Positions 1-64,000 of a DNA stretch of 64,000 nucleotides are shown here, piece after piece (position 1 is the first letter of the stretch; each line of letters starts with the position of its first letter). Source of the stretch: Acidimicrobiales bacterium (GTDB lineage Bacteria > Actinomycetota > Acidimicrobiia > Acidimicrobiales > Bog-793); contig DATLTN010000053.1 in the NCBI GenBank assembly GCA_035533595.1, forward strand, positions 1-64,000. The letters are read 5' to 3'. The notes beneath the pieces were generated by a model. It saw only the letters and a program-made list of their open reading frames with translations, made no database searches and was not told the DNA's origin. Position numbers and translations under genes: made by a program.

Positions 1-21
1 CGGGGTCATGGTCTCAGACAT
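1..21 (-). CDS. Start of next minus-strand gene, possibly fliL (partial)
   Basis: Only seven codons are visible, reading MSETMTP, before the window edge. An AGGAGG ribosome-binding site lies 5 nt upstream of the ATG (positions 27-32), so the start is well supported. The gene follows motB after a 57-nt gap. In many motility operons fliL follows motB, which is the only reason to suggest FliL; the protein itself cannot be identified from seven residues. Confidence 0.5.
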
Positions 22-78
22 CGTGCCCTCCTCATCTCGGTCAGGCGCCGGCGTTCCTCGCCGGCACGATGGTGTGGG

Positions 79-909
79 TCAGGTGTTGGTGGCGCTCCCG
101 CTGTTGCCGGCGGCGCCGGTCGCACGGAGCACGACGACGTCGATGCGCCGGTTGGCGGCGCGCCCCGGGGCGGTGTTGTTCGAGGCGATCGGGTCGGTCG
201 CCCCGTAGCCCTGCGAGGAGAGACGGAGCTCGGGGATGCCGTCGACGCCGTTCAGCTGCTCGACGACGTTCGCGGCGCGCACCGCCGAGAGCTCCCAGTT
301 GGAGGTGAAGGGGCCCCCGGTCACCGGGACGTTGTCGGTGTAGCCCTCGACGATGAGGCCGTTCGGGTCGGGGCGGACGATGTTCGCCACGATGTTCACG
401 ATCGTGCGCCCCGTCGGGCCGAGCGCGGCCGAGTCGCTCGCGTAGAAGACCTTGTCGGCGAGGAGGTGCACCACGACGCCGCGGTAGTCGGTGCTCACCT
501 GGGCGTCCTTCACGACCTTGGCCTGCACGAGCGCGCGCTGGATCTCGTCCATGATCTGCTGGCTCGAGGGACCGCCGATCTTCGTGCCCTCGCTGTTGCC
601 CTGGGACTGGTTGCCCTGCTCGGCGACGAGGACCGGGGCCTTGGAGGAGTTGGTCCCCGGCGAGTTCACGAGGCTCGTCTGGTTGAGCAGCCCCGACCCG
701 CCCGAGAGGTTCACCGCCGAGGGGTTGAAGGCCGCGGTGAGGCCGAGGCGCAGCTCGAGGAACTTCTTCACGTCGATCGAGCTGAAGGAGAAGAGCACGA
801 TGAACAGCGCCAGCAAGAGGGTGATCATGTCGGCGTAGGTGAGGAGCCAGCGTTCGTTGTTGCCCTCCTCGTGGCCCCCGCCGCCACGGCGCTTGGCGCG
901 GGCGCTCAC
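79..909 (-). CDS. motB: Flagellar motor stator protein MotB
   Basis: MotB of 276 residues, the peptidoglycan-anchored half of the MotA-MotB proton channel that drives flagellar rotation. A basic cytoplasmic tail (about 1-20) leads into one membrane segment (about 21-44) containing the motif TYADMITLLLALF. Its Asp27 corresponds to the proton-binding aspartate of the family. The C-terminal half (about 140-265) is an OmpA-like peptidoglycan-binding domain ending in the NRRIDVVV motif. The ATG start overlaps the stop of motA by 4 nt, indicating translational coupling. Length and domain order are normal for the family, and nothing looks truncated. Confidence 0.97.
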   Translation of the reverse strand: MSARAKRRGGGGHEEGNNERWLLTYADMITLLLALFIVLFSFSSIDVKKFLELRLGLTAAFNPSAVNLSGGSGLLNQTSLVNSPGTNSSKAPVLVAEQGNQSQGNSEGTKIGGPSSQQIMDEIQRALVQAKVVKDAQVSTDYRGVVVHLLADKVFYASDSAALGPTGRTIVNIVANIVRPDPNGLIVEGYTDNVPVTGGPFTSNWELSAVRAANVVEQLNGVDGIPELRLSSQGYGATDPIASNNTAPGRAANRRIDVVVLRATGAAGNSGSATNT

Positions 910-1685
910 GCCGCGACCTCCTCGCTAGCGCCGCGCATCTCCGGGGCGAGGAAGGCCTCCATCTTCGTGCGCACCACCCGGCTCGTCGCCCCCGACTGCA
1001 GCGAGAGCATCCCTTCGATCACCATGTGCTTCACCTCGATCTCGAGGTGGTGCGAGCGCTTCAGCTTGTTGGAGATCGGCAGCCAGATGAGGTTCGCCGA
1101 GAGGACGCCCCACAGCGTGGCCGTGAAGGCCGAGGCGATCGCCGGGCCGAGGGAGGAGGGGTCCGAGAGGTTGCCGAGGACGTGCACCAGCCCGACGACG
1201 GTGCCGATGATGCCGAGCGTGGGGGCGAAGCCGCCGAAGTCCGCGAAGAGCTTCGCCCCCATCTGGTGGCGGCTCTCGATCCCGTCGACCTCTGCCTCCA
1301 GCACCTCGCGGATCTCATCGGAGCTCGTGCCGTCGGCGGCGAGCTCACAGGCCCGGCGGATGAACGGGTCGTCGAGGTTCTTCGCCTCCTTCTCGAGCTC
1401 GAGGACGCCCTTGCGCTTGGCGATGCCCGCGAGCCGCGAGAGCTCCTGGATCGTGATCTCGGCGTCGAAGACGCTCGCCTGGGTGGCGACCTTCAAGAGC
1501 TTGGAGAAGGACTTCACGTCACTTTTCATGTAGCCGGCGGTGCCGGCGAAGAAGGTGCCGCCGAAGACGAGGATGAGCGGTGCCGGCTTCAACAGCACCG
1601 CCGGGTTGCCCCCGTCCATGACGAACGAGAGCAGCACGCAGGTGAGCGCGCCGCCGATGCCGATCGTGGTCCAGTTGTCCTTCAC
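906..1685 (-). CDS. motA: Flagellar motor stator protein MotA
   Basis: MotA of 259 residues, the membrane partner of MotB that couples ion flow to torque on FliG. It begins with a short membrane segment (about 8-25, IGIGGALTCVLLSFVMDGG), has a large cytoplasmic loop with charged residues, and carries the paired late helices with the family signature GIIGTVVGLVHVLGNL at about 158-173. The gene overlaps the stop of the FlbD-like gene upstream and the start of motB downstream, each by 4 nt. The three therefore form one translationally coupled unit read leftwards. Confidence 0.97.
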   Translation of the reverse strand: MKDNWTTIGIGGALTCVLLSFVMDGGNPAVLLKPAPLILVFGGTFFAGTAGYMKSDVKSFSKLLKVATQASVFDAEITIQELSRLAGIAKRKGVLELEKEAKNLDDPFIRRACELAADGTSSDEIREVLEAEVDGIESRHQMGAKLFADFGGFAPTLGIIGTVVGLVHVLGNLSDPSSLGPAIASAFTATLWGVLSANLIWLPISNKLKRSHHLEIEVKHMVIEGMLSLQSGATSRVVRTKMEAFLAPEMRGASEEVAA

Positions 1686-1987
1686 GACTGCCGTCTCCCG
1701 TGGGTGTTGCTCTCCGAGCCAGGGAACTGCACGATCGTCGAGAGCGACTGCGGGTCGACCCCGTCGTCGCCGTCCTCCTCCTCGTAACGGACGAGCTCGG
1801 TGGCGAGCACGCGTACCTTGGCGCGGTCCTGACGGTGGAGGCGCACGACCTCGATGAGCGGCTCGCGCACGAGGTAGCTCGTCCCGGTGGCGAGGGTCAC
1901 GTGGGTCTCGTTGTCCTGCTCGACCCGCTCAATGAGGCCACCGTTGATGGCGAACTCTTGGCCCTTGATCGTGTGGAGGATGATCAT
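1682..1987 (-). CDS. flbD: FlbD-like flagellar protein
   Basis: A 101-residue member of the small FlbD family found next to motA/motB in Gram-positive motility operons. The N-terminal two thirds carry the family pattern (IILHTIKGQEFAIN at 2-15, then IERVEQDNETHVTL), with an acidic C-terminal tail. The molecular role of the family is poorly defined. In most Gram-positive clusters flbD-motA-motB-fliL sits between flgE and fliM; here the block has been moved into a separate leftward transcript at the start of the window. A sigma-28-like promoter lies about 40-70 nt upstream. Confidence 0.85.
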   Translation of the reverse strand: MIILHTIKGQEFAINGGLIERVEQDNETHVTLATGTSYLVREPLIEVVRLHRQDRAKVRVLATELVRYEEEDGDDGVDPQSLSTIVQFPGSESNTHGRRQS

Positions 1988-2027
1988 CGCAGTCTTCCGA
2001 GAGAGGGACGCTCTAACGACTCCCTAT

Positions 2028-2055
2028 TCATCGGAATTGAGGGGAAATTCCTTGA
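2028..2055 (-). promoter_or_regulatory. Sigma-28-like promoter for flbD-motA-motB
   Basis: Read leftwards, TCAA (2055-2052) and TCCGATGA (2035-2028) are separated by 16 nt. The sigma-28 consensus is TAAA, about 15-16 nt, GCCGATAA; the match is 3/4 and 6/8. The predicted start is near 2021, giving a leader of about 35 nt before the flbD ATG at 1987. The same layout and the same 16-nt spacer recur upstream of the response regulator gene and of fliC. Confidence 0.6.
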
Positions 2056-2141
2056 GGCGCCGCGGCGGTCCCGGCAGCTCTGTGAGCTGGGACTACGCCG
2101 CCGCAACCGGCGTTTGTGCGCGTCGGGACGAAGTCCCGCCC

Positions 2142-2693
2142 TCAGTCCCGGCGGAGGCGAAGGAGTGGCCTGCGCTCCTTCGGGAGCGACGCGACCGCGA
2201 GGCCGGGGACGGCCTCGGTCGCCCGCTCGATGAGCTCGCGCCCGACATCGTCGGGGGTGCTCACCGCGACGCGCACCACCCAGCGGCCGGCGATCGCGAG
2301 GCCGAGGTTCTGCCAGAGGCCCTCCGCGATACGGCAAGCGACGACGTCGGCGCCCCCGGCGCCGGTGTCAGGGAGGAGCACGAGGAAGCCGTTGCCGATG
2401 CGACCGAGGGCGTCCTCGCCGCGCACCATCTTGCGCAGGAAGCGCGCCACCAGCTGGAAGAGGCGCTCGTCGCCGAGGAGGTCGCGCGTCGGCTCGGGGA
2501 GCCAGATGAACAACAGCGCCGTGTCGGTCCCGGCGCGCACCCCCCGCTCGAGGCTGTAGTCGAGGATCGCGAGCAGCGCGTGCGGGTTGAGAAGGCCGGT
2601 CACCGGGTCGCGGCTCACCTTGCGGTAGGAGGTGTTCACCTGCACCCGCAGCTCGCCGCCCTCGTAGTCGCTCCTGCGGTTGGCGGGGCTCAC
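2142..2693 (-). CDS. Degenerate GGDEF-domain protein
   Basis: A 183-residue protein starting at a GTG that overlaps the stop of the response regulator gene (GTGA), so the pair is coupled. It has the DPVTGLLN entry motif typical of GGDEF domains (about 24-31) and the general spacing of that fold. The catalytic GGDEF position reads GRIGNGFLVLLP, lacking the Asp/Glu-Glu-Phe of diguanylate cyclases. It is therefore probably not a c-di-GMP synthase and may bind nucleotide or act as a protein module. Its coupling to a CheX-containing regulator and its place beside the stator operon suggest a role in motility control. Substrate and partner are unknown. Confidence 0.75.
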   Translation of the reverse strand: MSPANRRSDYEGGELRVQVNTSYRKVSRDPVTGLLNPHALLAILDYSLERGVRAGTDTALLFIWLPEPTRDLLGDERLFQLVARFLRKMVRGEDALGRIGNGFLVLLPDTGAGGADVVACRIAEGLWQNLGLAIAGRWVVRVAVSTPDDVGRELIERATEAVPGLAVASLPKERRPLLRLRRD

Positions 2694-3622
2694 AGCGCCA
2701 CGACCGAGAGCAGGCCGCCGCAGTATCCGGCGACCTCGATCTCGAAGTGCTCGGCGCCCTGTCCCTTGTCGAGCGCCGCGATCCACTCGAAGCGCTCCCC
2801 GGGGGCGTAGCCCTCGAGGTGGTGGATGATGATCCGCTTCCCGTCGCGGCGCACGAACTGCGCGAGCACGTTCGCCACCTCGAAGAGGTCGCCGAGCAGC
2901 TCGGCGGGCATGATCCCGGTCGCCACCCACTCGCGGGTCGCCGACGCGGACCAGCGCGTGAGCGAGGCGGCCACCGCGAGGCCGAAGGAGGTCGCGAAGA
3001 CGCAGAGGCCGGCGACCTCGCCCGCCTCGTCGTGGTACGCGCCGACGTAGCGCGGCGAGTGCAGGTTTGGACCCGCGTGCGCCGGCGCCACGGTGACCTG
3101 CGCGCTGCAGAGCTTCTCGAGGAGTGCCTCGAGCTCGGCGGCGCGCACGACCGCCTCGGCGGCCTCACCGAGACGGCCATCCTCGGCGGCCGCGACCTCG
3201 AGGGGCGGCGGGGCGAAGGGGCCGAACTCGGGGTCGGGGTCGGGGTCGGGGTCGTAGGGGAGGATCGCCCCGATGGCGACCAGCTCGTCGGCGAGCTCGG
3301 CCTCGCTGAAGGGCTTGGAGAGCAGGAACGAGGCGCCCGATTCGAGGGCGCGGCGGCGGATCTTCTCGTCACGCTCCGCGGTGATGAAGCCGAAGGGGAC
3401 TTCCCACTGGGCGTTGCGCAAGGCCTCGAGGAGCTCGATCCCGGTCATCCCCCCGAGGTTCCAGTCACAGAGCACGAGGTCGACCGGCTCGTTCTGCAGG
3501 GTGTCGATCGCCGACTCGGCGCTCTCGGCCTGCAGCACGTCGTCGATCCCTTCGAGGTGGTGGAGTGCCCGGCGCACGATCAGGCGCATCGCTCGCGTGT
3601 CGTGGATCACGAGCACCCTCAT
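2690..3622 (-). CDS. Response regulator with C-terminal CheX-like phosphatase domain
   Basis: A 310-residue two-domain protein. Residues 1-120 are a CheY-type receiver with phospho-acceptor Asp53 (LCDWN), Thr81 and Lys103 (LSKPF); the acidic pocket at Asp9 has only one of the usual two acids. A linker (124-131) is a run of Asp-Pro repeats. Residues about 158-310 resemble CheC/CheX phosphatases, including the E-x-x-N signature at Glu248-Asn251 (FEVANVL), the pair that CheX uses to dephosphorylate CheY-P. The gene is coupled to the degenerate GGDEF gene and has a strong sigma-28-like promoter. It could dephosphorylate itself or another CheY, so it may act as a signal terminator for the motor. 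Confidence 0.82.
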   Translation of the reverse strand: MRVLVIHDTRAMRLIVRRALHHLEGIDDVLQAESAESAIDTLQNEPVDLVLCDWNLGGMTGIELLEALRNAQWEVPFGFITAERDEKIRRRALESGASFLLSKPFSEAELADELVAIGAILPYDPDPDPDPEFGPFAPPPLEVAAAEDGRLGEAAEAVVRAAELEALLEKLCSAQVTVAPAHAGPNLHSPRYVGAYHDEAGEVAGLCVFATSFGLAVAASLTRWSASATREWVATGIMPAELLGDLFEVANVLAQFVRRDGKRIIIHHLEGYAPGERFEWIAALDKGQGAEHFEIEVAGYCGGLLSVVAL

Positions 3623-3694
3623 CCCTCCGCCTCTTTCCAGCGACCTTCCCCGGCGCCCGGCGTCGGGGAAGAGACGCAGCGCGTCCCGCTAGTC

Positions 3695-3722
3695 CTATCG
3701 GCACGGGAGAGGGCCATCTGTA
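3695..3722 (-). promoter_or_regulatory. Sigma-28-like promoter for the CheY-CheX gene
   Basis: Read leftwards, TACA (3722-3719) and GCCGATAG (3702-3695) are separated by 16 nt. The -10 element matches the sigma-28 consensus in 7 of 8 positions and the -35 in 3 of 4. The start would be about 7 nt further on, leaving a leader of roughly 65 nt before the ATG at 3622. It lies between the sigma factor gene upstream and the response regulator, so the regulator pair can be transcribed separately from the sigma gene. Confidence 0.7.
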
Positions 3723-3744
3723 GTGTCGCGAACGAGCCTCTGGG

Positions 3745-4545
3745 TCAGGCCGACGCGAGGCCGCGTTCGGTCAGGTAGCTGCGGAGATTGCGCATCCCCG
3801 TGCTGCGGATCTGGCAGGCGCGGCTCTCGGTCACGCCGAGGCGGCGGCCGATCTCGGCGAGGGTCTCGCCGCCGTCGAGGCTGAGCACGATCACCGTCCG
3901 CTGACGCTCGGGGAGGCGCGAGAGGCCCTCGCGCACCGCCGCCATCACCTCGCCCCGCTCGGCGGCCGCCGAGGGGTCGAGGAGCTCCGAGACGAGCTCG
4001 CGCGCCGGGCGCTCCTCACCGTCGTCGCTGTGCGGGGAGATCGAGGTGACGACGCTGCGCTGGGTGAGGACCCGCACCCGGTCAAGCTCGTCGAGGGAGA
4101 GGCCGAGCTCGTCCGCCTGCTCGGCGCTGCTCGGCGCACGTCCGAGGCGGGCGAAGCTCTCCTCCTCGACGCCCCGCAGCCGCCGCTCGTGGTCGCGCAC
4201 ACTGCGCGGCACCCAGTCCGCACCGCGTACGCCGTCGAGGATCGCGTAGCGGATGCGGTAGGCGGCGAAGCTCGAGAAGTCGAAGCCCCGTCCCGGGTCG
4301 AAGCGGTCGAGCGCCCCGAGCAGGCCCTCGGCGCCGAAGCTCTCGAGGTCCCCGAGGTCGGCGCGGCCCGCGAGCGAGCGGGCCATCATGCGGGCGATGT
4401 TGCGCACCAGCGGGTAGTAGAGCGTCGCCAGGCGGTTGCGGGTCTCGACGTCGCCGCGCTCCCGCCAGCGCGCCCAGAGTGCCTCGAGCTCCTCGCTGCG
4501 GGGCTGGGCGGCCGCGCGCGTCTCCTCGTGTACCTGCATCGCCAT
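3745..4545 (-). CDS. RNA polymerase sigma factor, FliA/WhiG (sigma-28) family
   Basis: A 266-residue sigma factor with region 2 (about 35-105, including LYYPLVRNIARMMA and FSSFAAYRIRYAILD), the DWVPRSVR motif that is characteristic of FliA/WhiG/SigD sigma factors, region 3 (about 120-165) and a region 4 helix-turn-helix (LAEIGRRLGVTESRACQI). It should direct RNA polymerase to TAAA-N16-GCCGATA-type promoters of late flagellar genes. The start chosen is the ATG preceded by AGGAGG; a second ATG two codons later, with better spacing, is equally possible. It is transcribed divergently from the flgB operon. A second factor of the same family lies at 41.4 kb. Confidence 0.93.
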   Translation of the reverse strand: MAMQVHEETRAAAQPRSEELEALWARWRERGDVETRNRLATLYYPLVRNIARMMARSLAGRADLGDLESFGAEGLLGALDRFDPGRGFDFSSFAAYRIRYAILDGVRGADWVPRSVRDHERRLRGVEEESFARLGRAPSSAEQADELGLSLDELDRVRVLTQRSVVTSISPHSDDGEERPARELVSELLDPSAAAERGEVMAAVREGLSRLPERQRTVIVLSLDGGETLAEIGRRLGVTESRACQIRSTGMRNLRSYLTERGLASA

Positions 4546-4817
4546 CACCCTCCTGGTCTCGGCGTTTCGCCGGGCCCTGCGCGTCGCCAGCGGCGGCCAC
4601 GACGGGTCCGGCTCGACGGAGCGGTCCTCGCTCCCCGTGCTTCGTAGGAAAGAACGGCGCGAATCGCCCGTTCGTTGAGTGATGAGATGCAACGAATAGA
4701 TCCCGCGATCTTCCTCAAGGTTTGCGCCGGACCTGCCGTAGCACCCACCGACGGGGCGAGGACCGCCCCCCATGGCGTGGCCCAGGACGGGTGGGAGACA
4801 ATCCGAGAGGGCCCGCG
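4546..4817. promoter_or_regulatory. Divergent control region between sigma factor and flgB operon
   Basis: This 272-nt gap must hold promoters for the leftward sigma gene and for the rightward flgB operon of about 16 kb. No TAAA-N16-CCGAT element was found on either strand. The early operon is therefore probably served by another sigma factor. A loose housekeeping-like pair, TTGAGT near 4674 and AATAGAT near 4694, reads rightwards but is weak. No clear operator palindrome was seen. Confidence 0.4.
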
Positions 4818-5165
4818 ATGGACGGCGGAATCGTCGACGTCTTGCAGTTCGCAATCGATGGCGTCACCGATCAGACGAACGCGACCGCGAACAACCTCGC
4901 AAACGCCGAGAGCCCCGGCTTCACGGCGAGCGACGTGAACTTCCAGCAGAGCCTCGAGAAGGCGATCACGACGAGCGGCACCGCGACCGCGACCGAGACG
5001 ACCACCCCTGACCCGGCACCCGCGGGGAGCAACGGCAACAACGTCGACCTCGGCAGCGAGCTCGTCGCGAGCGAGAAGGGCGCCCTCGAGTACCAGCAGC
5101 TCTCCCAGTCCCTCGACTCGCAGTTCCGCCTGATCCGCGGCGTCGTCGGCGGGAGCTGGCAGTGA
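4818..5165 (+). CDS. flgB: Flagellar rod protein FlgB
   Basis: FlgB of 115 residues, one of the proximal rod subunits linking the MS ring to the hook. The N-terminal rod signature is clear: VTDQTNATANNLANAESPGF at about 17-36, matching the NLANxxTPGF motif of rod and hook proteins. The C-terminal helix (about 85-108) has the typical heptad pattern. It is the first gene of the large plus-strand operon. The start is the ATG at the first FlgB-like residue; an in-frame extension upstream has no ribosome-binding site and reads as random sequence. Confidence 0.95.
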   Translation: MDGGIVDVLQFAIDGVTDQTNATANNLANAESPGFTASDVNFQQSLEKAITTSGTATATETTTPDPAPAGSNGNNVDLGSELVASEKGALEYQQLSQSLDSQFRLIRGVVGGSWQ

Positions 5166-5566
5166 GTCTCTTCGGCGCGATCGACGTCTCCGGCAGCGGC
5201 GTGCAGGCGATGCAGACCTGGATCGACGCCAACGCCGGCAACGTCGCGAACGCCGACGACACCGTCGCCCCCGGCACCACCCCCTACGAGGCCGAGGTCG
5301 CGCACCTCACCCCGGCGAGCGCCGGTGCGGACGGCACCCCCGGTGGCGTCGCGGTGAGCATCTCGGCGGCGACCAACCGCGGTGTCGTCGAGCGGTCTCC
5401 CGGAAACCCACTCGCCGACAAGAACGGTGACGTCGTCGTCCCCGACATCTCGCTCGGCGACCAGCTGGTCGGCCTCATCCAGGCCCAGGAGGGCTACCAG
5501 GCCGACACCTCGGCGATCACCCGGGCGATCTCGGCCTACCAGTCCGGCATCGGGATCGGCGGCTGA
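5162..5566 (+). CDS. flgC: Flagellar rod protein FlgC
   Basis: FlgC of 134 residues, the second proximal rod protein. The N-terminus has the rod motif in a modified form (IDANAGNVANADDT at about 21-34, where NxANxxT is usual), and the C-terminus reads YQADTSAITRAISAYQ (about 114-129), the standard terminal helix. It starts with GTG overlapping the flgB stop by 4 nt and its stop abuts fliE. The order flgB-flgC-fliE is the classical one. Confidence 0.95.
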   Translation: MSLFGAIDVSGSGVQAMQTWIDANAGNVANADDTVAPGTTPYEAEVAHLTPASAGADGTPGGVAVSISAATNRGVVERSPGNPLADKNGDVVVPDISLGDQLVGLIQAQEGYQADTSAITRAISAYQSGIGIGG

Positions 5567-5907
5567 TGGCGATCGCACCGATCGGGGCCCTCGCCTCGCT
5601 CCCACCGCTCGTCCCGACCACCCCACCGACTGTCGCGGCCGCCCCCGACCCGAGCGCGCTCGGCGCCAGCGCGACCGCGCCGGCGGGCGGCGACGGCTTC
5701 CAGAACGCAGTGTCGAACGCCGTCGACGAGCTGCAGAAGGTGCAGAGCACGGCCTCGAACGCCGAGGCGCAGGCGGCCGCAGGCCAGGGGAACCTCGCCG
5801 ACACGATGATCGCCGCCAGCCAGGCCTCACTCGACACCGAGGTCACGACCTCGCTCCTCAACCAGGCCACGACCGCGTACAACGCGATCGTGAACATGAG
5901 CTTCTGA
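5566..5907 (+). CDS. fliE: Flagellar hook-basal body protein FliE
   Basis: FliE of 113 residues, the adaptor between the MS ring and the rod. The first 40 residues are Ala/Pro-rich and unstructured. The conserved part starts with GDGFQNAVSNAVDELQKVQ (about 43-61) and ends with the helix typical of the family (LLNQATTAYNAIVNMSF), which resembles the rod-protein C-terminus. The start codon shares one base with the flgC stop, and fliF follows after 4 nt. Confidence 0.93.
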   Translation: MAIAPIGALASLPPLVPTTPPTVAAAPDPSALGASATAPAGGDGFQNAVSNAVDELQKVQSTASNAEAQAAAGQGNLADTMIAASQASLDTEVTTSLLNQATTAYNAIVNMSF

Positions 5908-5911
5908 GCCG

Positions 5912-7450
5912 ATGGCGATCGTCCCCGCCTCCAACTTCGACCAGATGCGCGACAGCGCCCGGCGCTTCGCCTCGGGCTTCACCCGCGGGCAGAAGGCGGT
6001 CACCCTCGGCGCGCTCGCGGTCGTCGGCCTCATCGGGATCGTCTTCATGTCGCTCTCGGGGAAGCCGACCTACTCGATCCTGTTCACCAACCTGCAGGCC
6101 TCCGACGCCGGCGCGATCACCCAGCAGCTGAGCGCCGACCACGTCCCCTACCAGCTGCAGAGCGGCGGCAGCACGATCCTCGTGCCGCAGAACGCCGTCG
6201 ACCAGGAGCGCCTCGCGGCGGCCCAGGCCGGCCTGCCGGCGCAGAGCACCGTCGGCCTCTCGCTCCTCGACAAGGAGGGCCTCACGACCTCCGAGCTCAC
6301 CCAGCAGGCGGACTACCTGCGGGCGCTGCAGGGCGAGCTCGAACAGACGATCAACTCGATCCAGGGCGTGCAGGGCTCCCAGGTCTCGATCGCGATGGCC
6401 GCCAACCAGACCTTCGTCCTCGGCAACACCAACCCGACGGGCGCCTCGGTGCTCATCGACCTCTCCCCCAACCACGCCCTCACCTACAACCAGGTGCAGG
6501 CGATCACCTCGCTCGTCGCCTCGGCGGTGCCCGGGCTCACCGCCGGCAACGTCACCGTCGCCGACTCGAGCGGCAACCTCCTCGCCGGCCCCGGGGTGAG
6601 CGACAACGGCGGCCAGCAGACCAACGCCGAGGCCGCCTACGACGACGCCACGGCCGCCAAGGTCGAGGCCTACCTCACCGGCGTCGTCGGCTCGGGGAAC
6701 GCGGACGTGCAGGTGAACGCGCAGCTCGACTTCGACCAGGTGCAGACGAGCACCCAGAGCCTCGTCGCCGGCGCCAACGGCAAGCCCCTCACGAGCTGCA
6801 GCAGCACCCAGAGCACGACGACGAAGTACACCGGCAGCGGCACGCCGCCCGGCAGCTCGCTCAGCACCTCGACCTCGGGGAGCGGCAACTACACCCAGAC
6901 CCAGAAGCAGCAGACCTGTGAGACCGGCAGCCAGACCTCGACGGTCACCCAGGCGCCGGGCACGGTGAAGCAGCAGGCCGTCGCCGTCCTCGTGAACTCC
7001 CACGCGCTCCCCCACGGCCTCTCGCTCGCCACCTTGCGGCAGGGGGTCGCCGCCGCGTCCGGCATCACCACGAGTCGCGGCGACGTCCTCAGCTTCTCCT
7101 CCGCCCCCTTCGCGATCGCGCCGGCCGCGAAGGCCGTGAAGGCGAGCCCGCTCGCCACCTTCGCCAAGCCGGGCGCCGCTTTCCTCCTCCTCGTGATCGC
7201 GCTCTTCCTCCTCTTGCGGGCGTCCAAGCGGGCACGGCGCAACGCCGCCAACGCCGACCCGATGGTCGACGCCTCGGCCTTCGAGCAGTACTACGCGCTC
7301 CCCCAGGAGCTCCCGACCGGCGAGCTCCCCTCGGTGCGCACCGCCGGCCTGCCGGCGCGCAGCATGACCTCGCTGCAGGAGATCGTCGACAACCAGCCCG
7401 AGGAGGTCGCCCGCGTCCTCACCGGATGGCTCGGGCAGCGGAACCGATGA
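5912..7450 (+). CDS. fliF: Flagellar MS-ring protein FliF
   Basis: FliF of 512 residues, the membrane ring on which rod, export gate and C ring assemble. It has an N-terminal membrane helix (about 29-48), the periplasmic ring-building motifs starting with YSILFTNLQASDAGAI (about 54-69), a long Ser/Thr/Gly-rich loop (about 290-345), a second membrane helix (about 424-442) and a cytoplasmic tail ending in the FliG-binding segment (LQEIVDNQPEEVARVLTGWL). Overall length is normal for an actinobacterial FliF. The stop overlaps the fliG start. Confidence 0.97.
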   Translation: MAIVPASNFDQMRDSARRFASGFTRGQKAVTLGALAVVGLIGIVFMSLSGKPTYSILFTNLQASDAGAITQQLSADHVPYQLQSGGSTILVPQNAVDQERLAAAQAGLPAQSTVGLSLLDKEGLTTSELTQQADYLRALQGELEQTINSIQGVQGSQVSIAMAANQTFVLGNTNPTGASVLIDLSPNHALTYNQVQAITSLVASAVPGLTAGNVTVADSSGNLLAGPGVSDNGGQQTNAEAAYDDATAAKVEAYLTGVVGSGNADVQVNAQLDFDQVQTSTQSLVAGANGKPLTSCSSTQSTTTKYTGSGTPPGSSLSTSTSGSGNYTQTQKQQTCETGSQTSTVTQAPGTVKQQAVAVLVNSHALPHGLSLATLRQGVAAASGITTSRGDVLSFSSAPFAIAPAAKAVKASPLATFAKPGAAFLLLVIALFLLLRASKRARRNAANADPMVDASAFEQYYALPQELPTGELPSVRTAGLPARSMTSLQEIVDNQPEEVARVLTGWLGQRNR

Positions 7451-8457
7451 ACGCGGTGCTCACGATGGCCCAGAAGGCCGCCGTCGTCCTCGTGCAGCTC
7501 GACGACTCGCGGGCGAACCTCGTGCTGCGCAACATGAGCGAGGCGGAGGTGACGCTGCTCATGCAGGAGGTGGCGCGCCTGCCGACGATGACCGAGAGCG
7601 TCGTGGCGGCGGTGATCGGAGAGCTCGGCGAGACCACCGAGTCCCTCCTCCAGGTCCGCCAGGGCGGCCTCGACGCGGCGGCGCGGCTGCTGCGCGACCG
7701 CCTCGGCAACGCCCGCGCCGAGGAGATCCTCGCCGACCTCGACCGCATCGCGATCGATCACCCGCTCGCCTTCATGAACCAGATCGACCCGCTGCAGGTG
7801 ATCGGCTACATCGCCGAGGAGCACCCGCAGACGATCGCGATCATCATCGCCCACCTCGAGCCGGACAACGCCGCCCGGCTGATGGAGCGTCTCGCCGACC
7901 AGCTGCGTGCCGAGGTCGCCCGCCGGGTCGCGAAGATGGCCGCGCTCCCCCCCTCGGTCGTGCTGAAGGTCGCCGCCGAGCTCGAGAGCCGCCTCTCCTC
8001 GTTCGTGCGCGGCGGCGGTGTCGCCACCCAGGAGGTCGGCGGCATCCAGCGCATGGTCGGGATCCTCAACAACACCGACCGCGCGACCGAGAAGCAGATC
8101 CTCGCCGACCTCGAGGGCAAGGACCCCGAGATCGCCGAGGCGATCCGTCACGAGATGTTCGTCTTCGACGACCTCCTCGCCCTCACCGACCCCGACCTGC
8201 AGCTCATCTTGCGCAGCGTGCCGGTGAAGACGATCGCCCTCTCGTTGAAGGGGAAGGACCCCTCGATCATCGAGCGCTTCAAGACGAACCTCTCCGAGCG
8301 CAACGCGATGGACCTGCAGGAGGACTTCGAGACCCTCGGCGCCCAGCGTCAGTCGCTCGTCGAGCACGCCGAGGCCGAGCTCATCCGCCAGGCGCGCTCG
8401 CTCGCCGAGGCCGGCGACATCAACATCGAACGGGGTGACGATGAGCTCGTCGCCTAG
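7447..8457 (+). CDS. fliG: Flagellar motor switch protein FliG
   Basis: FliG of 336 residues, the C-ring protein that receives torque from MotA and sets rotation direction. Recognisable parts are the N-terminal FliF-binding domain, the middle domain with the EHPQTIAIIIAHLEPDNAA segment (about 120-140) and the C-terminal torque helix region beginning VFDDLLALTDPDLQLIL. The ATG chosen overlaps the fliF stop (ATGA); an in-frame GTG 21 nt upstream would lengthen the protein by seven residues inside fliF and is less likely. Confidence 0.97.
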   Translation: MNAVLTMAQKAAVVLVQLDDSRANLVLRNMSEAEVTLLMQEVARLPTMTESVVAAVIGELGETTESLLQVRQGGLDAAARLLRDRLGNARAEEILADLDRIAIDHPLAFMNQIDPLQVIGYIAEEHPQTIAIIIAHLEPDNAARLMERLADQLRAEVARRVAKMAALPPSVVLKVAAELESRLSSFVRGGGVATQEVGGIQRMVGILNNTDRATEKQILADLEGKDPEIAEAIRHEMFVFDDLLALTDPDLQLILRSVPVKTIALSLKGKDPSIIERFKTNLSERNAMDLQEDFETLGAQRQSLVEHAEAELIRQARSLAEAGDINIERGDDELVA

Positions 8458-9133
8458 TCTCCGCTCCGCGTCCCGGGTGCTGCGCGGCGGCGACGCGGCG
8501 TGCCTCGCGCGCGCCGCCGTCACGACGCCCTTGAGCGAGGTCACCCTCTCGTTCCCCGACGCCGTTCCCGCCCACCACGACACGCCCGCCCCCGCCGTTG
8601 ACGCGGCCGCCGCCGCCTACGCGAAGGGCCTCGCCGCCGGCCGCGCCGAGGCCGAGGCCGAGAGCGCGCAGGCCGCGTCGCTGCGCCACGAGGCCGCCCT
8701 CGCCAAGCTCACGACGAGCCTGATCCAGAGCGCCCAGGCGCTGTCGACGAGCCGCGAGGCGATGCTCGACGAGCTCCTCTCCGAGATCAGCGAGCTCGTC
8801 CTCGCCCTCGTCCGCGAGCTCATCGGCGCCGAGCTGGCGCTGCACGAAGAGCCCGCCCGCAGCGCCATCAAGCGGGCGCTGCGCTTCGCGCCCCCCGACA
8901 CCGACCTCGTCGTCCGCCTCCACCCGAGCGCGGAGATCGCCGCCTGGGAGCTCGAGTCCCTCGTCGCCGGGCGGCGGATCCGCGTCGTCGAGGACGACCG
9001 CGTCGAGCCCGAGGGGTGCATCCTCGAGGTCGGCGCGGCGACGATCGACGCGCAGATCGCGCCCGCCCTCGAGCGCCTGCGCGACGCCCTCCTGCACCTG
9101 CACGCCGGGCGCGACTTCGAGGAGGTCGGATGA
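8441..9133 (+). CDS. fliH: Flagellar assembly protein FliH
   Basis: A protein of about 230 residues in the fliG-fliI interval with FliH features: a variable N-terminus, an Ala/Glu-rich coiled-coil stretch of the form AxxxGxxxG (AAYAKGLAAGRAEAEAE near 63-79), and a C-terminal FliH/YscL-like domain (RFAPPDTDLVVRLHPSAE). FliH binds and restrains the FliI ATPase and connects it to the C ring. The ATG at 8441 has a GGGG ribosome-binding element; a GTG two codons earlier is possible. Both overlap the end of fliG. Confidence 0.88.
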   Translation: MSSSPSLRSASRVLRGGDAACLARAAVTTPLSEVTLSFPDAVPAHHDTPAPAVDAAAAAYAKGLAAGRAEAEAESAQAASLRHEAALAKLTTSLIQSAQALSTSREAMLDELLSEISELVLALVRELIGAELALHEEPARSAIKRALRFAPPDTDLVVRLHPSAEIAAWELESLVAGRRIRVVEDDRVEPEGCILEVGAATIDAQIAPALERLRDALLHLHAGRDFEEVG

Positions 9134-10458
9134 GCCTGTTCTCCTCGGCCGCCCTCGACGACCTGCTGCGCGCCGCCGTCCGCCCGCAGCGGAGCGGCCG
9201 GGTGAGCCGCGTCATCGGGCTGCGCGTCGAGGTGGAGGGCCTCGAGGCCGCCGTCTCGGACGCGGTGATGATCCGCCGCCCCGACGGCAGCCTCCTCCCC
9301 GCGGAGGTCGTCGCCGTGCAGGGCCAGAGCCTCGCCTGCATGCCGCTCGGCGAGCTGCGCGGCGTGCGCTTCGGCGACCGCGTCGACTCCTGCGGCGGCC
9401 CGCTCGCGGTGCGCGTCGGCTCGGGGCTGCTTGGCCGCGTCGTCGACGGCCTCGGCGTGCCGATCGACGACGGCCCGCCGCTGCGCAACTTCGCCGAGGT
9501 GAGCGTGGTCACCGCGCCCCCCCACCCGCTGCGCCGCGAGCTAGTCGACACCCAGCTGCCGCTCGGCGTGCGGGCGATCGACACCGCGATCCCCTGCGGC
9601 CGGGGGCAGCGCCTCGGGATCTTCGCCGGCTCGGGCGTCGGCAAATCGAGCCTGCTCTCGATGATCGTGCGCGGCACGACGGCGCCGGTCTGCGTCCTCG
9701 CCCTCATCGGCGAGCGCGGCCGGGAGGTCAGCGAGTTCATCCAGCGCGACCTCGGCGAGGAGGGCCTCGCCCGTTCGGTCGTCGTCGTCGCCACCTCGGA
9801 CCAGCCGGCGCTCGTGCGCATCAAGGCCTCATTCACCGCGACGCGCATCGCCGAGTGGTTCCGCGACCAGGGCCACGACGTCGTGTTGATGATGGACAGC
9901 CTCACCCGCTTCGCGATGGCCCAGCGCGAGGTCGGCCTCTCCGCCGGCGAGCCGCCGGCGACGCGCGGCTACCCACCGTCGGTCTTCTCGCTCCTCCCCC
10001 AGCTCCTCGAGCGGGCGGGGGCCGCAGAGCGCGGCAGCATCACCGGCCTCTACACCGTGCTCGTCGAGGGCGACGACATGAACGAGCCGATCGCCGACGC
10101 TGCCCGCTCGATCCTCGACGGCCACCTCGTGCTCTCCCGCCGCCTCGCGACCGCCGGGCACTTCCCGAGCATCGAGATCCTCGATTCGATCTCCCGCCTC
10201 GAGTCGGTGATCCTCACCAACGAGCAGCGGGCGCTCGTGATCGAGCTGCGGCGCCTGCTCGCCGCCTACCGGGACAACAAGGACCTCATCGAGATCGGCG
10301 CCTACTCGGTGGGCGCGAACGCCCTCACCGACCGCGCCATCGAGCTCCGCCCGTTCATCGAGGCCTTCCTCCGTCAGGACCGGGGCCTCACCGCCGACCT
10401 CGACAACTCCTGGGCGATGCTCGAAGCGCTGCTCGCGCCGGCGAGCGAGGCCGCCTGA
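9130..10458 (+). CDS. fliI: Flagellum-specific export ATPase FliI
   Basis: FliI of 442 residues, the hexameric ATPase of the flagellar type III export system, related to the F1 beta subunit. The P-loop is at 166-173 (AGSGVGKS), followed by LIGERGREV, the Walker B region VLMMDSLTRFAMAQREVGL and the GEPPATRGYPPSVFSLLPQL segment typical of T3SS ATPases. The ATG overlaps the fliH stop by 4 nt. All catalytic motifs are present and the length is normal. Confidence 0.98.
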   Translation: MSLFSSAALDDLLRAAVRPQRSGRVSRVIGLRVEVEGLEAAVSDAVMIRRPDGSLLPAEVVAVQGQSLACMPLGELRGVRFGDRVDSCGGPLAVRVGSGLLGRVVDGLGVPIDDGPPLRNFAEVSVVTAPPHPLRRELVDTQLPLGVRAIDTAIPCGRGQRLGIFAGSGVGKSSLLSMIVRGTTAPVCVLALIGERGREVSEFIQRDLGEEGLARSVVVVATSDQPALVRIKASFTATRIAEWFRDQGHDVVLMMDSLTRFAMAQREVGLSAGEPPATRGYPPSVFSLLPQLLERAGAAERGSITGLYTVLVEGDDMNEPIADAARSILDGHLVLSRRLATAGHFPSIEILDSISRLESVILTNEQRALVIELRRLLAAYRDNKDLIEIGAYSVGANALTDRAIELRPFIEAFLRQDRGLTADLDNSWAMLEALLAPASEAA

Positions 10459-10907
10459 TGGCCACCCGCTACGAGTTCCGCCTCGCCGGCGTGCTGCGGC
10501 TGCGCCGCGCCGAGTACGACCAGGCGGCGATTGCCCTCGAGCGCTCGAACGCGCTGCTGCGCAGCCTGATCGCGGAGCGGGACGCGGCGACGGCGCGCTG
10601 CCGGGCACTCGGGTCGGCACCGACTGGCCATACCAGGGAGGACTTCCTCGCCGGCCGGCAGGCGACCGAGCACGCCGCCGCCGGTCAGCTCGCCGCCGCG
10701 GCGCGCGTCAACGTCGCCGCCGCCGAAGCGGCGCTCGCCCGCATCACCTGGGCGGGCGCCCACCGCAACGTCGCCGCCCTCGAGCGCCTCGACGAGCGGC
10801 GGCGCGAGGAGTGGAGCCTCGAGTCCGCCCGCCTCGAGCGCCTCGAGCTCGACGAGCTCGCGACGGTGGCCTTCGTCCGCGAGCACGCCGAGGGGAGCGT
10901 CGCCTGA
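10458..10907 (+). CDS. fliJ: Flagellar export chaperone FliJ
   Basis: A 149-residue, Arg/Ala/Glu-rich, almost entirely helical protein directly after fliI, with one base shared between the fliI stop and this ATG. It starts YEFRLAGVLRLRRAEYDQAA, the usual FliJ beginning (a short beta-like start followed by a long coiled coil). FliJ is the central-stalk-like component that stimulates FliI and links it to FlhA. Sequence identity in this family is always low, so position and coiled-coil pattern carry the call. Confidence 0.85.
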   Translation: MATRYEFRLAGVLRLRRAEYDQAAIALERSNALLRSLIAERDAATARCRALGSAPTGHTREDFLAGRQATEHAAAGQLAAAARVNVAAAEAALARITWAGAHRNVAALERLDERRREEWSLESARLERLELDELATVAFVREHAEGSVA

Positions 10908-11929
10908 TGACCGACACCCTCGACGCGCTGCAGAGCTGGATGACCCAGCTGCAGAGCAACCTCGACACCCTCCCGGGCGTCCTCCAGCAGGCGGCGCCGT
11001 CGGGCGACTTCGCCTCGGTGCTTGCCGGCGTGCAGGCCGAGTTCTCAGGCGGCCCCCTCGCCCCCCCGGCCGCGGCGACCACCCCTGCCGCCCCCGCGAC
11101 GACCGAGGGCACTCCCCCCGACGGCGAGCAGGTCGTCGGCGCGGCGGCGCAGTTCCTCGGCGTGCCCTACCAGTGGGGCGGGACGAGCCCGCAGGGCTTC
11201 GACTGCTCGGGCCTCGTGCAGTACGTCTACGGCCAGCTCGGCGTCACCCTGCCCCGCACCAGCCAGGAGCAGGCCACCGTCGGCACCCCCGTCGACAGCC
11301 TCGCCGACGCCCAGCCGGGCGACCTTGTCTTCTTCCCCGGCGACGACGGCACCACCACCGCCCCGGGCCACGTCGGCATCTACGTCGGCAACGGCCAGAT
11401 GATCGACGCCCCACAGACCGGGGACGTCGTGCGCGTGCAGCCCGTCGGCGACCCGGTCGCGATCCGTCGCGTCCTGCCCGCCACCGCGACGGCCGCCGCG
11501 GGCGCCCCCGCGACGACCGGCGCCGCGGCGGGCGGCTACCAGGTCCCCGCCGCCCTCGCCCCCGACTTCCTGCAGGCCGCCGCCACCCACCACGTGCCGG
11601 TGCAGCTGCTGACCGCCGTCGCCTACGAGGAGTCGGGCTTCGACCCCAACGCGCAGAGCGCGGCCGGCGCCGAGGGCCTGATGCAGCTGATGCCCTCGAC
11701 GGCCTCCGGGCTCGGGGTCGACCCCCTCGACCCCGCGCAGGCGATCAACGGCGCCGCGCAACTGCTCTCCGGCTACCTCAGCCAGTACCAGTCGGTGCCG
11801 CTCGCCCTCGCCGCCTACAACGCCGGGCCGGCCGCGGTCGCCACCGCGGGTAACACCGTTCCGCAGATCCCCGAGACCCAGGCCTACGTCTCAAACATCC
11901 TCGGTCTGATCGGAGGCCAGCTCTCATGA
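10907..11929 (+). CDS. Peptidoglycan hydrolase: NlpC/P60 plus lytic transglycosylase fusion
   Basis: A 340-residue protein with two cell-wall-cutting domains. Residues 73-190 are an NlpC/P60 endopeptidase with nucleophile Cys100 (GFDCSGLVQYVYG) and His155 (GHVGIYVG). Residues 210-340 are a goose-lysozyme/SLT-type transglycosylase with probable catalytic Glu242 (AYEESGF), the GAEGLMQLMP motif and ALAAYNAGP. The N-terminal 70 residues resemble a rod-cap-like or export region and there is no classical signal peptide, so export through the flagellar apparatus is plausible. Position before fliK and flgD suggests it opens the wall for rod growth, the job of FlgJ elsewhere. Coupled at both ends by overlaps. 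Confidence 0.9.
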   Translation: MTDTLDALQSWMTQLQSNLDTLPGVLQQAAPSGDFASVLAGVQAEFSGGPLAPPAAATTPAAPATTEGTPPDGEQVVGAAAQFLGVPYQWGGTSPQGFDCSGLVQYVYGQLGVTLPRTSQEQATVGTPVDSLADAQPGDLVFFPGDDGTTTAPGHVGIYVGNGQMIDAPQTGDVVRVQPVGDPVAIRRVLPATATAAAGAPATTGAAAGGYQVPAALAPDFLQAAATHHVPVQLLTAVAYEESGFDPNAQSAAGAEGLMQLMPSTASGLGVDPLDPAQAINGAAQLLSGYLSQYQSVPLALAAYNAGPAAVATAGNTVPQIPETQAYVSNILGLIGGQLS

Positions 11930-13347
11930 TCGTGCTCCCCCTGAACGACGCCGCCAGCGAGCGACCGGTGCCCACCGCCCACGAGCAGGGCGCGGCCGAG
12001 GGCGCGGCCAGCGCGCCGAGCCCCTTCTCAAAGCTCCTCGAGCACGCCAGCACCCCGGACGCAGGCGACGGCTCCGCGCCGCAGGTGCCGGCCGGCGACG
12101 CCGGGCGCGGCGGGCCGGCGGGCCGCGGCGGTGCCGAGGGTGCCGCCGCGAGCGCGACCGCCGCCCCGACGTCCGCACCGGCCGACCCCACGCCACTCCC
12201 AGCGCCGAGCGCTCCCACCGGCCGTGCGCCGGCGACGACCCCCACCGTCGACAAGCGCGGCCACCGCACAGCAGCCGACGCCACCGGGGCTCCCGCACCG
12301 GCCGGCGAGACAGCCGTCGCCCTCACCGTTGCCGTCGCGGGCGCCTCCGTGGCCGCGAACGCCGCCGCCCCCGCGACGCCGCCGGCTGCACGGGCCGCGC
12401 CCGGCGCGACCGGTGCGCGCGTCGTTCCCGCCCTCTCGGCGGCGACCGCGGCCACCGCGACCGGCGCGGGCCGCAGCCCAGCCGTGACGAGCGGCACGCT
12501 CCCGACGACACGCGTGACCCGCGGCCTACCCGACAGCGCACCCGGAGCCAGCCGTCCCCCGACTGCCGACACCTCCGGCGCGGCCGCGGTGCCGTCGACT
12601 GGCCGCGTGCCCGCAGCGCAGCCCTCCGGCGCACCCGCCCCCTCGCCTGCGGCGCCCGGCGCCACGCCCGTCGACACAGCTCCCGCGGTGACGGCGGCAC
12701 ACCCCGTGAGCCCGACCCATGCCGCCGCCGCGAGCACCGCGACGAGCGCCGCGCCGAGCGCCCCGACGGCGGGCGCGGGGGCCGTACCTGGGACCCCGGC
12801 GCCCCCCGCGACCCGGCTCGAGGCGGGTGCGCCATCACCGACGACGTCCGCCCCGGCGACCGGCGCCGCCGCCGGCACGAACGAGCTGCCGGGGGTCGCG
12901 AGCCAGTTGATGAGCGTGCTCAGCCCCGTCCGCCACGGCACCGACGGCACCCAGTCGCTCACGATCGCCCTCCACCCCGAGGGCCTCGGGACGGTGCGGG
13001 CGACGGTGACCGTCGACAACGACCAGCTCGTCGTGCGCCTCGCACCTACCTCGGCGGCGGGTGAGTCGGCGATCCGCGCCGCGCTCCCCGACCTGCACAG
13101 CGGGCTGAACGGCGACAGCGCGCGCCCCGCTGTCGTGGTGCTGCAGAGCGGCACCTCCGGGGGCGGCGGCGGCGCGGCCAGCGGCGGCGGAAGCGGCGCC
13201 TTCGACGGCCAGCGAGCCCCCGACGCCGCGCCGGCTTCCCGCCCGGCGGGCGCCTCGCCGGCCCCGGGTCAGGCGACCGCCGCGCCGGCCAGCCACACGA
13301 CCATACCTTCCGGAGGCCGCTCCAGCCTCCTCGACCTGCGGCTCTAG
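11926..13347 (+). CDS. fliK: Flagellar hook-length control protein FliK
   Basis: A 473-residue protein, mostly Ala/Thr/Pro/Gly low-complexity sequence (about 20-320), as expected for the flexible ruler domain of FliK. The C-terminal domain (about 325-400) has the conserved core SLTIALHPEGLGTVRATVTV and VRLAPTSAAGESAIRAALPD, which switches export specificity from hook to filament subunits. It overlaps the hydrolase stop by 4 nt and precedes flgD and flgE, the genes whose products it measures. The ruler is compositionally extreme but uninterrupted. Confidence 0.92.
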   Translation: MIVLPLNDAASERPVPTAHEQGAAEGAASAPSPFSKLLEHASTPDAGDGSAPQVPAGDAGRGGPAGRGGAEGAAASATAAPTSAPADPTPLPAPSAPTGRAPATTPTVDKRGHRTAADATGAPAPAGETAVALTVAVAGASVAANAAAPATPPAARAAPGATGARVVPALSAATAATATGAGRSPAVTSGTLPTTRVTRGLPDSAPGASRPPTADTSGAAAVPSTGRVPAAQPSGAPAPSPAAPGATPVDTAPAVTAAHPVSPTHAAAASTATSAAPSAPTAGAGAVPGTPAPPATRLEAGAPSPTTSAPATGAAAGTNELPGVASQLMSVLSPVRHGTDGTQSLTIALHPEGLGTVRATVTVDNDQLVVRLAPTSAAGESAIRAALPDLHSGLNGDSARPAVVVLQSGTSGGGGGAASGGGSGAFDGQRAPDAAPASRPAGASPAPGQATAAPASHTTIPSGGRSSLLDLRL

Positions 13348-13361
13348 GAGAAAGGACGCCG

Positions 13362-13784
13362 ATGACGATCCCTACCGTGGACTCCCAGACGAGCGGTGCC
13401 GCCGCGAGCGGTTCCTCCTCGTCGCCGAGCACCTCCTCCGCGGAGGTCTCCCAGCTCTCTAACCCCCAGCTCTTCCTGAAGCTGCTGATCGCGGAGCTGC
13501 AGAACCAGAACCCCACGAACCCGATGGACCCCTCCGCGATCCTGCAGCAGACCTCCGAGCTCTCCAACGTCGAGGCGATGAACTCGATGACGGGCCAGAT
13601 GAGCGACGTGCAGGCGACGGGCCTTCTCGGACACACCGTCACCGTCAAGTCCGGGGGAGCCGGGGGGACCCCCCTCGTCGGGACCGTCTCGGCGATCAAC
13701 CTCTCCGCGACCGGGCAACCGACCCTCACCGTGAGCGGCGCCTCGGCGCCGGTCTCCCTCTCCGACATCACGCAAGTCGCCTGA
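13362..13784 (+). CDS. flgD: Flagellar hook assembly scaffold FlgD
   Basis: FlgD of 140 residues, the cap needed for hook polymerisation. The hallmark motif is present: LFLKLLIAELQNQNPTNPMD (about 37-56), followed by the QTSELSNVEAMNSM segment. The protein ends after a short beta-rich part (about 88-140), so the usual C-terminal Ig/FnIII-like domain is missing or reduced. Short FlgD proteins of this kind occur in Gram-positive bacteria. A GGAGAAAGGA ribosome-binding region lies just upstream of the ATG. Confidence 0.94.
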   Translation: MTIPTVDSQTSGAAASGSSSSPSTSSAEVSQLSNPQLFLKLLIAELQNQNPTNPMDPSAILQQTSELSNVEAMNSMTGQMSDVQATGLLGHTVTVKSGGAGGTPLVGTVSAINLSATGQPTLTVSGASAPVSLSDITQVA

Positions 13785-13811
13785 GCGCGACCTTCAGAAA
13801 GGACCCCCACC

Positions 13812-15125
13812 ATGGCCGAACGTTCGATCCTCGCCGCCGTCTCCGGCATCGACGCCAACCAGACCTACCTGGACAGCGTCGCCAACGACATCGCCAACGC
13901 CGACACCGTCGGCTTCAAGTCCGAGAACGTCCAGTTCCAGGACCTCCTCGCCGAGCAGATCTCCGGCGGCGCCGCTCCCACCACGGGCGGCGCCGGCATC
14001 AACCCGGTGAGCATCGGCTCGGGTGTGCGCGTGGGCGCGAACACCGTCGACCTCTCCGAGGGCTCCCTCGAGGCCACCGGGCAGGCGACCGACGTCGCGA
14101 TCCAGGGCGCCGGCTACCTCGTCACCGACACCAACGGCCAGATCGGCTACACCCGCGACGGCAGCCTGACGATCGACGGCAACGGCAACCTCGCCACCCA
14201 GTACGGGGGGCTCGTGCAGGGCTGGCAGGCGAACGGGGCGGGCACCGTGAACACCAACGCCCCGACCTCGGCGATCCGCATCCCCGCCGGCGAGACGATC
14301 CCGGCGCAGGCGACGACCGAGCTCACCCTCGGCGGCAACCTCCCCGCCTGGAGCGGTGTCGGCACCCAGCCGACGGCGACCACCACCTTGAACGCCTACG
14401 ACTCGCTCGGCAACGCGGTCGCGGTGACCCTCACCTTCACCGGCGTAGCGGGTTCGGCCAACAACTGGACGGTCTCGGGCTCGGTGCTCGCGCCGAACGG
14501 CACGACCGACAACCTCTGGGCCACCAACCCGAACGTCGCCTTCAACCCAGCCAACGGCCAGGTCTCGGCGGTCACGGTCGGCGGCACCCCGGTCGCGCCG
14601 GGCACCGACGGCTCGATCGCCCTCCCCGTCGGAACGATGCCCGCCGGCTACACCTTCCCCGCCGGGGACAACTGGAAGATCAACTTCCCGCCGCCGAACT
14701 CCTCCTCCGCGGTGACCCAGTTCGCCGGCCAACAGACGGTCGGCCTGCAGACCCAGGACGGCCACTCCGCCGGCAGCCTCGAGAGCTTCTCGATCGGCGG
14801 CGACGGCACCATCACCGGCTCGTTCTCCGACGGCACGACGCTCGCCCTCGGTGAGATCGCCCTCGCCTCGTTCACCAATCCGAGCGGCCTCACCGACGCC
14901 GGCAACGGCACCTACCAGGTGACCCCGAACTCCGGCCAGCCCTCCGTCGGCACCGCCGGCACGGGCGGGCGCGGTGAGCTCCTCGGCGGCGAGCTCGAGC
15001 AGTCGAACGTCAACCTCGGCACCGAGCTCACCAACCTCATCAACGCACAGGAGTCCTACGACGCCAACACCAAGGTCCTCACCACCTCCCAGCAGGTGAT
15101 CCAGTCGCTCGAGAGCGCGGCGTGA
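13812..15125 (+). CDS. flgE: Flagellar hook protein FlgE
   Basis: FlgE of 437 residues, the structural subunit of the hook. The N-terminal rod/hook motif reads YLDSVANDIANADTVGFKSE (about 17-36), the D0/D1 parts enclose a variable middle, and the C-terminus has NVNLGTELTNLINAQESYDA, the standard closing helix. AGAAAGGA lies upstream of the ATG. The order flgD-flgE-fliM is conserved; the flbD-motA-motB genes usually found between flgE and fliM are absent here and sit at the left edge of the window. Confidence 0.96.
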   Translation: MAERSILAAVSGIDANQTYLDSVANDIANADTVGFKSENVQFQDLLAEQISGGAAPTTGGAGINPVSIGSGVRVGANTVDLSEGSLEATGQATDVAIQGAGYLVTDTNGQIGYTRDGSLTIDGNGNLATQYGGLVQGWQANGAGTVNTNAPTSAIRIPAGETIPAQATTELTLGGNLPAWSGVGTQPTATTTLNAYDSLGNAVAVTLTFTGVAGSANNWTVSGSVLAPNGTTDNLWATNPNVAFNPANGQVSAVTVGGTPVAPGTDGSIALPVGTMPAGYTFPAGDNWKINFPPPNSSSAVTQFAGQQTVGLQTQDGHSAGSLESFSIGGDGTITGSFSDGTTLALGEIALASFTNPSGLTDAGNGTYQVTPNSGQPSVGTAGTGGRGELLGGELEQSNVNLGTELTNLINAQESYDANTKVLTTSQQVIQSLESAA

Positions 15126-16072
15126 GCGAGGAGCACGGCGCCCGCGCCGGCGCCGCGGTGCTGGAGGACGACTCGACGCGCATCCGCCTCTTCGACTTCT
15201 CCCGCCAAGAGACGATCGAGCGCGGCCGCCTGCGCCTGCTGCGGCCGATGCTCGAGGCCGTCGCCGGACGGGTCACCTCGACCCTCTCCTCCGACGTCCG
15301 CCAGGTTGTGCACGTCACCCTCCCCGACGAGCTCGTGCAGAGCTCCTGGGAGGACTACGCGCCGACGCTTCCCGACCCGACGTACGTCTCGACGGCGATC
15401 ATCTCCCCCGCCGAGCGGCGCTTCGTCCTGCACCTCCCCGTCGGCCTCGCCTTCCTCATCGTCGACTACAGCCTCGGCGGCGACGGCCTCGTGCAGCCGG
15501 AGCGCGAGGACCTCACCGACATCGAGCGGGCGCTGCTCCGCCCGCTCGTCACCGACCTCTGGCGGGACTCGATCGTCCCCGCGCTGTCGAGCTTCCTCGA
15601 ACTCGGCGTCTCCTCGGTGCAGACCTCCAACAGCCCGATCTTCGTGCAGGTCGGCCGCCCCGGCGAAATCTGTCTGATCGCCGAGCTGGGAGTGACCCTC
15701 GCCGACTCCGAGCCCTACACCGTGGCGCTCGCGATGCCGGTCTCGGCGGTGAACCCGGTGATCGAGAGCGTCGAGCGCGCCCAGTCCGGCGAGGCCACCG
15801 ATGCCAACGAGGCGACCGTCGCGCAGGTCGAGCGCCGCCTGCAGCTCGTCCCCGTCGAGCTCCTCGTCTCGTATCCCTCCGTGCGCTTCACCCCCTCCGA
15901 GCTCGTCGGGCTGCACCCCGGCGACGTCCTCCCCCTCCGCCCGCGCTTCGACGACGGCCCCGACGTCCTCGAGCTGCTCGTCGGCGACGCCTGCTACGCG
16001 CACGGCGTCCTCGTCGAGGACGGGCGGAACCTCGCCGTCAGCGTCACCACCATCGAAGAGAGGACCCAATGA
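15122..16072 (+). CDS. fliM: Flagellar motor switch protein FliM
   Basis: FliM of 316 residues, the C-ring protein that binds CheY-P and relays it to FliG. Residues about 15-230 form the CheC-like middle domain and about 240-310 the SpoA (FliN-like) domain. The first residues (MSEEHGARAGAAVLEDD) do not show the usual CheY-binding sequence LSQxEIDALL. This could mean that switching in this organism is not driven by a standard CheY docking peptide. GTG start, overlapping the flgE stop and the fliN start by 4 nt each. Confidence 0.93.
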   Translation: MSEEHGARAGAAVLEDDSTRIRLFDFSRQETIERGRLRLLRPMLEAVAGRVTSTLSSDVRQVVHVTLPDELVQSSWEDYAPTLPDPTYVSTAIISPAERRFVLHLPVGLAFLIVDYSLGGDGLVQPEREDLTDIERALLRPLVTDLWRDSIVPALSSFLELGVSSVQTSNSPIFVQVGRPGEICLIAELGVTLADSEPYTVALAMPVSAVNPVIESVERAQSGEATDANEATVAQVERRLQLVPVELLVSYPSVRFTPSELVGLHPGDVLPLRPRFDDGPDVLELLVGDACYAHGVLVEDGRNLAVSVTTIEERTQ

Positions 16073-16449
16073 CCGAGGCCGCGACCCCGCAGACCGCGCC
16101 GAACGACGAGCTCAACCCCGCCGAGGGGCTGCACGTCGTGTCGAGCGTCCCCGAGAGCAGCGCCGTAGCGGAGGCCGTCTTCTCGCCGAAGATCGCGATG
16201 CTCGGCGACGTCGAGCTGCGCGTCGACGTCGTCCTCGGGCGTGCCCGCTGCACCCTGCAGGAGCTGCTCAGCATCCGCCCGAGCCAGACGATCGAGCTCG
16301 ACCGCCAGCGCAACAGCCCCGTCGAGATCCTCGTGAACTCCAAGCCCTTCGCCCTCGGCGAGATCGTGGTGATCGACGAGACCAACCTCGGCGTGCGCGT
16401 CCTCGAGATCCTCGAGACCACCTTCGTCGCCCCCGGGCGGTCGGCGTGA
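16069..16449 (+). CDS. fliN: Flagellar motor switch protein FliN
   Basis: FliN of 126 residues. The SpoA domain occupies about 40-122, with the family pattern VELRVDVVLGRARCTLQELL and SPVEILVNSKPFALGEIVVI. FliN forms the lower part of the C ring and docks FliH-FliI complexes for export. Both ends overlap neighbouring genes (fliM, fliO) by 4 nt. Confidence 0.97.
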   Translation: MTEAATPQTAPNDELNPAEGLHVVSSVPESSAVAEAVFSPKIAMLGDVELRVDVVLGRARCTLQELLSIRPSQTIELDRQRNSPVEILVNSKPFALGEIVVIDETNLGVRVLEILETTFVAPGRSA

Positions 16450-16967
16450 GCGCCCTCCTCCTCGCGGCGGCGCACCCCTCGGCGTTGCAGACGGCGACCG
16501 ACCCCTCGATCGGCGCCTCGCTCATGAAGATGGTCCTCGGCCTCGGCGGGGTGATCGTGTCGATTCTCGTCGTCTCGAAGGTCCTCCAGTACCTGCGCAA
16601 GGGCACCGCGCCGCGCCGCGCCGCCACCGGCGGCCTCGAGGTCCTCTCGCGGCAGAGCCTCGGCAAAGGGCTGCAGCTCGCGGTGGTGCGCTTCAACGGC
16701 CGCGAGGTCCTCGTCGGGATCGCCGGCCAGCAGATCTCCTTCCACGAGCCGACGGCCGCCACCTTGGAGGGCGAGCTCGCCCTCCTCGGGGCCGGTGGGC
16801 CCGAGGCGAGCGCACCCGTCGCGGCGAGCGGCCTCGCGGGGGCGCTCGCCGGCCTCACCGGCCGCGGCGCTGGGCTGCAGCAGGGACGCGCCCTCGCCGG
16901 CCTCGGCGGCGGGAGCGGCACTGCGGCGAGCTTCCTCGACCGCCTCCGCGACGCGACTACCCGCTAG
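16446..16967 (+). CDS. fliO: Flagellar biosynthesis protein FliO
   Basis: A 173-residue protein between fliN and fliP, the normal fliO position. It has one membrane helix (about 27-46, MVLGLGGVIVSILVVSKVLQ) and a cytoplasmic domain with the FliO pattern LEVLSRQSLGKGLQLAVVRF (about 60-79) and REVLVGIAGQQIS. The C-terminal tail is Gly/Ala-rich. FliO assists assembly of the FliP-FliQ-FliR export gate. GTG start overlapping the fliN stop. Confidence 0.9.
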   Translation: MSALLLAAAHPSALQTATDPSIGASLMKMVLGLGGVIVSILVVSKVLQYLRKGTAPRRAATGGLEVLSRQSLGKGLQLAVVRFNGREVLVGIAGQQISFHEPTAATLEGELALLGAGGPEASAPVAASGLAGALAGLTGRGAGLQQGRALAGLGGGSGTAASFLDRLRDATTR

Positions 16968-16981
16968 CGCGAGCCGACCCC

Positions 16982-17662
16982 GTGCCCACCTTGTTCGCCG
17001 CGTCGTCGGTGACGTTGAACTTCGGGAACAGTCTCGCGAAGCCGACGTCGAGCCTGCTCATCCTGCTCACCGTCACGGTGCTCTCCGTCGCGCCCTCGCT
17101 GTTCATCCTGCTCACCGGCTTCGTCCGCATCACGATCGTCCTCGGCCTCACCCGCCAGGCGCTCGGTCTGCAGACGACGCCGCCGAACCAGGTGATCGCC
17201 GGCCTCGCGCTGTTCCTCTCGCTGTTCATCATGACGCCGACCCTCTCGGCGATGAACCACGACGCGCTGCAGCCCTACCTGCACGGCCGGATCAACGCCG
17301 GGCAGGCCTTCGGCAAGGCCGAGGTGCCGCTCAAGACGTGGCTGCTCAAGCAGACCGGCACCGACGAGCTGAACATGACCGACAAGTTCGCGGGCGCCTC
17401 CCCCGCGCAGCCCGCCGAGGCGCCGCTGCAGGCGATCATCCCCGCCTTCCTGCTCAGCCAGCTGAAGTCGGCCTTCATCATCGGCTTCGTGATCTTCGTG
17501 CCGTTCCTCATCATCGACCTGATCGTCTCGGCGACGTTGATGTCGATGGGCATCGTGATGCTGCCACCGACCCTCGTCTCGCTGCCGTTCAAGCTGTTGC
17601 TCTTCGTCCTCGTGAACGGCTGGTCCCTCGTCGTCGGCTCTCTCGTGACGAGCTTCCGGTGA
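16982..17662 (+). CDS. fliP: Flagellar export gate protein FliP
   Basis: FliP of 226 residues, the main subunit of the FliP5-FliQ4-FliR1 export gate. Four hydrophobic segments are visible (about 22-50, 67-88, 150-178, 185-215), with the family motifs FVRITIVLGLTRQALG and PPNQVIAGLALFLS. The N-terminus is short and has no long cleaved signal peptide. GTG start; a GTG that overlaps the stop begins fliQ. Confidence 0.97.
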   Translation: MPTLFAASSVTLNFGNSLAKPTSSLLILLTVTVLSVAPSLFILLTGFVRITIVLGLTRQALGLQTTPPNQVIAGLALFLSLFIMTPTLSAMNHDALQPYLHGRINAGQAFGKAEVPLKTWLLKQTGTDELNMTDKFAGASPAQPAEAPLQAIIPAFLLSQLKSAFIIGFVIFVPFLIIDLIVSATLMSMGIVMLPPTLVSLPFKLLLFVLVNGWSLVVGSLVTSFR

Positions 17663-17934
17663 CCGAGCAGATCGCCCTCTCGCTCGCCGCCAACGCGATG
17701 GCGACGGCCGCGAAGCTCGCCGCGCCGATCGTCCTCTCGGCGATGGCCGTCGGCCTGCTCGTCTCGATCTTCCAGTCGGTGACCCAGATCCAGGAGATGA
17801 CGCTCACCTTCGTGCCGAAGCTGATCGCCGTCGGCATCGTCTTCACGACCGCCGGCCACTGGATGCTCTCGACCTACATCGGTTACGTCGACAACCTCTT
17901 CAACAGCATCCCGCAGCTCCTCGCCGGCGGTTAG
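17659..17934 (+). CDS. fliQ: Flagellar export gate protein FliQ
   Basis: FliQ of 91 residues with two membrane helices (about 20-42 and 53-75) and the conserved core VSIFQSVTQIQEMTLTFVPK. GTG start overlapping the fliP stop by 4 nt. Normal length for the family. Confidence 0.97.
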   Translation: MTEQIALSLAANAMATAAKLAAPIVLSAMAVGLLVSIFQSVTQIQEMTLTFVPKLIAVGIVFTTAGHWMLSTYIGYVDNLFNSIPQLLAGG

Positions 17935-17936
17935 CC

Positions 17937-18704
17937 GTGGGGCTCTCGGTCAACGCGACCTGGCTGATCGCCTTCCTCCTCGCCTTCGTGCGCGCCGGGG
18001 CGTGGATGATCGCGATGCCGGCCTTCTCGGACATCAAGGTGATCCCGCCGATCGCCGTCGCCTGCTCGGCGGCGGGGCTCGCGATCCTCGCCGCCCCCAC
18101 GATCCCCGCCTCGGCGCTCCCCGTCGACACCCCCGGGCTGATCGGCGCGATCCTCCTGCAGGCGCTCACCGGGGCGGCGATGGGCTTCGTCGTCAACCTC
18201 ATCCTGCAGGCCTTCACGGCCGCGGGGAGCGTCCTTGACCTCGCGGGGGGCCTCAACCTGCCCGGTGCGGTCGACCCGCTCTCCACCAACCAGACGCCGA
18301 TGGTCGGCCAGTTCTACCAGCAGGTCGCGCTGCTGTTGCTCTTCGGCACCGGGGGCTACCTGGAGATCGTCGCCGGCTTCCTGCACTCGTTCAAGCTGCA
18401 GAGCTTCGACCTCGGCTCGCTGCACCTGCTCGCGGTCGTGCTCACCGCCGACCTCGCGACGCTGTGGACCTCGGCGCTCGAGATGGCCGGGCCGGTGCTC
18501 CTCGTGCTGTTCACGACGCAGGTCGCGTTGGCGCTGCTCTCGCGCGCCGCCCCGCAGCTCAACGTCTGGCAGCTCGGCATGCCGCTGCAGATCTTCCTCA
18601 CCCTCTCCCTCGTCGCCGTCGCGATCACCGTCTTCCCCGCCTATCTGACCGGGGCCGTGAGCCACGCGGTGAACGACGTCGGCGCGCTCTTCGGTGCCCA
18701 CTGA
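17937..18704 (+). CDS. fliR: Flagellar export gate protein FliR
   Basis: FliR of 255 residues, the third gate component, with six hydrophobic segments spread over the whole length. Family features include the AGAWMIAMPAFSD segment near 20-32 and LTGAAMGFVVNLILQAFTAA near 75-94. The GTG start lies 2 nt after the fliQ stop, and the stop shares one base with the flhB ATG. Confidence 0.96.
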   Translation: MGLSVNATWLIAFLLAFVRAGAWMIAMPAFSDIKVIPPIAVACSAAGLAILAAPTIPASALPVDTPGLIGAILLQALTGAAMGFVVNLILQAFTAAGSVLDLAGGLNLPGAVDPLSTNQTPMVGQFYQQVALLLLFGTGGYLEIVAGFLHSFKLQSFDLGSLHLLAVVLTADLATLWTSALEMAGPVLLVLFTTQVALALLSRAAPQLNVWQLGMPLQIFLTLSLVAVAITVFPAYLTGAVSHAVNDVGALFGAH

Positions 18705-19876
18705 TGCCCACCTCGGACAAGCACGCACGCACCGAGAAGCCGACCCCGAAGCGCAAGAAGGAGGCGCGCGACAAGGGCAAGGTCGCCCGCTCCGCGGACA
18801 TCACCGCCTTCGCCGGCCTGCTCGGCGCGTCGACGCTGCTGCCGGCGCTGTTCTCCTCGGCGCGCGGCAAGGTCCTCAACCTCGTGGACGAGGCGATGAA
18901 CGTCGCCCGCAACCCGAGCCCGCAGGGGGCCGAGACGGTCTTCGGCCACGGCCTGATGGCCGTGCTCCAGGTGATCGTCCCCCTCGCCGGCGGCCTCGCC
19001 CTCCTCGGTTGCGTCGCCAACCTCGCACAGGTGGGGCTGCACCTCTCGGGGAAGGGGCTCGCCCCGCAGTTCTCGCGCATCAGCCCGAAAGGGGGCCTGA
19101 AGCGCCTCTTCTCCGCGGCGAACGGGGTCAACCTCGCGAAGCAGCTCGCGAAGGTCGCGCTCCTCGGGGCGCTCACCACCTCGGTGATCACCACGCTGCT
19201 GCACGCCGTCCCCGCCGGCTCCCCCGAGCCGCTGATCGCGACCGTCGGGATCGGCGCCAGCCACCTCCTCGGCTTCATCCGCATCGTCGCCACCCTCGGC
19301 GTCGCCCTCGGCATCGCCGATTTCCTCTACCAGCGCAAACACCTCCTCGACACCTTGAAGATGACCAAGCAGGAGGTGAAGGACGAGGCCCGCCAGCGCG
19401 AGGGCGACCCGGCGGTGAAGGCGGACCTCCGCCGCCGCGCCTACGCGATCGCCCGTTCGCGCACCCTCGCCGCGGTGCGCGGCGCCGACGTGGTCGTCGC
19501 CAACCCCACCCACTACGCCGTCGCCCTCCGCTACGACAAGGCGCGCGCCGCGGCGCCCGTCGTGCTCGCGAAGGGCGAGGGGTCACTGGCGCTGCGGATC
19601 AAGGCCGAGGCGGCGCGCTGCCTGATCCCCGTCGTCGAGGACCCGCCGCTCGCCCGCTACCTCTTCGCGACGACCGAGGCGGGCCGTGCGGTCCCCGCCG
19701 AGATCTACGTCGCCGTCGCCCGCCTGCTCGCCTTCATCTACTCGCTGCCGCCGACCTTCACCGGCGGGGCGATCCACTCCTTCCCCCACTCGCACGTCCC
19801 CTACGACCCCGCCGACGGCCCGCGACCCGATGACGAGGACCTCGTCGGGGCGGGCACACGAGGAGGCACCCCGTGA
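18704..19876 (+). CDS. flhB: Flagellar export switch protein FlhB
   Basis: FlhB of 390 residues, which switches export from rod/hook to filament substrates. The N-terminal EKPTPKRKKEARDKGKVARS motif, four membrane helices (about 32-52, 86-108, 148-168, 186-206) and the autocleavage site NPTH at 267-270 are all present. The cytoplasmic tail after the cleaved domain is Pro/Asp-rich and ends at a GTG-overlapping stop, so the next gene is translationally coupled. Confidence 0.97.
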   Translation: MPTSDKHARTEKPTPKRKKEARDKGKVARSADITAFAGLLGASTLLPALFSSARGKVLNLVDEAMNVARNPSPQGAETVFGHGLMAVLQVIVPLAGGLALLGCVANLAQVGLHLSGKGLAPQFSRISPKGGLKRLFSAANGVNLAKQLAKVALLGALTTSVITTLLHAVPAGSPEPLIATVGIGASHLLGFIRIVATLGVALGIADFLYQRKHLLDTLKMTKQEVKDEARQREGDPAVKADLRRRAYAIARSRTLAAVRGADVVVANPTHYAVALRYDKARAAAPVVLAKGEGSLALRIKAEAARCLIPVVEDPPLARYLFATTEAGRAVPAEIYVAVARLLAFIYSLPPTFTGGAIHSFPHSHVPYDPADGPRPDDEDLVGAGTRGGTP

Positions 19877-21312
19877 CCCAGCTGCTCCCCGCCCCCACCT
19901 CCCCGCCCGCAGCGGCGGCGCCCCGCGGCGCGCTCGCGCCGCCGGCGCCCGGGCCGCGCGAGCTCGCGGCGACGCTGCAGCTGCGCGCGCTGCTCGACGA
20001 GTGCTCGTGGCCGCACCTGCACCTCTACGTCGGCCACGGCGAGCCCTTCGCCGCCGAGCCGGCGCGCGCCCTCGCGGCCGTCGAGGAGCTCCCCGCGCTC
20101 CCCCGTCGCCTGCTGCGCCTGCTCGGCCTCGGCCTCCCCGTCCCCGACGACGGCGCGCCCCCCGAGAGCCGCGCCGCCGAGGCCGCGCTCCTCGACGCCG
20201 GCCTCCTCACCCGCGGCGGCGGCGCGCTGCGCACGACTGGCTGGGTGGTCGCCCCCGCGCTCGGTGGCGAGGTGATCATGGGCACCCCCTCCACCTACAT
20301 CTCGGGCGGGAGCGTCGGCGCCCTCGCCTACCTCGGGAGCGACTCACTGCTCCTCGCGAAGCTCCTCGGCCCGCTGCAGGGGCGCTCCTTCCTCGACCTC
20401 GGGGCGGGCTGCGGGGCGCAGGGGCTGCTCACGGCGCGCGGCGCGGCGCGCGCCGTGCTCACCGACATCGACGCCTTCTCACTCAGGGTCTCGGCGCTCA
20501 ACTGGGCGCTGAACGCCGTCGAGCACCCGGTGCTGCTCGGCGAGGGCGACCTCTACGCCCCCCTCGCCGGAGAGCGGGTCGACGTCATCGCCGTCCTCCC
20601 CCCCTACCTGCCGAGCTTCCCCGAGGCGGGCGTGTCGGTGACCGCCGCCGGTGGCCTCGACGGCCTCACCTTCATCCGCCGCCTGCTCGCCGGGGCGGGC
20701 GAGGCGCTCAACCCCGGTGGCGAGCTCGTCGCCCTCGCGCAGCTGCAGTGCGACGACGACGGCCCGCTCCTCGAGCGCGAGCTCGCCGAGCTCGCCCCCG
20801 AGCTCGCGGTGCAGCTCGTCCTTTTCGACCGCCACCCGCTGCAGCCCTACCTCGCCGAGCTCAGCGGTCGGCTGGTGCGCCACGGCTCGGCCGTGGAGCC
20901 GCGCGCCCTCGCCGCCCGTTTCGAGGCGACGCTGCGCTCGCGGGGCGTCACCGGGGTGTGCACGGCGGCGATCCGCGGCCGCCGCGTGACGGGCGGCGGC
21001 GCAACGCGCGTCCTCGGCCCCCCCGGTGCCCTCCTCTCGCGCGACGTGCTCGCGCCGGCCCCGGGCGTCACGACGGGCCGGGCCGGGGGGCAGGCCAGCC
21101 TCGCGGGCGCCGGCCTCCCGGCGATGCCGCTCGACCCCGTGACCGCGGCGCTCGTCGCGGCGCTCGACGGCGAGCGCACCATCGCCGCAGCGGCGGCGCG
21201 GGCGTGGGGGGCGCCGGTCGGCGCCACGCCGCAGCAGCTCGCCGAGCAGGCCGCGTTGCGCCTCGGCGACCTCTTCGGCCGTGGCTACCTCGTCCGCTGC
21301 GCGGTGCGCTAG
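19873..21312 (+). CDS. Class I SAM-dependent methyltransferase (MTS-type), coupled to flhB
   Basis: A 479-residue protein whose GTG start overlaps the flhB stop, so it is the last gene of the flagellar operon. Residues about 145-275 form a Rossmann-type methyltransferase core: motif I is FLDLGAGCGAQGLLTA (about 172-187), then LTDIDAFSLRVSALNW, and the motif IV loop reads LPPYLPS where many N-methyltransferases have NPPY. The N-terminal 140 residues resemble the accessory domain of actinobacterial proteins with a methyltransferase-small domain. The target is not known. Its position suggests modification of a flagellar protein, flagellin being an obvious candidate, but a general RNA or protein methyltransferase cannot be excluded. 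Confidence 0.75.
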   Translation: MTQLLPAPTSPPAAAAPRGALAPPAPGPRELAATLQLRALLDECSWPHLHLYVGHGEPFAAEPARALAAVEELPALPRRLLRLLGLGLPVPDDGAPPESRAAEAALLDAGLLTRGGGALRTTGWVVAPALGGEVIMGTPSTYISGGSVGALAYLGSDSLLLAKLLGPLQGRSFLDLGAGCGAQGLLTARGAARAVLTDIDAFSLRVSALNWALNAVEHPVLLGEGDLYAPLAGERVDVIAVLPPYLPSFPEAGVSVTAAGGLDGLTFIRRLLAGAGEALNPGGELVALAQLQCDDDGPLLERELAELAPELAVQLVLFDRHPLQPYLAELSGRLVRHGSAVEPRALAARFEATLRSRGVTGVCTAAIRGRRVTGGGATRVLGPPGALLSRDVLAPAPGVTTGRAGGQASLAGAGLPAMPLDPVTAALVAALDGERTIAAAAARAWGAPVGATPQQLAEQAALRLGDLFGRGYLVRCAVR

Positions 21313-21346
21313 CGGCCCCTGCCCGTTGTGGCATGGATCCTCACAG

Positions 21347-22138
21347 TCAGCCGATGCCCGTGTCACCACCGTCGATGTCGAAGACGCCGGCGGTGATCCA
21401 CGACGCGGCGGGCGAGAGCAGGAACAGGACGAGGCTCGCGACGTCCTCCGGGGTGCCGACGCGCCCGAGCGAGATCTGCTTCATCACCGCCGCGAGGCGC
21501 TCGGGCGCTCGGCTCGCGCTCGTGCGGGGCGTGTCGATGTGGCCCGGCGCGACCGCGTTCACCCGCACCTGCGGTGCGAACTCCCGTCCCATGGTCTTGG
21601 TGAGGTTGTTGAGCGCCGCCTTGCTCGCCCCGTAGGCGCCCATCAGCCCGGCGCTCGGGGATCGCCCGGAGAGCGAGCTCACGTGCACGATCGCCCCTCC
21701 CCCCGCCTCGCGCAGGTACGGGAGGGCCGTCTTGCTGCAGAGGAAGGCACCGACGACGTTCAACCGGTAGGACTCGATGAAGTCCTCGCCGGAGAGCGAC
21801 TCGAGCGGTCCGCGCGTGAAGGTGTCCGAGAAGCTTCCCCCCGCCGAGTTGACGAGGTGGTCGACCCGGCCGAAGCGCTCGACCGTCGCGGCGAACAGGC
21901 GGGCGACCGACGCCTCGTCCCGCACGTCGACCGCGACGCCGGCGGCCTCGACGCCCTCGGCCTCCAGCGCGGCCTGCGCGTTGGCGCAGTTCTCCTCGCT
22001 GCGCGAGCAGACGACGACGCGCGCGCCGGCCGCGCCGAGCGCGCCCGCGATGCCGGCGCCGATGCCGGCGGTGCCGCCGGTGACGACGGCGACCTTGCCG
22101 CTGAAGTCCAACTGCTCGGCGATCTCGTTGCGCGCCAT
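21347..22138 (-). CDS. SDR family NAD(P)-dependent oxidoreductase
   Basis: A 263-residue classical short-chain dehydrogenase. The cofactor motif TGGTAGIG is at about 20-27, the structural VNSAGG replaces the usual NNAG, and the catalytic YGASK (Tyr-x3-Lys) is preceded by a Ser in HVSSLSG. The substrate cannot be inferred. It is convergent with the flagellar operon and begins a stretch of genes with no link to motility. The ATG at 22138 has AGGAGG about 10 nt upstream; longer in-frame reading to 22678 is antisense sequence without family similarity. Confidence 0.9.
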   Translation of the reverse strand: MARNEIAEQLDFSGKVAVVTGGTAGIGAGIAGALGAAGARVVVCSRSEENCANAQAALEAEGVEAAGVAVDVRDEASVARLFAATVERFGRVDHLVNSAGGSFSDTFTRGPLESLSGEDFIESYRLNVVGAFLCSKTALPYLREAGGGAIVHVSSLSGRSPSAGLMGAYGASKAALNNLTKTMGREFAPQVRVNAVAPGHIDTPRTSASRAPERLAAVMKQISLGRVGTPEDVASLVLFLLSPAASWITAGVFDIDGGDTGIG

Positions 22139-22162
22139 CGTCTCGTCCTCCTGTGCTCGTGA

Positions 22163-22624
22163 TCCGGTTCGGGCGGCCGAGAGCATCTCACGAAGCAACG
22201 GGGCGCCCCCGCGCTCGCAACCGACGGGACGTATCTCTTCCCGCTCCGCACGGCCACCGAGGTACGGGTCGTCCTCGGGAGCGGGCTCCTCTTCGCCCTG
22301 GTCGCGATCGGCGCCCTGGCGCTCGCCAGCGTGACCCGCCGTGGCTCGGGGGCGGTCGTCACCGGCGTCGTCGCCTTCGCGCTGCCGTTCATCGTCCTTT
22401 CCGAATCGCTCCGTTCGGGCGCCGACTCGTTGCTGTGGTTCACCCCCGTCGCCGGCTTCTCGATCCAGGGCACCCTGCCCCGGTTCGCCCAGGTCGCCGG
22501 CGACTACACGATGGGCAACGGCTACTACCCGCTCTCGCCGTGGACCGGCATCGCCGTGCTCGGCGCCTGGACCGCCGTCGCCCTCGGAGCGGCCCTGTGG
22601 TCGTTGGGGCACCGGGACGTCTGA
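22163..22624 (+). pseudogene. C-terminal remnant of an ABC-2-type transporter permease
   Basis: The reading frame is open from 22163 to the stop at 22622-22624 but has no good start codon near its beginning; the first plausible start is the GTG at 22331. The translation begins inside what looks like the late part of an ABC-2 permease: LFPLRTATEVRVVLG, three hydrophobic helices, PLSPWTGIAVLGAWTAVAL and a terminal LWSLGHRDV. The upstream half of such a protein and its ATPase gene are absent, and the sense frame is blocked by TGA at 22160. It is best read as the tail of a truncated transporter gene left beside the SDR gene. Confidence 0.6.
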
Positions 22625-22802
22625 ACCCAGCCGGCCCGGCATCTCCCCGCAACGACGAGCCGGCCACATCGAGGTCACAAGTGTCGCCGGGCGCCGGCCC
22701 CCCGCGACCTAGAACTGGCCTTCAGATGCTGGAGCCGGGGAGAGCGGGCACGCGACCGGGAGGTCGCCGAGACGACAGCGGGACGCGTTCGTCGCGACGA
22801 CG

Positions 22803-23072
22803 GTGCTCGTCACGGTGGGGCTGATCCTTGCCGCCTGTGGCGGCGGGCGCGCCTCCCCCGGCGTCGCGAACGCCGGCTCGGCGACGACCACGACCGAGGC
22901 CCGGTCCCCGACGGCGGGGGACGACGCGGACACCGCCGCGATGGGTTGCTCGGCAACGCCGCAGACCTGCGCGCCCGCGTCCCTGCGGGCCCGCGTCGCC
23001 ACCTCGCTGATCCTGCCAGCAGGTCACACCCACGTCACAGGCACGGCCGACGCGCGACGTCCCCCTTCGTAG
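22803..23072 (+). pseudogene. N-terminal fragment of a lipoprotein gene
   Basis: From a GTG at 22803 the frame reads a short hydrophobic segment ending in a lipobox (LILAACGGG), then SPGVANAGSATTTT, a composition typical of the start of small secreted actinobacterial lipoproteins. After about 45 residues the translation loses any recognisable pattern and stops at 23072. The segment resembles the start of the same family as the broken lipoprotein gene that follows, suggesting two tandem paralogues of which this one lost its body. The frame is open upstream to 22713 without an ATG, so the original start may be lost. Confidence 0.45.
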
Positions 23073-23074
23073 AA

Positions 23075-23088
23075 CGGTGCCGGCACCG
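23075..23088. repeat. 14-bp perfect palindrome before the broken lipoprotein gene
   Basis: CGGTGCCGGCACCG is perfectly self-complementary. It lies 23 nt before the ATG of the following lipoprotein gene and just after the preceding fragment. It could be an operator or the core of a terminator stem; there is no U-tract. Confidence 0.5.
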
Positions 23089-23110
23089 CTCGACCTTGGA
23101 GGCCGCCCGT

Positions 23111-23768
23111 ATGAGAAGCAATGAGGAGCGCGCTCGGGCCACCCAACGCCCAGGCCGGGCGGCACGGCGCCGCCGGGCGCTCCGCCTCCGGCGGCCCGTG
23201 GTGCTCACCGCGGTGTCGGCCGCGCTCGCGTTCGGCCTCTCGGCGTGCGGTGGCGGGCCGCCGGCACACGGCGTCGCGCGCACCGGGGGCGGCCCGAGGC
23301 GACCACCGCAGCGCGCAACCCCTCCGCCAGCGCGTCGCCGTACGACCGGGCGGTCGCCTACGCGAAGTGCATGCGCTCCCACGGCATCACCGACATGCCC
23401 GATCCCGACAACAGCGGCAACTTCGACCTGAAGGCCCTCCACCCGGCGGGGGCAGTGATCTCAACCCCGGCGATCCGCGCTACGCCGCCGCGAACACGAC
23501 CTGTCGGTACCTGCTCCCGAACGGCGGCCGCGTCACGCCGGCCGCGCGACAGCACGACCAGGCGCAGGCGCTCTTGTGGGCGCACTGCATGCGCGCCCAC
23601 GGCCTCGCGAACTTCCCCGATCCCGCCAGCAACGGCCTGATCGGAATTCAGTCCATCCGCTCCGCCGGCCTGGCGCCTACCTCGCCGCAGTTCCAGGCAG
23701 CAGACAGAGCCTGCGGGGCCTATCAGCCCGACAACGTCGGCATCAGCGCTGCGGGCGGTGGGCAGTGA
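23111..23768 (+). pseudogene. Lipoprotein with paired CMRxHG motifs, interrupted by two frameshifts
   Basis: The start is clear: GGAGG 8 nt before an ATG, a basic N-terminus and a signal with lipobox LSACGGG. The reading then passes through all three frames. Frame one holds the signal peptide, the second (from about 23283) holds AYAKCMRSHGITDMPDPDNS, and the third (from about 23450) holds RYAAANTTCRYLLPNGG and HCMRAHGLANFPDPASNG up to the stop at 23766-23768. Each shift falls at a run of five G (near 23279 and 23448), and adding one G at each restores a single frame of about 220 residues. The two CMRxHG-xxxPDP repeats are typical of a secreted actinobacterial lipoprotein family of unknown function. 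Either a recent pseudogene or a homopolymer sequencing error. Confidence 0.7.
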
Positions 23769-23805
23769 GGGCCCGGTCCGGGGCCGGGCGGCGACGTCGG
23801 GGCCC

Positions 23806-24495
23806 TCAGTAGAGCAGGGCGAGCACCGCTCCGAGCTCCTCGATCGTCTCGCCCCGCCAATCCTTCTCCTCGTCGTAGCGGAAGTACGCGTCCCCACGGC
23901 TCCTGAACAGCACCGACCGCAGCCCGGCGGCGAGCGCGCCGGTCAGCTCCGAGCTCCCGCCGTCGCCCACGTAGAGCGCGTCCGCCGGCCGGGTACCGAG
24001 GCCCTCGAGGACCACCTGGTACATCCTCGGGTCGGGCTTGCGCATTCCCATCTCACAAGAGAAGACGGCGCAGTCGACCAAGGGCGCGTACTCCGACCCC
24101 GACCAGAGGATCGGGATCTCGTCGGTGCAGTCCGAGAGCACGCCGATGGCGAGACGCCGCTCCCGCAGCGCCGCCAGCACTTCGATCGCGCCCGGCCGCG
24201 GGGCGAGCATCGCCTGCTGTCCCGACATGCGCAGCACGAGGGCGCGGTCGATGACCTCGGGGAGCAGCGAGCCACCGGCGCGCGCGGAGAGGGCCACGAG
24301 CTGTTCGCGGACGTCACCGAGCGAACCGCGGGCCCGCTCGTCGTAGGTCTCGCGCAGCGCGTCGCGCAGTGCGTCGGGGGCGGCGCCGAGGACCTCGGCG
24401 AGCTCGACGATCTGCTGCCCCCGGCTCGCCTCCGAGCCCGTCAGGGTGCCGAAGAGATCGAAGACGACCGCCGAGATCACCAAGCCATCATGCAA
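23806..24495 (-). CDS. HAD superfamily hydrolase
   Basis: A 229-residue haloacid-dehalogenase-type hydrolase. Motif I is VFDLFGTLTG (nucleophile Asp13, with the DLFGT form seen in dehalogenase-like members), motif II is SDCTDE, the Lys motif is MRKPDP and motif IV is VGDGGSSE. The cap is a small helical insert between motifs I and II, so it is a type C1 protein. Likely a small-molecule phosphatase; the substrate is unknown. It is read leftwards, towards the lipoprotein remnant, and has no obvious link to flagella. Confidence 0.88.
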   Translation of the reverse strand: MHDGLVISAVVFDLFGTLTGSEASRGQQIVELAEVLGAAPDALRDALRETYDERARGSLGDVREQLVALSARAGGSLLPEVIDRALVLRMSGQQAMLAPRPGAIEVLAALRERRLAIGVLSDCTDEIPILWSGSEYAPLVDCAVFSCEMGMRKPDPRMYQVVLEGLGTRPADALYVGDGGSSELTGALAAGLRSVLFRSRGDAYFRYDEEKDWRGETIEELGAVLALLY

Positions 24496-24538
24496 CGGCT
24501 GCCGCCTCGCCGCGGCCCGTCCCGCGCGGCTTGTCGCC

Positions 24539-24820
24539 TCAGGCGCGGGCGTCGAGGTAGATCGGGACCGGGACAGGGTCCGGGCGACGGAGCAGGCGCC
24601 CGGCCACCACCGCGAGTCGCGCCCCCAGTTCGGCCTCGAGCTCCGCGAGCTCGCCGAGGAGCTCCTGGGCGCGGCCGAGGAGCGCCGGGGGGAAGGGGCC
24701 GAGGTCGCCCGGGAGCTCGTAGGTCGGCGCCGCCGGCGCCCCGCCGAGGACGGCGCGGTGCTCGGCGAGGCGCGCCGCGAGGGCGTCGAGCGCCTCGTCC
24801 CAGCGCCCGCCCGCCGTCAC
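24539..24820 (-). CDS. Small protein coupled to fliS (FliT-like position)
   Basis: A 93-residue protein starting with GTG that overlaps the fliS stop (GTGA). The C-terminal half contains a Leu/Glu/Ala-rich helix (about 45-76) and it ends in a Pro/Val-rich tail (DPVPVPIYLDARA). Genes in this place after fliD-fliS often encode FliT, a FliD chaperone; the size and helical character fit but no FliT signature was recognised. It is the last gene of the fliD-fliS transcript. Confidence 0.55.
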   Translation of the reverse strand: MTAGGRWDEALDALAARLAEHRAVLGGAPAAPTYELPGDLGPFPPALLGRAQELLGELAELEAELGARLAVVAGRLLRRPDPVPVPIYLDARA

Positions 24821-25254
24821 GCCACGCCCTCGAAGACCCCGGTGCTGCCGCGCACCGCCAGCGAGGCGGCCGCCTGGCGGTTCGCGTTGGCGATCGCCTC
24901 GATCATCTCGCGCACGCCGCGCAGGTGGACTGCGTCCTTGGTGAGGTTCGCCTGCACCAGCCGGTTGAGGCAGAAGGTGTAGGTGCCCGCGAGCGCCGCG
25001 CCGAGCGCGGTCTCGCGGTCGAGGGGGTCGCGCAGTGCGTAGAGGATCTCCTGAGCGTGCACGAGCGCCTCGCTCGTCTGTTCGATCAGGCGGTGCGCGA
25101 GACCCTCGGCCGCGTCGTCGAGGTCGCGGAGCAGCTTGTCGAAGAGCATCAGGAGACGCTGCTCGGGCGTCGCCGTCTCGATCTGGTCGGCCAGGTAGCG
25201 GGCGCGGTAGGCCTCGGCCTGGAGGAGCTCGAAGTGCCCTTCGGTCGTCGTCAT
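24817..25254 (-). CDS. fliS: Flagellin export chaperone FliS
   Basis: FliS of 145 residues, the chaperone that keeps flagellin unpolymerised before export. It has the family start (YRARYLADQIETATPEQRLLMLFDKLLRDL, about 16-45) and the second helix pair DPLDRETALGAALAGTYTFCLNRLVQAN. The C-terminus (Gln/Ala-rich) extends past the usual end by some 20 residues. Directly downstream of fliD with a 2-nt gap. Confidence 0.95.
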   Translation of the reverse strand: MTTTEGHFELLQAEAYRARYLADQIETATPEQRLLMLFDKLLRDLDDAAEGLAHRLIEQTSEALVHAQEILYALRDPLDRETALGAALAGTYTFCLNRLVQANLTKDAVHLRGVREMIEAIANANRQAAASLAVRGSTGVFEGVA

Positions 25255-25256
25255 CT

Positions 25257-27767
25257 TCAGAAGCCCGTCAGTTTGCTGATCTGGCTGGTGAGCGCGGCAC
25301 CCTCGTTCTTCACCGATCCGAGGGTCTGCTCCATCTGCGCGAACTGCTTCGTGAGCAGGGTCTGCTGCTCCTGCTCGAGGCGCTGGTAGTTGGCGATCTG
25401 GCTGTTGAGGCCGGTCGACTGGTCCGAGAGGCCCTTGATCGCGTCGGAGAGCGAGCCCGTCGCCGCGTCCGAGGCGCTCTTGGAGATCGTGAGCAGCTGC
25501 TGCGCGAGGCCGGGCGTGTAGGTGAAGTTGCCGAGGGCGGTCGGGGAGCTCACCCCCGTGGTCGTGACCTGCAGGGTGAGGCCGTGCAGCGTCGGGTCCT
25601 TGGAGGGCGAGATCAGCTCCTGGCCCGTGCCCGTGGCGAGGACTCCGTTGATCGATCCCGCGACGTCGGTCCCGGTGAAGGTCGCCGGAGTGTTCGCCGT
25701 CGCTCCGCCGAGGCCGGTCGTACCCGGGGCGGTCGAGTCGCTCGTCACCGAGAAGGTCGCCCCCGACCCGAAGCCGGCGCTCTGCACTTGCAGCTGGTCA
25801 CCGCCGCTCACGAAGGCCGAGAGGGAGAGGCCGTTCGCCGCGAACAGCTGGTTGAGGCCCGTCGCGACCTGGTCGAGGGACTGCCCGGCGCTCACCGAGT
25901 ACTGGGCGCTCGCGCCGTTGGCGGTGACCGTCAGGTTCTCGCCGGCGGTGACGGTTCCCCCCGAGAGCACCGCCCCGAGGTCGCTCGCGGGCGCCGCCGA
26001 CTGGGTGAGCGAGACGGCGTAGGTGCCGGTCGCGGTCGAGGGGTCCCCGTAGACGAGGCTCACCTGCCCGGCGTTGGAGGGCGAGGCGGGGCTGAAGGTG
26101 CCCCCGGCGGTGAAGAGCGCCGCCACGGCCGAGGGGTTCTGGGCGTAGGCCTTCTCGAAGGCGTTCTGGTCGAACGTGATCGTCCCGGTCTGGGTGAGGG
26201 TGATTCCCACCGCGGTCGCCGAGCCGAGGCCGGAGGTTCCCGCAGCGGTCGCGAAGGTGGAGAGGATCGACTGCTGGAGGGCGGAGACCACCGCCGAGCC
26301 CATCAGGGGGCCCCCGGTCTTGGTCGTCGCGTTGTAGCCGGCGAGGGTCGAGATGTCCGACAGCGCCTGGTTGGCGGCGCTCACGAGGGTCGACACCGAG
26401 TTCGCCTCGCCGCTCGCGTCGGGGGCCACGGTGACCGTCGTGGTGCCGAGCGAGGCGACCGTCACCGAGGCCCCCTGCAGGAGGTTGGTGAAGGTGTTCG
26501 TCGAGGACTGGAGCGTGTAGCCGTTGACGCCGCCGACGGTCACCGCGGCGTCCGCCGCGGCGGTGATCGTGGAGAGCGAGCCGAGCGAGCCGCCCGACAG
26601 CGGCGCCGAGTCGACGCTCACCGCACCGCCGAGACCGGTCGCGTCCGAGGTCACCTGCAGGCGGTAATGGCCCGAGGCCTCCTGGACCGCGGTCGCGGTG
26701 AGGCCGAGGCCCGCGGCGTTCAGGTTGGAGACGAGCGAGGAGAGGCTCCCGTTCCCCGTGCTCACGAGCGCCGCCTGCGCCTTCCCGGCCGAGACGAGCG
26801 CCCCCGAGACCCCCGGCTGCGTGGCGACCGCGGCGCTGATCGTCCCACTCGGGGCGTTCAGGGTCACGGTGCCCCCGGGGTTGATCGCGCTGAGCGTCGT
26901 CGAGGTCCCGTCGACCGCGACGACCGCGTCCGAGCCGGTGGCGCTGGCGCCGCTCGTGAGGCCGAGGGTCGAGAGGCCATTGCCGCCGGTGGCCCCGAGC
27001 GTGGCCGCGCTCCCCTGCTCGTCGGTCGAGAGCTGCAGGCTGCCGTTCTCCGAGAGCGAGGCGGTGACCGCGGCGCCGGCGCTCGCGGCGGCGGCGTTCA
27101 CCGCTGCGACGAGGCCGCTCGCGCTGTAGCTGCCCGCCGCGAGGGTGAGGGTCTTCGGTGCGCCCCCGACGTCGAGGGTCAGCGTGTCGTTGGTGCCGCC
27201 CGTGATCGTGGTGCTCGCGCCGGGCACGCCGCCGAGGAGCGTCGCCGCCGCCGAGGACTGGCTGACGGTGATCGTGTGGCTGCCGATCGTGAGCGCTCCT
27301 GCGCCGGCGAGGCCACTGAAGCCGAGGGCCGCTCCACCGGTCGCGGCGAGCACGGAGGCGCCGCTCGAGACGGTGGCAGCGGGGCTCGTGACACTGCCGC
27401 TCGAGAGCAGGACGTTTCCCTGCGCGAGCGCGCTCACGGTGAAGCCGAGGGTGGCCGGCGTGGCGCCGGCCGAGGCGGTGGCGGTTGCGACCGCGGTGTT
27501 CTGCGAGGTCGCCGTCATGAGGTTCCACGCCGAGGCGGTGTTCAGCGCGCCGGCGGCGGTCTGCAGCGACTGGAAGTCCGAGTTCAGCGTGCGGTAGTCG
27601 CCCGACTGGTTGGAGAGGCTGGTCTGCTCGTTCTGCAGGTTGGTGATCGGCGCTTGGTAGGCCTGCAGCAGCGCCTGGATCACCTGGGTGGTGTTGATCC
27701 CCGAGACGATGCCGTTCACGAGGAGGGGCGCGGCGGCGCTCGAGGTGGTGCCCGCCACGTTGGTCAT
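25257..27767 (-). CDS. fliD: Flagellar filament cap protein FliD
   Basis: FliD of 836 residues, nearly double the common length. The N-terminus has the FliD_N pattern (GIVSGINTTQVIQALLQAYQ at about 18-37) and the C-terminal 60 residues the FliD_C pattern (ISKSASDAATGSLSDAIKGL and a terminal coiled coil). The middle is a long Ser/Thr/Gly/Ala-rich region with several flagellin-IN-like blocks, e.g. LTLAAGSYSASGLVAAVNAA. The cap helps flagellin fold at the filament tip. The ATG chosen has GGAGG 7 nt upstream. The size suggests a cap with enlarged outward-facing domains, possibly adhesive. Confidence 0.94.
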   Translation of the reverse strand: MTNVAGTTSSAAAPLLVNGIVSGINTTQVIQALLQAYQAPITNLQNEQTSLSNQSGDYRTLNSDFQSLQTAAGALNTASAWNLMTATSQNTAVATATASAGATPATLGFTVSALAQGNVLLSSGSVTSPAATVSSGASVLAATGGAALGFSGLAGAGALTIGSHTITVSQSSAAATLLGGVPGASTTITGGTNDTLTLDVGGAPKTLTLAAGSYSASGLVAAVNAAAASAGAAVTASLSENGSLQLSTDEQGSAATLGATGGNGLSTLGLTSGASATGSDAVVAVDGTSTTLSAINPGGTVTLNAPSGTISAAVATQPGVSGALVSAGKAQAALVSTGNGSLSSLVSNLNAAGLGLTATAVQEASGHYRLQVTSDATGLGGAVSVDSAPLSGGSLGSLSTITAAADAAVTVGGVNGYTLQSSTNTFTNLLQGASVTVASLGTTTVTVAPDASGEANSVSTLVSAANQALSDISTLAGYNATTKTGGPLMGSAVVSALQQSILSTFATAAGTSGLGSATAVGITLTQTGTITFDQNAFEKAYAQNPSAVAALFTAGGTFSPASPSNAGQVSLVYGDPSTATGTYAVSLTQSAAPASDLGAVLSGGTVTAGENLTVTANGASAQYSVSAGQSLDQVATGLNQLFAANGLSLSAFVSGGDQLQVQSAGFGSGATFSVTSDSTAPGTTGLGGATANTPATFTGTDVAGSINGVLATGTGQELISPSKDPTLHGLTLQVTTTGVSSPTALGNFTYTPGLAQQLLTISKSASDAATGSLSDAIKGLSDQSTGLNSQIANYQRLEQEQQTLLTKQFAQMEQTLGSVKNEGAALTSQISKLTGF

Positions 27768-27870
27768 CGCCTCACCTCCCTCACCTCGGCCGCCGCTCGG
27801 CCCTACGCGCTGCTTCGTCCCGTCCGAGGACAAGGCGAAGCACCGCTACTGCCGTCCCGAGGCCCCGTCC

Positions 27871-27893
27871 CCAGGCGCCACTTCGGCGCCGGG
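27871..27893 (-). terminator. Hairpin downstream of fliC
   Basis: Twenty-five nt past the fliC stop, in the leftward direction, GGCGCC-GAAGT-GGCGCC forms a 6-bp perfect GC stem with a 5-nt loop, flanked by a further CC/GG pair after one mismatch. There is no U-tract, as is common for actinobacterial terminators. It probably separates the abundant fliC message from fliD. Confidence 0.5.
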
Positions 27894-27918
27894 AGCCGGG
27901 ACCGGGGGTCCGTCAAGC

Positions 27919-28752
27919 TCAGACGAGCTTCAGCACGAGCGAAGGCGCCTGCTGGGCCTGCGCCAACATCGACGTGCCGGTCTGCATCAGGATCTGGTCC
28001 GTGGAGAAGGTGGTCATCTCCTGGGCCATGTTCACGTCGACGAGCTGGCTGTCAGCAGCAGAGAGGTTCTGCTGGCCGACGGTCAGGTTCGCGGCGATCG
28101 ACTGCAGCTCGTTCTGGATAGCGCCGACGCTCGCCTCGATGTTGTCGACGGTCGAGATGGCCGACTGCACCGCGCTGATCGCCGCCTGAGCGGAGCTCGC
28201 GGAGCCGACGCCCACCGAGCCGGTGGTGACGCCGAGCGCACCCGAAGTCGCCGCCGAGATGCTCACCGAGACCTGCTGGTTGGTCAGGTTGAACGCGCCC
28301 ACCTGCAGCACCTGGCTGGTGAACGTCCCGTCGAGGAGGTTCGTCTTGCCGTAGCTGGTGGTGTTGGCGATCTGGTCGATGTCGGCCTGCAGCGCCTGGA
28401 ACTCCTGCTGGTTGGCACCGAGCGACGTGGAGTCGTTGGTGGCACCGTTGGCCGAGGAGAGCGCGAGCTGGTTCATCGTCTGGAGAATCGACGAGATCTG
28501 GTTCAGCGCGCCCGACGCGGTCTGCACGAGCGAGACACCGTTCTGTGCGTTGGAGATGGCGACGGAGTAGCCGTTGGCCTGCGACTCGAGCGCCTGGCTC
28601 GTGACGTAGGCGGCGGGGCCGTCCGCAGCCGTCTGGATCGCAAGACCCGAGGAGAGCTCCCCGATGGCCTTGGTCTCCGCGTTGTCGGTGGAGTTCAGGT
28701 TGTTGTACGCCGAGATGGCGGACAGGTTCGTGTCAACGACGAGAGAAGACAT
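27919..28752 (-). CDS. fliC: Flagellin
   Basis: A flagellin of 277 residues, consisting almost only of the D0/D1 parts. N-terminal motifs: NLSAISAYNNLNSTDNAETK (about 9-28), then ELSSGLAIQTAADGPAAYVT and NAQNGVSLVQTASGALN. C-terminal motif: ILMQTGTSMLAQAQQAPSLV. The surface-exposed D2/D3 domains are essentially absent, which makes a short filament subunit close in size to Bacillus Hag. Many Ser/Thr residues remain in the middle and could be O-glycosylated, consistent with the glycosyltransferase genes transcribed divergently next door. A sigma-28-like promoter and a leader of about 120 nt precede it. Confidence 0.97.
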   Translation of the reverse strand: MSSLVVDTNLSAISAYNNLNSTDNAETKAIGELSSGLAIQTAADGPAAYVTSQALESQANGYSVAISNAQNGVSLVQTASGALNQISSILQTMNQLALSSANGATNDSTSLGANQQEFQALQADIDQIANTTSYGKTNLLDGTFTSQVLQVGAFNLTNQQVSVSISAATSGALGVTTGSVGVGSASSAQAAISAVQSAISTVDNIEASVGAIQNELQSIAANLTVGQQNLSAADSQLVDVNMAQEMTTFSTDQILMQTGTSMLAQAQQAPSLVLKLV

Positions 28753-28876
28753 CCATTTCCTCACTTTTCGCTTGGCGGCCCACGTCTTGCGGGTCGCACA
28801 CCCTTGGCCCCAGATGGAGCCATGGGATATATCGACCGACAGGGGCGGGACCTTGAGGGCTCCGTGGGAATTCCTC
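28752..28876 (-). promoter_or_regulatory. fliC leader with GGA motifs (candidate CsrA target)
   Basis: The predicted flagellin leader contains four GGA triplets on the coding strand: 28872-28874, 28861-28863, 28758-28760 inside the GAGGAAAT ribosome-binding region, and 28752-28754 at the start codon. CsrA recognises ANGGA-type motifs and in Bacillus it represses flagellin translation through such sites. A CsrA-like fusion protein is encoded at 40.4 kb, which makes this leader a reasonable target. No binding has been shown; GGA is frequent in GC-rich DNA. Confidence 0.4.
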
Positions 28877-28882
28877 GCCAGC

Positions 28883-28910
28883 TGATCGGAGCGCCGGGCA
28901 AATCCCTTTA
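28883..28910 (-). promoter_or_regulatory. Sigma-28-like promoter for fliC
   Basis: Read leftwards, TAAA (28910-28907) and TCCGATCA (28890-28883) are separated by 16 nt. The -35 is a perfect match to the sigma-28 consensus and the -10 matches 6 of 8. The predicted start near 28875 gives a leader of about 120 nt before the flagellin ATG. This is the expected target of the FliA/WhiG-type factors in the window. Confidence 0.75.
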
Positions 28911-28973
28911 GCGCGCCGCGGCGGCCGTCGTAAGGAGAGGCGACGGCCCTACGACAGGAGCGACCCGCACCCG

Positions 28974-31900
28974 ATGCCGCACCGCCCACCCGCCACGATC
29001 GCGGTCGTGCCCGGCGCCGCCCCGGCACGCGCCCGGGGCGGCCTCGCCGCGCTCACCGCCGCGCTCGGTCCCCACGACAACCTCGTCCTCCTGCAGGGCG
29101 ATGCCGAGCGCAACCCCCGGCGCTGGTTCGTCCCGCGCAGCGGCGGCGTCGTCCACCCCGACCGCCTCCCCTCCCCCCGGGAGATCGTCGTCGTGGTGGA
29201 CGAGCAGATGGTCGGCTCGCGGGACTGGCTCGAAGAGCTCGTCGCGTGCTTCCTCGATCCCCGCGTCGCGGGCGCCGCCCCCTTCACCAACCGCGCCACG
29301 GGCGAGGAGCTTTTCCTCGGCCTCCCCTACCGCCCCACCGAGAGCGCCGAGCGCGATGCCTTCCTCGCGAGCTTCGCGGAGGGGCGCGCCGCTGCCCTGC
29401 CCGTCACCCACCTCGCGGGGCCGACCCTCGCCCGCCGGGCCGACGTGCTCGCCGCCCACGGAGGCGTGAGCGGCCTCGCCGCCGCGCCCGACCGCTGGCG
29501 CGAGGCGCGCAGCGAGGAGGCCGACGGCTCGCTCGTCGTCGCCGCTCGTGCCTTTGTCCACCACCCCGGCGGGCGTGCCCACTCCCCCGCCGGGCCGCTC
29601 GTCTCGGCCTGTCTCATCGTGAAGGACGAGGAGGCGAACATCGGCCGCTGCCTCGCCTCGCTCGACGGGGCGGTCGACGAGATCGTCGTCTACGACACCG
29701 GCTCCGCGGACGGTACCGTCGAGCTCGCCGAGGAGGCGGGCGCCGCGGTGCACGCGGGCTACTGGGACGACGACTTCTCGCGGGCGCGCAACGCCGCCCT
29801 CGCGCACTGTCGCGGCGAGTGGGTGCTGTCGATCGACGCGGACGAGGCGCTCGTCGCGCCCGACCCCGGCGCGTTGCGGTCGTTCCTCGCCGCCGCGCCG
29901 ACGGCGACCGAGGGCTTCCTCGTGACGATCGACAACCTGCGCGGCACCGACACCGCGACCGTCCTCTCGCATCCGGCCTGTCGCCTGTTCCGTCGCGCCG
30001 CCGGCCACTGGGACGGTCGCATCCACGAGCAGGTGGTCGCCCGCGCCGGCAGTCGCGACCTCTCGCTCGCGGCGATCGACCTCTGCCGCCTCACCCACTG
30101 GGGCTATGTGCAGGCGGCGCTCGCCGGGCGCGACAAGGGGGCGCGCAACGTGCGCACCGCCTTCGGGGACCTCGCCGGCGGCTCGGAGCTCGACCCCGGT
30201 GAGCGGCTCACGAGCCTCGGCCGCTCCTATCTGATGGCGAGCCGCCTCGAGGAAGGAATCGAGATCACGCGGCGGGCGGTGAGCGCGGCCGCCGGGCGCC
30301 CGAGCACCGAGCGCCTCGCGCGCCGCGCCCTCATCGAGGGGCTGCTCGCGCTCGGCGCCTTCGAGGAGGCGCTCGAGGAGTGCGCAGCACTGGCGTCCAT
30401 GCAGCAGGTCCCGACGATCGCCAACGCGCACGCCGGCGCGGCCCTCCTCGCGCTCGAAAGGCACGAAGAGGCGCTCGTCGCCTTCGAGTCCGTGCGTGCC
30501 GGGACCGACGACGACGGCTTCGACTACGACCCGAGCTTCGTCGCAGCGCCGAAGGCGGAGTGCCTCGCCGCCCTCGGTCGGCACGGTGCCGCGGCCGACG
30601 TGCTGCTCGGCTGCCTGCGCGAGCAGGGGGGCATCGACGCCCACCTCGGGCTGCTCGTCGAGTGCCTGAGCGAGGCGGAGCGCCCGCTCGGCGAGGTCGC
30701 GGACGCGATCCCCGAGGGGCGCTCGCGCGCCTTCGTGCCGCAGCTCCTCCAGCTGCAGCCCGACGCGGCCGACCGGGTCCTCGAGGCGTGGATCGAGCGA
30801 CGCCCCGACGACCTCGCGGTGCTCGCAGCTGCCGGCCGCCTCGGCCCCCGTCTGCCGGTCGCCCGCCAGCTCGCCTGGTCGACGCGCCTGCGCGCGCACG
30901 GCCTCGGCGGCTCCTGCCCCCTCGTCCTCGGTGCGGCCGAGAGCGGCCTCGACCCGGCGACGCGTGCCCTCGGTGCCGCGGTCGCCCAGCTCGCCTTCGG
31001 TGACGAGACCGCGGCGATGGCCTTCGTCGCCTCGGTGCTCGGCACCCCGCTGGCGGCCCGCGAGGAGCTCCTCGCGGCGCTCGGCCAGCTCGACGGCGGC
31101 GTGGCGGCCCTCGCGGCGCGCCTGCTACCGACGGCGGCAGCGCCCTGTGACCTCCCCTCCGGCGGCAACGGCCGCCGCAGCGTGCTCCTCGTCAGCGAGC
31201 GGGCGCCGGCGCCTTCGGCCTACGCGCTCGCCCGTGAGCTGCGGGTGCACGGCCACGCGGTCACCCTCATGCAACCGCAGCCGGCGGCACCCGCCGAGGC
31301 GCTCCTCGCGCCGCATCAGGTGCGCGTGCACGGCTTCGCCACCGACGGTGCCGGTCCCGGGCTTCTCGCCCTCGCCGCGCAGCTCACCGCCACGGCCGCC
31401 TACGACACGGTCGTGCTCGCTGGCACGAGGGAGACGACCGTGACCGGCCTGCGGGCGCTCGCCCCCCTCGCGGCGTTGCTCTCGTTCGAGCAGGAGGCGG
31501 CGAGCAGCTTCCTCCGTCCGCTCGCGGTGGAACACCAGCCGCCTCGCTGGTTGCTCGGCGAGCCGCACTGGGAGGAGCTCTTCGGCGAGCCGCTCACGAC
31601 GCCCTCCGAGGCACGCCACGGCCTGCTCGTCCTCGGCGAGGCACCGGCGGAGCGAGAGCTCGCCACTGCGCTCCTCGAGGCGGTCGCCGCCGAGGTCGAG
31701 ATGCCGATCGCGCTCCTCGGCGACCGCGACCTCGGCGAGCTCGCCACCGCGCTGCCCGAGGTCCTCCGCCTCGGCCCCCTCGCCGACCCGCTCCCGTGGC
31801 TGCGCGCGGCGCGCGCCACCCTCGTCTTTCCGGGAACCGAGGTCACCGCGTGGCGGGCGCTCGCCGCCCACGCAGCGACGCCCGCCGTCGAGGTCGCCCT

Positions 31901-33170
31901 CCGGCGCGGCGCCGAGGAGCTCTGCGAGCAGCTGGCAGCGGCGCTCGGCGGCGGAGCCGCGACGGCCGCGACGCGGGTGACCGGTTCGGCCGATCCGCTC
32001 GGCCCGCTCGGCCCCCCCGAGCCGCGGCGTGTCCATCGCCACGGCTCCACCGTGGTGCTCCGGGGGGGCGTCTTCGGCCACGACAGCCTCTCGACAGTCA
32101 ACCGCGAGCTGCTCGTCGCGCTCCGCGAGCGGGGGACTGCCGTCTCGGCGCTCACGGCCGAGGAGCCGACGGCTGCCGAGGGGCGGCGCCTCTCGGACAT
32201 CGCGCTGCATCGTGAGCTGCCTCGCGGGGATGTCGCCCTCGAGATCCGCCACGCCTTCCCCCCGCTGTTCACCCCGACACCGCATCCCCTCGTGCTCATC
32301 CAGCCGTGGGAGTTCGGCTGCCTCCCTGCGGAGTGGGTCGGCCCGCTGCGCGACGTGGTCGACGAGCTGTGGGTGCCGACGCACTACGTTCGCCAGGCGG
32401 CGATCGACAGTGGCGTCGACCCGGCACAGGTCGTCGTCGTGCCGAACGGCGTCGACCCCCGCACCTTCTCCCCCGAGGGCCCCCGGCGTGCGCTGCGCAC
32501 CGGCAAGTCGCTGAAGCTGCTGTTCGTCGGCGGGCTGATCGAGCGCAAGGGCGTCGACGCACTCCTCGAGACGTACTGCAGCACCTTCACCGCCGTCGAC
32601 GACGTCTGCCTGGTGCTGAAGCCCTTCGGCTCGGCGACGGTGTACCGCGACTCGACCCTCGAGGGCGACGTCCGACGCCTCGCGAGCGGCGGCGGGCCGG
32701 AGATCGAGTTCGTCGACGACGACCTCACGGCCGCGGAGATGGCGGCGCTCTACCGGGCCTGCGACGTGCTCGTCCACCCCTACCGCGGGGAGGGCTTCGG
32801 GATGCCGATCGCCGAGGCGATGGCCTGCGGCCTCCCGGTGGTCGTCCCCGACGACGGCGCCTGCCTCGACTTCTGCGACGAGGAGGTCGCCTGGATGATC
32901 CCCACCCGGAGGGTCCCGATCCGCCCGAGCGAGTGGACCCCCGTCGCCGGCGGCTCGTGGTGGCTCGAGCCGAGCCGCGACGGCCTTGCGGCGGCGCTGC
33001 GCGAAGCGTGCGCGGACCAGGCTGGCCGCGAGCGGCGCGGCCGCGCGGGCGCCGAGCGCATCGCCGCGCAGTTCACCTGGAGCCACGCCGCGGAGATCGC
33101 CGCCGGGCGCATCGCCGCCCTCCTCAGCGCCGCCGAAAGGCGCGGCCACGAGCAAGGACGTGCCGCATGA
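28974..33170 (+). CDS. Giant multidomain glycosyltransferase (GT2 + repeats + GT4)
   Basis: A 1398-residue protein transcribed divergently from flagellin. Residues 1-200 look like a reduced family-2 glycosyltransferase. A full GT2 domain starts near 211 (ACLIVKDEEANIGRCLASL, then VYDTGSADGTVELAEEAGA and SIDADEA, its DxD motif), resembling SunS-like enzymes. Residues about 430-700 are helical repeats of TPR character. A GT4 domain fills about 1030-1395, with LLFVGGLIERKGVDALLETY and the donor-binding EGFGMPIAE (E-x7-E, about 1271-1279). Such enzymes build glycans on proteins or carriers. Its position between fliC and flhA, and coupling to two more genes, suggests flagellin O-glycosylation. Confidence 0.85.
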   Translation: MPHRPPATIAVVPGAAPARARGGLAALTAALGPHDNLVLLQGDAERNPRRWFVPRSGGVVHPDRLPSPREIVVVVDEQMVGSRDWLEELVACFLDPRVAGAAPFTNRATGEELFLGLPYRPTESAERDAFLASFAEGRAAALPVTHLAGPTLARRADVLAAHGGVSGLAAAPDRWREARSEEADGSLVVAARAFVHHPGGRAHSPAGPLVSACLIVKDEEANIGRCLASLDGAVDEIVVYDTGSADGTVELAEEAGAAVHAGYWDDDFSRARNAALAHCRGEWVLSIDADEALVAPDPGALRSFLAAAPTATEGFLVTIDNLRGTDTATVLSHPACRLFRRAAGHWDGRIHEQVVARAGSRDLSLAAIDLCRLTHWGYVQAALAGRDKGARNVRTAFGDLAGGSELDPGERLTSLGRSYLMASRLEEGIEITRRAVSAAAGRPSTERLARRALIEGLLALGAFEEALEECAALASMQQVPTIANAHAGAALLALERHEEALVAFESVRAGTDDDGFDYDPSFVAAPKAECLAALGRHGAAADVLLGCLREQGGIDAHLGLLVECLSEAERPLGEVADAIPEGRSRAFVPQLLQLQPDAADRVLEAWIERRPDDLAVLAAAGRLGPRLPVARQLAWSTRLRAHGLGGSCPLVLGAAESGLDPATRALGAAVAQLAFGDETAAMAFVASVLGTPLAAREELLAALGQLDGGVAALAARLLPTAAAPCDLPSGGNGRRSVLLVSERAPAPSAYALARELRVHGHAVTLMQPQPAAPAEALLAPHQVRVHGFATDGAGPGLLALAAQLTATAAYDTVVLAGTRETTVTGLRALAPLAALLSFEQEAASSFLRPLAVEHQPPRWLLGEPHWEELFGEPLTTPSEARHGLLVLGEAPAERELATALLEAVAAEVEMPIALLGDRDLGELATALPEVLRLGPLADPLPWLRAARATLVFPGTEVTAWRALAAHAATPAVEVALRRGAEELCEQLAAALGGGAATAATRVTGSADPLGPLGPPEPRRVHRHGSTVVLRGGVFGHDSLSTVNRELLVALRERGTAVSALTAEEPTAAEGRRLSDIALHRELPRGDVALEIRHAFPPLFTPTPHPLVLIQPWEFGCLPAEWVGPLRDVVDELWVPTHYVRQAAIDSGVDPAQVVVVPNGVDPRTFSPEGPRRALRTGKSLKLLFVGGLIERKGVDALLETYCSTFTAVDDVCLVLKPFGSATVYRDSTLEGDVRRLASGGGPEIEFVDDDLTAAEMAALYRACDVLVHPYRGEGFGMPIAEAMACGLPVVVPDDGACLDFCDEEVAWMIPTRRVPIRPSEWTPVAGGSWWLEPSRDGLAAALREACADQAGRERRGRAGAERIAAQFTWSHAAEIAAGRIAALLSAAERRGHEQGRAA

Positions 33171-34954
33171 CGGCTGCCCCGAGCCGCTCCCGCAACCTCG
33201 AGCGACCGCGCGGCCTGCGCAGCACGCCGAGCGTCAGCCTCCTCCTCACCGTCGGCCTCGGCGACGATCGTCACCCCGAGGCCCTCGAGTGGGCCGCGGC
33301 GCAGGCCTCGGACGAGGTCGAGGTGGTCGTCGTCGACGACGGTGCGCCCGACGGCGTGCGAAAGGCCCTCGCCGCGAGCGCGGACCGCGTGCGGGTCGTC
33401 CACCGCGTCTACACCTTCGGCTCCGACGCCGCAGCCGCCGTCGCGGCGCAGGCCGCCCGCGGCCAGCTGCTCGTCTTCCTCACGGCGCGCGCTACCCCCC
33501 CGCACGGCCTCCTCGACGAGCTCACGGCGCCCTTCGCCGACGACCCCGGTCTCGGTGCCGTCACCGCCGGGGGGCGGGCACAGGCGCTCGCGGTGGCGCT
33601 CCGGCGCAACGCCCTCGACTCGGTGGGAGGGCCGGCGGCGCTCGTCGGCGCGGACAACGGCGGCGCGGTGCTGCCCCCTGCGATCCTCGCTGAGCTGGCG
33701 CGCGCGGGCTGGCGGGAGCAGGCAGTCGCGCCGCTCGTCGCGCCGCCGCACCGCAGCTGGCCCCGTAGCTGGGATGCGCCGCGGCACGATTTCGGCCGCC
33801 TGGCCTGGGAGCCCGTGCCCGTCGCTGCCACGCCGAAGCGCGGCGTGAACGTCGTCGGCCTCCTCGAGGCGGCCTGCGGGATCGGGGACGCGGCGCGGCG
33901 CTACACCGAGGCGCTCGCGAAGAGCGGCCTCGCGTACGGCACCTTCGCCTACCACGGCCACGGCTCCCCGGAGCACGCCTACGAGCACCACGGCGGGGGG
34001 CGTTTCGCCCACGACACCAACCTCGTCGTCTTGAACCCGGAGACGCTGCGCACCTTCGCGGTGCTCGCCGGCAGCGAGCTGTGGCGGGGTCGCTACACGA
34101 TCGGGGTCTGGTTCTGGGAGCTCGAGGCGCTGGCCGACCGCCACCTCGAGGCGCTCCCGCTCGTGAACGAGCTGTGGGTCTCCTCGGCCTTCCTCGAGGA
34201 GGCCTTCACGGCGGTGACAGACAAGCCGGTGCGGCGGATCCCCCTCCCGGTGCGCCGCCGCGAGGGGCTCCCCGCGCACGAGAAGGCCGAGCTCGGCCTC
34301 CCCGAGGAGTTCACCTTCCTCACGATCTTCGACTTCGGCTCGCTCGCGGTCCGCAAGAACGGCCTCGGGGTGGTCGAGGCCTTCTGCCGCGCCTTCACCG
34401 AGGACGAGGGGCCGGTGCTCGTGCTGAAGACGCTGAACGCCGCCCTCGACCCCGCCGGCCGCGCCGAGCTCGAGCGCTGCACCGGCCACCGGCGCGACAT
34501 CGTGCTCCTCGACGGCTACGTGAGCGACGAGACGATCTCGGAGATGATCGGGCGCGCCGACTGCTTCGTCTCGCTGCACCGATCAGAGGGCTTCGGCCTC
34601 ACCCCCGCGGAGGCGATGGCCTGGGGACGGCCGGTGATCGCCACCGGGTATTCGGGCAACCTCGACTTCATGACCGAGGAGAACAGCCTCCTCATCCCCT
34701 ACACGATGGTCGAGGTGCCCCGCGAGGTGTGGGCCGTCTACCCCGAGCACGGCCGCTGGGCGGAGCCGGACCTCGACGCCGCCGCGGCGGCGATGCGCTC
34801 GGTCGTCGCCGAGCCGGAGATGGCCGCTGCGCTCGGCCGCTGCGCGCGGCGGGACATCCGCCGCACGCACTCCGTCGAGCGCTCGGCGAGGGCGATCAGC
34901 GCCCGCTACCAGGAGCTCGCCGCGCGCCGCCCGGCGGCGCGCAAGGTCGCATGA
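33167..34954 (+). CDS. Two-domain glycosyltransferase (GT2-like + GT4)
   Basis: A 595-residue protein whose ATG overlaps the stop of the preceding giant gene by 4 nt. The N-terminal 170 residues resemble a GT2 domain (VEVVVVDDGAPDGVRKALAA) but lack a clear DxD. The C-terminal part, from about 225, is a GT4-type enzyme: GVWFWELEALADR, LTIFDFGSLAVRKNGLG, and the E-x7-E motif EGFGLTPAE with VIATGYSGNLDFM. Similar GT4 proteins occur in surface-glycan and protein-glycan clusters. Likely acts with its neighbours on the same glycan. Confidence 0.83.
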   Translation: MTAAPSRSRNLERPRGLRSTPSVSLLLTVGLGDDRHPEALEWAAAQASDEVEVVVVDDGAPDGVRKALAASADRVRVVHRVYTFGSDAAAAVAAQAARGQLLVFLTARATPPHGLLDELTAPFADDPGLGAVTAGGRAQALAVALRRNALDSVGGPAALVGADNGGAVLPPAILAELARAGWREQAVAPLVAPPHRSWPRSWDAPRHDFGRLAWEPVPVAATPKRGVNVVGLLEAACGIGDAARRYTEALAKSGLAYGTFAYHGHGSPEHAYEHHGGGRFAHDTNLVVLNPETLRTFAVLAGSELWRGRYTIGVWFWELEALADRHLEALPLVNELWVSSAFLEEAFTAVTDKPVRRIPLPVRRREGLPAHEKAELGLPEEFTFLTIFDFGSLAVRKNGLGVVEAFCRAFTEDEGPVLVLKTLNAALDPAGRAELERCTGHRRDIVLLDGYVSDETISEMIGRADCFVSLHRSEGFGLTPAEAMAWGRPVIATGYSGNLDFMTEENSLLIPYTMVEVPREVWAVYPEHGRWAEPDLDAAAAAMRSVVAEPEMAAALGRCARRDIRRTHSVERSARAISARYQELAARRPAARKVA

Positions 34955-36432
34955 TGCGCGCCCTGTGCCTGGTGAGCGGGGAGTTCCCGCCCGAGCACGC
35001 CGCGCTCGCCGAGGCCGTCGCCGCCTCGGGGACGGCGGTGCATGTGATCACCCGCCGCACCCCGGCACGCGTCGCACTCGAGCGCCACGGTGGTCTCACC
35101 GTGCACCCGGTCGAGGGAGGCGCGGCCGACGAGCCCTTCGCCGCAGCGCGCCGCTGGGCGCGCGCCGCTTCGGACGCCTTCGACGAGGTCGACCTGCTCG
35201 TGCACTTCGACGCCGTCCTCGCCCCCGAGCGTCGCGCCGAGGCCCTCACCCTCCATCCCGGCGCCCTCGCCCCCCTCCTCGTGTTCGCCGAGGATGTCCC
35301 CGGCGCCAAGGCGACGTCGGCGCGCGTCGACCCCGAGGGCGCGCTGCTGCGGGCGATGGAGGAGCTCGCGCTCTCGAGGGCCGATGCCGTCGTCGCACCT
35401 CCCCACGGGTGGCGCGCCGACCCGGCGCTCCTCGCCGCGGCCGTCGCCGAAGCAGCCGCCGCGGCGGCCCCCCGCGCGCTGCTGCCGCCGGGCCTGCGCC
35501 AACCGGGCGGGAGCAGCCCCCGCCTCGGCGTGATCGTGCTCGGCACCGGGGACGCGGCCGGGCTGCGGCGCAGCGTGGCGAGCGCCAGCGAGCACGCCGA
35601 GGTGCCCACCCAGGTCGTCGCCGTCGGCACCGCTGCGGGGCTCGCCGGTTGCGGGGCGACCCTCGCCGTGCCGAGCGAGGGGCTCTGCGCCGGCGCGGCG
35701 CGCAACCGCGCCCTCGCCGCACTCTCCGGCGAGCTCGACGCGGTGGGGCTGGTGAGGGCGGGGAGCGAGCTCCTGGCGAGGTGGTGGGAGCCCTCCTACG
35801 AGGCGCTGAGCGCCGAGCCGCGCCTCTTCGAGGTCACCGACGGCGGGGCGGCGCTGCGGCTGCTGCGGGCCTCCACCTTCTCGAGCGTCGGCCGCTTCGA
35901 CGAGGATCCCGCACGGGACCCGGACGTCGAGCTCGCCCGGCGCGCCGCACGCCTCGGCTTCGTCTCGAGCGAGGTGTTGAGCGGGCGGGTCGCGCCGCTC
36001 GCCGCGGAGGGCGGCGGCGGGACCACCCGGCGCGCCCCCCTCGAGGGCAGCCTCTTTGTCGCCCTCTGCTCGGCGCGCGCCGTCCTTCAAGACCCGATGC
36101 TCCTCGCCGCCTGGAGCGCGGCGTTCACCGCCGCGGACGAGGCGGTCCTCGCCCTCTACGGCCCCGGCGAAGAGCCGGCGGCCTACGTGGAGGAGCTCGC
36201 CGCAGCGGCGGCGCGCGTCGCCTTTGACCTCGAGGAGGGGCCGAGGGTCGTCGTCAAGCTGCCGCCGGTCGCCGACGCCGACTTCGAGCAGGCCCTCGGC
36301 GACGAGGCCCTCGCGTTACTCGGCGACGGCCCGGACGCGCGCTTCCCCGCGCTCGCCGCCTTTTCCAGCCGCGACCATGAGGCGCTGCGCCTGCTCGCGG
36401 CCCGTTTCTGGCGGGCACGCCCCGCCGCCTGA
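34951..36432 (+). CDS. Degenerate glycosyltransferase-like protein
   Basis: A 493-residue protein, ATG overlapping the upstream stop. Residues 1-175 look like the N-terminal half of a GT4 enzyme (LCLVSGEFPPEHAALAEAVA, EELALSRADAVVAP). Residues about 190-330 resemble a GT2 core (GVIVLGTGDAAGLRRSVASA, then CAGAARNRALAAL). The C-terminal 130 residues have no recognised pattern. Neither the E-x7-E of GT4 nor a DxD of GT2 is evident, so catalysis is doubtful; it may be a scaffold or acceptor-binding partner of the two upstream enzymes. A second ATG three nt later is an equally good start. Confidence 0.65.
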   Translation: MMRALCLVSGEFPPEHAALAEAVAASGTAVHVITRRTPARVALERHGGLTVHPVEGGAADEPFAAARRWARAASDAFDEVDLLVHFDAVLAPERRAEALTLHPGALAPLLVFAEDVPGAKATSARVDPEGALLRAMEELALSRADAVVAPPHGWRADPALLAAAVAEAAAAAAPRALLPPGLRQPGGSSPRLGVIVLGTGDAAGLRRSVASASEHAEVPTQVVAVGTAAGLAGCGATLAVPSEGLCAGAARNRALAALSGELDAVGLVRAGSELLARWWEPSYEALSAEPRLFEVTDGGAALRLLRASTFSSVGRFDEDPARDPDVELARRAARLGFVSSEVLSGRVAPLAAEGGGGTTRRAPLEGSLFVALCSARAVLQDPMLLAAWSAAFTAADEAVLALYGPGEEPAAYVEELAAAAARVAFDLEEGPRVVVKLPPVADADFEQALGDEALALLGDGPDARFPALAAFSSRDHEALRLLAARFWRARPAA

Positions 36433-36604
36433 CGCCGCGGGGAGCGCCCGTCACAGAGCGCCAAACCGCACGGACATTTTGTGCGAAAAATGCCTCAAGT
36501 TCCCGCGCCCGCCGACCGTAAGGGCGAAGGAGGGCGAGGCTTGATGCGCCCACACCGAATCGATCGCGGCCGGTTCGACCGGGCGCCACGGCGTGGAGCG
36601 GTAC
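36433..36604 (+). promoter_or_regulatory. Intergenic region before flhA
   Basis: This 172-nt gap has a short AT-rich island (ATTTTGTGCGAAAAATG near 36476-36492) in otherwise GC-rich sequence, a sensible place for a promoter of the flhA operon. A GCCGACCG near 36511 resembles the sigma-28 -10 but has no TAAA at the right distance. No terminator-like stem after the glycosyltransferase genes was found. Confidence 0.3.
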
Positions 36605-38665
36605 ATGAATACGAGGCAGCGAATCGGGCTCTTCGGAGTCCCTGCGGCGGTCGTGGTGATCGTCATCATGCTCGTCGTTCCGCTGCCGTCGTTCCTGCTC
36701 GACCTCCTGATCTCGATCAACCTCGCCGGCGCGCTCGTCATCCTTTTGACGACGATGCACGTCGAGAAGGCCCGTGACTTCTCGGTCTTCCCGTCGCTCC
36801 TGCTGGTGGCGACGATGTTTCGCCTCGCGCTGAACGTCAGCGTCACCCGCCTCGTGCTGCTGCACGGCTACGCCGGTGCGGTCGTCCAGAGCTTCGGGAA
36901 CTTCGTCATCGGCGGCCAGATCATCGTCGGCATGATCGTCTTCCTCATCCTCATCCTCATCCAGTTCGTGGTCGTGACGAGCGGTGCGGGGCGCGTCGCC
37001 GAGGTGGCCGCCCGCTTCTCCCTCGACGCGATGGCCCCCAAGCTCGTGGCGATCGACGGCGAGCTGAACAGCGGCCTCATCGACGAGGACGAGGCGCGCC
37101 GCCGGCGCCGCGACATCGACCAGAACTCCGAGTTCTACGGGAACATGGATGGCGCCTCGAAGTTCGTGCGCGGTGACGCGATCGCAGCGGTCGTGATCAC
37201 GATGATCAACCTCATCGGCGGCTTCATGATCGGCGTCGTGCAGCGCCACCTCTCGCTGTCGGTCGCCGTGCACACCTACTCGGTGCTGTCGATCGGTGAC
37301 GGCCTCGTCTCGCAGATCCCCGCCCTTTTGCTCTCGATCTCGACCGGCCTCATCGTGACGCGGGCCAAGAGCGACGACTCCGACTTCGGTGGCGACATCC
37401 TCAGCCAGATCCACGCGCAGCACCGGGCGTTGCAGATCGCGGGCGCTGCGATGGGCGTCCTCGCCCTCGTGCCGGGGCTGCCGCACGTGCCGTTCATCGC
37501 GATCGGCATCGTGCTCTGGGTCGGCGCCGCGAAGCTCCGTGGCAACGCCGAGGCGCGCACCGCCGCCGACGCCCTCGCCGCCGAGGGGCCCGCCGAGGAG
37601 ACGGGCGACACCCCCGCCGCCCTCGCCGCGCAGATGCGCGTCGAGCGCCTCGAGCTCGAGCTCGCCGCCAACCTCACCCCGCTCGCCGACCAGAGCCACG
37701 GCGGCGACCTCCCCGACCGCGTGCGGGCGCTGCGCCGCAAGATCGCCCTCGAGCGCGGCCTCGTCGTCCCGACGGTGCGGATGCACGACAATGTCGCGCT
37801 CCCCGCCGACACCTACGCGGTGCGGGTGAACGGCGTCGAGGTGGCCCGCGCCAAGGTCTTCCCGGGCCGGCTCCTCGCGATCGGCCTCGGGATCGACCGC
37901 CTCCCCGGTGAGGCGGTCATCGAGCCCGCCTTCCGGCTGCCGGCGAAGTGGATCCCCGCCGAGCTGCGCGAGCAGGCCCTCGGCCTCGGGATCGCGCCCA
38001 TCGACCCCTCCTCGGCGATGATCACCCACCTCGCCGAGATCATCTACGCGCACGGCGCCGACCTGCTCTCCTCCCAGCAGGTGAACGTCCTCCTCGACGC
38101 GATGAAGGCCACCGACCCGGCGGTCATCGAAGAGATGAAGCTCGCCCAGGTCTCGGTGATGGACCTGCACCGCGTGCTCGTCTCACTCATCGAGGAGGCG
38201 GTGCCGATCACCGACGTGGTGCGGATCGTCGAGGCGGTGACCGCCCGCGCCCGCCTCGGGAGCAAGACCAACGAGGCACTCGTCGAGGCGGCGCGCGCCG
38301 CCGTCGGGGCGCGCATCACCGCCGACCGCGCCCGTGACGGGCGCCTCGCGGTGATCACCCTCGACGCCGTCTTCGAGCAGGGGCTGCTGAACGGGTTGCG
38401 CTCGAACGACAACGGGACGCTCCTCACCTTGGAGCCGGCGGCCGCCGAGTACCTCATCGCCGAGGTGCGCGGCATCTACGAGGAGGGCCTGCGCCAGGGC
38501 CGCGACCCGGTCCTCGTCGTTGCCGCGCCGCTGCGCGCCTCGATCGCCCGCCTCCTCGCCCCGGCGCTCGCGCGCCTCGGCGTCCTCGCAGTGACCGAAC
38601 TCGGCAAGCAGGTCCAGCTGGACCGGATTGGGGTCGCGCATGCCAGCGCAACGGTTGGTGTTTGA
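36605..38665 (+). CDS. flhA: Flagellar export gate protein FlhA
   Basis: FlhA of 686 residues. The N-terminal half has eight hydrophobic segments and the FHIPEP hallmarks: VVPLPSFLLDLLISINLAGA, VFPSLLLVATMFRLALNVS, and the cytoplasmic loop with VRGDAIAAVVITMINLIGG. The C-terminal cytoplasmic domain (about 340-686) docks export chaperones and includes the AEIIYAHGADLLSSQQVNVL segment. The ATG at 36605 has GGAG 6 nt upstream; a GTG four codons earlier has none. In this genome flhA is separated from flhB by about 17 kb and follows the glycosylation genes. Confidence 0.96.
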   Translation: MNTRQRIGLFGVPAAVVVIVIMLVVPLPSFLLDLLISINLAGALVILLTTMHVEKARDFSVFPSLLLVATMFRLALNVSVTRLVLLHGYAGAVVQSFGNFVIGGQIIVGMIVFLILILIQFVVVTSGAGRVAEVAARFSLDAMAPKLVAIDGELNSGLIDEDEARRRRRDIDQNSEFYGNMDGASKFVRGDAIAAVVITMINLIGGFMIGVVQRHLSLSVAVHTYSVLSIGDGLVSQIPALLLSISTGLIVTRAKSDDSDFGGDILSQIHAQHRALQIAGAAMGVLALVPGLPHVPFIAIGIVLWVGAAKLRGNAEARTAADALAAEGPAEETGDTPAALAAQMRVERLELELAANLTPLADQSHGGDLPDRVRALRRKIALERGLVVPTVRMHDNVALPADTYAVRVNGVEVARAKVFPGRLLAIGLGIDRLPGEAVIEPAFRLPAKWIPAELREQALGLGIAPIDPSSAMITHLAEIIYAHGADLLSSQQVNVLLDAMKATDPAVIEEMKLAQVSVMDLHRVLVSLIEEAVPITDVVRIVEAVTARARLGSKTNEALVEAARAAVGARITADRARDGRLAVITLDAVFEQGLLNGLRSNDNGTLLTLEPAAAEYLIAEVRGIYEEGLRQGRDPVLVVAAPLRASIARLLAPALARLGVLAVTELGKQVQLDRIGVAHASATVGV

Positions 38666-40070
38666 AGGTCCGACGCCCGAGGCGGTGATCCTCGACGCCT
38701 GCTCGGCCTACGGACCAGAGGTCCAGCTGAGCGAGCCCGAGGAGGTCCGCGAGGGCGGGATGTTCGGCTTCTTCGCGAAGCGCTCGTACCGCGTACAGGT
38801 GCACGCCGCCGAGCGCGGCCCGGGTGGCCCCCGCCCGACGGCGCGCGCCACCTCGCCCGCGGCCGAGCCGGCCGACACGGTGCTCGAACGGCTGCTCGCG
38901 GAGAGCCCCGACGTGTCCTACGAGGCGGCCGCGCCCGCCGCCCCGGTGGCCCCCGAGCGCGCCCCGGAGCTCGAGACGTCCACCGCGCACGGCCCCGTCG
39001 CGGCCCCGACCTTCGAGGAGGCGCTGGCGCGCGCCGCCGGGGCGATCGGCCCCGAGGCGCCCGGCGCCGCCACCGGTGGGGACGCCTTCGAGAGCCTCGT
39101 CGCCCGCCTGCGCCGCGACGAGCTGAGCGGTGGGGTCTTCACCCCCACCGAGGAGCTCACCACCGACGAGGCGACGGCCGACGAAGCCGCCGCTCATGAG
39201 CCCGTCGACCTCGGCGCTCCCGCCGGCCTCGCCGCGCTCCCCACGACGGGCGAGCCCGCACCGCCCGAGAAAGCGCCGGCGCCGCGGCTCTCGCCCCCTG
39301 CCGCTGTCCCCCGCCCCTTGCTCGCGGACGGCCTGCGCGCCGGCTCCGGGCGCGTCGTCGCCGCCCTGTCGAGCGTCGCCTTCCCGACCCAGCTCCTCGC
39401 CTCGGCCGCGGGGCGCCTGCCGACCGGCTTCGGCGTCGAGGAGGTCTTCGGCACCCTGCCGGCGCCGCGCCCCCTCCCCCACGTCCCCGGCAGCCTCATC
39501 GCCGTGGTCGGCAGCGAGGAGGCGGCGCTCGGTCACGCCCGGCGGATCGCCGGCGAGATCGGCCTCAGTGACGGCGAGATCGCCCTCGCGCGCACGACCG
39601 AGTGCTCTGCGGCTGCCGGCCGCCACAGCCGGCGGGTGAAGCGCAGCGAGGAAGAGCAGGCGGTGCGCGACAGCCTCGCCCCCGACCTCTACGTCGAGAG
39701 CCCCGAGCAGGCCGCCGCCCTCTCCCCCGGATGGCGCCGCGACCGCGTCGGCATCGTCGCCGTTGAGCTCCCCTCCTCGCTCGAGGCTGCGACGCGCGGG
39801 CGGGCGATGCTGCGCGCGCTCCGCCCCTCGGTGACGCTCCTCGCCACCGAGGCGGCCTGGAAGGCCGCCGACGTCGCCTACCTCGCCGACGGCCTCGGTG
39901 GTGTGGACGCGCTGCTCGTCGACCACCTCTCCCAGACGATGACCCCCGCCGAGATCCTCGCCGCCGAGCTGCCGGTGCGCTCCCTCGACGGTGAGCCGGC
40001 CGACCCGGCCTGCTGGGTCCGCCACGTCGAGGCGACCCTCGACCGCCGGGTGAGGGGCGAGGGCGACTGA
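38640..40070 (+). CDS. FlhF-like protein lacking the GTPase motifs
   Basis: A 476-residue protein right after flhA, where flhF normally sits. The N-terminus matches the FlhF start (FEGPTPEAVILDACSAYGPE, then GGMFGFFAKRSYRVQVH) and is followed by a long disordered Ala/Pro-rich linker (about 60-240). The last 200 residues align in order with the FlhF NG domain, but the P-loop position reads VVGSEEAALGHA (about 286-297) instead of GxTGxGKTT, and no DTAGR or TKLD equivalents are present. It therefore cannot be a normal SRP-type GTPase. It may keep a scaffold role in placing the flagellum. The ATG overlaps the 3' end of flhA; a TTG 12 nt earlier is possible. Confidence 0.75.
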   Translation: MPAQRLVFEGPTPEAVILDACSAYGPEVQLSEPEEVREGGMFGFFAKRSYRVQVHAAERGPGGPRPTARATSPAAEPADTVLERLLAESPDVSYEAAAPAAPVAPERAPELETSTAHGPVAAPTFEEALARAAGAIGPEAPGAATGGDAFESLVARLRRDELSGGVFTPTEELTTDEATADEAAAHEPVDLGAPAGLAALPTTGEPAPPEKAPAPRLSPPAAVPRPLLADGLRAGSGRVVAALSSVAFPTQLLASAAGRLPTGFGVEEVFGTLPAPRPLPHVPGSLIAVVGSEEAALGHARRIAGEIGLSDGEIALARTTECSAAAGRHSRRVKRSEEEQAVRDSLAPDLYVESPEQAAALSPGWRRDRVGIVAVELPSSLEAATRGRAMLRALRPSVTLLATEAAWKAADVAYLADGLGGVDALLVDHLSQTMTPAEILAAELPVRSLDGEPADPACWVRHVEATLDRRVRGEGD

Positions 40071-40071
40071 C

Positions 40072-40353
40072 GTGCCCGGCGTCCGCAACGTCGAGCTGAT
40101 CCTCATCGCGACGCTCGTCGTCTCGCTCCCGACGCTCCTGCAGGCCTTCGCCGGCGGGGTGGGCGCGGCGGCACTGCTCATCCGGCTCACCCTCGCGCTC
40201 GCTCTCTGCTGGGCGGGGGGGGCGATCGTCGAGCGCGTCGTCGACACCTACGCGCGCGAGACCAGGCGCCGGGAGATGGCTCGCCACCTGGGCACCCTCG
40301 CCGAGGCGCGCGCACGCCTCGCCGCCGAGGCGCGGGCCGAGCAGGAGCAGTGA
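40072..40353 (+). CDS. Small two-helix membrane protein in the flhA operon
   Basis: A 93-residue protein, GTG start one nt after the FlhF-like stop. Two hydrophobic helices are predicted (about 7-27 and 32-54), followed by a charged helix rich in Arg/Glu/Ala (about 56-93) that looks like a short coiled coil. No family was recognised. Its place between flhF-like and CsrA-like genes suggests a motility-associated membrane partner, perhaps a docking point for the FlhF-like protein. This is inference from position only. Confidence 0.7.
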   Translation: MPGVRNVELILIATLVVSLPTLLQAFAGGVGAAALLIRLTLALALCWAGGAIVERVVDTYARETRRREMARHLGTLAEARARLAAEARAEQEQ

Positions 40354-40434
40354 TGAACCCGATCGGAAGGGCGGTGGGCGCTAGATTCACTCCGTCGTCC
40401 CCCGCTTTTGACCCGACCGAGGAGGGAGCGCGCG

Positions 40435-40992
40435 GTGCTCGTACTGCGGCGGCGCCCGAACGAGGCGATCGTGATCGACGGGGGCCTCACCCTCACGCTG
40501 CTCCAGGTCACCGGCGGTGTCGCCTGGCTGTGCTTCACGACCGCCACGACGCCGGGCCGCGTCGAGGTCGCGGTGCCGGCGAACGCGCTGAAGGCGGCGG
40601 AGCTCTCCTTCCGCGGGGTGCGGGCGCTTTCGCGCCGTGGCCCGCTGACGACCCTCGAGCTCACAGCCGACGGGGAGCCGGAGCTCGAAGCGGTGGTCAC
40701 GCTCACCCGCCGGCCGGGCGAGGCGATCGAGGTCGCCGGTCTCAACTTCTCGCTCACCTCGATCGAGAAGGAGCGCCTCTACCTCGAGCTCACCGCGCAG
40801 GGCCTCGGGGCGCCGATCACCCTCTCGATCGTCGACGTCTCCTCGGTCGACGCCCGTATCGGGGTGAGCGCGCCGCCGGAGATCCGGGTGAATCGCGCCG
40901 AGCTCTGGGAGCAAATGCAGGCGGCGAACGCCGCAGCGGCGGGCGAATGGAGCGCGGAGGACCTCGCCGCGTTGACCACCGAGAAGCCCTAG
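40435..40992 (+). CDS. Tandem CsrA-like fusion protein
   Basis: A 185-residue protein containing at least two CsrA-type units. The first (1-56) starts MLVLRRRPNEAIVIDG like canonical CsrA and runs through all strands, but its final RNA-binding segment reads VEVAVPANALK, lacking the usual HR. The second (87-163) restarts with VVTLTRRPGEAIEVAG, has an extra strand pair (105-132), and closes with DARIGVSAPPEIRVNRAELW, keeping Arg154 at the position of the key CsrA arginine. CsrA is normally a 60-75-residue homodimer that binds GGA motifs in leaders, including that of flagellin. The GTG start has GGAGGG 8 nt upstream. A single-chain pseudo-dimer with one working RNA-binding face is the simplest reading. 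Confidence 0.82.
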   Translation: MLVLRRRPNEAIVIDGGLTLTLLQVTGGVAWLCFTTATTPGRVEVAVPANALKAAELSFRGVRALSRRGPLTTLELTADGEPELEAVVTLTRRPGEAIEVAGLNFSLTSIEKERLYLELTAQGLGAPITLSIVDVSSVDARIGVSAPPEIRVNRAELWEQMQAANAAAAGEWSAEDLAALTTEKP

Positions 40993-41291
40993 CCGGCGCT
41001 CCCCCGCGGTCGCGGCACCCTCGCCCGGCAGCCTTTATCGCGCGGCCCGCACAGCCTGTATCGAAGATCGCGCCCCACCGCGAGCAAACACCCCCGGCCG
41101 GGGCGACCGCCAGCTCAGCACTGGTATTGGCAGCGGTCGCCGAGAGTCGCGCGCCACGCGACGCGGTCACGCAATCCCGCAACTGCACTGCAACACCCGC
41201 TGCCCATTGCACACTGCTGGGGCACGCGAAGTTGGGGGTTGCGAGAGTGAAGTTGGTTCACTACGGTGACCGAACAACACAGGAGTGCGCC
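40993..41291 (+). promoter_or_regulatory. Region upstream of the second sigma factor operon
   Basis: A 299-nt gap of lower GC content than its surroundings. It contains a 12-bp palindrome CCCCGGCCGGGG (41092-41103) and a housekeeping-type promoter candidate, TTGCGA (41239-41244), 17 nt, TACGGT (41262-41267), reading rightwards. That promoter would start transcription about 20 nt before the small leader ORF. No sigma-28-like element was seen, so this sigma gene seems not to be self-activated through such a promoter. Confidence 0.4.
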
Positions 41292-41405
41292 GTGTGCGGT
41301 AGCGCTCCTGGCGGCAAAGGGTTGGCGGAGAACCCGACCCCGCACGCCGGTGGGACCGAGACCCGCCGGTGGAGAACACAGGTGGCCAGAGAGCGACGTC
41401 GATGA
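41292..41405 (+). CDS. 37-residue leader ORF coupled to the second sigma factor
   Basis: A GTG preceded by AGGAG at 6 nt spacing (41281-41285) opens a 37-codon frame. It begins MCGSAPGGKGLAENPTPHAG, ends in a very basic Arg-rich tail, and its TGA overlaps the ATG of the sigma factor gene (ATGA). The good ribosome-binding site, the coupling and the weak site of the sigma gene itself suggest that translation of this small frame controls sigma factor synthesis. No similarity was recognised; it may act only as a leader. Confidence 0.5.
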   Translation: MCGSAPGGKGLAENPTPHAGGTETRRWRTQVARERRR

Positions 41406-42223
41406 CCCTCCAGCACGCAACCCTGCCGGTATCCCGCACACGCGCCACTGGCGCGAGGGCACTCCCCGCAGTCGACGAGGAGTCGCTCTGGCTGCGCTAC
41501 TGGGCCGAACGCGACCGCAGCCTGCGCAACGAACTCCTCCTCTGCTACCAGCACCTCACGGGCCAGGCCGTCGGCCGCCTGCCGAGCGCGATCCGCCTCC
41601 ACTGGGATTCCGACGACCTCGCGAGCTTCGCCACCCTCGGCCTCGTCGAGGCGATCGAGCGCTTCGAGGAGGGCTCGATCGTCAACCGCTTCCCGAGCTA
41701 CGCGACGAGCCGCATCCGTGGCGCGATCTTCGACGAGCTGCGCCGCCTCGACTGGCTGCCGCGCACCGTGCGCCGGCGGGTGATCACCTACCGCTCGACC
41801 GCCGAGGCGCTCTCCTCCGAGCTCGGCCGCACCCCTGCGAGCCGCGAGGTCCTCGCCGAGATGGGCGCCGAGCCCGTGAGCGGCCACCAGATCCTGCGCG
41901 AGGTGCAGAGCGCGCAGCTCGCCCAGCTCGACGCCCCCGTCGACGGCGGGCGCGGCGATGTCGCCACCTTCGCCGAGGCTGTCGAGGCGCCCGACTCCGC
42001 CCCCGACCAGCACCTCCTCGCCGAGGAGGAGCGCGCGCAGCTGCGCGAGGCGGTCCTCGCCCTCCCCGAGCGGCAGCGGACCGTCGTCTCACTGCATCTC
42101 CTCGGGGGCCTCACCCAGGAGCAGATCGGGGCGATGCTCGGCGTGAGCAACTCCCGTGTCTGCCAGATCGAGGCGGTGGCACTGCAGACGCTGCGCCGCA
42201 CCCTCGGCGCCCTGCGCATCTGA
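41402..42223 (+). CDS. Second RNA polymerase sigma factor, FliA/WhiG (sigma-28) family
   Basis: A 273-residue sigma factor with region 2 (LRNELLLCYQHLTGQAVGRL, then FPSYATSRIRGAIFDELRRL), the LDWLPRTVRRRV motif that marks the sigma-28 group, region 3 (about 120-165) and region 4 with the helix-turn-helix TQEQIGAMLGVSNSRVCQI. It differs from the factor at 3.7-4.5 kb over most of its length, so they are not recent duplicates. The start is the ATG that overlaps the leader ORF stop. One of the two may serve flagellar genes and the other a different programme, or they may act in sequence. Confidence 0.92.
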   Translation: MTLQHATLPVSRTRATGARALPAVDEESLWLRYWAERDRSLRNELLLCYQHLTGQAVGRLPSAIRLHWDSDDLASFATLGLVEAIERFEEGSIVNRFPSYATSRIRGAIFDELRRLDWLPRTVRRRVITYRSTAEALSSELGRTPASREVLAEMGAEPVSGHQILREVQSAQLAQLDAPVDGGRGDVATFAEAVEAPDSAPDQHLLAEEERAQLREAVLALPERQRTVVSLHLLGGLTQEQIGAMLGVSNSRVCQIEAVALQTLRRTLGALRI

Positions 42224-42243
42224 GGCCCAGAGCGGGCGCCCGC

Positions 42244-43404
42244 TCAGTCCGCGAGGCGGGCGACGTTCTTCCCGAGCAGCTTCGCGAGCCCGAGCGCGTC
42301 GTTCAGGCGCTCGTAGGGGAGGTCCGCGGGGTCGGCGGTGATCACCCCCACCGAGACCGTCACCGTCTCGGCCTCGAAGGGGTAGTCGAGGCGCGCGGCG
42401 CGGGTCGCGACGACGATCCGCTCGGCGATCGCCACCGCGCCGTCGGGGCCGTCCACCCCCGCGAGGAGGAGGAACTCGTCCTCGCCGTAACGGACGAGGA
42501 CATCACCGGCTCGGTGCTCGGCTGCGAGCACACCCGCCACCGCGACGAGGGCCGCGTCACCCGCCGCCACCCCGAGGCGCTCGTTCAGCGCGCCGAGGTC
42601 GTCGACATCGACGAGCAGCGCCGCCACCGTCGCCCCCGACTCCCCCGCCTCCGGCAGGTAGTGCTCGAGGAAGCGGCGGTTGTGCAGACCCGTGAGGAGG
42701 TCCCGCTCCGCGATGTCGTCGCGCCCCGGCAGCTCGGTGGGGAGCGCGGCGAGCGGGGCGAGCGCCTGTAGGAGCGAGAGGTAGTGCGGCGCCGCCTCGC
42801 CGGGGTCGGTCTCCTCCGACCGCCGCAGCGCCCCCTCCGCGAGCGCGAGGGTGCGCCGGTCGAGGCGGGGGCGGATCGGTGCCAGCAGCTGGCGGGCGGC
42901 GGCGACCGCCTCGACCGGGTCGACGGTCCAGCGGACGATGAAGCGCCGGGAGGCCTCGAGCGTCGGGCCGGGCATCAGCCCCTTGTCGTCGACGGCGACG
43001 ACGACGCCGGCGAGGGCGCCGTCGAAGACTCCGAGCACCCAGGCGTCGTCGATCTCCGGGCGGCCGGTGAGGTCGAGGGGATCGATGCCCGCCTCGGGCA
43101 CCGCCTCGCCGGGGAAACCGACGATCGTCGTCACGCCGACGGCCTGGTACGCGCCGAAACGGGCCGCCGCGGCGGAGAAGTAGGCGTGGCGCTGGAAGAA
43201 CGCGAAGGTGAGTGGCGGGGCGGCGGGGTCGAAGCCCTTCGCCACGCTCACTCCGAGCGAGGAGGCGAAGACCTGTTGCAGGGCGCCGGTGATCACCGAG
43301 AGGGTCGCCTTGGTCATCGGCGCGGTCGCGGCCTCGGTGGCGGGCAACGGGCGGGGCGCGCGGCGCCGCTCGGCGCGACCTGTCCTCGTACGGTCGATAC
43401 TCAT
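42244..43404 (-). CDS. DICT-like sensor with C-terminal GGDEF domain
   Basis: A 386-residue protein. The N-terminal part (about 30-190) resembles the DICT sensor domain found with diguanylate cyclases and two-component proteins (SVAKGFDPAAPPLTFAFFQR, VDDKGLMPGPTLEASRRFIV). The C-terminal GGDEF domain (about 230-385) has the DLLTGLHNRRFLEHY entry and DVDDLGALNERLG. Its signature reads RYGEDEF rather than GGDEF, so cyclase activity is likely reduced or uncertain. Convergent with the sigma factor gene. The ATG chosen has AGGAG with 5-nt spacing. Likely ties c-di-GMP signalling to the adjacent motility genes. Confidence 0.82.
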   Translation of the reverse strand: MSIDRTRTGRAERRRAPRPLPATEAATAPMTKATLSVITGALQQVFASSLGVSVAKGFDPAAPPLTFAFFQRHAYFSAAAARFGAYQAVGVTTIVGFPGEAVPEAGIDPLDLTGRPEIDDAWVLGVFDGALAGVVVAVDDKGLMPGPTLEASRRFIVRWTVDPVEAVAAARQLLAPIRPRLDRRTLALAEGALRRSEETDPGEAAPHYLSLLQALAPLAALPTELPGRDDIAERDLLTGLHNRRFLEHYLPEAGESGATVAALLVDVDDLGALNERLGVAAGDAALVAVAGVLAAEHRAGDVLVRYGEDEFLLLAGVDGPDGAVAIAERIVVATRAARLDYPFEAETVTVSVGVITADPADLPYERLNDALGLAKLLGKNVARLAD

Positions 43405-44425
43405 CTCGCTCCTGCCAAAGAGGTTCGTCTCGTCCCGGCTCTCACCCATCGCGAAGGTACTAACGGCAGATCGGCGCCGATCCTTGTGACTCGTTCACGC
43501 ACTCAGTACCGATCGCCGCCCAGTGTGGTGGATGGCGAGCCGCCGCGGGGGCAAGCCGCCTCAGCGGCCGGTCGGCGGGTACCCACCGCCTCTGGTGAGG
43601 CGAGTGGCCGCGGGTCCCCTACAAGAGAAGGAAGAAGTCCTTTCAAGGCGTCGGTGTCGTCACCGGCGCGATCTGCCCGAGCAGGACGAGACCGCGCAGC
43701 ACGCCTGCGGTGACCCTCGTCTTCGTGTCCCAGTACGGCCGGAGCCGATGGTGTGCGGAGCCGCGCACCATCGCAGAGAGCCCCTTTTCCGAGAGCTTCG
43801 CACGAAGCGCCTCTGGAACGGCGTGCCCGAGCGAGCAGCGCTGGCGCTAGGCATCGGTCCCCAACTCGACGGCGGATCGGCGTGCCGCCAACGGCACCGA
43901 GCGCGCCTGGCGTTCGCCAGACGCGCGCGGCGCCCCGAGTGTGGTTCGCGAGAGCGCCTCGAGCGACTCGATGACTCCCTTCACGGCTTCGGCAAGCGAG
44001 TGGCACCGAAGCGGCAAGAAAGGGTGTGCGGCCGGGCAGCCGAGCATCGGTCGGTGCCTCCAAGCCACGCCTCAATTCCCGGCCCTGTGGGGAGCGACGC
44101 ACGATCTTGTGAGCAGGTCTGGGACCCGGCGATCGTAGCGCGACCAGCCGGTTCACTCCACAGAGGGAGCCCCTCTCGCCGCGGCTAAGCAATGAGGCGC
44201 CTGCGCTGTCGTGGGGACAACAACACCGCGATCGTTTCGCGCAAGGGCGATCACGTGCCGGGCTCACGTGCGCCAAGCGCCATCCGATGCAGGACCCACA
44301 TTTCGTGTTGGTCAACGTTTGCGAGCAGGTGGCTCGGTTCGGGCGACCACCAGGCGCGAGGTCAGGCGGTTCTCGCAACCAAGGGCGACGCGTCCAGTCA
44401 TGCCGGCGAATCTAGCGACGAGCCA
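43405..44425. other. Gene-poor region of about 1 kb
   Basis: No confident gene was found here. The first 100 nt are the control region of the DICT/GGDEF gene. A leftward frame at about 43641-43848 reads coherently (LRAKLSEKGLSAMVRGSAHH, then WDTKTRVTAGVLRGLVLLGQ) and could encode a small protein of 42 residues from its ATG, or be the end of a lost gene. The longest leftward frame (43503-44378) is Arg/Cys/Pro-rich with no pattern of a real protein. Base composition changes across this stretch, which marks the border between the motility island and the catabolic region. Confidence 0.5.
43469..43482. repeat. 14-bp perfect palindrome upstream of the GGDEF gene
   Basis: GATCGGCGCCGATC is perfectly self-complementary and lies about 65 nt before the ATG at 43404. 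It could be an operator. Each half also contains GCCGATC, resembling a sigma-28 -10 element, although no TAAA lies at the usual distance. Confidence 0.45.
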
Positions 44426-46645
44426 TTAGAAGTGGACGACTGGCGTGAAGGCCACGTGCAGTAGATGTTGAATCTCATACGTCGTCCCGCCCATCGTCGC
44501 CGCCGAGGCGACCGCGAAGATCACACGACCCGGCCATGTGGGCAGTATTCGGCGGGTGGCGGCGAGGCCGTACAGGAGGCAAAAGAGCGGCACTCCGACC
44601 GTGAAATCGAACAGCCAGCAGGCCCCGACGAGGACCGCGAACCACAAGAACGCCACCACCTCGCGGGTGTACTGCCCGTGAATTCCCCAGCTCTTGTCCT
44701 GGACCGGTTCAAACTCGCTCGCGCTGCCGATGCTTGCGGGCGCAGGACCCATCGCCTCGATGATGTCGGCAGCAGTTGAGTGCTCCGCAGCTGCAGCGCC
44801 GACGAGGGCCACCGGTGCGGGGAGAGAGCGATCGCTTAGTACCTCGAACGAGCCGCGGCGGTCGCGCCGATAACGGACGTAGGCGTGGATTTCGAACGGC
44901 ATCCGCCAGAGAGCTGCGAGCGCGGCCGCGCCGCCGCCGATTTCTGGCATCAGCGCCGTCGTGAGGTTGTACTGCAGCGCGGCGTAGACGACGGCGGTGA
45001 CGGTGACAACGAGAATCGCACTCGTCGCGATCAGTGCGAGCAACGGGTAGGGGTGACGCCTGCGCTCCCGCCGGCGGAGCTCCTCTGCACGCAAGAGCAC
45101 ATCGTCTTCGTCGAACGGCTGATCAGCCCGCTTGGCCTCTCGTCGTAGCTGCACGGTCTTCAGCGCGAGCACGCCGATGCCGATCGCGAACAACACATCG
45201 GCGAAGGGCCGCTCAAGGAAGTGCGCCCCCGGAAAGACCTTGTGGGTTAGGTAGACATTCGTCTCGAGGCTGGGGCCGAGAATGAGACCGATGCCGAAGG
45301 CGGCGAGCGAATAGCGGAGCCGCCGTAGACCGAAGCCGATGACGGCGAACACCATCACCTCCATCACCGAGAAAAACGAGACGTCGGCCACATAAACGCC
45401 GACGATCGCGATCGACATGATGAACGGCACTAGTGCCGGACCGGGGACCCGGGTCACCTTCGCGAGCTGCGGCGCGGTGAGCACTCCCGCGATCGTTCCG
45501 ATGAGACCGCCAAGGGCGATCACCCACACGGTCTCGTACGCGAGGGTGGGATAGCTCGCGGTGAAGCCGTACCCGACCTTCACCCCTTTGATGGTCAGCG
45601 CGGCGAGAAAGAGCGCATTCCCCACTCCGCCAGGTATCCCCAGACCGAGGACCGGCACCATCCCGCCCGCTTCCTTGGCGAGCGAGGACCCTTCTGGCGC
45701 GATAATGCCCTCAGGAATGCCGGTCCCGAAAAGCTCCCGCTTCTTACTCGATTGCTGGGCAATGCCGTACGACATGAAGTTCGCTGCGAAGCCTCCGATC
45801 CCGGGAATGATGCCGGTAATGACCCCGATCAGTGCCGCGCGAAGCAACGCGAGACGGTGGTGCAACGTCTCGATGATCCCCTGGACCACCTGTTTGCCAA
45901 ACCCCTTCGTCAGCTCGACGGGCGCAGCACTGTCAATCTCCTGACCCATCATGTCCTGGCGGGCGATCGTCGTCGCAGTTCCGAAAACGAGCATCATCTG
46001 CGGAATTGCGAACAGTCCGAGAAAGAGTGCGACAAGGGCGACGCCACCAAATAGGCCGACCATTCCGAAGGTGTAGCGATTAATGCCGGTTACAGGATCG
46101 GGGCCAATCGTCGAGAGTAAGAGCCCGATACCGGCCGAGATCAGCGCCTTACTCGCCGCGTCGGTACCTAGGGTCCCGACGAGCAGCAGTGCTATCGAGA
46201 TCAGTGCGACGTACTCAGGCGGATGAAAGAGCAGCGGAAGTTGGTCGATAATAGGAATGAAGCCGACAAGGACCGCACAACCGATCAACCCTCCGATGCA
46301 GGTGGAGGTCGCCGAGATTCCGAGAGCACGGCCGGCCTCCCCCCGCTGAGCCATGGGAAAGCCGTCGAACGTTACGGCGAAAGCCTCTGGGTGCGCGGGC
46401 GTGTTGAGCAGGATCGAGGTAATTGAGGCGCTGAAGTAACTTCCAGCCTGTGTGGCCAGGAACAGCGAGAGCGTCCCCGTGAGGTCGATGTGATAAATGA
46501 ACGCGAGTACGATGCTCAGGACGACGGGACCGCCGAGACCGGGAATGACTCCGAGGAACATGCCCAGCAGGGATCCGGCGACGAGATAGGCAACGCCGGG
46601 CCCGGTTCCGAGCGCCGTGAGACCGTTAATCAGGTTGTGCAGCAC
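44426..46645 (-). CDS. Tripartite tricarboxylate transporter, TctA with fused TctB-like part
   Basis: A 739-residue membrane protein. Residues 1-500 are TctA-like: GVAYLVAGSLLGMFLGVIPG near 15-34, TSILLNTPAHPEAFAVTFDG, and the repeat VITGIIPGIGGFAANFMSYG. TctA proteins are about 500 residues. Here about 240 more follow, with a charged linker (RREAKRADQPFDEDD) and about four more hydrophobic segments (near 545-565, 580-595, 668-690, 705-725), the layout of the separate small subunit TctB. No separate tctB gene is present. It would form the membrane part of a binding-protein-dependent symporter for carboxylates or aromatic acids, working with the TctC-like protein upstream. Confidence 0.85.
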   Translation of the reverse strand: MLHNLINGLTALGTGPGVAYLVAGSLLGMFLGVIPGLGGPVVLSIVLAFIYHIDLTGTLSLFLATQAGSYFSASITSILLNTPAHPEAFAVTFDGFPMAQRGEAGRALGISATSTCIGGLIGCAVLVGFIPIIDQLPLLFHPPEYVALISIALLLVGTLGTDAASKALISAGIGLLLSTIGPDPVTGINRYTFGMVGLFGGVALVALFLGLFAIPQMMLVFGTATTIARQDMMGQEIDSAAPVELTKGFGKQVVQGIIETLHHRLALLRAALIGVITGIIPGIGGFAANFMSYGIAQQSSKKRELFGTGIPEGIIAPEGSSLAKEAGGMVPVLGLGIPGGVGNALFLAALTIKGVKVGYGFTASYPTLAYETVWVIALGGLIGTIAGVLTAPQLAKVTRVPGPALVPFIMSIAIVGVYVADVSFFSVMEVMVFAVIGFGLRRLRYSLAAFGIGLILGPSLETNVYLTHKVFPGAHFLERPFADVLFAIGIGVLALKTVQLRREAKRADQPFDEDDVLLRAEELRRRERRRHPYPLLALIATSAILVVTVTAVVYAALQYNLTTALMPEIGGGAAALAALWRMPFEIHAYVRYRRDRRGSFEVLSDRSLPAPVALVGAAAAEHSTAADIIEAMGPAPASIGSASEFEPVQDKSWGIHGQYTREVVAFLWFAVLVGACWLFDFTVGVPLFCLLYGLAATRRILPTWPGRVIFAVASAATMGGTTYEIQHLLHVAFTPVVHF

Positions 46646-46839
46646 GTTGATTCGGATCCCCTTTGCCCTGACGTCGGGACGGCGAATACCGCAGACGCCT
46701 TCCCCAGATGCTCGAACACGGCCCTAATCCAGCTCAGCTCAGCTGGGACGGGTCTTGGGCGATTGCCCATGCAAGTTAATCACCGGTTCCTGCAGCGTGC
46801 CACGAGATGCAGCGTGCTGAGCGGCGTTGTAACAGATGC

Positions 46840-46881
46840 GGAGGGCCGGGACACCACGATCACGCGGTGCTCCGGCCCTCC
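46840..46881 (-). terminator. Strong hairpin between tctC and tctA genes
   Basis: GGAGGGCCGG (46840-46849) and CCGGCCCTCC (46872-46881) are perfect inverted arms of 10 bp, extended by a GU pair, one mismatch and a further 4-bp CACC/GGTG stem, with a 10-nt loop. It lies 43 nt past the binding-protein stop in the leftward direction. There is no U-tract. It probably lowers read-through into the membrane subunit or protects the upstream message. Confidence 0.65.
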
Positions 46882-46924
46882 ATCTCAGTGCTCGGGGGCT
46901 TCAGCTCCCGTGATTCTGCAGCAC

Positions 46925-48040
46925 CTAGCAGCTAGCCGTGATGAAGCACGCGATGGTCGAGCCCTTGGCGAGGCTCGTGATGTACGCCTGCTTCGCCGTT
47001 ACCGGGTCGTTGTACGTCGGGTTCAGACCGTCCTTCAACATCTGCGCCTTGAAGCCGCCCGCCTTGAACGTGAACTTGGCGGCTGCCCGCAGGGCGACAA
47101 CCTCGGCGTTGGGCACGCGGGTCTGAGTGACGAGCGGAGTGCCGCCCGCCTTGCTCATCGCGAGCATCGCGTCGTACTGTGACGTGGCCAGCTTGCTCTT
47201 CGCTGGATACTGCGCGAGCAGCGACGCCAACGTCGGCAAGTGCGTGAGGCTGCTTCGGTACAAGGTGCCGGGTGCCGGCTGGACGGTCACAGCCAGCGGG
47301 ACCGCCTTCTGCGCGGCGATGAGCGCCCCCGAGTTGCTCAGCGAGATCAGCGAAACCGGCGCGTCACCGCGGAGGAAGCCCTGCACAAGGTCGGTCAGCT
47401 TGATGTAGCCCGAGACAAAGTTCGTCTTCACGCCGAGCACGCCCATCCAGACCCTGAGAATCAGGTTGTCGGTCCCCGAGTTCTCCGTCAGGATCGAAAC
47501 CGGAGAACCGGAGCTCTTCACCTGGGAAAAGGTCTTGAATGACGAGCTCGGGTTCGCGACGAGGACCGACGTGCTCTGCCCCGCTTGGGCGATAAACGCT
47601 AGTCGTGCCGGGTTGAAGTTCAGACCGGCGGTGTGGGTGACCGACAGAGAGATGTCATTCAGCACGTTGAGCATACCGATCGTCAGACCGTCAGGCTTAG
47701 CGGCAGCCATCGCGTCCTGACCGGTGATCGTGTTGCCGGTCGTGATGTCTTCGACGTTCACCGTCGCGTGGAGGTAGGCACCGAGGTACGGAGCGAGGGC
47801 CCGGGCATACAGGTCGAACGGTCCCCCGGTCGATCCGGGCTCGATCAAGGTGATGGTCTTGCCCTTGTAGAACTTCATTCCCTGCTGTAGCGGCGTCAGC
47901 TTCGAATGCCTCACCGATGCGCCGGCGCCGATTGGCGCAGCGAGCATCGCGGCGGCCATAGCACCAACCCCGAGTGCCATGACGGCCTGTCGCCGCAGGC
48001 GCGGCCCGCCGCTTGAATCCTTCCTCTGCCGTGAGAACAC
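46925..48040 (-). CDS. TctC-family substrate-binding protein
   Basis: A 371-residue extracytoplasmic binding protein of the tripartite tricarboxylate transporter family. It has a twin-arginine-like/basic N-terminus (LRRQAVMALGVGAMAAAMLA) with a hydrophobic core and an AGA-type cleavage region near 40, then the family start FYKGKTITLIEPGSTGGPFD (about 57-76). An AAGGAGG site supports the GTG at 48040; TTG codons just upstream are alternatives. The ligand is unknown; related proteins bind citrate, phthalate isomers and other carboxylates. Together with the downstream TctA-type gene it makes a full uptake system. Confidence 0.85.
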   Translation of the reverse strand: MFSRQRKDSSGGPRLRRQAVMALGVGAMAAAMLAAPIGAGASVRHSKLTPLQQGMKFYKGKTITLIEPGSTGGPFDLYARALAPYLGAYLHATVNVEDITTGNTITGQDAMAAAKPDGLTIGMLNVLNDISLSVTHTAGLNFNPARLAFIAQAGQSTSVLVANPSSSFKTFSQVKSSGSPVSILTENSGTDNLILRVWMGVLGVKTNFVSGYIKLTDLVQGFLRGDAPVSLISLSNSGALIAAQKAVPLAVTVQPAPGTLYRSSLTHLPTLASLLAQYPAKSKLATSQYDAMLAMSKAGGTPLVTQTRVPNAEVVALRAAAKFTFKAGGFKAQMLKDGLNPTYNDPVTAKQAYITSLAKGSTIACFITASC

Positions 48041-48168
48041 CAGCAACCCCCTCCTTGAAGTGATACATCGTAGGTAGATCGTTACAATATCGCAGCCTTA
48101 TCGAAGGACAACCGTATTGCAAGCCACCGACCCCGTCCGGGGCGAAGCGCACCGCTCGGGGACGGGCC
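48041..48168 (-). promoter_or_regulatory. Promoter region of the tctC-tctA genes
   Basis: This short, AT-richer gap contains a leftward promoter candidate: TTGTCC (about 48107-48102), 16 nt, TATTGT (about 48085-48080). The repeated ACGAT-N6-ACGAT near 48064-48079 overlaps the expected start region and could be a regulator site. Both calls are by eye. Confidence 0.35.
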
Positions 48169-49500
48169 TCAGGGCGTCGCGGGCACGGGTGATCCCTCCG
48201 CGGCACGCATCAGCTGTGAGGCGAGCTCGGTCGCGGGGCCGTAGCGATCCACGTCGTCACGGTAGTACCCCCTGTGAAACTGGTTCCGGTAGCCGGCAAC
48301 CTGCGAGTTGCGAGGCGCGTTCGCGGAGCCGATGCGCGGCTCGAGCTCTATGCAGTCCGGAACACTCGAGGCGTCACGAAAAACGTTGAGCGGATCGCGC
48401 CCTTGCTCCACTGCCTCGATCTGCTCAGAGATGAGGCGTCGAAACTCGATGATCGCGAGGTCGGTCGCGCCAAGATTCTCTCTTGATCGATCAGTGATCG
48501 GCCCCTGCGACCACCATGCCGCAATGTCCTGAGCGAGGACGTAGTCCAGCACAGGCTTACCGTGTTCGTCGTGGATCGGATGCCAATAATACGGCACGGT
48601 GTCCTGCACCGGGGCCTGCACTCCCGGCGCGTGGTACAGCACATAGGAAATGTGGTAGGTCCGCTCGTCGTCGAGCGGAATTCGCATATTCACTTGAGTG
48701 CGTAGACCGCCAGCTCCGCGCGAGTAGTGAGGGAAGATGTTGTAAGGAAACCACTGGACCCGATCGCTCTCCGCGCCCTTCTCCACGGTGAACTGGATCC
48801 CCTTTCGAAACCCGTAACGGTCTCGCTCTACCACGACGTGATCATGGCCCTCGACCCCACGGATGCTCGTGTATGCACGATGTGTAGCGCTGTCCTGTGC
48901 TCGGCCCTCAAGCGCTCCTTCGCGCTCAAGAATGTACTTGAAGAAATGGCCGTGTAGATAGGGATTGTGGTAGGGGTCGGCGGAGTTCTCGTGACACTGC
49001 AGCCAGTTGCACGGGATGATCGTGAGGCCGATCTGACGGATTGCGTTCGGCCACACAAGGAAGTCCCACCGTGGGAGCACCGGCGCCGGGAGCGGCCCGA
49101 GGTATGCGAAAATCAGTCCGCCGAGCTCTTGCACTGGGTAACCACCGATGTTCACCCGTTCCTTGAGGCGGCTACCCGGCGATTCAAGTGGCGTCTCCGT
49201 GCATTGGCCGGACTCGTCATAGCACCAGCCGTGGTAGGGACACCGGAGACCATGTTCCTCGGGAATTCCGAAGCGCATGTGGACAAGACGGTGCCCACAC
49301 CGCGGCTTAATGAGCCCGAACGTGCCCGAGCGGTCGCGGTAGAGCACAAGCTCCTCGCCGAGCAGCTTTACCTTACGCACCGGGTCATCGTCGAGCATCG
49401 CCGTGGGAGCGATGGGCTGCCAGTACCGCCGCATCAATTCGCCGAGCGGTGTCCCCGCGCCGACACGTGTGAGGCGCTCGTTCTCTGAAGCCGTGACCAT
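48169..49500 (-). CDS. Rieske non-heme iron oxygenase, large subunit
   Basis: A 443-residue ring-hydroxylating-type oxygenase. The Rieske [2Fe-2S] ligands are Cys68-x-His70 and Cys87-x2-His90 (RCGH and CPYHGW). The catalytic iron site shows Asn172-x2-Asp175-x2-His178-x4-His183 (ENSADPYHNPYLH). This resembles single-component phthalate 4,5-dioxygenase-like enzymes. The substrate is probably an aromatic acid or ether, but this is not certain. No reductase or ferredoxin gene is adjacent, so electrons must come from elsewhere. The ATG has GGAGGAG 5 nt upstream. Sits directly upstream of the transporter genes, on the same strand. Confidence 0.9.
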   Translation of the reverse strand: MVTASENERLTRVGAGTPLGELMRRYWQPIAPTAMLDDDPVRKVKLLGEELVLYRDRSGTFGLIKPRCGHRLVHMRFGIPEEHGLRCPYHGWCYDESGQCTETPLESPGSRLKERVNIGGYPVQELGGLIFAYLGPLPAPVLPRWDFLVWPNAIRQIGLTIIPCNWLQCHENSADPYHNPYLHGHFFKYILEREGALEGRAQDSATHRAYTSIRGVEGHDHVVVERDRYGFRKGIQFTVEKGAESDRVQWFPYNIFPHYSRGAGGLRTQVNMRIPLDDERTYHISYVLYHAPGVQAPVQDTVPYYWHPIHDEHGKPVLDYVLAQDIAAWWSQGPITDRSRENLGATDLAIIEFRRLISEQIEAVEQGRDPLNVFRDASSVPDCIELEPRIGSANAPRNSQVAGYRNQFHRGYYRDDVDRYGPATELASQLMRAAEGSPVPATP

Positions 49501-49697
49501 TGCTCTCCTCCCACTCGGTGGCGACACCGTTGAGTGACCGTTGGCGCTCCAAACGCGATACACGGGTACCGCAATTACCGGGCCTACAACTCAGCTGACC
49601 AACTTCGGCCGTCCGGAAACTGTGGCGAGACTCCGTCTACCGGGATGCTTTTTTCCTCTCGCTCCCACGCCAGGACTTAATTCGTGATCCGCAAAAA

Positions 49698-50459
49698 CTA
49701 GTCCAGATCCTCGCCGGCGAGGCTGCGGTAGTAGCGAAACGCTGCGAGCATGCCCGCCTCGCCACCCGCGGAACCCCGCGTGCGCGGGCCGGTGTCGTTC
49801 TGGCGCTCCTTCATCAGCGCGAGGTCCTGCGCGGGGATCGGCTGCGGGTCACCGAGCAGGTAGGCCTTGTACATCATCGTCACGAGTTCGTTGAGCGCAA
49901 GGGTGCGAACCGTTGCGTCCTCCACGCCGTCGCCAACGACGCTCACGCCGTGACCGCGCATCAGTGCCACCTTGCTGGCGCCCATGAAGCTCGCAAAGTC
50001 CTCGCCGAGCGCGTCGTTGGAGATCGTGATGCTCCGCTGGTAGGTGCGCACGCCGTCAATTGCGAGGCGCGCCCCTGAGCCATAGGCGGCGTAGATCGGA
50101 AAGATCTCCTTTTCACAGATCGTGAGCAGCACCGCGTGCTCGGGGTGCACATGGATGACGGATTTCACGTCCGGGTTCTTCTTCATCAGCCAGATGTGGA
50201 TGAAGCTCTCCGAGGGCGGTTGCAGGCCGTCGGGCCCGGCGACCTTGTCGCCGTTGAAGTTGACCTCGATGACGTCGTCCGGTGTGGTGTAGCGGAGGCC
50301 GACCTCGTCGGGTCCCTTGCCCTTGATAAGCAGGGTGTCCTCGCTCATCCGGTAGCTCACATGGCCGAGGGCGGCGTGGGTGAGCTCCAGCTTGCCGAGG
50401 ATCCGGCACGAGCGGGCGACCTTCTCGATGAGCTCTTTGCGATCCGGGGAATCTGCCAT
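49698..50459 (-). CDS. Class II aldolase/adducin family protein
   Basis: A 253-residue protein of the fuculose-phosphate aldolase superfamily. Metal ligands are visible as His103-x-His105 (VIHVHPEHA) and His170 (MRGHGV), with Glu84 (PPSESFIH) as a possible acid/base. The superfamily includes sugar-phosphate aldolases, methylthioribulose dehydratase and 3,4-dihydroxyphthalate decarboxylases. Given the neighbouring Rieske oxygenase and amidohydrolase, a decarboxylase or lyase acting on a hydroxylated aromatic acid is attractive but unproven. ATG with AAAGGAG 9 nt upstream. Confidence 0.85.
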   Translation of the reverse strand: MADSPDRKELIEKVARSCRILGKLELTHAALGHVSYRMSEDTLLIKGKGPDEVGLRYTTPDDVIEVNFNGDKVAGPDGLQPPSESFIHIWLMKKNPDVKSVIHVHPEHAVLLTICEKEIFPIYAAYGSGARLAIDGVRTYQRSITISNDALGEDFASFMGASKVALMRGHGVSVVGDGVEDATVRTLALNELVTMMYKAYLLGDPQPIPAQDLALMKERQNDTGPRTRGSAGGEAGMLAAFRYYRSLAGEDLD

Positions 50460-50567
50460 GTGCGCGCTCCTTTGCGACGACTGATCTTGCCTCAACTGCG
50501 GGGCCCGCACCCGGGCAAGCGAACAGCATGGGTGCCGGACACCGGCTGTTCGTCTACCGCGCTCGGG

Positions 50568-51731
50568 TCACGGCTCGCCGAAGCAGCGGACCGCGTTGTC
50601 CCACATCAGCTTGCGCATCGCGGGGCCCGCGATGCCCTGCTCCTGCCAGCCGAGGACGATCGAGGTCGACTCCGGGAAGCGGGATTCGGCGTGCGGGTAG
50701 TCGGTGCCGAGCATTAGCACGTCTTCGCCCAGCTGGTCGATGACGTGCTTGGCCATCTCGGGGCCCTCGTGCATCTCGATGCTCGCGAAGAAGCGACCGC
50801 TCGTCAGGTACTCGCTGGGCTTCATCTTCAGCTGCTCGTTCACGTAGCCGACGTAGATCATCTGGTCGTCGAGGCGCTTGCTCCAGAAGGGGAGCCAACC
50901 GAAGCCGGACTCGAGGATCGCGAAGTTGAGGTTCGGGTAGCGGTCCATCATCCCCGAGCCCGTCACGGCGGCGACGAAGCGCATCGCCGCCCACGGGTGG
51001 CTCGCGCTGCGGCCGATGAAGGGGCTCTCCCACAGGTCCCGGTAGCCCGGGTAGCCCGTCGCGAAGCTGTGGTGCACGACGGCGAGGCCTGCCTCCTCGG
51101 CGGCCTTCCACAGCGGCTCCATGTCGGGGTGGTCGATCGGGTAGTCGAGCGGCATGTGCGGCTGGATCGCCACCGCCCAGGGCGCGTCGCCCCACTTCTC
51201 GATCTCTTCGACTGACTCCTTAATGGAGCGGGCGGTGACGACGATCATCGTCTTCAGGCGGTTCGGGTACTGGCCGCACATGTCGTTCAGGCAGCGGTGG
51301 TTGGCGCGGATGAACTCCATCTCGACCTCAGGGTTCTCCGCGTTGTTTGCCCCGTTGCCGACCATCATGTGGACGTCGACACCCTCCTCGTCCATGTCCT
51401 TGATGCGGATGTCCGCCCACTCGTTGCCGCCGAAGCTCGGGAAGCGCGAGCCCATGAAGGTCTGGAAATGGCGCTCCTGCTCGCGGGGCTCGCCCTCGCC
51501 GAGGACGCGCGGCTTGCTGCCACCCCATCCACCGACGGTGCGGCTGAAGCTGTAGCGGTGCCGGAATGGCGCCTCGAAGACCTCACCGGCGTGGCCAATC
51601 TTCACCTCACGGAGGTGGCCGTCGAGGTCGGGCACGAGCTCGCGCACCCGCGGTGAGAGGTACGGCTCGAGCTGCTCGGCCGGAAGCGAGCAGTGGGTGT
51701 CCGCGTCGAAGACCTTGAAACCGTCCTTCAT
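50568..51731 (-). CDS. Amidohydrolase-2 family metal-dependent hydrolase or decarboxylase
   Basis: A 387-residue TIM-barrel protein of the amidohydrolase-related group (Pfam Amidohydro_2 type). Metal and active-site motifs: VFDADTH near 7-13, VVHHSFATGYPG near 217-228, and MLGTDYPHAESRFPE near 335-349. This group holds ACMSD, gamma-resorcylate and other non-oxidative aromatic decarboxylases and some lactonases. It is adjacent to and co-directional with the class II aldolase gene (108-nt gap). The AGGAAAG ribosome-binding site lies upstream of the ATG. Confidence 0.87.
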   Translation of the reverse strand: MKDGFKVFDADTHCSLPAEQLEPYLSPRVRELVPDLDGHLREVKIGHAGEVFEAPFRHRYSFSRTVGGWGGSKPRVLGEGEPREQERHFQTFMGSRFPSFGGNEWADIRIKDMDEEGVDVHMMVGNGANNAENPEVEMEFIRANHRCLNDMCGQYPNRLKTMIVVTARSIKESVEEIEKWGDAPWAVAIQPHMPLDYPIDHPDMEPLWKAAEEAGLAVVHHSFATGYPGYRDLWESPFIGRSASHPWAAMRFVAAVTGSGMMDRYPNLNFAILESGFGWLPFWSKRLDDQMIYVGYVNEQLKMKPSEYLTSGRFFASIEMHEGPEMAKHVIDQLGEDVLMLGTDYPHAESRFPESTSIVLGWQEQGIAGPAMRKLMWDNAVRCFGEP

Positions 51732-52132
51732 GGATCTTCCTTTCGCTCCGCCCGAGTACTGGCGGACTCTTCGAAGAGCTCGGTGTTGGGGTGATCGCCC
51801 CGGGGTCCACCACCCCGGTCGTCAACCTCCCGAAGGAGATCATCGTCAGTTCAACCACGCGAGGTGATGATTCGTGGAGATTCTAAATGAACTTGCCTAA
51901 CCGTGTGCGGTTCGTCGCTCCCGACTCGCCCAGGCTCTGCTTTGGGGCGGCGACGGCATGCCTGGTGAACCTCGAGTGGCGCCGCTGGAGGACCTGCGCG
52001 GCGCGGAGTCGACGTCGAGCGGTCGAGGCGTTGGACCTCGCTCAGCGGCTCGGGCGAGACGGGCAACGGCGGCGCCGCAAGCATCGCGGACACGCTGGCA
52101 GTTTTCGCTACGGGAACGACTCGAGCGACAGA
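51732..52132. other. Intergenic region without a recognised gene
   Basis: About 400 nt between the amidohydrolase start and the ThDP enzyme stop. Frames on both strands (for example a rightward ATG at 51887 and leftward frames ending near 51851) are Arg-rich and show no family pattern. A short palindromic patch GGGGTCCACCACCCC lies near 51803. The amidohydrolase promoter should be within the first 100 nt. Nothing else was seen. Confidence 0.5.
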
Positions 52133-53749
52133 TCAAAACTGCGCGAGGTACTGCGCGGGGTCGATCTGGGCCTCGATGATGAGGGGGCGCGTCAGCCCCC
52201 CGAGGTCGCCGAGGACCTTCTCGAGGTCGCCCTCGGAGTCGACCCGCACGCCGTCGCAGGCGAGGCCACCCGCGAGCGCGACGAGGTCCATCTCCTCGAG
52301 CTGGGTCGCGGTGCTCGGGTAGCCGATCGCCATCTGCTTCAGCTCGATGCGGTTGAGGCTCCCGTCCGTGAAGACCACGCAGACGAGGCCGAGGCCGAGG
52401 CGGGCGGCGAGGCGCAGCTCGGTGGCCGTCATCGCGAAGCCGCCGTCGCCGATCATCGCCACGACCTGGTGCCCGGGCACCGTCATCGCCGCCGCGATCG
52501 CGGCCGGGAGGCCGAAGCCCATCGCCGAGAGGCCGTTCGACATGAGCACCGAACGCGGCCGCTCGGTGCGCCAACCCTGCGCGACGAGGAACTTGTGCGA
52601 GCCGACGTCGGTCGTGACCACGGTGTCGGCCGGCAGGGCGGACTGCACGAGGTCGACGACGTCGCTCGGGTTGAGGCGACCACTGGTGCGCCCCGCGTAG
52701 TACGCGGCCCGCAGGCGCTCGCGGTGCGCCGCTACCTCCCCGTCGCTCCAGCGCGGCTCGCCGCGCCAACCCGCCGTCAACCAGTCGAGCACCGCGGCGA
52801 TGTCGCCGGTCACCTCGCAGGGGGCGGCGTAGATCTGATCGGTGTTCGGGGTCGAGTCGAGGTGCAGCACCGGCGCCTTGAAGGTCCAGGGCTTCACGAG
52901 CTCGACCGGGTCGAAGCCGACGGCCACGATCAGGTCGGCACCGTCCATGAACTCCTTCACGACCTTGTTGCAGGCGACGTCGCTGACGCCAGCGAAGAGC
53001 GGGTGGCTCTCGGGAAAGACGCCCTTGGCCATCGGCGCGACCACGACGGGCGCGCCGAGCGCCTCGGCGAAGGCGACGAGCGACGCGGACGCCTCGGCGC
53101 GGGCTGCGGAGATGCCGGCGAGCACGATCGGGCGGCGCGCCCCTCCGAGGAGCTCGAGGGGGCCTGCCGCGCCTGCGGCGCGCTCGACGACGACCGTCGC
53201 CTGGCGCTCACGTCCGAGGGGGACCGCCAGCACCTCGCCGTCGAGGGCGGTGGCCGTCAGGGAGTCGTTCGGGCAGGTGAGGTGGACGGCGCCCGGCCGC
53301 TCGGCCGTCGCGGTGCGGATCGCCTTGCGGATCACCGTCGCCGCCGAGCGCGGCTCGAGACGCCCCGACCACTTCGTGATCGGCGAGAAGAGCAGTTTGT
53401 GATCGACGACCTGGTGGGTGAAGAACTGCTCACTGCCGCTCTCGATCTGACCGGAGAGGGCGAGCATCGGGACGCGGTCGAGCTGCGCGGCGGCGACCCC
53501 GTTCACGAGCGCCGTCGAGCCCGGCCCGAGCGTTGAGAAGGCGACGCCGAGGGAGCCGGTGAGCGCGGCCTGACCCTCGGCCATGAAGGCCGCTGTCCCC
53601 TCTCGGCGGGCGAGCACGACGTCGATCCCCTGCCGGCGCGCCTGTTCCATGAGCTCGATGGTCGGGTCCCCGGGGTAACCGAACATCGTCGTCACCCCCG
53701 CCGTCACGAGCGAGCGTGCGAGGACCTCAGCGCAGTTCTCGTCGGTCAC
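52133..53749 (-). CDS. Thiamine-diphosphate-dependent enzyme (acetolactate synthase-like)
   Basis: A 538-residue enzyme of the acetolactate synthase/benzoylformate decarboxylase superfamily. The activating glutamate is Glu50 (ARREGTAAFMAEG), and the ThDP-binding motif starts GDGGFAM near 431 and ends in Asn (TDGSLN). The central domain lacks an obvious FAD-specific signature. Glu50 and the EGTAAF context are shared with oxalyl-CoA decarboxylase, sulfoacetaldehyde acetyltransferase and similar proteins, so the reaction is open: decarboxylation or carboligation of a 2-oxo acid. GTG start with GGGGAGG upstream. Divergent from the dehydrogenase gene. Confidence 0.85.
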   Translation of the reverse strand: MTDENCAEVLARSLVTAGVTTMFGYPGDPTIELMEQARRQGIDVVLARREGTAAFMAEGQAALTGSLGVAFSTLGPGSTALVNGVAAAQLDRVPMLALSGQIESGSEQFFTHQVVDHKLLFSPITKWSGRLEPRSAATVIRKAIRTATAERPGAVHLTCPNDSLTATALDGEVLAVPLGRERQATVVVERAAGAAGPLELLGGARRPIVLAGISAARAEASASLVAFAEALGAPVVVAPMAKGVFPESHPLFAGVSDVACNKVVKEFMDGADLIVAVGFDPVELVKPWTFKAPVLHLDSTPNTDQIYAAPCEVTGDIAAVLDWLTAGWRGEPRWSDGEVAAHRERLRAAYYAGRTSGRLNPSDVVDLVQSALPADTVVTTDVGSHKFLVAQGWRTERPRSVLMSNGLSAMGFGLPAAIAAAMTVPGHQVVAMIGDGGFAMTATELRLAARLGLGLVCVVFTDGSLNRIELKQMAIGYPSTATQLEEMDLVALAGGLACDGVRVDSEGDLEKVLGDLGGLTRPLIIEAQIDPAQYLAQF

Positions 53750-53901
53750 GTGTTTCCTCCCCGCTGGCGGACACGCTCGCGACGGTTCGGGTCGTAGCCT
53801 GCGCAGTACGGCCAGCCTACCGAGGCGTTCCAAAGCGGCACCGGCTCGCACGTGACCACCGTCACGGGGCACGATCTCCCCCGAGGCCAGGGGGGAGACC
53901 G

Positions 53902-54984
53902 GTGAGCGTCTGCATCGTCGTCGAGGAAGACCCGATCCTGCGCACGGTGCCGGTGATCCTCGACCCGGCGACGAGCGCCGAGCACGAGGCCGCGGTCGTC
54001 GAGTGGTACCGCCACGACGTGCGCGACTTCCTCGCCTGGCGCGACGGCCTGCGGGCGCGCCTGTCGGGCCTGTTCCCCGCCGAGGTGCTCTTCGCCTTGG
54101 GGCAGGAGGACTTCGCAGAAAAGGTCCCCCGCGCCGACGCCATCGTCGTCGAGAGCCTCCTCGTCGGGGAAGCCGAGCTCGCCGTCGCGCCGCGGCTGCG
54201 GGCGGTCCTCAAGTTCGGCGCGCTGCCGAGCAACGTCGACCTCGTCGCCTGCCAGCGCGCCGGCGTGCGCGTCGAGGTGCAGCGCCGTCACGTGAACGTC
54301 GCTGTCGCCGAGCACGCGATGGCGTTCATGCTCGCCCTCGCGAAGCGACTCCCCGAGGTCGGTGGGGTGGTCACCGCCGCGGGCCTCGTCGCGGCGGGCT
54401 TCGACCCGACGCCCTTTGACCGCCGCTACACCGGCAACTCGAACTTCGCCCGCATCCCCGGCCTCGGCACCCTCGCCGGCGCCACCCTCGCGATCGTCGG
54501 CCTCGGCGAGATCGGCCGCGAGATCGCCCGCCGGGCGGCGGCCTTCGAGATGCGGGTGCGCTACTTCCAGCGCCACCGCGTGGAGGCCGTCGAGGAGTGG
54601 GCGTTGCACGCGAGCTACGGCTCGCTCGAGGAGATCCTCCCGACGGCGGACTACGTCTCGCTGAACCTCCCCCTCACGCCTGCGACGCGCGGCTTCATCG
54701 GCGCCCGCGCGCTCGCGTCGATGAAGCCGGGCGCGGTCCTCGTGAACGTGGCGCGGGCCGAACTCGTCGACCGCGTCGCCCTGCTCGAGGCGCTCGACTC
54801 CGGCCACCTCGGGGGCTTCGCCCTCGACGTCGGCTACGAGGAGCCGGCTGCCCCCGACGATGCCCTGCTCGGCCGGCCGAACGTGCTGCTCACCCCGCAC
54901 TCGGCGGTCGGGAGCCGCTGGAACGGCATCCACGACATGGAGGAGATGTACGCGAAGCTCTGGCGCGCCCTCACCGGCGGCTGA
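53902..54984 (+). CDS. D-isomer-specific 2-hydroxyacid dehydrogenase family protein
   Basis: A 360-residue NAD(P)-dependent oxidoreductase of the D-2-hydroxyacid dehydrogenase family. The Rossmann motif is GLGEIGREIARRAAAF near 195-210. The catalytic region includes VNVARAELVD (active-site Arg), DVGYEEPAAP and LTPHSAVGS (active-site His). The N-terminal 95 residues are more divergent than usual. GTG start with GGGGAG 6 nt upstream. It may reduce the 2-oxo acid linked to the divergent ThDP enzyme. Confidence 0.87.
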   Translation: MSVCIVVEEDPILRTVPVILDPATSAEHEAAVVEWYRHDVRDFLAWRDGLRARLSGLFPAEVLFALGQEDFAEKVPRADAIVVESLLVGEAELAVAPRLRAVLKFGALPSNVDLVACQRAGVRVEVQRRHVNVAVAEHAMAFMLALAKRLPEVGGVVTAAGLVAAGFDPTPFDRRYTGNSNFARIPGLGTLAGATLAIVGLGEIGREIARRAAAFEMRVRYFQRHRVEAVEEWALHASYGSLEEILPTADYVSLNLPLTPATRGFIGARALASMKPGAVLVNVARAELVDRVALLEALDSGHLGGFALDVGYEEPAAPDDALLGRPNVLLTPHSAVGSRWNGIHDMEEMYAKLWRALTGG

Positions 54985-55011
54985 AGCCGGGCGCGCCCGC
55001 GGGCGGGGCGC

Positions 55012-55656
55012 TCAGCTCCTCGCCGCGGGCGCCGGAGCCACCTTCGCGTGCTCGTTGATCGCGAAGGGGAAGTGACAGGCCACGGAGTGCCCCTCCCCCA
55101 CGTCGGTGAGCGCGGGCGTCACCTCGGCGCAGACCGGCGCGGCGAGCGGGCAGCGGGTCCGGAAGCGGCAGCCGCTCGGCGGGTCGAGCGGTGAGGGGGG
55201 CTCCCCCTGCAGCCGGATGCGGCCGACGGTCGTCGGTATCCCCGGCCGCGGCGGGATCGCCGAGAGGAGCGCTGCGGTGTAGGGGTGCGCGGAGCGTTCG
55301 AACATCGTCGCGGTCGGCGCGACCTCGCAGAGCCGCCCGAGGTACATCGTCCCCACCCGCTGGGAGAGCGTCTTCACGACCATCAGGTCGTGCGCGATCA
55401 ACAGGTAGGTGAGATGCAGCCGCTCCCGCAGCTCCGCGAGCAGGTTGAGGATCTGCGCCTGGATCGAGACATCGAGCGCCGTCACCGGCTCGTCGCAGAT
55501 CACGATGGCCGGCGAGGCGACGAGGACCCGCGCGATCGCGACCCGCTGGCACTGCCCACCGGAGAGCTCGCGGGGGAAGCGGTTGCCGTGACGCAGCATG
55601 TCGAGGCCGCCGAGGTCGAGCATCTCGGCCACCATCTGGTGGCACTGCGTGAATGG
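55012..55656 (-). pseudogene. 5'-truncated oligopeptide/dipeptide ABC transporter ATPase (DppF/OppF-like)
   Basis: Only the C-terminal two thirds remain. The signature LSGGQCQRVAIARVL, Walker B VICDEPVTALDVS, the H-loop AHD and the oligopeptide-type tail (CRFRTRCPLAAPVC) are intact. The Walker A motif and everything before it are missing. The frame is closed by TGA at 55657-55659, right where similarity ends (VAEMLDLGGLDML). No permease or binding-protein gene of such a system is nearby. It cannot bind ATP normally. Next to the break, GGCACT occurs twice (55641-55646, 55683-55688) and GCGTGAA twice, possible traces of the deletion. Confidence 0.8.
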
Positions 55657-55760
55657 TCAGATATCGCGTGAAAGTTGTGACAGGCACTTCACGACTAGCG
55701 CGCGGACGCTTCACCCACATGTCGCGGTCCGGACGCGCGCATCTTTGTCGAAAGGCTCGT

Positions 55761-56291
55761 TCAGACGGACTCGATCTGCTCCAGTCCGTCGAAGCCGAGG
55801 GCCTTGATGAAGCGCGCGGTCGCGGTGATGAAGCGCACCCGCCCGTTCGGCCCCGCGAAGTGCTGGTGGTTCACGTACGGCGGGATCCAGATGAAGTCGT
55901 CCGCTTTCCACTCGAGCTTCTTCGGCTCGTCCGCCCAGCTCCAGGTGTAGTCCACGTCGACGGTGAAGGAGGGGTCCCAGTGCAGGTCGTAGCCCTCCCC
56001 TTCGAGCACGTAGATCACCTCCTCGGAGAAGTGACGGTGCTTGCCGGAGTGCTCCCCGGGCTCGATCACCTGGATGTACATGTCGAGCGCGTACTCGGTC
56101 GTCCCCATGTGGTCGTTGATCAGGTGCTTGAGGCGGCCCTGCGGGCTGTCCTCCCACTCCTGGTCCTCCGGGCGCACGATGCTCTGCAACGACGGGCGCT
56201 GCACCTTCATCAGCTCGGCCTCGGCGAGCGCCCGCTGATAGTGGACGCTCCCCTGGCGTCCGGTCCCGTCGAATCGATCCCCTTCTTTCAC
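55761..56291 (-). CDS. Cupin-domain protein 1
   Basis: A 176-residue single-cupin protein. Motif 1 is GEHSGKHRHFSEEVIYVLEG (about 86-105, with two His, Glu and Gly) and motif 2 is DDFIWIPPYVNHQHF (about 138-152). Cupins of this type are metal-dependent dioxygenases, decarboxylases or isomerases. GTG start with AAAGGG 6 nt upstream; an in-frame upward extension overlaps the neighbouring cupin gene and is unlikely. Forms a pair with cupin 2 just upstream on the same strand. Confidence 0.85.
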   Translation of the reverse strand: MKEGDRFDGTGRQGSVHYQRALAEAELMKVQRPSLQSIVRPEDQEWEDSPQGRLKHLINDHMGTTEYALDMYIQVIEPGEHSGKHRHFSEEVIYVLEGEGYDLHWDPSFTVDVDYTWSWADEPKKLEWKADDFIWIPPYVNHQHFAGPNGRVRFITATARFIKALGFDGLEQIESV

Positions 56292-56353
56292 GGCATTCCC
56301 TTTCGCGAGTCCTTCCGGGCTGCCCGGCCCCCTGATCGCTGCGTCGGTGGCGA

Positions 56354-56974
56354 TCAGCCGCCCGAGTAGCCGTGGTCCACGGGCCCGCCCTGGTCGATCA
56401 CTTCCTGGGGCAGCCAGTCCTCGAAACCGGGGAGCGGCTCCTTCGGGGCGCGCTCGACGAAGCCCTGGAAGCCGAGGTTGGCGAAGAGGTACACCGGCTT
56501 GGACTTCATGATCAGCATCTTCGCCGGGTTGGCGTCGTCGGCGTTGAAGTGCTGGTGCACGCAGCCCGGCTCGACGATGCACACGTCGCCCGCCTGCCAG
56601 GGGTACTTCTTCCCGTCGTGGACGTCGTAGCCGTCGCCCTCGAGGATGTAGAAGGCCGCGGTGTTCATGTGGCCGTGCTTCTGGCTCTTCGCGCCCGGCG
56701 CGAGCAGCTCGAAGTGGCAGTGGAAGAGCTGGGTGAAGTCGACCGAGTCCGGGTCGATGAGGGTCTTGCCGTACATCTGGGGGCCGCCGGCCCAGGGTTT
56801 GCTGCTCGCCGGGATGACGCGCGGCGCGTCGATCAGCTTCTTGTAGATGTCGGAGTACTTGCCCGAGAGCTCCCGGACGAAGGTCCGCTGCCGCTCGGGG
56901 GTGCTCGCTGCCGCCCGCGCGACGTCGAGGAGCTCCTGTGCCGGAATCACCTTTTCTTCGTAGGCACTGGTCAT
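56354..56974 (-). CDS. Cupin-domain protein 2
   Basis: A 206-residue single-cupin protein. Motif 1 is KHGHMNTAAFYILEGDG (about 98-114), with His and Glu ligands; motif 2 is GDVCIVEPGCVHQHFN (about 128-143). Sequence beyond the cupin fold differs from cupin 1, so they are distant paralogues rather than a recent duplication. The two could form a hetero-oligomer or carry out successive steps. Possible roles are ring cleavage or decarboxylation in the surrounding catabolic set. Confidence 0.85.
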   Translation of the reverse strand: MTSAYEEKVIPAQELLDVARAAASTPERQRTFVRELSGKYSDIYKKLIDAPRVIPASSKPWAGGPQMYGKTLIDPDSVDFTQLFHCHFELLAPGAKSQKHGHMNTAAFYILEGDGYDVHDGKKYPWQAGDVCIVEPGCVHQHFNADDANPAKMLIMKSKPVYLFANLGFQGFVERAPKEPLPGFEDWLPQEVIDQGGPVDHGYSGG

Positions 56975-57345
56975 CCGCGCCTCGCTTTCCTCGATTGGAT
57001 CTCCAGGACCGAGGCGCTACGAGCGGGCGTCGGGGCTCCTCCGCACCCGCTCGTTGCGGGGCGGCCGGGGCCGGGTAGCTCGCGCGTCGTGCCAGCGTCG
57101 AGCCACCTTACCCCTTCGCTTGAGAAACTCCATGGAGTGGGTGAGGAGCGGTTTCGGGGTGTCCGCGACGCCGGCGCCGCAGGACTTTCGGTGGTTGCGC
57201 ATCCCCTTCCACCACGGAGGCCCGCACGGCTCGCTCAGCCTGTCACCGCAACGCCGCTCCCACTGGCCGCGTGAACCCGAATCCCACCGAACCCGACGGC
57301 CGGCACGCGGGATTCGGTCGCTGGACCAACCTCCACCAAGCGCGC
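56975..57345. other. Intergenic region between cupin and ABC transporter genes
   Basis: About 370 nt with no confident gene. A rightward ATG near 57132 opens MEWVRSGFGVSATPAPQDFR, continuing coherently for about 35 residues before turning Arg-rich; and a GTG at 57271 opens MNPNPTEPDGRHAGFGRWTN before running antisense to the ABC ATPase gene. Both could be beginnings of genes cut by rearrangement. The leftward promoter for the cupins must be in the first 100 nt. Confidence 0.4.
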
Positions 57346-58134
57346 TTACGGGGTACCGCCCTCGAGGGGCTCATCGGAGATCATGGGATCGACGCCGACC
57401 GATTCGGCGAGCAGGCCGTGCGTTCGCACCAGCTCGAGCATGTGTTTCGCATCGCCGGCCCGGAGCATGCGGCCCCCACCGATGAGGCACGCAGTGTCGG
57501 CCACACTGAGCGCCGCTTCCACGCTCTGCTCGACGATGACGATGGTGCGCCCTTCGCTTGCGAGCTGCGGGACCGTTTCGAAGAGCAGTTCATCCACGAG
57601 GTTTGGCGACAGGTTGGAGGTCGGCTCATCGAGCAAGAGCAGCGTCGGCTCGGTCATCAGCGCTCGGCCGAGCGCGAGCTGCTTCCGCTCGCCACCGCTC
57701 AGCTTGTGCCCAGAGGATCCACGCTTGGACTTCAGTTGCGGAAACCGCTCGAGACAGGCTTCGATGCGCTCGGCGGTCATGTGACGTGGGAGTAGGTAAC
57801 CTCCCATTCTCAGGTTTTCAATCACCGAAAGCCCCGGGAACACATCATTTAGCTGCGGAACATAACCCACGCCGCGCTGGGCGAGTATGTCTGCGCTGCA
57901 GCCGGTGACGTCTTCGCCCTGATGGAAAACCTTCCCCGCGAAGACGCGGGCGTCGCCCATGATCGCTTTCAAGATGGTGCTCTTGCCTGCGCCGTTCACC
58001 CCCACGACGGCGAGAATTTCACCAGCACCGGCCGAAAATTCGACCCCTACGACAACCGGCTCCCGATAGCCGGCCGCGATGCCAGCCACGTGCAGGCGCT
58101 CGGTTGAGGTGCCCTCGGACGATTCGGGTTTCAC
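57346..58134 (-). CDS. Branched-chain amino acid-type ABC transporter ATPase LivF
   Basis: A 262-residue ABC ATPase of the LivF type. Walker A is GVNGAGKST (near 44-52), the signature is LSGGERKQLALGRAL, Walker B LLLLDEPTSNLSPNL and the H-loop VEQSVEAA, with the Gln that replaces His in LivF proteins. GTG start overlaps the livG stop. Last gene of the system. Confidence 0.92.
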   Translation of the reverse strand: MKPESSEGTSTERLHVAGIAAGYREPVVVGVEFSAGAGEILAVVGVNGAGKSTILKAIMGDARVFAGKVFHQGEDVTGCSADILAQRGVGYVPQLNDVFPGLSVIENLRMGGYLLPRHMTAERIEACLERFPQLKSKRGSSGHKLSGGERKQLALGRALMTEPTLLLLDEPTSNLSPNLVDELLFETVPQLASEGRTIVIVEQSVEAALSVADTACLIGGGRMLRAGDAKHMLELVRTHGLLAESVGVDPMISDEPLEGGTP

Positions 58135-58961
58135 GACGGAGGCCCCGCCCGCCGTCCGAGATATGCCTGGCGAACGAGGTCGTTCTCGGCGACCTCGTCG
58201 AAGGAACCTTCGGCGATCGCCTCGCCATTCGCCATCACGATCACGACATCACAGACCTGTCGGATAAAGCCCATCTCGTGGCCAACAAGCACGACACATA
58301 CGCCGCTGGAGCGCAGCGTCGCCAGATCGTCGGCTAGTCGAGCCACCAGCCACGGGGCCATTCCGACGGTCGGTTCGTCGAGCAAGATGACGCTCGGCCG
58401 CGCCATCAGGACCCTGAGGTATTCAACGATCCTTCGCTGGCCGCCGCTCAGCTCACCGCACCGCCGCTCGGCCTGGTCGAGCATCCCGAACTCGGCAAGC
58501 AACCCGAGAGCTCGTTCCGTCGAGGCGCGCTCATGAGATCGCCACTTCCTTCGGGTGAGTAGCGCCGACACCAGGCCCTCGGCGCTCGGCGACTTGGTCC
58601 CAGCGATCACGTTCTCGAGCACGCTCAGTCGCGAAAAGATTCTGGCCGTCTGAAAGGTCCTAAGGAGGCCCAACTCAGAGCGTTGGTGCGGTCGCAGGTG
58701 GGTGATGTCCCTCTCCCCCAGCAGGACGCGCCCGCTGGCGGGGCGTTGCGCGCCCGCCAGCACCGCAATCAATGAGCTCTTCCCGGCGCCGTTCGGCCCG
58801 ATGATCCCCGTTACCGCGCCAGCGGCGGCGCGGACCGTTACGCCGTTGACGGCAACGACGCCGCCGTAGTGCACGACAATCTCTGTCCCCGACAGCGGTG
58901 TCCCCGGCGTCGCCCCTCCCTCCGTCAGGGAGGCCGAGCCCACACCAAGAATGCCGGTCAC
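58131..58961 (-). CDS. Branched-chain amino acid-type ABC transporter ATPase LivG
   Basis: A 276-residue ATPase of the LivG type. Walker A GPNGAGKSSLIAVLAG, signature LSGGQRRIVEYLRVLM, Walker B VILLDEPTVGMAPWL and H-loop VGHEMGF are all intact. An extra N-terminal 25 residues precede the domain. The ATG overlaps the livM stop. Confidence 0.92.
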   Translation of the reverse strand: MTGILGVGSASLTEGGATPGTPLSGTEIVVHYGGVVAVNGVTVRAAAGAVTGIIGPNGAGKSSLIAVLAGAQRPASGRVLLGERDITHLRPHQRSELGLLRTFQTARIFSRLSVLENVIAGTKSPSAEGLVSALLTRRKWRSHERASTERALGLLAEFGMLDQAERRCGELSGGQRRIVEYLRVLMARPSVILLDEPTVGMAPWLVARLADDLATLRSSGVCVVLVGHEMGFIRQVCDVVIVMANGEAIAEGSFDEVAENDLVRQAYLGRRAGPPS

Positions 58962-60001
58962 TGAGCGGGGCCCTCGTTCGTCGTCGCACCGGATGGCCCG
59001 GTTATTCGGATGGACTCCTGGCCGAGCGGACCCACCTTCTCAGGTGGAGCCCGCCCACCAAGTCGAAGCGATGCACGCTCCCGGAACGTGCCTTGCGGCA
59101 GGAACCACAGCACCGCCAGGTAGACGACCCCGATGAGGATCCACTGCAGCGAGTCAATCAGTCCCGGATAGCCGATTGCCGGTAGGAAGGACGGCAGTTG
59201 GAGCAGGATCACGCCCACGATCAAGGCGCCGAAGACCGCGCCGTACTCGCTGCCGACACCGCCAAGGATCACTGCCTGGAGGAGGACGAAGGTCTCCTGA
59301 TAGTTCCAGGCAGACGGCGACCACGCACCGATGAACTCGACGAGGAGCCCGCCCGTCAGGCCGGCGATCATGCCGCCGACGACGAAGAGGCGCATCCGAA
59401 CTGACCAGGCGTTGATCCCTAACGACGCCGCGGCCTCCTCGTCGTCCCGCAGGAGCCGAACCGCGCGACCGAACGGCGAGATGCTGATCCAGCGACAGAG
59501 GAGGAACACTCCACCGCCGAGGAGAAATGACCATGCGACATAGGCCCAGTCGTAGGCGGCCACGGAAGAGCCGAACACCGATCGAAGCGGCGCAGGGATG
59601 TTCGCGATGCCGTTCCCTCCGTTCAGGAACGAGCTTGTGTTCCCTACCAGCTGGTTGGCGATGATGGCGATCGCGAGCATCGCCGCCGCCTGGTAGTCGC
59701 GGCGCATCTTCCGCATGGTTGCCGGCCCGATGACTGCCGCAAGGAGACCGCCTACGAGCACGGCAACGATGAGGGGCAACGGAAACGGGAGGCTCGTTCC
59801 CCAGAAATATGTCTCGCTCTGGGCGACTCCCGTCGCTGACGAACCCACGCTGGTGAGTGCGGCCGCATAGGCGCCTGCCGACTCGAAAATGATGAAGCCA
59901 AAATTGACGATGCCGCCGAGGCCGAACTGCAGATTGAGCGCCAGTGCGCCCATGGCGTAGACGACGAAGTACACCGCAGTGAGGGAGAGGTAAAAGTTCA
60001 T
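58958..60001 (-). CDS. Branched-chain amino acid-type ABC transporter permease LivM
   Basis: A 347-residue membrane protein with about nine hydrophobic segments and the LivM-family motif GLTGGLLVEFIGAWSPSAWN preceded by a cluster of charged residues (RLLRDDEEAAASLGINAWSV), the loop that contacts the ATPase. The C-terminal tail is hydrophilic and extended by about 35 residues. Follows livH after 7 nt. Confidence 0.9.
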   Translation of the reverse strand: MNFYLSLTAVYFVVYAMGALALNLQFGLGGIVNFGFIIFESAGAYAAALTSVGSSATGVAQSETYFWGTSLPFPLPLIVAVLVGGLLAAVIGPATMRKMRRDYQAAAMLAIAIIANQLVGNTSSFLNGGNGIANIPAPLRSVFGSSVAAYDWAYVAWSFLLGGGVFLLCRWISISPFGRAVRLLRDDEEAAASLGINAWSVRMRLFVVGGMIAGLTGGLLVEFIGAWSPSAWNYQETFVLLQAVILGGVGSEYGAVFGALIVGVILLQLPSFLPAIGYPGLIDSLQWILIGVVYLAVLWFLPQGTFRERASLRLGGRAPPEKVGPLGQESIRITGPSGATTNEGPAQ

Positions 60002-60008
60002 TAGCCCA

Positions 60009-60905
60009 CTAGCCCATCGCTTCCGATTTCTCCCAGAGCTCTCCGAAGAAGCCTCGCGGACGCACCAGGAGCATCAGCAGCAGCACGCCGACCGCGATGG
60101 CAACGTTGAACGATCCCGCGCCGAACGAGCCGGCGATCTGAATGACGAGGGCGAGCACGAGCGAGGCCAGCGCCGCGTAGCCGATGGCACCGATCCCCGC
60201 GACCACGACGGCCGCGAGGATGTAGGGCAGGAAGTTCGTCCCCGTCACGAACGACACACTCAGATAGCTGACGGACAACAGGGCCCCGCCGAGGCCGCAG
60301 AGCATTCCCGATACGAACCAAGTCAGGCGAACCACGCGCTCCGTAGGGATCCCAGAGGCCCGGGCCAGCTGGCCGTTTGCAGCACTGGCGCGAATCCCGA
60401 TTCCCAGTTTGGTGCGATGGAGGATTACCTCAAGGACAGCGACGGTCGCGAGCGCCGTGGCGACGATATACAGCTGTGTACTCGTAAAGATCATGCCCAC
60501 CACATCGTGATTCCCGCCCAACGGGAAGACGAACTGGAATATCTCGCTGCGCGTGATCGCTGCCATGATGTAGTCGATGATCAGGCCGATCGCGACACTC
60601 ACAATCGCCATCTCGAACAACCGCGCCCCTCGGCTGGCAAATCGGCGGATGACCACCCTCCCGACCAGAAGGGAGAGCAATCCCACGGCGATCGATCCGA
60701 TCACGACTCCGACCCAGATCGACAGCCCCTGCTCGGTGGTGAGCAGAGCGGTGAACGCACCGACCGTCATGAAGGAGCCATAGGCAAGGTTCAGCACGTT
60801 GGTCATGCCGAACTGGAGCGAGAAACCGATGGCTGCGATGCTGAGGATCGCCGCCTGGACGATGCCGAACCCGATGCTCGTCACCAGTAGATGCAACTTG
60901 CGCAC
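60009..60905 (-). CDS. Branched-chain amino acid-type ABC transporter permease LivH
   Basis: A 298-residue membrane protein of the LivH type with about eight hydrophobic segments, the FGMTNVLNLAYGSFMTVGAF motif near 32-51 and the ATPase-contact loop GIRASAANGQLARASGI near 173-189. GTG start without a strong ribosome-binding site. It forms the channel with LivM. Confidence 0.9.
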   Translation of the reverse strand: MRKLHLLVTSIGFGIVQAAILSIAAIGFSLQFGMTNVLNLAYGSFMTVGAFTALLTTEQGLSIWVGVVIGSIAVGLLSLLVGRVVIRRFASRGARLFEMAIVSVAIGLIIDYIMAAITRSEIFQFVFPLGGNHDVVGMIFTSTQLYIVATALATVAVLEVILHRTKLGIGIRASAANGQLARASGIPTERVVRLTWFVSGMLCGLGGALLSVSYLSVSFVTGTNFLPYILAAVVVAGIGAIGYAALASLVLALVIQIAGSFGAGSFNVAIAVGVLLLMLLVRPRGFFGELWEKSEAMG

Positions 60906-60957
60906 TCCGGATGGTCGTGGGCTGGACGAGACAACTACTCGGTGCCATGAGAGCCTT

Positions 60958-60985
60958 GGGGTCTGCCTCGCCTCTCTGAGACCCC
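60958..60985. terminator. Hairpin between binding-protein and permease genes
   Basis: GGGGTCT (60958-60964) and AGACCCC (60979-60985) form a 7-bp perfect stem with a 14-nt loop, in the 128-nt gap after the binding-protein gene. No U-tract. Like the stem between tctC and tctA, it could give more binding protein than permease. Confidence 0.45.
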
Positions 60986-61033
60986 GGTGGGCGCGACCTC
61001 AGAGCGAACGGTGATTTACCGCCGGGCCGTTGC

Positions 61034-62335
61034 TCAGCTGCTCTGGATCTTTTGTGCGGAGATGAATGCCCGCTCGACGTAGTTGCCATGCGCGTCGACG
61101 CCCTCGACGACCTGGCCGCCGTACGAGTTGTGATACGTGTTGAAGTCAAATGGCCCGCCGGGACCGATGTAACGGATCGACTTGCCCTGCTTGAGGAGTT
61201 TCACTCCCTGTGCGTACGTATAGACGACCGTCTTCCCCGCACCGGGGTTCGCGATGGACATGATCTCCTTGTTGAAGACCGAGCCCGTCACGGATTTGGC
61301 TGCCGTCGCTGCGAGCGCGCTCAGAACCACCGTCTGATACCCGTTTGCCGTGTTGGGGCTCGTGAGATACTTCGACGGGTCGGGGACTTGCCCCAGCGCT
61401 TTGGTGCCGAGAAGCGACTTCTCGAATTGTGCCGTCGACGCGTTGGGCTTGGCCGCAGCATTGCTGACCGTGAGGTATTCCTTTGCGAACTGCGTGGCGC
61501 CGACGCCCGATCGGAACGGGTCCATGTAACTTGTCTGCACCCCAGCTTGTGTCGCGATGAAATGAATGGTGCCAGTGTGCTGACGCGTCAGCTCCCCGAA
61601 GAACGTCGCCGCAGTGGTGGGGTCAGTCTCCGTGAAGATCACCTGAGGGTTGGTGGCAACGACGCGCGCGACCTCTGACTGGTAAGACGGCTGGTCCGGG
61701 GAGACATTGAGCTCCGAAACTAGGTTGAGATGCAGCGATTTGATGCCGGCGACAATCCCCGGGAGGTCTCCCTGTGAGCCCTGGTCAGACCCGAACACCG
61801 TCGCGACCCGCAGCCAGCCCTGCTGCTTCGCGTAGATCGCCATCGCGACCCCGTTCGCCGCATCGGGCGCGACAGCCCGCCAGAAGTACGGGTAGTGGCT
61901 TCGATCGAACTCAGATTGCCCTGCCGCGGACATCATGACGAGCTTGTCCGTGTTCAGCACCGGAACGATCTCCGGCCCGGAGTCTGAGCCTGGTCCGATC
62001 AGGAAGAAGATGTGGGAGGTCGTGGCGACGAACTTCGCGACATTGGTCAGGGCATCGGCCGGGTCGCCCTTCGTGTCGACGGGGTCTACGGCAATCTTGT
62101 GGCCGAGTACGCCGCCGTCCGCGTTGATCTCATCTGCCGCGGCGAAAGTCGAGGACTGCGCATGGAGGCCGATGAACCCCGAACCTCCGGAATACGGATA
62201 GACGACACCGATCGCGATGGGATATGGCGTCGCCTGAGGCCGGGACGACGCGGAGGCGATGCACGCTGTCGAGAGCAACGTCGCGGACGAAAGCAACGCG
62301 GCGGCGGCGCGGACAAGGATCTTCGATCGAGACAT
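61034..62335 (-). CDS. Branched-chain amino acid-type ABC transporter substrate-binding protein
   Basis: A 433-residue periplasmic-binding-protein type I (LivK-like) protein. It has a basic N-terminus with a hydrophobic signal (about 8-28) ending in LLSTACIASA, a possible but imperfect lipobox. The family start IAIGVVYPYSGGSGFIGLHA is at about 41-60, followed by AAADEINADGGVLGHKIAV. Liv-type systems often carry aromatic acids or amides as well as amino acids, so the ligand is open. Start ATG with AAGGGGG upstream. A good promoter precedes it (TTGACA at 62455-62450). Confidence 0.9.
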   Translation of the reverse strand: MSRSKILVRAAAALLSSATLLSTACIASASSRPQATPYPIAIGVVYPYSGGSGFIGLHAQSSTFAAADEINADGGVLGHKIAVDPVDTKGDPADALTNVAKFVATTSHIFFLIGPGSDSGPEIVPVLNTDKLVMMSAAGQSEFDRSHYPYFWRAVAPDAANGVAMAIYAKQQGWLRVATVFGSDQGSQGDLPGIVAGIKSLHLNLVSELNVSPDQPSYQSEVARVVATNPQVIFTETDPTTAATFFGELTRQHTGTIHFIATQAGVQTSYMDPFRSGVGATQFAKEYLTVSNAAAKPNASTAQFEKSLLGTKALGQVPDPSKYLTSPNTANGYQTVVLSALAATAAKSVTGSVFNKEIMSIANPGAGKTVVYTYAQGVKLLKQGKSIRYIGPGGPFDFNTYHNSYGGQVVEGVDAHGNYVERAFISAQKIQSS

Positions 62336-62703
62336 GTTCCCCCCCTTGACTTGCCTTGCATCCCCCAAGGCGTCCGATTCGATGTTGCCCTGCGATTTCT
62401 ATCGTAGCCGGAGATACTTTTCAATTAATTACCCCCTACGGTTGTCACTTGTCAAACGACCGCATGAGTTGGTCCCACGCCCAGGACCACGCGTGGGACG
62501 GTCGCTGGATGGTCGGCCGAGGGCTGATCGGCACTCCGCGCCACGGCTCCGCCGCGGCTCGTGGTGCGCCACGCGCTCCCCGCGCGCGCCCCGAACCATC
62601 CTCGACGTTCGACCGGCGCCCGCGCCGCCGTTCGAGTTGGATCACCGCTGGCCCCAATTGAGACGCCGGGCTGTCGGCCACCATCCCGCCTACGCTCCTA
62701 GCG
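62336..62703. promoter_or_regulatory. Divergent control region: transporter promoter and MarR gene
   Basis: The leftward promoter candidate for the transporter is TTGACA (62455-62450), 18 nt, TAATTA (62431-62426), in an AT-rich patch that contrasts with the surroundings. The right half (about 62460-62700) is GC-rich, carries no clear gene and must hold the MarR gene's promoter. No obvious MarR-type palindrome was found. Confidence 0.5.
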
Positions 62704-63210
62704 ATGCGCACGACCGGGCTCACTCCGCCGCGACCCGAGCGGCCGCACCGCGGCGACGAGGCCGCGAGTGACGCGCTCGAGCGCGAGCTGCTCGCCACGC
62801 TGCACGACGTGCTGCGGTCGATGACCCGCGACATGAAGCGGGCGATCGCCCCCTTCTCCCTGTTGCCGAGCCAGGCGCGCGTGCTGCGTCACCTCGACCC
62901 CGAGGGGCCGATCTCGATGCGCGCCCTCGCGCACCGCCTCGGCTACGACCCTTCCTTCGTCACCGCGACTGCGCGCATCCTCGAGGACCGCGGCCTCGCC
63001 CGTCGTGAGGTCGACGAGCGCGACCGGCGGGTGAAGTTCCTCGTCCTCACCCCCTACGGCGAGGAGATCCGCGCCGGCCTCGACCACGACTTCTTCGGCA
63101 ACCTCCCCCGCATCCGCCGACTGAACGCCACCGAACGCGCCGAGCTCTTGCAGCTGCTGCAGAAGCTCGTCGGGAACGTCGCGCCCGGCGGCGAGGGCGC
63201 CGAGGACTGA
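62704..63210 (+). CDS. MarR family transcriptional regulator
   Basis: A 168-residue winged-helix regulator. The MarR core spans about 28-150: helices, then LLPSQARVLRHLDPEGPISM, the recognition helix region ALAHRLGYDPSFVTATARIL and the wing DRGLARREVDERDRRVKFLV. MarR proteins usually repress adjacent genes and are released by small aromatic ligands, which fits the neighbouring uptake genes, though the LCP gene downstream is also a possible target. Confidence 0.9.
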   Translation: MRTTGLTPPRPERPHRGDEAASDALERELLATLHDVLRSMTRDMKRAIAPFSLLPSQARVLRHLDPEGPISMRALAHRLGYDPSFVTATARILEDRGLARREVDERDRRVKFLVLTPYGEEIRAGLDHDFFGNLPRIRRLNATERAELLQLLQKLVGNVAPGGEGAED

Positions 63211-63283
63211 ACCGAGGAGCCGCCGCGCGCACCGAGCACGGCATGACACGGATTTCCTGCATGCGGCCGGTACCCTTTTCGCC

Positions 63284-64000
63284 GTGGCCCCCCGACGTTC
63301 CGCACCGCTTCATTCGCCGCGCCGTGAAGGTGACGAGGAGTTCCGCGACGACACGGGGCGGGGCGACGGCCGGCGGCGCAACGGGGAGCGGCGGGACCGA
63401 CCGACGCGCTCGCGCCGCGACCGTCGCCGCCGGGCGGCCGTCGCGCGCAGCCGCGGCCAGCGCATCCGCCGCCGCCTGCTGTTGAGCTTCGGCTCCCTCC
63501 TCGGCATCGCCGTGCTCCTCGCCGCCGGCCTCTTCGCCTACGGCCGCTGGCGCTTCGACCAGATCGCCAAGGTCGGCGTGAACGGGCTGGCGGAGCGGGT
63601 CGCGAACGAGCCCTTCGACGTCTTGTTCATCGGCTCGGACTCGCGCAGCTTCGCCACCACCAAGCTCGACTCCTCTGCCTACGGCTCCTCCTCGAGCGTC
63701 GGCGGACAGCGCAGCGACGTGATCATCGTCGCTCGCATCTCCCCCGCGACCCACCAGGTGAAGCTGCTCTCGATCCCCCGCGACACCTACGTCGACATCC
63801 CCGGCACGAGTGACATCGCCGGCCCGAACCGCATCAACGCGGCCTTCAACTCGGGGCCCTCGCTCCTCGTGCAGACGATCACGAACGCCTTCCACCTGCC
63901 GGTGAGCAACGTCGTCGAGGTGAACTTCCCGGGCCTGCAGAACATGGTCGACGCCGTCGGCGGCATCTACCTCAACTTCCCCGACCCGGTGCGCGACCTC
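63284..64000 (+). CDS. LytR-CpsA-Psr (LCP) family cell-wall ligase (partial)
   Basis: The first 239 residues of an LCP protein that runs past the window edge. A very basic cytoplasmic tail of about 63 residues (Arg-rich) precedes one membrane helix (about 65-87). The LCP domain starts FDVLFIGSDSR (111-121) and shows QRSDVIIV, LSIPRDTYVDI (Arg166, Asp167) and NRINAAFN, residues that bind the lipid pyrophosphate. LCP enzymes attach glycopolymers such as teichoic acids or arabinogalactan to peptidoglycan. GTG start at the first in-frame codon; no strong ribosome-binding site, so the exact start is uncertain. Confidence 0.9.
   Translation, partial: MAPRRSAPLHSPRREGDEEFRDDTGRGDGRRRNGERRDRPTRSRRDRRRRAAVARSRGQRIRRRLLLSFGSLLGIAVLLAAGLFAYGRWRFDQIAKVGVNGLAERVANEPFDVLFIGSDSRSFATTKLDSSAYGSSSSVGGQRSDVIIVARISPATHQVKLLSIPRDTYVDIPGTSDIAGPNRINAAFNSGPSLLVQTITNAFHLPVSNVVEVNFPGLQNMVDAVGGIYLNFPDPVRDL

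What the first reader, a model, noticed from the sequence alone, without database searches (positions are those of the whole stretch)
40435..40992. Fused tandem CsrA protein in a flagellar operon
CsrA is normally a 60-75-residue strand-swapped homodimer. Here one 185-residue chain holds a complete CsrA-like unit (1-56) and a second one (87-163) that both begin with the same VxxLxRRPxEAI pattern. Only the second keeps the C-terminal VNR arginine; the first has lost it, and the second carries an extra strand pair. This looks like an asymmetric single-chain pseudo-dimer with one RNA-binding face, a change that would alter how it bridges GGA sites and how FliW could antagonise it. No fliW gene is visible in the window.
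Basis: partly seen in the sequence, partly recalled or inferred. Interest (0 to 1): 0.85.

Follow-up and report, generated by a model that had tools for sequence, protein, structure and literature searches.

The report
Single-chain CsrA with one binding site
In a lineage of acid-habitat actinobacteria the RNA-binding regulator CsrA, normally a pair of identical small proteins with two RNA-binding faces, has become one fused chain that keeps only one complete face, a natural test of whether two faces are needed to control flagellin.

Summary
In detail: window 40435-40992 (+) encodes one 185-aa protein with two CsrA-like halves (Pfam CsrA, 57 bits). It is not a one-off: 11 relatives in the same Acidimicrobiaceae-like family carry it (28-41% identity) in the order flhA-flhF-h93-csrA, under purifying selection. 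Other flagellated members of the order mostly carry ordinary single CsrA plus FliW. Repeat 1 runs to about residue 82, not 56. Both repeats, not only the second, hold an extra strand pair, apparently a duplicated b3-b4 hairpin. AlphaFold2 gives a confident fold (pLDDT 88.7). Folded alone, repeat 2 loses exactly its b1 and b5 strands, as expected if those swap onto repeat 1, like the two chains of a CsrA dimer. The composite RNA site (b1 of repeat 1 plus b5 of repeat 2) is invariant in 12/12; the opposite site lacks the R44 equivalent in 12/12. Only one C-terminal helix with the FliW-contact Asn remains. Best reading: an intramolecular CsrA pseudo-dimer, one RNA site, one FliW site. The window genome also lacks FliW, FlgL and FlgK and the GGA of the flagellin-leader hairpin kept in 7/7 relatives examined. 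Sequence and conservation are shown; monovalency and function are inferred.

The parts
40435..40992 (+). csrA tandem gene, 185 aa, GTG start
   Evidence: start codon matches M1 of relatives' MLVLxRR
40419..40425 (+). Shine-Dalgarno GAGGAGG, 9 nt before the GTG
   Evidence: sequence printed
40435..40680 (+). repeat 1, residues 1-82: b1 2-6, b2 11-14, b3 18-26, b4 29-35, extra b3' 43-48, b4' 55-60, then a hairpin 62-68/71-76 in place of b5 and helix
   Evidence: AlphaFold2 DSSP, hhalign repeat 1 vs repeat 2
40687..40989 (+). repeat 2, residues 85-185: b1 87-92, b2 97-100, b3 103-111, b4 114-121, extra b3' 128-135, b4' 140-145, b5 152-154, helix 155-170, tail helix 174-181
40435..40455 (+). b1 of repeat 1 (MLVLRRR): L4 and R6 equivalents, invariant in 12/12; one half of the kept RNA site
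40885..40896 (+). b5 of repeat 2 (R151-V152-N153-R154; R154 = E. coli R44); R151, V152 and R154 invariant; other half of the kept RNA site
40639..40641 (+). G69, position of the R44 equivalent in repeat 1: never R or K in 12 sequences
40927..40929 (+). N165, equivalent of B. subtilis N55 (FliW contact), invariant in 12/12
   Evidence: role of N55 from PMC6529632
36593..38665 (+). flhA
   Evidence: PF00771 738.8 bits
38628..40070 (+). degenerate flhF-like gene; same place in relatives
   Evidence: weak TIGR03499 N-terminal match only, synteny
40072..40353 (+). 93-aa conserved membrane-like protein of unknown family, found beside the tandem csrA in all 11 relatives
40993..41368 (.). junction where the nearest relative carries fliW, flgK, fliL, motB, motA (and others fliW, flgL, flgK); no FliW remnant found
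41369..42223 (+). FliA/WhiG-type sigma factor
27919..28752 (-). flagellin gene, likely CsrA target
   Evidence: PF00669/PF00700, start
28775..28797 (-). flagellin-leader hairpin; loop AAGAC here, six-base loop with GGA in 7/7 relatives examined

Best explanation
The gene encodes a single-chain CsrA. Two CsrA-like repeats in one polypeptide fold into one CsrA-dimer-like sandwich by swapping their first and last strands onto each other. The two ends of the chain (b1 of repeat 1 and b5 of repeat 2) form the one complete GGA-binding face; the opposite face (b1 of repeat 2 and b5 of repeat 1) has decayed. The only C-terminal helix with the FliW-contact Asn is at the chain's end, so each molecule has one RNA site and one FliW site. 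In most of the lineage it should repress flagellin translation by binding a GGA hairpin in the leader and/or the GGA around the start codon, relieved by FliW from the neighbouring gene, without bridging two GGA sites with one molecule. Shown: tandem homology, conservation pattern, synteny, hairpin. Predicted: fold and strand swap. Inferred: monovalency, 1:1 FliW control, flagellin as target.
For: Both halves match CsrA. Relatives with the same architecture in several other genera, dN/dS 0.20-0.30 in the two closest pairs, both repeats alike. Kept site L4, R6, V42, R44 equivalents invariant 12/12; repeat-1 R44 equivalent basic in 0/12, repeat-2 L4/R6 equivalents variable. AlphaFold2 whole chain pLDDT 88.7, pTM 0.80; repeat 2 alone drops to 79.7 and its b1 and b5 are no longer strands, as expected if they pair with repeat 1. 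b1 and b5 of opposing monomers form each RNA face, with L4 and R44 critical (PMC7652899). Neighbour fliW in 11/11 relatives. GGA hairpin in the flagellin leader of 7/7 relatives examined. In B. subtilis one FliW suffices to inhibit a CsrA dimer with only one FliW site (PMC6529632).
Against: Foldseek/VIA find no significant match of the whole model to CsrA (5dmb_D Z 4.3, rmsd 5.8); for repeat 2 alone CsrA chains rank first and second but with E 0.04 and 0.14. The alignment behind the model has 11 rows. In the window protein itself b1 of repeat 2 still reads LTRR, so its second site may be only half lost. Quaternary state is unknown. The flagellin link is by analogy.
Confidence: 0.68

Rival explanations
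1. The tandem chain itself dimerises (two chains, four repeats), so the active particle again has two RNA faces and can bridge GGA sites.
For: CsrA repeats are prone to strand swapping; each chain has one good site, so a dimer of chains would be bivalent. Flagellin leaders of the lineage keep two GGA elements (upstream hairpin and start-codon hairpin).
Against: A confident single-chain fold gives no sign of a strand that needs a partner from another chain. Not directly testable here.
Confidence: 0.15
2. Two separate CsrA-like domains on a string, each an independent barrel or each pairing with another chain.
For: Repeat 1 and repeat 2 have the same layout; repeat 2 alone keeps a five-strand core with moderate confidence.
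Against: Repeat 2 alone loses b1 and b5 as strands and has lower confidence; conservation of the site is split between the two repeats.
Confidence: 0.07
3. In this particular genome the protein no longer controls flagellin, or is on its way out: FliW, FlgL, FlgK are missing and the leader hairpin has lost its GGA. (Not exclusive with the best explanation, which concerns the family.)
For: No FliW, one PF00669 gene only, no FlgK in a 96% complete genome; csrA and the sigma-factor gene adjoin where the nearest relative has fliW, flgK, fliL, motB, motA in between; loop AAGAC instead of a GGA loop.
Against: The gene keeps every invariant residue including N165; SD and start-codon GGA remain; the block may sit in the missing few percent of the assembly; a single genome.
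Confidence: 0.3
4. An artefact: two genes fused by a sequencing error or a mis-called ORF.
For: None found.
Against: Same fused ORF in 12 separate assemblies with dN/dS well under 1 in close pairs.
Confidence: 0.01

Closest known systems
CsrA/RsmA family (PF02599), e.g. B. subtilis CsrA with FliW
   Same: b1 MLVLxRR, b5 RVxR, C-terminal helix with FliW-contact Asn, flagellar locus, fliW neighbour in relatives, GGA hairpin in flagellin leader
   Different: one fused chain of two repeats instead of a homodimer of ~70 aa; extra b3-b4 hairpin in each repeat; only one complete RNA face and one FliW helix
RsmN/RsmF of Pseudomonas (PMC3791407)
   Same: a rearranged CsrA relative that keeps the RNA-recognition strands while changing the fold
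   Different: RsmN has an inserted helix and is a homodimer; here fusion, duplicated hairpin and asymmetry
Engineered CsrA heterodimers (E. coli wild type/R44A, reviewed in PMC7652899; B. subtilis wild type/N55D, PMC6529632)
   Same: dimer with one working RNA face, or one working FliW site
   Different: those are laboratory constructs; here both asymmetries are fixed in one natural polypeptide
Simple tandem CsrA of another family in the same order (L043:5300-5737 +, L044:4997-5443 -; 146-149 aa)
   Same: two CsrA units in one chain
   Different: two plain CsrA units without the extra hairpin; the first b5 still has Arg and the second b1 keeps MHVLSRR, so both faces may work; probably an independent fusion

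Membership tests
CsrA/RsmA (PF02599) | Profile score above the curated cut-off | tested here: met
   57 bits against 27 for the whole protein
CsrA/RsmA (PF02599) | NCBIfam equivalog cut-off for CsrA (NF002469, TIGR00202) | tested here: not met
   50 against 73 bits, 48.6 against 70.1 bits
CsrA/RsmA (PF02599) | RNA-binding residues L4 in b1 and R44 in b5 | tested here: met
   present once as a composite of repeat 1 and repeat 2, invariant 12/12; R44 equivalent absent from the opposite pair
CsrA/RsmA (PF02599) | Short polypeptide of about 65-75 residues with b1-b5 and one helix | tested here: not met
   185 residues, two repeats each with two extra strands
CsrA/RsmA (PF02599) | Strand-swapped homodimer with two RNA faces | tested here: inconclusive
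   intramolecular swap supported by loss of b1 and b5 in isolated repeat 2; oligomer state not testable
CsrA/RsmA (PF02599) | Binding of GGA in hairpin loops | not testable with these tools
   candidate hairpins seen in flagellin leaders
FliW-controlled CsrA | C-terminal helix with N55 equivalent | tested here: met
   N165 12/12
FliW-controlled CsrA | A fliW partner gene in the genome | tested here: inconclusive
   fliW beside the gene in 11/11 relatives; not found in the window genome, which is 96% complete

The most novel reading that the evidence does not exclude
A natural, lineage-wide monovalent CsrA: fusion plus decay of one face fixes one RNA site and one FliW site per molecule, so flagellin control works without dual-site bridging; the loss of fliW and of the leader GGA in the window genome would be a coupled breakdown of the same circuit.
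Probability: 0.5. Interest if true: 0.72.

Novelty: new variant of a known kind. Interest (0 to 1): 0.6.

Why it matters
In E. coli full repression of glgC needs both RNA pockets of a CsrA dimer and bridging of two GGA sites (PMC7652899), while in B. subtilis one FliW per dimer is enough and FliW:CsrA-dimer runs near 1:1 (PMC6529632). A natural protein with both asymmetries built in lets one ask directly whether bivalency is needed in the flagellin circuit, and gives a one-gene scaffold in which either face can be changed alone. It also shows that CsrA, usually treated as an invariant 60-75-residue homodimer, can be fused and widened by strand-pair duplication. I found no report of a natural tandem CsrA in the open-access library searched.

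Tried and rejected
Whole-model fold comparison against the PDB: no match above background, best CsrA row Z 4.3; single-chain comparison is ill suited to a swapped dimer, so I do not read it as absence of the fold. Repeat-2 model: CsrA chains top Foldseek without significance; VIA rows are generic antiparallel sheets. Viral contigs and plasmids: no relatives. Rfam on the window: nothing. Covariation of the leader hairpins: pairing is 91% in register against 44-59% when slid, but covariation does not exceed shuffles, so the hairpin rests on conservation, not on compensatory change. FliW tree: the tandem genomes cluster, with the single-CsrA genomes of the same family apart, but several forks are open and G058 (single CsrA, long branch) falls inside, so a single origin of the fusion is likely, not proven. 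Idea that monovalency would go with a single GGA in the leader: not supported, two GGA elements remain in the relatives.

Full report
Observation. The 558-base ORF at 40435-40992 (+) is real: GTG start with GAGGAGG nine bases upstream, high G+C at third codon positions as in neighbouring genes, and the same fused ORF in relatives. Pfam CsrA matches it at 57 bits in two stretches, roughly residues 1-29 to profile 1-29 and residues 125-162 to profile 15-52; NCBIfam CsrA equivalogs match below their cut-offs. It is the only CsrA gene found in the genome.

Anatomy. An alignment of repeat 1 (1-84) with repeat 2 (85-170), each as a profile of 12 sequences, runs over 80 columns with a single gap (probability 98%, E 2.6e-13). 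Against a profile of ordinary CsrA, 1-38 matches CsrA 1-38, 84-124 matches 2-37, 122-166 matches 14-56, and 38-80 matches 18-41 more weakly (probability 46%). So each repeat reads b1-b2-b3-b4 followed by a second b3-b4 and b5. AlphaFold2 on the 11-row alignment gives pLDDT 88.7, pTM 0.80 and strands at these places in both repeats. Modelled alone, repeat 2 keeps b2, b3, b4, b3', b4' and the helices, but its b1 (87-92) and b5 (152-154) are no longer strands and confidence falls to 79.7. That is what a swap of b1 and b5 onto the other repeat predicts, the arrangement known between the two chains of CsrA. The inferred sheet order, b5(A)-b2-b3-b4-b3'-b4'(B)-b1(A), would simply widen each five-strand sheet to seven; this order is inference.

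One site kept, one lost. In CsrA each RNA face is b1 of one monomer and b5 of the other, L4 and R44 being critical (PMC7652899). In 12 sequences L2, L4, R6, R7 of repeat 1 and V152, R154 of repeat 2 never change, while the R44 equivalent of repeat 1 is G, E, D, Q, S, P or A and never basic, and the L4/R6 equivalents of repeat 2 vary. The window protein is among the least decayed at b1 of repeat 2 (LTRR). Only repeat 2 has the C-terminal helix, with N165 invariant; it aligns with B. subtilis N55, whose change to Asp makes CsrA deficient in FliW binding (PMC6529632). The B. subtilis and E. coli CsrA sequences used for that comparison were written from memory.

Distribution. Among 34 sampled genomes of the same family, ten others carry the tandem gene, and a further one (L030) came from a search of genome contigs, whose titles name the lineage as Acidimicrobiaceae / Actinomycetes MAGs. 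The flhA-flhF-93-aa gene-csrA order is shared, with fliW convergent and adjacent or near in nearly all, followed by flgL and/or flgK in the loci read in full; one short contig (G005, the most divergent member at 28% identity) has another arrangement with fliW still adjacent. Other genomes of the family (for example G001, G004, G014, G019, G025) have a single CsrA with fliW. Across 198 genomes of the order nearly every genome with FlhA has CsrA and FliW. The extended tandem form was not seen outside this family in 395 sampled genomes of the class, and in a phylum sample the window genome was the only one with it. Two genomes of another family in the order have a plain tandem CsrA of 146-149 aa, probably independent.

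The window genome is the odd one. It has no FliW, no FlgK and only one flagellin-N gene, the flagellin itself, so no FlgL. In L030 csrA is followed by fliW, flgK, fliL, motB, motA and then the sigma-factor gene; here csrA and the sigma-factor gene are 376 bases apart with no FliW remnant. Either the block was moved to an unassembled place or lost. fliL, motA and motB were not searched genome-wide.

Flagellin leader. Seven relatives examined have, about 23-47 bases before the flagellin start, a G+C-rich hairpin with a six-base loop holding GGA (A[C/G]GGAN), plus a second hairpin with GGA around the start codon; the stem has mismatches in G024 and G033. Single-CsrA genomes of the order often have a similar loop (AUGGAN, ACGGAN). 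This matches the known preference of CsrA for GGA in hairpin loops (PMC7652899). The window genome keeps the stem but its loop is AAGAC, one base shorter and without GGA. The one tandem genome without FliW is thus the one without the upstream GGA: a coherent picture of a circuit relaxing, but n = 1.

Mechanism. Most likely one molecule binds one GGA site in the flagellin leader and blocks translation; FliW, freed when flagellin is exported, binds the single C-terminal helix and releases it. In B. subtilis one FliW is enough to inhibit a dimer that has only one FliW site, so the reduced stoichiometry is workable. Shown: sequence, conservation, synteny, hairpins. Predicted: fold. Inferred: valency, FliW binding, target.

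Novelty. It is a member of the CsrA superfamily by profile and by its kept RNA site, but fails the family's size and two-chain layout, so I call it a new variant. No report of a natural tandem or single-chain CsrA turned up in the open-access library; subscription papers are not covered.

Noticed in passing
window 38628-40070 (+): The gene in the flhF place has no Pfam match and only a trace of FlhF at its N-terminus; a degenerate FlhF-like protein conserved in the lineage (the GTPase motifs look eroded by eye).
   Followed up: partly
window 40072-40353 (+): A 93-aa protein of no known family sits beside the tandem csrA in all 11 relatives at 42-55% identity.
   Followed up: partly
L043:5300-5737 (+) and L044:4997-5443 (-): Plain tandem CsrA fusions of 146-149 aa in another family of the order; one of the two genomes (G168) has no FliW, FlhA or flagellin hit.
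   Followed up: partly
window 40993-41368: Apparent deletion or relocation of a fliW-flgL-flgK-fliL-motB-motA block, leaving flagellin, fliD and fliS in place.
   Followed up: partly
window 28974-33170 (+): A 1398-aa protein with glycosyltransferase domains diverges from the flagellin gene, possibly flagellin glycosylation.
   Followed up: no
window 42244-43449 (-): A GGDEF-domain protein lies convergent to the sigma-factor gene.
   Followed up: no
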